From Plasmodium relictum (Eukaryota > Apicomplexa > Aconoidasida > Haemosporida > Plasmodiidae): a stretch of 20,695 bases of DNA. A program made the position numbers and the translations under genes. Below are positions 1-20,695 of the stretch, one piece after another; within the stretch, counting starts at the first letter, position 1; every line of letters begins with the position of its first letter. The stretch is taken from NCBI RefSeq assembly GCF_900005765.1, contig NW_021628371.1, positions 1 through 20,695 of the forward strand. The letters are read 5' to 3'. A model generated the notes under the pieces. That model saw only the letters and a list, made by a program, of their open reading frames with translations. It was not told where the DNA came from and made no database searches.

Positions 1-90
1 TTAACTTCAATTAAATATTATGCATCATAAGAAAACAGTATATATATATATACTGTTTTCTTATGATGCATAATATTTAATTGAAGTTAA
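1..90. repeat. 90-bp perfect palindrome at the window edge
   Basis: The first 45 bases are the exact reverse complement of the next 45, with the centre in a (TA)n tract. The right arm is ordinary family-A LTR body, matching positions about 390-435 and 20360-20405. The left arm is therefore an inverted copy of the same LTR segment. Either two LTRs lie head to head, or the sequence folds back on itself at a contig end as an assembly artefact. The palindrome itself is read directly; its origin is inferred. Confidence 0.9.
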
Positions 91-302
91 ATTTTACTAC
101 ATCTTTTAATAAACTTATTAACAGTTATAAATGAGTTTTTATTTACAAAGAATTAATATCTTCTTTTAATTAAAAACATACAATTAATTTATAACAATTT
201 ATTAAGTCAAAATTTATGATATTCAATGTTATTTCAAAAATATACATTGAATAATACATAAATATTTCTCTTATCTCTTAAGTTTTAATAAGTTAACATT
301 TC
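46..302 (+). mobile_element. Family-A LTR fragment (A0), both ends missing
   Basis: This is internal LTR sequence nearly identical to 390-650 and 20360-20610. It lacks the TG-hairpin start, because its left side is the palindrome centre. It also lacks the 3' third: at about 302 it switches abruptly, within a few bases of shared CTTT, into the 5' hairpin loop of the next copy. This looks like an LTR-LTR recombination or truncation joint. There is no reading frame. Confidence 0.7.
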
Positions 303-940
303 CTTTGCTAGAGTATTAAACAAACAAATTAATAAAGAGCATGTATAACTAAGTATACGTTTATGTATATATATTCGTTTTTATTATATATATATATACT
401 GTTTTCTTATGATGCATAATATTTAATTGAAGTTAAATTTTACTGCATCTTTTAATAAACCTATTAAAAGTTATAAATGAGTTTTTATTTACAAAGAATT
501 AATATCTTCTTTTAATTAAAAACATACAAATAACTTATAACAATTTATTAAGTCAAAATTTTATGATATTCAATGTTATTTCAAAAATATACATTGAATA
601 ATACATAAATATTTCTCTTATCTCTTAAGTTTTTAATAAGTTAACATTTCTTTCTTTTAATTTTTATTTACACTAAAAATTAAAACATAACATAACATAA
701 CATTCATTCATTAAACTCTTCCCAAAAAAAAAAAAAAATATATTTAATTTTTTTTTTTTTTTAAATTACAAAGATGTATATATATATAAATAAACAAACA
801 AAAAAAAAATAACTTTATTTTTTTTTTTTTTTTTTTTTTATATATATAGGACTAGCGTCAGTGCATGGCTAACTTGTACGTATACAACTAGCAACTAGCT
901 TAGCATGCTACAAAAGGTTAATAATACCTTTTATTAACCA
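303..940 (+). mobile_element. Family-A LTR (A1), 5' end truncated
   Basis: The copy starts inside the hairpin loop (ctttgctagagt) and runs through the conserved blocks in order: the ATTAATAAAGAGC hairpin 3' arm, a (TA)n stretch, the middle body, a CATAACATAAC run, paired poly-A and poly-T tracts, a GTCAGTGCATGG block, and the terminal hairpin GGTTAATAA-n6-TTATTAACC ending in CCA. About 25 bases are missing at the 5' end. The middle part is nearly identical to the copy at 20242-20695, so these two are the youngest-looking pair in the window. It is classed as an LTR by its TG/CA ends and by the target duplications of sister copies. Confidence 0.75.
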
Positions 941-949
941 CTAGGGTAT

Positions 950-1552
950 TGATTTATTAATTACTTGCTTAATAGCTTTACTAGAGTATTAAACAATCAA
1001 ATTAATAAAGAGAATGTATAAATAAATATATGTTTTTATATATATATATTTGTTTTTATTATATATATAATGGTTTCTTATGATGTATCATATTTAATTT
1101 AATTTAAAGTTTATTGCACTTTTTAATAAGTATGTTAAACTGTTATAAAGGAATTTTTATTTACAATGAATAAGTATATTCTTTTATTTAAAGACACACA
1201 AAAATTATAACAAATAACAAAAATTAAGCTCTAATGCATTCAATGTTATTTCGAAATATACACATTTAATATAACATTAACATTATATTGTTTCATTTAT
1301 TAAGTTTTTCTTATTTAAGTTAATACTCTTTTTAATTTGAACAAACATCAACTGACAAAAAAAAAAAATAATTTTATTTTTTTTTTTTTTAATTACAAAG
1401 ACGTATATCCAATAAAATAAACAAACAAAAAAAAAATAACTTTATATATGTTTTTTTTTCTTTTAACTAGCGCCAGTGCATAGCTGACTTGTGCATACAT
1501 GACTGGTATACTAAATGTACTACAAAAGATTGATAACAACTTTTATTAACCA
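950..1552 (+). mobile_element. Family-A LTR (A2), full length
   Basis: It begins TGATTTATTAATTACTTGC and ends in TTTTATTAACCA, both diagnostic ends of the family. The 5' hairpin arms, poly-A/poly-T pairs, GCCAGTGCAT block and 3' terminal hairpin are all present over 603 bp. The 5-bp flanks are GGTAT on the left and CCTAT on the right, matching at only 3 of 5, so the target duplication is weak or mutated. It lies 9 bases after the end of A1 and directly abuts the next A body. Confidence 0.75.
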
Positions 1553-2570
1553 CCTATATAGCATTTAATTTGAATTAAGTAATTCTGTATTTCTTAAAAA
1601 ACATATTTTCTTTGACAAATATATATTTATTTACAAAGAATTAATATATTCTTTTAACTTAGAAACGAACACAAATAATTAAGCCACAACTAATAACAAA
1701 ATTAAATTATAAGTTATTTACTATTATTTCAAAATATACAAATTGAATACAACACAAACATTACACTTCTAATTCACTAAAAGAAAATAAAAAGTTTTCT
1801 TATCGTTACTTTTAATACATTAATTTTTATGCAAGTAAAAACAAATTCTTCATATATTGATTTATTAATTGGATATTCAAAGACTCGAATAAAAGTAATG
1901 AATATCCAAGTTAATAAAGAGCAAATTTTAGGACTACTTTATAATTTTATATTATAGATTTTATTTATAATACAAAATTAATTAAATTACTAAAATTTTT
2001 TTAAAATCTACAAAAGTTAAAAAAAATAAAAGCAATCCACTTGCTAATCTTTTCTCATTTAATTTCTCTCTTCTTTTTAAAATCTTTCTTTTTTTTCCAA
2101 AAAAAAGAATTTAAAAAAAATATAATTTTTTTTTATTTAAAAAAATAAAACATGCAAAAAAAAAATAAAAAAAATAAAAAAAAGACATAATATAACCGAG
2201 ATGTGTCTCAAAAAAAATATATATAATTAGACACACTAAATTAGTCAATATTCTAATAGCTTAATTTTTTAGCATGCAATACTTTCCTAAAGGAGACATA
2301 ATTATTTAAATTTTAAATATTTAAAATGCATATTAAGGGCAATGGATTTATTCATTGACCATATATCATTTAACAACCAACAAAAAAAAATTTTTTAAAT
2401 TTTTTTTTTAATAATCACAAAAATATATAAAGAATAAAATAAACAAACAAAAAAAAATAACTATGTATATTTTTTTTTTTTAACTAATGTCAGTGCACGG
2501 CTGACTTTTATTTTCCGGATTGGTAACCCATTTTATTTTACAAAAGGTTAATAACATTTTTTATTAACCA
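1553..2570 (+). mobile_element. Family-A LTR (A3), 5' truncated and split by a B insertion
   Basis: Positions 1553-1857 are A-type body (GCATTTAATTTGAATTAAG and onward), matching 18525-18830. The rest of the body resumes at 2367, after the nested B LTR, and continues through the poly-A/poly-T tracts and a GTCAGTGCACGGCTGAC block to a terminal hairpin and the ending ATTAACCA at 2570. The first roughly 100 bases of the LTR are missing, with A2 abutting the break. Removing the B insert restores the A order seen in uninterrupted copies, so A3 predates B1. Confidence 0.7.
1858..2361 (+). mobile_element. Family-B solo LTR (B1) nested in an A copy
   Basis: This 504-bp element starts TGATTTATTAATTGGATATTC and ends TTCATTGACCA. 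It is flanked by a perfect 5-bp direct repeat TATAT (1853-1857 and 2362-2366). TG...CA ends with a 5-bp duplication are the signature of an LTR inserted by a retroviral-type integrase. The 5' end forms a long hairpin: GGATATTCA pairs with TGAATATCC, extended by TTATTAA/TTAATAA. Family B also has a distinctive core, ATAACCGAGATGTGTCT, at 2191-2207. There is no internal domain, so it is a solo LTR. Two other copies lie at 7636-8172 and 10124-10662. Confidence 0.85.
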
Positions 2571-2925
2571 CTTAATGTGTACTTATATGAAATTTATAAA
2601 AATATACTTAAAATTATAAAATAATCAAAAAAAATATTTATAAAGAAAATTTTAACATATGTATAAAATAAATTAACTTAAATTTAATATATTTAAAATT
2701 TTTAAAAACAATTTATCTTTTATAAGTTCTTAAATTTTTTTATTGTTTGAAAAACTTCAAGAACTCTTTTATGTACATATTTTTATTACAGTAAATATGT
2801 AATTAAATTGCAACCTTTTGTATGTACATAAATATTTATTATTTTTTTGATATCTTTTTATTGGAATTGGTATGCGATTAACCACAGTCCTAATATGTGT
2901 ATACACCTAATATTAAAAATAAAAA
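2571..2925. other. AT-rich intergenic stretch, no gene seen
   Basis: No convincing reading frame was found on either strand. The stretch ends near a hairpin (GTCAATAATAAC...TTATTAATCA, about 2927-2951) that resembles the 3' end hairpin of the LTRs and could be an LTR terminus in either orientation. Confidence 0.4.
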
Positions 2926-3929
2926 AGGTCAATAATAACTTTTATTAATCAATTATTAATATTTTAAAATATTTATAAACAAATTTAAAATAAACTTTAA
3001 TAATTATTTATCATTTCAGCTAGTAAATATATACACACATCTAAGTTAATATTATGCACCCGCTATATTTACTCGTCCCAAAAAATTTATTACTAAAAAA
3101 AAAATTTTTAATTATTTTTTTTTTTCTAGTGAATATAATAAAATAAAATGAGCCACAAGTACTAAAAACATGTAGAGAAATGTACATATGAAGGCATGCA
3201 AGTCAGTAGAAATATACAAGTACTTAATGTAATGTAAAAAAAAATATATATACATTTTTTTTTTCTAGTACACAAGTTATAATGCTATCTACCTGATTAA
3301 TAAAAAAAATTGTTATTAACTTTTTGTAAAATAAAACGAGATACTAGTCCAGAAAACATAAGTCATATATACATTGATGCTAGTTAAAAAAAAATATATA
3401 AAGTGATATTTTTTTTTTTTTGTGGATTGATATTTATTTGAATTAAAAAGGGAATTAATTTTTATTTACATAAAAACTTAATGAAAAAATATAATGTTTA
3501 TGTTTTATTTAATTTGTATATTTTGAAGTAACATTGAATAAATCAGAGTTTAATTTTTGTCATTTGTTATAAATTTTGTTTTTGTTTTTAATTAAAAAAA
3601 TATACTTATTTTTTGTAAATAAAAACACATTTATAAAAGTAAACATATATCTGTTGAACAATACAGAATTATTTAATTCAAATTAAATATTATATATTAT
3701 AAAATGCCTCTTATATATACAATAAAATAAGTATATATATATAAAAAAATACATATTTGGTTATACAATTCTCTTTATTAATTTGTTTGTTCAATACTCT
3801 AGCAAAGTCTTTGAGCAGGCACTAATAATTCACTACCTTACAAAATTTATGGGAACAAGATAAAATTTATTTATATAATATTCTTTATTAATATTATTGA
3901 AATTGATCAATAATATCATTCATTGATCA
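2926..3929 (-). mobile_element. Possible third LTR type (C), interrupted by A5
   Basis: Read on the minus strand, a TG start at 3929 (TGATCAATGAATGATATT) leads into a hairpin ATATTATTGA...TCAATAATAT and then ATTAATAAAGAAT. This is the same architecture as the 5' ends of A and B but a different sequence. The A5 solo LTR interrupts it at 3289-3837. A possible end is the terminal-type hairpin near 2926-2951, which would make C about 460 bp without A5, but its last bases are not a clean CA and no target duplication matches. The 5' end is fairly persuasive; the 3' end is a guess. Confidence 0.4.
3294..3832 (-). mobile_element. Family-A solo LTR (A5), minus strand, perfect TSD
   Basis: This is a 539-bp element on the minus strand. 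Its 5' end is at 3832 (TGAATTATTAGTGCC), with the family loop ACTTTGCTAGAGT and ATTAATAAAGAG. Its 3' end is at 3294 (TTTATTAATCA). It is flanked by an exact 5-bp direct repeat CTACC (3289-3293 and 3833-3837). The terminal hairpin AGTTAATAA...TTATTAATC, the GTTAAA block and the poly-A/poly-T pair are all visible in reverse complement. There is no internal coding region, so it is a solo LTR. Confidence 0.88.
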
Positions 3930-4263
3930 TTTATTTTGCTTTATAATCTCAATCTCTTTTAGTGTGTTTTCACCTGCATCATTTACATAATTATTCAAAT
4001 AATATATTTGAGCATTACTTTTTTCATAAATATCAAAATAGTCTTTAGGTTTTAATTCAGAAAATAACCATGGACTCTTCATAGTCCTATCAGTAACATG
4101 TATTAGATTCTTTAACTGAGCTTCATATATCTCTCTTGTTTTATTACTTAGTAATTTTATCTTAATAAAATTTGAATTTCTTTATCTCTATAATAAATAC
4201 AGATACTGCTTTTAGTCTTCCATTTTCAATTTTAGTTACTTTATATGTTATTTGATTTACTAA
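3927..4263 (-). pseudogene. Frameshifted coding remnant of unknown identity
   Basis: On the minus strand about 110 codons read through with only one frameshift, near 4163-4172. The base composition is noticeably richer in G and C than the neighbours. The upstream part includes TYKVTKIENGRLKAVSV; the downstream part includes KSPWLFSELKPKDYFDIYEK and DAGENTLKEIE, and ends in TGA at 3927-3929. I do not recognise the family. The TGA is also the first three bases of the LTR-like start of C on the same strand, which is where the 3' end of a retroelement pol would lie next to its 3' LTR. It could instead be a host-gene fragment. The upstream end runs into LTR A11. Confidence 0.55.
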
Positions 4264-4412
4264 TTATACATTCAATGACTTTGCTTGATTAATGGATAAT
4301 TAAATTAATAAAGAGCATATAGATAAATATTTACTAATTTTTATTAGGTTTTGTTACTTCTCTTACGTAGAATTTGAATTTAGAATTAATTTTAGAAATA
4401 ATTTTCAAAAAA
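4253..4412 (+). mobile_element. Family-A LTR 5' fragment (A11)
   Basis: It begins TGATTTACTAATTATAC, followed by AATGACTTTGC and AATTAATAAAGAGC, the family-A 5' hairpin region in degenerate form. The A body fades after about 160 bases, where another A 5' end begins. It overlaps the open end of the coding remnant on the other strand. It is old or truncated. Confidence 0.5.
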
Positions 4413-4991
4413 TAGTTCAGTAATTGTCCGTTCAATCGCTTTACTATAATATTGAACACACAAATTAATAAAAATATGTGTATATGATTATACAGATATT
4501 CTGTTTTTTACTAATTTTTTTTACTTTTAGAATAAATAAATTTATATGGTCAATATTTAATTTAACTAAGCATCTTTTTATTGTTTCAAAGATATTTATT
4601 TACTGTAACAAATGCACATTATATTCTTGTTAAAAATGCATATCCTCTTTTAAATTATGATTATGTAAAATAATTTAATTACAACAAATGTCAAATTTAA
4701 TTTAAAGTTATATAACTATTTTTAATGACATAGAAATTAAATGTATCAAAAAAAGATACTCTATTTATTTAAAATAAAATGTTTTAATAATGTTTTTATC
4801 TTTTATAAATTTAATTAAATCCCTTTTATAATAAGATTCTTAATCTTCATTCCGAGAAAAAAATATTTTAAAAAAATGATTATACATTTTTTTTTTTTTA
4901 AATAACATTATTACACGGATAATCCACATTCTCATGATTGGAAAAGTGAATTTTATTATTGCACAAAATTATTAATATCTTTTATTAACCA
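4413..4991 (+). mobile_element. Family-A LTR (A12), degenerate but full length
   Basis: The 5' end is diverged (AGTTCAGTAATTGTCCG, about 10 of 14 matches to the family start) but is followed by a recognisable loop and ATTAATAAA. The 3' end is clear: TATTAATATCTTTTATTAACCA at 4970-4991. At 579 bp its length is typical. The flanks AAAAA and AACAT match at only 3 of 5, in keeping with an old insertion. Confidence 0.55.
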
Positions 4992-6004
4992 AACATTTAT
5001 CCCCGATCCCTGAAACTTAAATTTTGAAAACTGAAATATTTTATTTATTTACTGTAAAAGTTAATAAATATAAATCCCACTTACAAATATTAAACTTTTT
5101 CTAAACAAAACAAAGGAGATATATGTAGTTCAATTAAACAAATTAATACTAATTAAAAATAAAAAAGGCCAAATCCAATATATTAATTAAAATATAAATG
5201 CTATTTTAATATTTACCGGATAAATAATGTTTCACTATACGATATTAGTAATAATAATACTAAAATAAATGAACAGATACAAAGAACTGATATCGTAAAA
5301 CAATCTAAAAAATATAAAATTAAGTAATACCATTATTTTTCCCTAAATGATGGAGCATAGCCAACAAATAGAATTATCAACTGACTTATATTAGGAAAGA
5401 AGAGAATGTATTTCATAGTTTAATTTTATATGTAATGTATTTATGCAAAATACTCATATTAATATGCTTACAATAAAATATGTACACTTCATTACATGCT
5501 TCATTATATAAAATAAAGAAAAAGTAATATTTCTTTTTATAAATATATATATATATATATATGTCAATGATATTACATTTTTTTTTGCTAATTGGTAGAA
5601 AAAAATAATTATTTTATTTTATATTTATTTTTATTCTTAAGATATTATGTTCGTGTGGTTATAAATTATTATTTCTGTTCTTTAGATATTGACTTAAATG
5701 ATTGGTAAATAACAAAATTAATATTGAGTAACAAGTAAATGAAAAGCTATATAAATATAGTAAAAAAATTTTAATTTTAAATAAAATTTTGTCTTTATTT
5801 TGCATAATTATTAAAGAATTAATTATTATTTAAAATAAATTTTATTTAATGAATTAAATATATACATATCTCTATATATAACATTCATTAATTTAACTAT
5901 TTAAAATGCTATGAAGACCTTTGATCAATCAATTAATAAGTCACACACACACACAAAAAAAAAAATTTATTTTAACAATACAAAATTTTATCAAAAAAAA
6001 TTAG
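4992..6004. other. AT-rich intergenic stretch, no gene seen
   Basis: No supported reading frame was found. It contains a (TA)n microsatellite at about 5541-5562 and a short (CA)n run at 5942-5956 followed by poly-A, just before LTR A4. The slightly more mixed sequence at 5340-5400 was read in all frames and is broken by stops. Confidence 0.5.
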
Positions 6005-6009
6005 AATTC

Positions 6010-6570
6010 CGATTTATTAACTGATCGTTTAATGACTTTGCTAGAGTATTAAACAAACAAATTAATAAAGAACATGTATAACTAAGTATACGTTTATATA
6101 TATATATCAGTTTATATATATAGTTTTTATGATGCATAATATTTGAGTTAAATTTTACTACATCTTTTAATAAACTTATTAATTTATTCAATGTTATTTC
6201 GAAATATACATCGATTATAACAAAAAAATTATAAGTTTTTATTTTTTATTTTTATAAGTTAAAAATATATCTTTATTTCTTAAAAACTTCCCCACACAAA
6301 AAAAAAAATAATTTAAAATTTTTTTTTTTAAAATATGTCAAAAAAAAATAAACAAAAAAAAAAAATATATATATATTTTTTTATTTTTTTTATTTTTATT
6401 AGTGTCAGTACACATTAGTTTGTACATACACATATAATAAACTAACTTAGTGTACTACAAAAATTATAATATCTTTTGTTAATTAGTCAGTGCATGGGTA
6501 ATTTGTATATGCACATATAGTAACCTAGCGTATTGTACTGAAAAAGGTTAATAATAGCTTTTATTAACAA
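6010..6570 (+). mobile_element. Family-A solo LTR (A4), perfect TSD
   Basis: This 561-bp element is flanked by an exact 5-bp direct repeat AATTC (6005-6009 and 6571-6575). Its ends are CGATTTATTAAC and TTATTAACAA, each one change from the family consensus TG and CA. The 5' hairpin, loop ACTTTGCTAGAGT and poly-A/poly-T pairs are intact. The 3' module (GTCAGT... block plus terminal hairpin) occurs twice in tandem, at about 6399-6480 and 6484-6570, which is peculiar to this copy. A 66-codon frame on the opposite strand is only the reverse reading of the LTR. Confidence 0.88.
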
Positions 6571-7243
6571 AATTCCTAACATGGAGCCATGACCTTTTTG
6601 ATACTATTAAAGAATATAATGATAATAATAAAATTAAAGTTATCATACTAATATGTTTTTTATTTATTCCATATAATTATAATTTTTATAATTTTATATT
6701 GTGATTTGTGTATTATATTTTTTCCTTTTATATAATAAATGATAAAAAATTAAAAATTAAAAATATTATGACTATATAAATTTTAATAAGAAAAATAATG
6801 TATTCCTTTTTTTTTCTAAAATAAAAGCTTTTTTTCCTAAGCTACATATAAATACTCATTTTATGGAAAAAAAAAATTTTTTATATATGCAGACAAATGA
6901 GAAATACATCAATAGAATTTTAATTCAATCTATTATTACAATACATAATTAAAAAATAGTAACTAATATATACTAAAATTCACTTAACATAAAATAATAA
7001 CAAAAGTGTTATCTATAAATTTTAAGAATATATCGTTTGATTGTTGCAAATTATTTATTCTTCTATTACTTATTTTATTTCAATTTTTGTTACTTTTAAT
7101 AGAGTAATAATTAATAGATATCTTGCTTATCTAGCTACATACCCTTCTAAAATAATTTTTAATTCAATTTATCACTAATCTTTAAATTATACCTTAATTT
7201 TACCACCAAATTTCTAATAAATAATCCATTATATGTTTCCTTA
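6571..7243. other. AT-rich stretch downstream of the RNase H remnant, no gene seen
   Basis: If the pol remnant at 7244-7581 once continued, its integrase part should lie here on the minus strand. I read it and found no zinc-binding or catalytic motif of an integrase. There is no other convincing coding signal. Confidence 0.45.
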
Positions 7244-7581
7244 TCATATAATGAATATAAGAAATAACCGAATAAAATTAATTTCTTTGAAATAAACTAA
7301 ATGTGACGATAGTATGATTATAAATATGTTTTGGTATAATTTTTTTAATGTAGTATAACGTAAAAAATATATATCTATATGCTCCTTTCGTTCATTAAGT
7401 AATAATTTTATTTCTCTTACTCCTTCTCCCACGGTATAATTAATAATAAGCATATTCTAGTAATTTTAGATTTTTCTGTACAAATTTATATTTATCGATA
7501 GTAAAATATAATCCTTCCCCTATTAAGTCAGATGCTAAAGTTAAATCTCATAATACTGCTATATAAGAAACTATAATTTTT
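7244..7581 (-). pseudogene. Decayed Ty3/Gypsy pol fragment, RNase H-like
   Basis: On the minus strand two overlapping frames together resemble the RNase H domain of Ty3/Gypsy polymerases. TLASDLIGEGLYF (about 7504-7541) fits the usual TDASxxGxGxxL block with the first Asp lost. NYTVGEGVREIKLLL, at the start of an open 69-codon frame (7244-7453), fits the NYSVxEKExLAI block. RYTTLKKLYQ further on fits the TDHxxLKxL block. At least one frameshift (near 7450) and an upstream stop break it. The motif order and spacing are right for the family, but the similarity is by eye only. It is non-functional. Confidence 0.6.
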
Positions 7582-7635
7582 TTTTATTTCTTTTCTTTAT
7601 ATACTCATTATACTTATCCATTGTGCTTTTATATC

Positions 7636-8172
7636 TAATTTATTAGTTGGTTATTCAACGACTTTAATAAAAACAATGAATATCCAAGTTAATAAAGGGG
7701 AAATTTTAGGACTCCTTTATAATTTTGTATTAAAGCTTCTATATAATGCAAAATTAATTAAATCGCCTTTAAAAACTAAAATCTATAATAAGTTAAAAAT
7801 TTAATTGACACAATCCACTTGCCATCCTTTTTTCATTTATTCTTTTCACATGAAAAATTCTCCCCAAAAAAAAGTTAAAAAAATATGCAAAAAAAAACAT
7901 AAAAATAAATACACAAAAAAAAAATAGACATTAATATAATTATAACCGAGATGTGTCTAAAAAAAAATCTTTTATTAGACACACTAAGTTGGTCTCAGTG
8001 CTAATGCTTTAGCTTTTACATACAATGAACTCCTAGATAAGACAAAATAAAATTTTTTCATATTAATTGGTTGGTGTTATTCAATTAATCATTCACATGT
8101 ATAAATAAGTTTTGTTAAGGAAAAACTTAAAACTGCATATTAATTAAGATAAATGAATTTATTCATTGATCG
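7636..8172 (+). mobile_element. Family-B LTR (B2), older copy
   Basis: It starts TAATTTATTAGTTGGTTATTC and ends TTCATTGATCG, with both terminal dinucleotides one step from TG and CA. The hairpin arms (GGTTATTCA with TGAATATCC) and the core ATAACCGAGATGTGTCT at 7942-7958 are retained. The core is followed by a stem TGTGTCTAA...TTAGACACA. The flanks ATATC and ATAGT share three bases, so any target duplication has decayed. At 537 bp it matches the length of B3. Confidence 0.75.
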
Positions 8173-9524
8173 ATAGTACATCAAACAATAAAACTAATAA
8201 ATAAAATGTAAAATAGCATCAATTAATTTTATTTATTCTATAATAACTTATAGATAATATAAAAAATCGTTATCTATGTATACCTTATAATATGAAATAA
8301 AGGAATTATTTCATTTAAAATTTATAATCCTCTAATTGAAGATATTTCAAATAAATATTTTATATTTTTCAATAAATTATTAAATATTAAAAAGTAGTTC
8401 TATAGTTTAATAAAAATTCTCAATTATTTTATTAAAATTGTTTCATATAAAAAAAAAATATTCTTAAAACTTTCTCATATTTATATATATATATATTAAA
8501 AGGATATTTTGTTCTCCAAAAAAGAAAAGTATTGTTAAAAAAAAATAATAATTCTTTTTTATTAATGTACATATTTCCAGTAATCTCATTTTCTTAAATA
8601 CTTTTTGTACATAACTAAAATATTACCCTTATTACATTTCATCGTAGTGAGTAATTAAAATAGCTACTGAACGAATTCTTGTTTTACATCCTATTATTAT
8701 TTAAAAAAAAGTAATATAACAAATAACATCTCAATTGTAGCTCATTAAACGATTCATGAAATGTTAATATATATTAAGTGGATAATCCTATTTAGTATAT
8801 TAATTCAAAATTTTTTAATATAATAAACTTTAAATAAATAAAACTGAAAATTTGTTCAAATATTTTAAAATTATATTCTTAACTAATATGTAAGCAAATA
8901 TTCAATTATCAAATAATTCTATGATTTTCCCTTTGTTAATAAAAATATTTTTAGCCCTTTATATAATGATAGTTAGCTGTTCATACGGAAAATGGAAAGT
9001 TATCAATAGTTAGTTTTAATAAAAAAAAAGATGACAATTTTTTTTTCCTGTGTGTTATTGTTCTTATAAAATCTATTTTTATTCATTTATAAATAAAAAA
9101 GTTTATTTTTTTTTGTATGCTTAAATATAAGGAATAATTTTCAACAAAAATGTTTTTGTAAAATTTTTGTTCATAAATAGAACTAATCTTTAAACAATAA
9201 AAAAATTAAATATGAAATTAAAAAGGAAAAAAAAATATTTTTTTTTTTATTGATATTTAATTTTTACTTATTCTTATTTTTTTAAACACTATTAATAACT
9301 ATAACTTAAATTTATTTGCTTGTTTTAATTAATTATTTAGATACCCAATAATTTTAATGAAGATTTAAATTTACAATAAAAATAAAGATATATTTTTATT
9401 TAAGTAAATAAGTGAATCTCAAATAATAATTGCCAAATTATATAAATTCTACGTATAAAATTTACATACGAGTATCATAAATATATTTTTACAATGAATA
9501 AAATCAGTAGAAGCATCTATAGAT
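8173..9524. other. Long AT-rich stretch, no gene seen
   Basis: I saw no coding signal, RNA gene or clear repeat. Poly-A and poly-T runs and an (AT)n tract near 8482-8496 are the only structure. The minus-strand LTR fragment ending at 9588 may extend into the right part, but its body is too diverged to follow. Confidence 0.45.
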
Positions 9525-9588
9525 ACTCTTTGTTAATTTGTCTGTTCAATAGTATAGCAAATCCATTAAACAGACAACCAATGAATCA
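9525..9588 (-). mobile_element. Family-A LTR 5'-end fragment (A13), minus strand
   Basis: On the minus strand it starts TGATTCATTGGTTGTCTG at 9588. It has the loop GATTTGCTATACT and ends ATTAACAAAGAG. The hairpin arms TTGTCTGTT and AACAGACAA pair perfectly over 9 bases, although they differ from other copies. The remaining LTR body downstream is not recognisable. Confidence 0.6.
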
Positions 9589-9649
9589 ATGAAACAAATA
9601 ATTTTTTTCATTCTTTTTTTTTGAGTAAACTTTTCATAAAGAATCAGGC

Positions 9650-9699
9650 AATATGTTTAATACTCTAGCAAAGTCATTAAATAGACAATTAATAAATCA
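9650..9699 (-). mobile_element. Family-A LTR 5'-end fragment (A14), minus strand
   Basis: On the minus strand TGATTTATTAATTGTC at 9699 is followed by AATGACTTTGCTAGAGTATT and then breaks off at about 9650. Only the first 50 bases of the LTR remain. It lies 60 bases from A13 in the same orientation. Confidence 0.6.
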
Positions 9700-9762
9700 A
9701 TTTGATAATCCAATTGGGTTCTTTTTATATCATTTTATATATAACTTGCATTTGCCAACAAA

Positions 9763-9830
9763 TGATTTATTAATTGACAGTTTGAATATTTTTGCAATAT
9801 TTTAAATAGTCAAAGTAATAAGGAGAATAT
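9763..9830 (+). mobile_element. Diverged LTR 5' end (A15)
   Basis: TGATTTATTAATTGACAG leads into an imperfect hairpin closed by GTCAAAGTAATAAGGAG. This is the same architecture as families A and B but a diverged loop. The body beyond about 9830 cannot be followed confidently; it may continue to the B3 insertion point at 10119. Confidence 0.45.
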
Positions 9831-10123
9831 AGAGAAATCTCTACTAATTTTACGTATAATAAAATAACATAATATAGATAATTATATAATCTTTATATAA
9901 CTATTTATATAACATAAAATAAATTTATTTTATATATTATTTAATCTCGTTTTCAAAATTGTTTACTACAGTTTATTTTTACTTACGTATTAGTTTGAAT
10001 CATTGATTTTTTTTTAAAAGTCTTTATTTTTTATTATTTATCTTTAAAGTAAACTTAAATAAATCACATGACAAAATTAAAAATTAAAAAAATTAATGAT
10101 AAATAGAATATTTTATAGACCAC

Positions 10124-10662
10124 TGGTCAATGAATAAATTCATTGCCCTTAATTAATGTACAGTTTGAAATTAGTCTTAATAAAATTTATATATATATGT
10201 TCGTAGTTAATTTTGTAGTACTAGGCAATTATTTATAACCTAAATAATTATTTCTTTATCTAGGAGTACATTACATGTAATAAGTTAAGTTACTAGAACC
10301 ATGACCAACTTAGTGTGTTTCATTACTATTTTTTTTACATGTCTCGGTTATGATTATATTATATCTTCTTTTTTTTATTTTTTTTATTTAAAAATTTTTT
10401 TAAAAAAAAAATTATTATTTTTTTTTTTTTAGAATGAATTTTTTATGGAGAAAGATTGTAAAATAAAAGGATAGCAAGTGGATTACTTTTATTTTATTTA
10501 ACTTTTATAGACTTTTATTTTCTTAAAGTGATTGTATTAGTTTTGTATTATAAAAATAGAATCTATAATACAAAATTATAAAGGAGTCCTAAAACTTTCT
10601 CTTTATTAACTTGGATATTCATTACTTTCATCCAAGTCTTTGAATATCCAATTAATAAATCA
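10124..10662 (-). mobile_element. Family-B solo LTR (B3), minus strand, perfect TSD
   Basis: This is a 539-bp element on the minus strand. It starts at 10662 (TGATTTATTAATTGGATATTC) and ends at 10124 (GGGCAATGAATTTATTCATTGACCA-type end). An exact 5-bp direct repeat ACCAC lies on both sides (10119-10123 and 10663-10667). The 5' hairpin GGATATTCA/TGAATATCC, the core ATAACCGAGACATGT (10337-10351) and a poly-A/poly-T pair are present. The 3' end contains an 18-nt near-palindrome (10128-10145). There is no internal coding region. Confidence 0.9.
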
Positions 10663-10760
10663 ACCACATAAATCACATAAAAAAAATTATTTAATTAGTA
10701 CTTTTTTAAAATACCATATAGAATAGAATGAGCTTATAATATCATATACTGATAGGCATC

Positions 10761-11352
10761 TGATTTATTAATTGGATGTTCAATGACTTTTCTAGAGTAT
10801 TAAACAAACAAATTAGTAAAGCGTACGTACAATTAAATATACTGATTTTCGTATTACATATAGAAACACTTATATATAGCATTTAATATGATAAAGTAAT
10901 TCTGTATTGTTTAACAGGAATGTTTTTACTTTTACAAATGTATTATTATTTACAAAGAATAAGTATGTTCTTTTAATTAAAATGCACACACAAAATTAAG
11001 TTATAAAAAATAAAAAAAATTAAACTTTAAGTTACTCAGTACTATTTCAAAGTAAACAAATCGAGTACTATATAAACATTACACATTTCATACAGTCATT
11101 TTTATATTTTAAGTAAAATATAAATTCTCTTTTCCCTTTTTTTTTTACAATAAAATAAAAAAATTAAAATATTTTTTTTAATTACAAAAATAAGAACAAT
11201 AAAACAAACATAAAAAAAAAATATAGCTATATATATATGTATAATATATTTATATTTTTTTAACTAGCATCATTGTATGGATGATTTATATTTTCCTAAA
11301 TAGTAAGCTAACTTTATATACTATAAAAATTAATAATATCTTTTATTAATCA
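10761..11352 (+). mobile_element. Family-A LTR (A6)
   Basis: The 5' end is TGATTTATTAATTGGATG, with loop ACTTTTCTAGAGT and the 3' arm ATTAGTAAAG. The 3' end is the terminal hairpin AATTAATAATATCTTTTATTAATCA at 11328-11352. It is 592 bp long. The flanks GCATC and GTATT differ at two positions, both C to T, consistent with a decayed duplication. It is the closest mobile element to the 3' end of the gene, about 260 bases from the stop codon. Confidence 0.78.
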
Positions 11353-11609
11353 GTATTATATAAAATTGTTTGATGCCATCATTCACTAGTCGTTAACATT
11401 GTTTGAAATAGAGTAAAAATACCATTTATTCATTACTATATTATACTATTGTCTTATTAAATATTCAAAAAAATAAATAATAATATTTATTTACCAATTC
11501 ATAAATTTTTAACGTAAATATTTCTCATTTATTAAAACATTATTTCCATTTATGAATTCACCAAAAAAATAATTTTTTCATAAAACATATTTTTTTTAAA
11601 TATATATTT

Positions 11610-14600
11610 TTATTCTGTTTCATTTTTAGTAAAATCTGTCAACCTTTGGTTAATATGAAATAATGCGAGTAAAATACATTGCATATTATCTATATTTTCT
11701 TTAGTGTTATCTTCATTTATCTTATTATATATCATAAAATAAGGACGTTCCAGAATTGACTTAATTTTCATTATTTTCTTGTAAAGTTTTTTTGATATAT
11801 TAGTTTTTATATAACTTTTTAAAGTACTAAATAAATATAAATTTATTATTTTTAACTTAATTTTTTCCAATTTAGATTTTTCAGCTTCTATAATGGAAAG
11901 TAAATGCAATTGATGTTTTTTTGTTAAAATTTCTTTTGTTTCATGTGAAATATTTTTCTTTTTACTATTTTCATTTATAAATATTAATAACTTGCGTATT
12001 TTATTAATAATGTTTACTTGTTTTATTATAAACGCTTCTCCAAGTAACTCCATAAGGATTTCATTAGCATAAGATAAATGTCTTACTTTCTTTGTATCAT
12101 TTATGAAATCATTAAAATTTTTTCCTTTCTTATTTTCTTCATTCAAATTTAAATTAAAAACTTTACAGGCTTCTTCATGGTACTCTAAAATACATTTTTC
12201 TTCCTCTAATAAAAGCTCCTGAATCATTTTCATGGAACTTATATAATTATTTTTACTTAATAAATTATCTAATTCTTTCCTATTTTTTGCGTTTTCTTTA
12301 TTAAAAAAATAAAAAATACTATTTATTATTATGTTGTAGTCTTCATATGATAAATTCAGCTTATCAAAAATATTTTGAAGTTTAATAAAACGCTCTTGAA
12401 CACTTTTAGCTTTTCTTATACTATAAGGTTGTATAAAATGCTGAGTTGTAATTTTATAAGTACATTCTCTTAATAGAAATCCATTTTTTAATGATTCTTC
12501 CACACAACCTATATATTTATCCATGGATTCTAATAAATCAAATAAACGTTTAAAATTTGCACATGATTGAATAAATCGAGGTTGAAATAACTTATTATGC
12601 ATGAAATTGTCCATAATTGTTGATTTTACATCATCTATTTGCTTCATAAATTCAAGTTCAGGTATTAATTCTCTAAAAAATTCAAATAACTCCCTCATTC
12701 TTTGAAATATTTCTTCTTTTTTATTAAATTTATAATTTACACTATGTTTAAATGATAAAATATAATTATAACTTTCTTCTGATTTAGTGTCTCTTATATT
12801 TCGATCATAGTATTCTTTAATTTTTGTAAAATCATATGGATTAATTTTTAGTAGTTCTTCATTTATAAGAGCTTTTAATGAAAAAACGTTTATGTTCAAT
12901 TTTTTTTCCAAATTAGAATACTTATTTACTATTTCATTTCTTAAAGAGTCTTTTATTTTTTCTAAATTTGGAATTGTATTATTTGATAAATAATAAATTT
13001 CTCTTTCGAAAAAAGTTGAAAGAGAATAAACCAGGTTTTCAATATCCCTATTAGGACTATCTTTTCCTCTGGAAGAAACATGAAGATAATTGGAATTACT
13101 ATTATCATCTGAATCATAACTTTTATGGCATTTTGTATTCACTAGATATCTTATGCATGACTGTGCATTACCATCGTTAACACCCATACTATAAATAAAA
13201 ATAAAATAACAATATTATATATATATATATAATATTTAAGATAAAAAATCTTTTATATTAGATGCTTAAAAAATATATACCCTCTAGCAGATAAATCAAT
13301 AAAACAATTTTGAATGTAATGTAATATTTTTTTATGAATTTCATTAATTTCTTCCTCATTGCTTTCATTTTCTAGGATTTTATTTGATTTTCGTTTATAT
13401 TTTTTTATTAAGCGTGAATTTTCTTTACTATTTTTTATAGATGCAGTAGGTCTAGAAAAAAAACATACATACATATATGCATGCATCCGTGTAGAGAAAA
13501 CTTAATTAAAACAAGAAATTTTATATGTTAAAATATTTAAAAAAGAATATACTGATTTTTAGAGGAACCAGGAAGAGCATTTTCTAGTCCAACACATTTT
13601 TCATTTTCTATGTCCATTAAATTCACTGATCTAGAAGATTCTTCCATCATATAAGTTGTTAAATTTTGTCTAAAAGCAAGGAACATCATATATACAAATA
13701 TATTATTTATTTAAAACAAAATACTATATGCATAAAAATAGTCAATATAATATGTACTGTTCTGTAGAAAGTTCATCATTAATCATTTGTGATTCAACTG
13801 ATTCTTCATTTGCATTTTCTGTGGGTATTAAATTGTTAGCAGTGAAGAGTATATTTTCATAATTAATAGTTGAATATTGACTAAAAAAAAAAGAATTACA
13901 TATTTATAAAATATATTAAATAAAAATAAAATGATTTCCATGCATAGATATATTAATATACTCTCCTAGGAGTAGCTCAAGTAATCCCCCTTTCCTATAA
14001 TTAGGAGTAACTGGTTCATAATTGAAAATATATTGTAGATTATGTGAATTTTCATGCTCTTTATTTTTTGTATCTATTGAACTTATGTTAGAATGCTCTG
14101 TTTCAGTAATAATACTTGAATAGTTTCTAAAAATAAAGCAAATTACATATACATAAAACCTTTAGTTTAAACAAAAAATTTATTAATAGAAAATATCTTA
14201 AAACTATATACGGTTCACAAAAAAAATCAATTGGTTCTATTGTTAAAATTGGTAATTCATTCTGTACTCCATCTGAACTATTTTCTAAACAATGTGATTT
14301 ACTTTTCTCTAAGTATGTTGTGCCATCTAAACTTTCCATGTTATGAAGCTCTTTTTTTTTATGAGTAGTTGAATGTTGTCTAAAATAAACAAAAAAAAAA
14401 AAATACATATAATCATAAAATATTGAATTAATATAAAATATGATTTATGTGAAAAAATTCCTAAAAGAATATACTGCTCCATGGAGAAATCAATAGATAT
14501 ATTTGGTATATCAGGAATTTCATCTTGTTCGATATCTTTTGTATAAATTAAATTTCTTATACTATGAGATTTGTCTCTTATATAATTATTTGAATAAATT

Positions 14601-14788
14601 CTATGAATAAAAAATTTATATATATATGTAATATTTAATTAAAATAAATGTCTTTTCAAATGAAAATATCAAAGAATTATGTACTCTTCTGAGGATAGAT
14701 CTAGGTTCTCATGCTGTTCTTGTGAGATACAAATATTAATTAATATAGCATATTGCAAGGAATAAAAAAAAAATTTGATATGCAACAT
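11610..14788 (-). CDS. Eight-exon secreted protein of unknown function, 850 residues
   Basis: Minus-strand exons are 14788-14685, 14600-14475, 14379-14212, 14126-13962, 13880-13758, 13669-13553, 13451-13281 and 13188-11610. The introns are 81-101 bp, all begin GT and end AG, and all are in phase 2, so the exons join in one frame to TAA at 11610-11612. The start ATG (14786-14788) follows an A-rich stretch and gives MLHIKFFFYSLQYAILINIC, a classic signal peptide, with likely cleavage before QEQHENLD. Exons 2-7 are 39-57-residue acidic, Ser/Asn-rich cassettes, several opening with [QNI]-[YH]-S-[TSN]. Exon 8 (residues 326-850) is long, charged and predicted helical, with no Trp and no transmembrane segment. 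There is no canonical PEXEL near the N-terminus, so it is secreted, but export is unproven. The setting suggests a subtelomeric multigene family; the avian fam-f family is one candidate to test. I cannot assign a function. Confidence 0.85.
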
Positions 14789-16437
14789 TTTTTTATATTT
14801 GCAATGTTTATTTTTTACTAAATTTATAAAAAAAAAGGAGAAAAAGAAAATATGTTATTCATATATTAAAATTATATTCTATTTGTAATATATGTTAAGT
14901 TTTATTTTTACTAAATAATAACATATACTTTTATATTTTATGCTTCTATAATGAAAAAAATATTAGCACAGTATATTTCATATGTTAAATTATTAAAATT
15001 ATATAAAAGATTAAATTTTTATTCAGAAAATATCAAAATATTTTGATTTTATGCTAAAAATTATAAATAAATATTTTTAATAAATTAAATTTAAGTTATA
15101 TAATTATTTTTTCCTATTAAATAGTCTGATTTTCATAATTAAAAACATGATTAAAAATTTGAATAAAAATAAATTGTATATTTTTACTCATTAATACATT
15201 TATGATTATGTGAGAACTTATAAGTTTAATAAATCGTATAGATAGAACAAAAAAATCTATTTAAATAATATTTAAAATTATTTTTTGCTTTTTTCTTATT
15301 TTACTATGTAAAAACCTATATACCAAGTAAAATATAATTTTTTTTTTTTCATAGTTACCAATATAATGTTAAATTATTAATATTTTTCAGAAGATATGCT
15401 AACATATTAATACTAATTTTAATGTTTTCTATGTTACCAAAATTATAAATTTTATTTTATCAAAATAAAAAGAAAAAGAAAAATGACTAAATTAGTGCAA
15501 CTTTTTAAATAAATTTATACAAATAATTTAAATTGTTTTTATTGCAATAATATAATTTTAAAATGATTAAATTATTTTTATTCAAAAAATGCATGTAATA
15601 ATGATTTTTTATAATGCAATGAAGTTTAAAATATATGGCATTTATAAGTCAAAAATATGCAAATAACATAAATTAATAGATAAATATGATTATTTGAAAA
15701 TAAATAAGTTATTTATTAAAAATATTATTTAACTCGACTCTTAATGACTTTGATATGTTACAGAAAAAACTAAAGAGCTTACGGATAAATTTCTATTAAT
15801 TTTAATTATTCTAAAAATATATTTATTCTACAAGTAAACTTTATATATATAGTTTATATTACTTAGCATTTACTATTTTCGAGCATTTATATTAATAAAA
15901 ATTTATCTTCGTTCTTATTAAAAATTTAAATACCAGTTAAAACTACTTATTATGCGTAAAATAACTTTTTAAATAAAATAAACGACGTATATTAGAGTTA
16001 CTCATATTTTTTTTTAAAATACATAAAGATTAAATATTTATAAAAATAAAAGTATTCTTGTTTTTCTTTTAAATTTCTAATTTAATTTTTCATGATTTTA
16101 AAAATTAATATGATTAATAAAATTTAATTGCCTAAAAAAAAATTTTTTTTAGTGTACATATTAAAGTATGTAATGTACTGTAAGAATTTTAATGTACATT
16201 TTTTCCTTAAATAATTTACATATATAATTAATCTTTCACGTATACTACATTTCTTTTTAGTAAAAATATAGCTAATAAATTATATTGCTTATTGACAGAA
16301 CGGAGAAGAATATTTTGTACATATTGCAATTAATAATTACTCTTGTGTTATATTTAATAATGTAAAAAAGAAATTTCCTTATACAAATATTGTTAATTTT
16401 ATCGTTTAAAATACTTTTAAAGGGTTCAAAAAACTAA
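14789..16437. other. Long AT-rich region upstream of the gene
   Basis: This should hold the promoter and 5' untranslated region of the minus-strand gene. The first 80 bases upstream of the ATG are A- and T-tract rich, as usual for Plasmodium promoters, with no specific site recognisable. No reading frame, LTR end or RNA gene was seen in the rest. It is the longest part of the window free of recognisable LTR ends. Confidence 0.5.
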
Positions 16438-17014
16438 TTAATAAATCATGGAACGCCAAATGAAATAGATTTAGATGAAGACAAAACTGTTATAATTTTA
16501 TTAATAGAAAATTCATTTGATTTTGTTAATGTAAAATGCATAAATTTCTTTTAAATTATGTCTCTTTTAATTAATTAAAATTCGCTTTATATGTCATTTC
16601 AATTATTTTCTTATTTGTTAATATGTCTCTTTTTCATTTCAATGTTTTTAGTAATTTTGATTAATGATACAAAGATCCATATACAATTCACCATAATATG
16701 AATTATCAATTAATTATTCAAAAAGAAATTATATTATTAAGAGTTTTAATTTAAATAAAAAAATTAAAGAGTTCCAAAACATATGTATTTAGATATATAT
16801 GTATATATATTTATGTGCGTAAATTTTATTTCATATTACAGGAACATAAGAATTCCAATACTAAGAGAGTAGTTATATCTATACTCATAAATAATAAGTT
16901 TTCTTCTACTATTTTATAACCTGATTTTAAGTCTAACTTATTGTAATAACTAAAAATTCACCTTCTAAAGTAATAAAGCATTAGTTTTACCAATATTAAC
17001 TCTCTCGATATGCA
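16438..17014 (-). pseudogene. Decayed Ty3/Gypsy reverse transcriptase
   Basis: Minus-strand motifs appear in the order of a Ty3/Gypsy reverse transcriptase. CISREL (about 17014) resembles the xDYRxLN region. FSYYNKLDLKSGYKI (about 16910-16954) is an almost perfect match to the hallmark FSKLDLKSGYHQI block. LEFL (about 16850) follows. ELYMDLCIINQNY (16651-16689) is the catalytic YxDD box with one Asp lost. KFMHFTLTKSNEFSINKI (about 16493-16546) fits the FLGHxxSxxGIxxDPxKI connection block. The distances between blocks fit an intact domain. At least two frameshifts, an in-frame stop just before FSYYN and the missing catalytic Asp make it dead. It sits alone, without clear LTRs at its ends. Confidence 0.8.
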
Positions 17015-17789
17015 GTAATATTATATATTATATATTTAATATTTCTTATTTAGTTATTCTATTTTTATTATACAAGATAATATTTCTTAATAAAAAGCTA
17101 GGTTATTTTTTTTTTTTCAGTTTACTTTATGAATCTATAGTTATTTAAAAAGAATGTAATAAATTAAAAGGAAAAATAATTAATATAATGTTTAAATTCA
17201 AAATAAGAAAACGTACAAAAGAATAAAAAATTCTTATAAAAATTCGAGTTCTGTTAATATTAAAATAATTAATATACATATATATTTATACAATTAAAGT
17301 GAAATAAATAGCTACTTTGATGGATTTTCAGCATTAAACATCAAATATTTAATAATAATTAAACATTTTTTTTCTTAAATTCTCTTAAGAAAAAATTTAA
17401 GTTCTCATTTCACTGAACATAAACTAATTCTTTATATTGATATATAAATAGTTTCTTTGTGACCTAATTTTTATTTCTAAATTTTTTTTTTGTTTTATAC
17501 TTTTATTGTTCTTTATACTGTTTCAGAAATAATTTTTCTTACCTTTTATTACTATATTCTTCTATTTTTCATAATTCAAAATATCTGACTTTCGTAACTC
17601 AGATATTTGATATCGACAATAAATTATAATGGGATTCATTCTATTTATTTTACTTTTTAATTTAGCTTATTTTATTTTGTTTTAATTTATTATATTTTGT
17701 TTTATTTTAGTTTATTTTACTTTTAATAGTTATATATTTATAAATTAGAAAAAAAAATAAAATCGAAAAAAAAAAACGAAATTGTATCC
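17015..17789. other. AT-rich stretch upstream of the RT remnant
   Basis: A protease or gag part of the same element would lie here on the minus strand, but none was recognised. Positions about 17640-17725 are a low-complexity run of TTTTATTTTA-like units. There is no gene. Confidence 0.45.
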
Positions 17790-18265
17790 TAATTAACTAT
17801 ATATTTAATTAAGATAAAATAGAATGCTAAAGAATAACTATACTTCTAAAAATATGAATTAAAAAAAAAAAAAATTTTTTTTTTCTTTAATTATTTGTAT
17901 TAAGATAAAAAATAATATATCATAAAAGTTTTTGAAAATTATATTTTTTTTTAATATGTATAAAAATTGTTTCTTTATATGAAAAGAAAAAAATAGAAAT
18001 AAAATATGAAACTTGCACAGAAAAAGCTCATCCTAATAAATTATATTTATGCATGATTAAAATAAAAGTGAATATAAATAATAATTATGCTTTTTCTTAA
18101 AGTTAATTAAAAGAAAAATCTTCTATTCTTTTCTTCTTGACTATTATTTATATTAAGATAAATAATAATGTAATAAATTTTTTTTTGTAAACTATATTTT
18201 TTTAGATATACAAAAAAATTACTTTTTTTTTATGAAAAAAAAAAAAAAATATAGTTCCTTATATT
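17790..18265 (+). repeat. Diverged tandem duplication of about 250 bp
   Basis: Two successive segments share the order: CTAATTAA/CTAATAAA, a poly-A or T run, a TTAT(T/A)TGTATTAAGATAAA block (about 17893 and 18146), a TTTTTTAAT/AGATATACAAAAA block, and ATGAAAA followed by poly-A. The offset is about 253 bases. Many differences make it old. No reading frame. Confidence 0.4.
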
Positions 18266-18389
18266 TGTTTTTTTATTTACATTTACGCGAACAAAATTTT
18301 TAATATTTAATATATATTTTTTATCCTTATATTATTATCTATTACTTATTTTTATTTTTAACTTTTCTTTTTATTATATTATTTCTTAT

Positions 18390-18991
18390 TGTTTTGTCAA
18401 TTGCCTATCCAATGGCTTTTCTGGAGTATTAAACATATTAATAAAGAGCATGCATAACTAAATATACTTATTTTTAGTGTATATACTTATTCTTAAAATA
18501 TGTATACAGAAATATTTATCATATATAACATTTAATTTAAATTAAGCAATTATGCATTGCTTAAGAGACGTATATTAACTTTGAAAATTTTATACTTTAC
18601 AAAGAGTCAGTATATTCTTTTAATTTAGAAACGTTTAAAAATAATTAAGTTATAACAAATAACAAAATTAAATTTTAATTTATTCACTGTTATTTCAACA
18701 TATATAATTTGAAGATAACATAAATATTATACTTATTTATTAAAAGAAATAAAAATTTTCCTTATAATTACTTTTCATACATTAATTTTTTTATATTTCA
18801 ATTAAACATTAGTTCTCTCTTCAATTAAAAAGTAAACGCAAAAAAAAAATTATTAAATCTTTTTTTTTTTTAATAATTATAAAGATGTATAAAGAATAAA
18901 ATAAACAAAAAAAATATAGCTATAATATTTTTTTTAACCAGTGTCTGTATTTGGCTGACTTGTATTTTCCTAACTAGTAAGCTAACTTTAG
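18390..18991 (+). mobile_element. Family-A LTR (A7), 3' end lost
   Basis: The 5' end TGTTTTGTCAATTGCC is a diverged form of the family start. It is followed by loop GGCTTTTCTGGAGT, ATTAATAAAGAGC, the A body, a poly-A/poly-T pair and GTCTGTATTTGGCTGAC. Sequence matching LTR A6 stops at about 18991, before the terminal hairpin, and a minus-strand A copy begins a few bases later. Confidence 0.65.
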
Positions 18992-19006
18992 ATAACATTG
19001 TATACT

Positions 19007-19511
19007 TAGCTAATAAAAGTATGTATATTAACTTTTTGTATATAATAACTAGCTAAAATAACAACGAAGAAATTTAGCCTCGCACACAATGTTATCAATG
19101 CCAATCATGCGTTTTTAGCTAAATAAAAAAAAAAAAAATTCTTTAATTAGTTTTTTTTTTAACATTTTGGTTTCGTAAAGAAAGATATTATTTTTAATTT
19201 TTTTTTAACTCATTTTTTTGGGGAAAAAAATGAAGATATTTAAGAATATATAAACTTGTAAAAGACATAATCTTTAATCAAAGATATTATGTATGCATGT
19301 TTATATAAGATGTTTATTATAAGTTAATTATATGTTATTTATTGAATACTTATAAGTTATTAAATAATTAAACACTTTATCATTTTTAAGCAATTTCACT
19401 AAAAAGGAAAAGCATAAACTAATAAAAATATTAAACAATATAAAAATGCCCTTTATTACATTGCCCATTCAATACCTTAGCAAAATCATTAAGTGGGCAA
19501 TTAGTAAATAA
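19007..19511 (-). mobile_element. Family-A LTR (A8), minus strand
   Basis: On the minus strand it starts at about 19511 (TTATTTACTAATTGCCCAC). The hairpin arms TTGCCCA and TGGGCAA pair perfectly, and ATAAAGGGC follows. It ends at about 19007 with the terminal hairpin AGTTAATATACATACTTTTATTAGC. Both terminal dinucleotides are mutated. The flanks are ATACT on the left and AGTAT on the right, which are not direct repeats. It separates truncated copies A7 and A9. Confidence 0.6.
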
Positions 19512-19885
19512 AGTATTAAGCAAACAAATTAATAAAGAGTGTGTATAACTAAATATATGTTTTATATATATATATACTTATTGTTATTATATATATAATG
19601 TTATTTTATAATGTATAATATCTACATTTGAATTAAATTATTTTTTATTGCTTAACATATACATGTTTACTTTTATAAATGTGTTTTTATTTACAAAGAA
19701 TAAGCATATTGTTTTAATTAAAGACACACACGCACAATTTATAGCAAATAACAAAAATTAAAATTCTGATTTATTCAATGTTATTTCAAAATATACACAT
19801 TGAATATAACATAAGCATTGTACTTTTTCATATATTAAGTTTTTATGTAAGTAAAAATTAATTCTCTTTTTAATTCGAACCACTA
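19512..19885 (+). mobile_element. Family-A LTR fragment (A9)
   Basis: It starts within the hairpin 3' arm (AGTATTAAGCAAACAAATTAATAAAGAG) and so lacks about the first 35 bases. It then carries A body closely matching 1015-1345 and breaks off after AATTCGAACCA, before the poly-A/poly-T tracts. Confidence 0.7.
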
Positions 19886-20236
19886 CTTCATCCCTTATAA
19901 TAACGGGAAAAGTTCATTAAGTATATCTGTGATCATTAAAGGTGTGTATTAGTCTTTTTGCAAGCTAAAAAGATTTACATACTTATATAGGTGTTTTAAA
20001 TGAATGAAAATTAAAAAATTCATTAGAGATAAGTTGTTTTAAGAAATATAAGAATGTAGAAAATTGAAAATGCATTTTTTTTCTTTATATATATATTTAT
20101 ATATATTTATTTTATTTACTTTTATTTTTACATAATTATTTTATAATTATTATAAGAATATTTGTTATAAATTTTATATAAGTATACATTTGATAGGGGA
20201 AAATATATACTGTTTAAAGTAAATGAAAATATCTAA
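19886..20236. other. AT-rich spacer between LTRs, no gene seen
   Basis: The first 80 bases (19886-19965) are somewhat richer in G and C than the rest and may be a remnant of something coding, but no frame stays open. The remainder is (TA)n and T-rich. Confidence 0.4.
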
Positions 20237-20241
20237 GTATG

Positions 20242-20695
20242 TGATTTATTAATTGCCCGTTTAATGACTTTGCTAGAGTATTAAACAAACAAATTAATAA
20301 AGAGCATGTATAACTAAGTATACGTTTATATATATATATTAGTTTTTATTATATATATATATACAGTTTTCTTATGATGCATAATATTTAATTGAAATTA
20401 AATTTTACTGCATCTTTTAATAAACCTATTAACAGTTATAAATGAGTTTTTATTTACAAAGAATTAATATCTTCTTTTAATTAAAAACATACAAATAATT
20501 TATAACAATTTATTAAGTCAAAATTTTATGATATTCAATGTTATTTCAAAAATATACATTGAATAATACATAAATATTTCTCTTATCTCTTAAGTTTTAA
20601 TAAGTTAACATTTCTTTCTTTTAATTTTTATTTACACTAAAAATTAAAACATAACATAACATAACATAACATTCATTCTTTTAATTTTTATTTAC
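20242..20695 (+). mobile_element. Family-A LTR (A10), runs off the window
   Basis: It has a perfect family start TGATTTATTAATTGCCCG, the hairpin with GTTTAAT/ATTAAAC arms around loop GACTTTGCTAGAGT, and a body nearly identical to 303-705. Its left flank is GTATG. The last 20 bases repeat positions 20616-20635 at a 60-bp period, through a CATAACATAAC run, so the sequence stops just inside a second copy of that unit. This may be a tandem repeat or an assembly end effect. Confidence 0.8.

Follow-up and report, generated by a model that had tools for sequence, protein, structure and literature searches.

A U5-end hairpin beside the tRNA primer-binding site of Ty3/Gypsy LTR elements in Plasmodium relictum, a probable relative in kind of the retroviral U5-IR stem-loop

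The U5-IR arrangement of retroviruses is said, going by the title, to be the subject of a 1997 report by Miller and others, and Tf1 of Schizosaccharomyces pombe, a Ty3/Gypsy relative, reportedly depends on a structure resembling the U5-IR stem-loop of retroviruses, again going by a title, that of Lin and Levin in 1998. In retroviruses, U5 and the terminal repeat of the LTR form a stem beside the primer-binding site, or PBS (PMC3601003, in extract), Tf1 is self-primed (PMC4600332, in extract), and in HIV-2 a long hairpin precedes the PBS, with an A-rich loop that contacts the anticodon of the primer and with further contacts between U5 and the tRNA (PMC3185550, in extract). The annealed length in retroviruses is 18 nt, with a stop at m1A58, and over-extension sequences are known in lentiviruses and spumaviruses (PMC13191261, in extract). 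Extracts of two papers describe Ty3/Gypsy LTR elements in P. relictum and P. gallinaceum, mostly as subtelomeric fragments (PMC5880244, PMC9141347), and in the first the order in these species is protease-RT-RNase H-integrase and the PBS of P. gallinaceum is complementary to tRNA-Ser(GCT). The main text of PMC5880244, as extracted, has 0 occurrences of “hairpin” and 0 of “solo,” and neither a tRNA-His primer nor an over-long PBS was found there; “hairpin” is likewise absent from the main text of PMC9141347 as extracted, and no Plasmodium report was among the matches listed for the U5-IR literature.

Here we describe a hairpin at the U5 end of such elements in P. relictum. The window, that is, the whole stretch of DNA analyzed, is an entire contig (C24) of 20,695 bases, and the genome searched comprises 22,602,028 bases in 514 contigs. 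A profile built by sequence alone from 147 short LTR ends gave 428 nhmmer matches in all sequence except two loci (L001 and L039) that repeat the window; removal of 43 overlapping matches left 385, from which came 320 full-length distinct copies and an alignment of 292 distinct sequences over 69 columns. All aligned copies come from one genome, the window's own, and 14 rows are labeled as belonging to the window, one of which (15722-15783) keeps just 6 of 19 pairs. The window copies are as follows, with strands in coding sense and z-scores against shuffled sequence.

950 to 1018, minus strand: U5-end hairpin, A type; 18/19 pairs, z -3.3
1858 to 1926, minus strand: U5-end hairpin, B type; z -7.1
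1858 to 2361, minus strand: solo B-type LTR with the preceding hairpin at its U5 end; TG...CA ends on the plus strand
3765 to 3832, plus strand: U5-end hairpin, A type; 15/19 pairs, z -3.1
4253 to 4321, minus strand: U5-end copy with a weak fold; 16/19 pairs in register, z -1.0
4413 to 4481, minus strand: U5-end hairpin, C type; 17/19 pairs, z -1.8
5875 to 5943, plus strand: weak candidate copy; 14/19 pairs
6010 to 6078, minus strand: U5-end hairpin, A type; 18/19 pairs, z -4.6
7637 to 7705, minus strand: U5-end hairpin, B type; 17/19 pairs, z -3.8
9520 to 9588, plus strand: U5-end hairpin with stem TTGTCTGTT/AACAGACAA; 16/19 pairs, z -1.9; sense -9.4 versus antisense -17.5 kcal/mol
9763 to 9831, minus strand: U5-end hairpin of a diverged family; 14/19 pairs, z -4.7
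10593 to 10661, plus strand: U5-end hairpin, B type; 19/19 pairs, z -7.5 (10600-10662)
10761 to 10829, minus strand: U5-end hairpin, A type; 16/19 pairs, z -2.2
18392 to 18454, minus strand: U5-end copy that has lost 6 nt; 13/19 pairs, z -0.5
19443 to 19511, plus strand: U5-end hairpin with stem TTGCCCA/TGGGCAA; 17/19 pairs, z -2.9
20242 to 20310, minus strand: U5-end hairpin, A type; z -5.7

The inverted repeats with family-specific stems that the earlier note had reported are thus present, at 9520-9588, 9763-9831 and 10593-10661 and at others across the window. That every LTR carries the hairpin was too general a statement: 10 of the 16 window hairpins have z <= -2, whereas values between -0.3 and -1.0 belong to the note's “C” hairpin and to the copies near 4254, 18391 and 9651; z is -1.8 at 4429 and -1.9 at 9526. 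This “C” hairpin (3890-3914, within 3880-3930), ATATTATTGA/TCAATAATAT, forms an inverted repeat of its own next to the motif TTTATTAAT; it has z -0.5, is absent from the 14 window rows, and showed no homology in the profile search.

The window holds other features of these repeats. TATAT flanks the solo LTR at 1858-2361 on both sides, which is weak evidence of a target duplication because the sequence is AT-rich. Short palindromes lie at U3 ends, for example at 2341-2361 (B) and 916-942 (A), and they differ between the two types. The contig opens with a near-perfect 90-nt palindrome (1-90) in which A-type LTR sequence flanks a run of TA, either a fold-back insertion or an assembly effect. Genome searches with DNA queries scored 40 of 213-1731 candidates each, which makes every copy number a minimum. 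The opening 257 nt of the A-type LTR end at 20242-20500 recur at 99-100% identity in at least 40 places including itself (40 of 1731 candidates scored), often near contig ends, and this end is either young or homogenized against other copies. Between LTR fragments, a minus-strand series of ORFs split by short AT-rich gaps (about 11610-14854, the longest of 534 aa) looks like a multi-exon gene.

Which end of the LTR carries the hairpin depends on the coding sense. Genome-wide there are 45 matches to the integrase core family rve, of which 25 exceed the cut-off; the loci of 30 were extracted. In 15 of the 30 (9 A-type and 6 B-type, at 84 bits or more) an LTR in the same sense starts 993-1079 nt past the start of rve, that is, the integrase core lies upstream of a 3′ LTR as in Ty3/Gypsy elements; over the same interval the other 15 have three weak sense matches (48-53 bits), four weak antisense matches (48-61 bits) and eight times none. 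Further LTR copies sit in these loci in both senses, as expected for nested insertions. Ten U5 ends continue with AT and a tRNA complement (up to 5 mismatches in 18 nt), six with that of tRNA-Ser and four with that of tRNA-His, which places a tRNA primer-binding site (tRNA-Ser(GCT), tRNA-His(GTG)) after the 5′ LTR. Together, integrase position and primer sites put the hairpin at the 3′ (U5) end of the LTR, just before the PBS, and make the coding sense the reverse complement of the strand used before, on which the end with TTATTAATT had been misread as 5′ and the hairpin assigned to the 5′ end. The 3′ arm of the hairpin is the terminal inverted repeat of the LTR and ends 3 nt short of the LTR end, leaving 5 nt (3 nt of LTR plus AT) between its foot and the PBS; on the coding strand the structure therefore lies in U5, directly 5′ of the PBS (10 U5 ends; 15/30 loci). 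A purine-rich run, for example GTGGTGGAG, precedes several 3′ LTRs (L013, L017, L029, L032, L037). A reading of these repeats as DNA transposons was rejected on integrase position, PBS and purine-rich run.

This arrangement resembles the U5-IR of Rous sarcoma virus, an avian retrovirus, in that U5 and the terminal inverted repeat form a stem directly 5′ of the PBS; the primer tRNAs differ, the Plasmodium sequence is very AT-rich, and a U5-tRNA contact or a function would be a prediction for the Plasmodium hairpin. Tf1 shares a U5-IR-like RNA structure, claimed in the title of Lin and Levin to be needed for reverse transcription, although Tf1 is self-primed and the elements here carry tRNA primer sites. 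In view of that claim, known from the title alone, the statement that such a structure is no standard part of Ty3/Gypsy LTRs was too strong. As in HIV-2, the hairpin stands upstream of the PBS and its loop could meet the anticodon, since UAGCA is complementary to UGCUA of tRNA-Ser; unlike in HIV-2, where contacts are described, the match is one of complementarity, the G and C of the loop stand in some of the most variable columns (35 and 51 changes), and loops of the B type lack the match. With the P. gallinaceum and P. relictum elements as described in the extract of PMC5880244 the elements here share the subtelomeric LTR fragments and, for P. gallinaceum, the tRNA-Ser(GCT) PBS.

In the consensus fold, columns 10-17 pair with 59-66 in an 8-bp outer helix, column 18 is a bulge, and columns 19-31 face 46-58. 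This homologous fold, of outer helix, 1-nt bulge, inner helix and loop, recurs across families whose stem sequences differ, and the claim that stems vary yet stay paired holds between families. Copies keep a mean of 17.0 of 19 pairs, with 15 or more in 263 of 292 and 10 or fewer in 3. In each of four window LTRs cut into tiles (200 shuffles), the terminal 62 nt are the strongest-folded tile (z -3.8, -6.0, -2.2, -4.9); the other tiles range from -1.9 to +1.7, save -2.8, -4.0, -2.6 and, in a tile overlapping the hairpin, -5.9. Sixty random copies have a mean z of -4.3 sense and -2.8 antisense. The mean number of Fitch changes per column is 8.4 in columns 10-17 and 11.8 in columns 59-66, as against 30.9 in the flank (columns 1-9). 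Equal conservation of the terminal arm and of a 5′ outer arm some 50 nt inside the LTR points to pairing, and to more than an integrase site. The conserved A-type loop is also borne out, as UAGCA in coding sense, by 119 of 217 non-B copies (2 of 75 B copies). The A-type stem needs a correction: the block between outer and inner stem (GCCC versus AAAC) is unpaired on the strand of the earlier note and pairs as G.U on the coding strand.

The two strands are distinguished by their wobble pairs. G.U cells outnumber A.C cells by 470 to 88 over the nine inner pairs, against 64 and 74 over the ten outer pairs; as A.C cells are G.U on the opposite strand, the inner excess favors a coding-strand RNA, and the changes in outer pairs look like decay in dead copies. 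Minimum free energies over the 292 copies average -11.3 sense and -10.4 antisense, with sense lower in 180 of 292, kinship being ignored. RNAalifold gave -12.58 sense and -2.38 antisense for a set of 18 copies, which was picked by sense pairing after that pairing had been seen and is thus biased toward sense. Antisense folds better in 7 of 16 window copies, most so at 9520-9588. On balance, action as coding-strand RNA is favored.

Does the stem covary beyond phylogenetic expectation? Several pairs change type: 28-49 is UA in 132, CG in 108, UG in 18 and CA in 18 copies, 25-52 is GC in 117 and AU in 82, and 22-55 and 23-54 carry several pair types. In 74 copies picked by hand from the alignment, as was the set of 18, and judged without a tree, 87.9% of cells pair as against 28-51% in slid versions, and 83 cells are changed on both sides, against 36.0±8.9 when shuffled and 16-32 when slid. 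The nine pairs with a double change were matched by 113 of 500 shuffles and by every slid version, and the count of pair types was reached by 71 of 500. With a tree, no column pair reached E<0.05 in an APC-corrected G-test; the best helix pair was 28-49 (E 2.2; pair p 0.0025, the lowest value that 400 simulations allow), and columns outside the helix scored equally high where they follow the division into A and B types. Inner-helix changes coincide on one branch 34 times, against 23.7±4.6 in 60 simulations, at least one of which exceeded 34 (maximum 38); slid versions gave 13-26, against nulls of their own of 13.3-20.0. Reconstructed double changes kept pairing 8.7 times (slid 0-3.6) and broke it 11.5 times (slid 1-5.8). 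A test of internal against terminal branches gave p 0.034 sense and 0.75 antisense for the inner helix, and the slid -1 control was similar. The outer helix, which has no visible covariation, also reached z 1.6-2.0 under a cell-count tree null, which shows that null to be biased, and just the raw G.U and A.C counts are used here. RNAalifold predicted no pairs on the 74 copies; on the 18 well-kept copies it found the hairpin unaided, with 18 pairs, 5 of them with double changes. The families thus have different stems that pair, and the excess over phylogeny within this genome is modest. The proposed covariation is clear without a tree (83 versus 36.0±8.9) and falls short of E<0.05 at every pair with one. 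Strong folding, outer arms equally conserved at a distance of about 50 nt, and stems that differ between families and still pair support the proposed selection for structure; tree-aware covariation is modest.

Could the palindrome matter as DNA instead, as the LTR end recognized by integrase or as a fold of the single-stranded cDNA end? The U5 terminus is itself the 3′ arm, U3 ends fold as well (A-type TGGTTAATAA...TTATTAACC, B-type ...CAATG...CATTG; to about -10 kcal/mol, sense and antisense much alike), and the seven window hairpins that fold better antisense point the same way. We nevertheless consider such a role, the integrase version of which the earlier note also raised, unlikely, given that an outer arm some 50 nt inside the LTR equals the terminal arm in conservation, that wobble pairs of the inner stem are G.U on one strand (470 versus 88), for which a DNA structure has no need, and that within a family the palindrome at U3 does not share its sequence with the one at U5. 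Alternatively, the hairpin may have no function of its own: fold-back templated repair or copying would keep the arms of a quasi-palindrome similar, and dead copies would inherit it. The modest tree-aware covariation would fit this, as would pair-breaking double changes as common as pair-keeping ones; templated repair, however, would restore Watson-Crick pairs, yet the A type keeps up to three adjacent U.G pairs (columns 22-24, in 98, 129 and 88 copies), and the outer arms are conserved rather than changing together, which leaves this explanation doubtful in our judgment.

Two further possibilities concern polyadenylation. The poly(A) hairpin of HIV-1 hides its signal, and in like manner the stem might mask the AAUAAA that lies, in coding sense, within its 3′ arm (UUAAUAAAUCA) and thereby spare the 5′ leader from cleavage and polyadenylation. 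AATAAA does sit in the conserved 3′ arm, but chance alone makes it frequent at the AT content of this genome, pairing with UUUAUUA accounts for its conservation, and we hold masking to be improbable. The earlier note's proposal that the hairpin stands at the 3′ end of the RNA, ahead of AATAAAG, is scarcely credible: AATAAAG does come after the hairpin on the strand then used, which integrase position and tRNA primer sites identify as antisense. This poly(A) hairpin reading was dropped, as on the coding strand the hairpin does not lie just upstream of that signal.

The primer sites differ by element type. ARAGORN finds genes for both primers, tRNA-His(GTG), used by B-type elements, in L238, and tRNA-Ser(GCT), used by A-type elements, in L240. 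The sites are these:

L241 (C29), A type: complement of tRNA-Ser(GCT) over 59/59 nt, to linear nt 27, an end that assumes a gene of 82 nt plus CCA (ARAGORN gives 84 nt)
L048, A type: 49/57 identical columns, reaching 53-54 tRNA nt, where the locus ends
L064, A type: 45/57 identical columns, reaching 53-54 tRNA nt
L025, A type: 42/56 identical columns, reaching 53-54 tRNA nt
L097: weaker tRNA-Ser match, 22/31
L069: weaker tRNA-Ser match, 17/21
L042, L067, L239 and L035, B type: tRNA-His(GTG) over 28-29 nt, 26-27 of 29-30 columns

The sites of L048, L064 and L025 have extra A's at the T loop in common, and L242 (C109) is also among the loci with a primer site far beyond 18 nt. Such over-long sites suggest that copying ran beyond position 58 and brought tRNA sequence into the element; a limited search of literature extracts found no precedent for a primer site of 59 nt. 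More tentatively, the A-type hairpin may belong to an unusual initiation complex, in which a PBS of up to 59 nt would cover tRNA-Ser(GCU) from its CCA end across the T, variable and anticodon arms as far as a G (linear nt 26), where it stops. Plus-strand synthesis would run past position 58 and stop at nt 26, perhaps because G26 is modified, so that the element would take up and pass on the 3′ part of the tRNA, and the UAGCA loop could hold the anticodon region before annealing is complete. Pairing between this loop and the anticodon was considered, and column conservation gives it no support (35 changes at the loop G, 51 at the C).

What, then, does the hairpin do? From its position, its primers and its fold we infer that it is, with fair probability, a U5-IR-type stem-loop that Ty3/Gypsy elements of avian malaria parasites carry in the 5′ leader of their genomic RNA; its presence in that leader follows from the U5 position if transcription starts upstream. 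The retroviral U5-IR, the structure named in the Tf1 title and the HIV-2 hairpin are the reason for assigning it to the initiation complex. From the 3′ end of the tRNA, reverse transcriptase would meet the stem after about 5 nt, and by keeping U5 in one conformation next to the duplex of tRNA and template the stem may make initiation efficient and ordered. The outer arm would later be the U5 DNA end processed by integrase, which may add to the conservation of that arm.

If this reading of the hairpin as a U5-IR-type stem-loop is right, it would extend initiation structures of that type to apicomplexan Ty3/Gypsy elements. These LTRs should be annotated on the strand opposite to that of the earlier note, and the distance that reverse transcriptase read into the tRNA may be preserved in the over-long primer sites derived from it. 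A single genome here offers both primer types and hundreds of natural variants, which makes these elements a test bed for joint change in stem, loop and primer.
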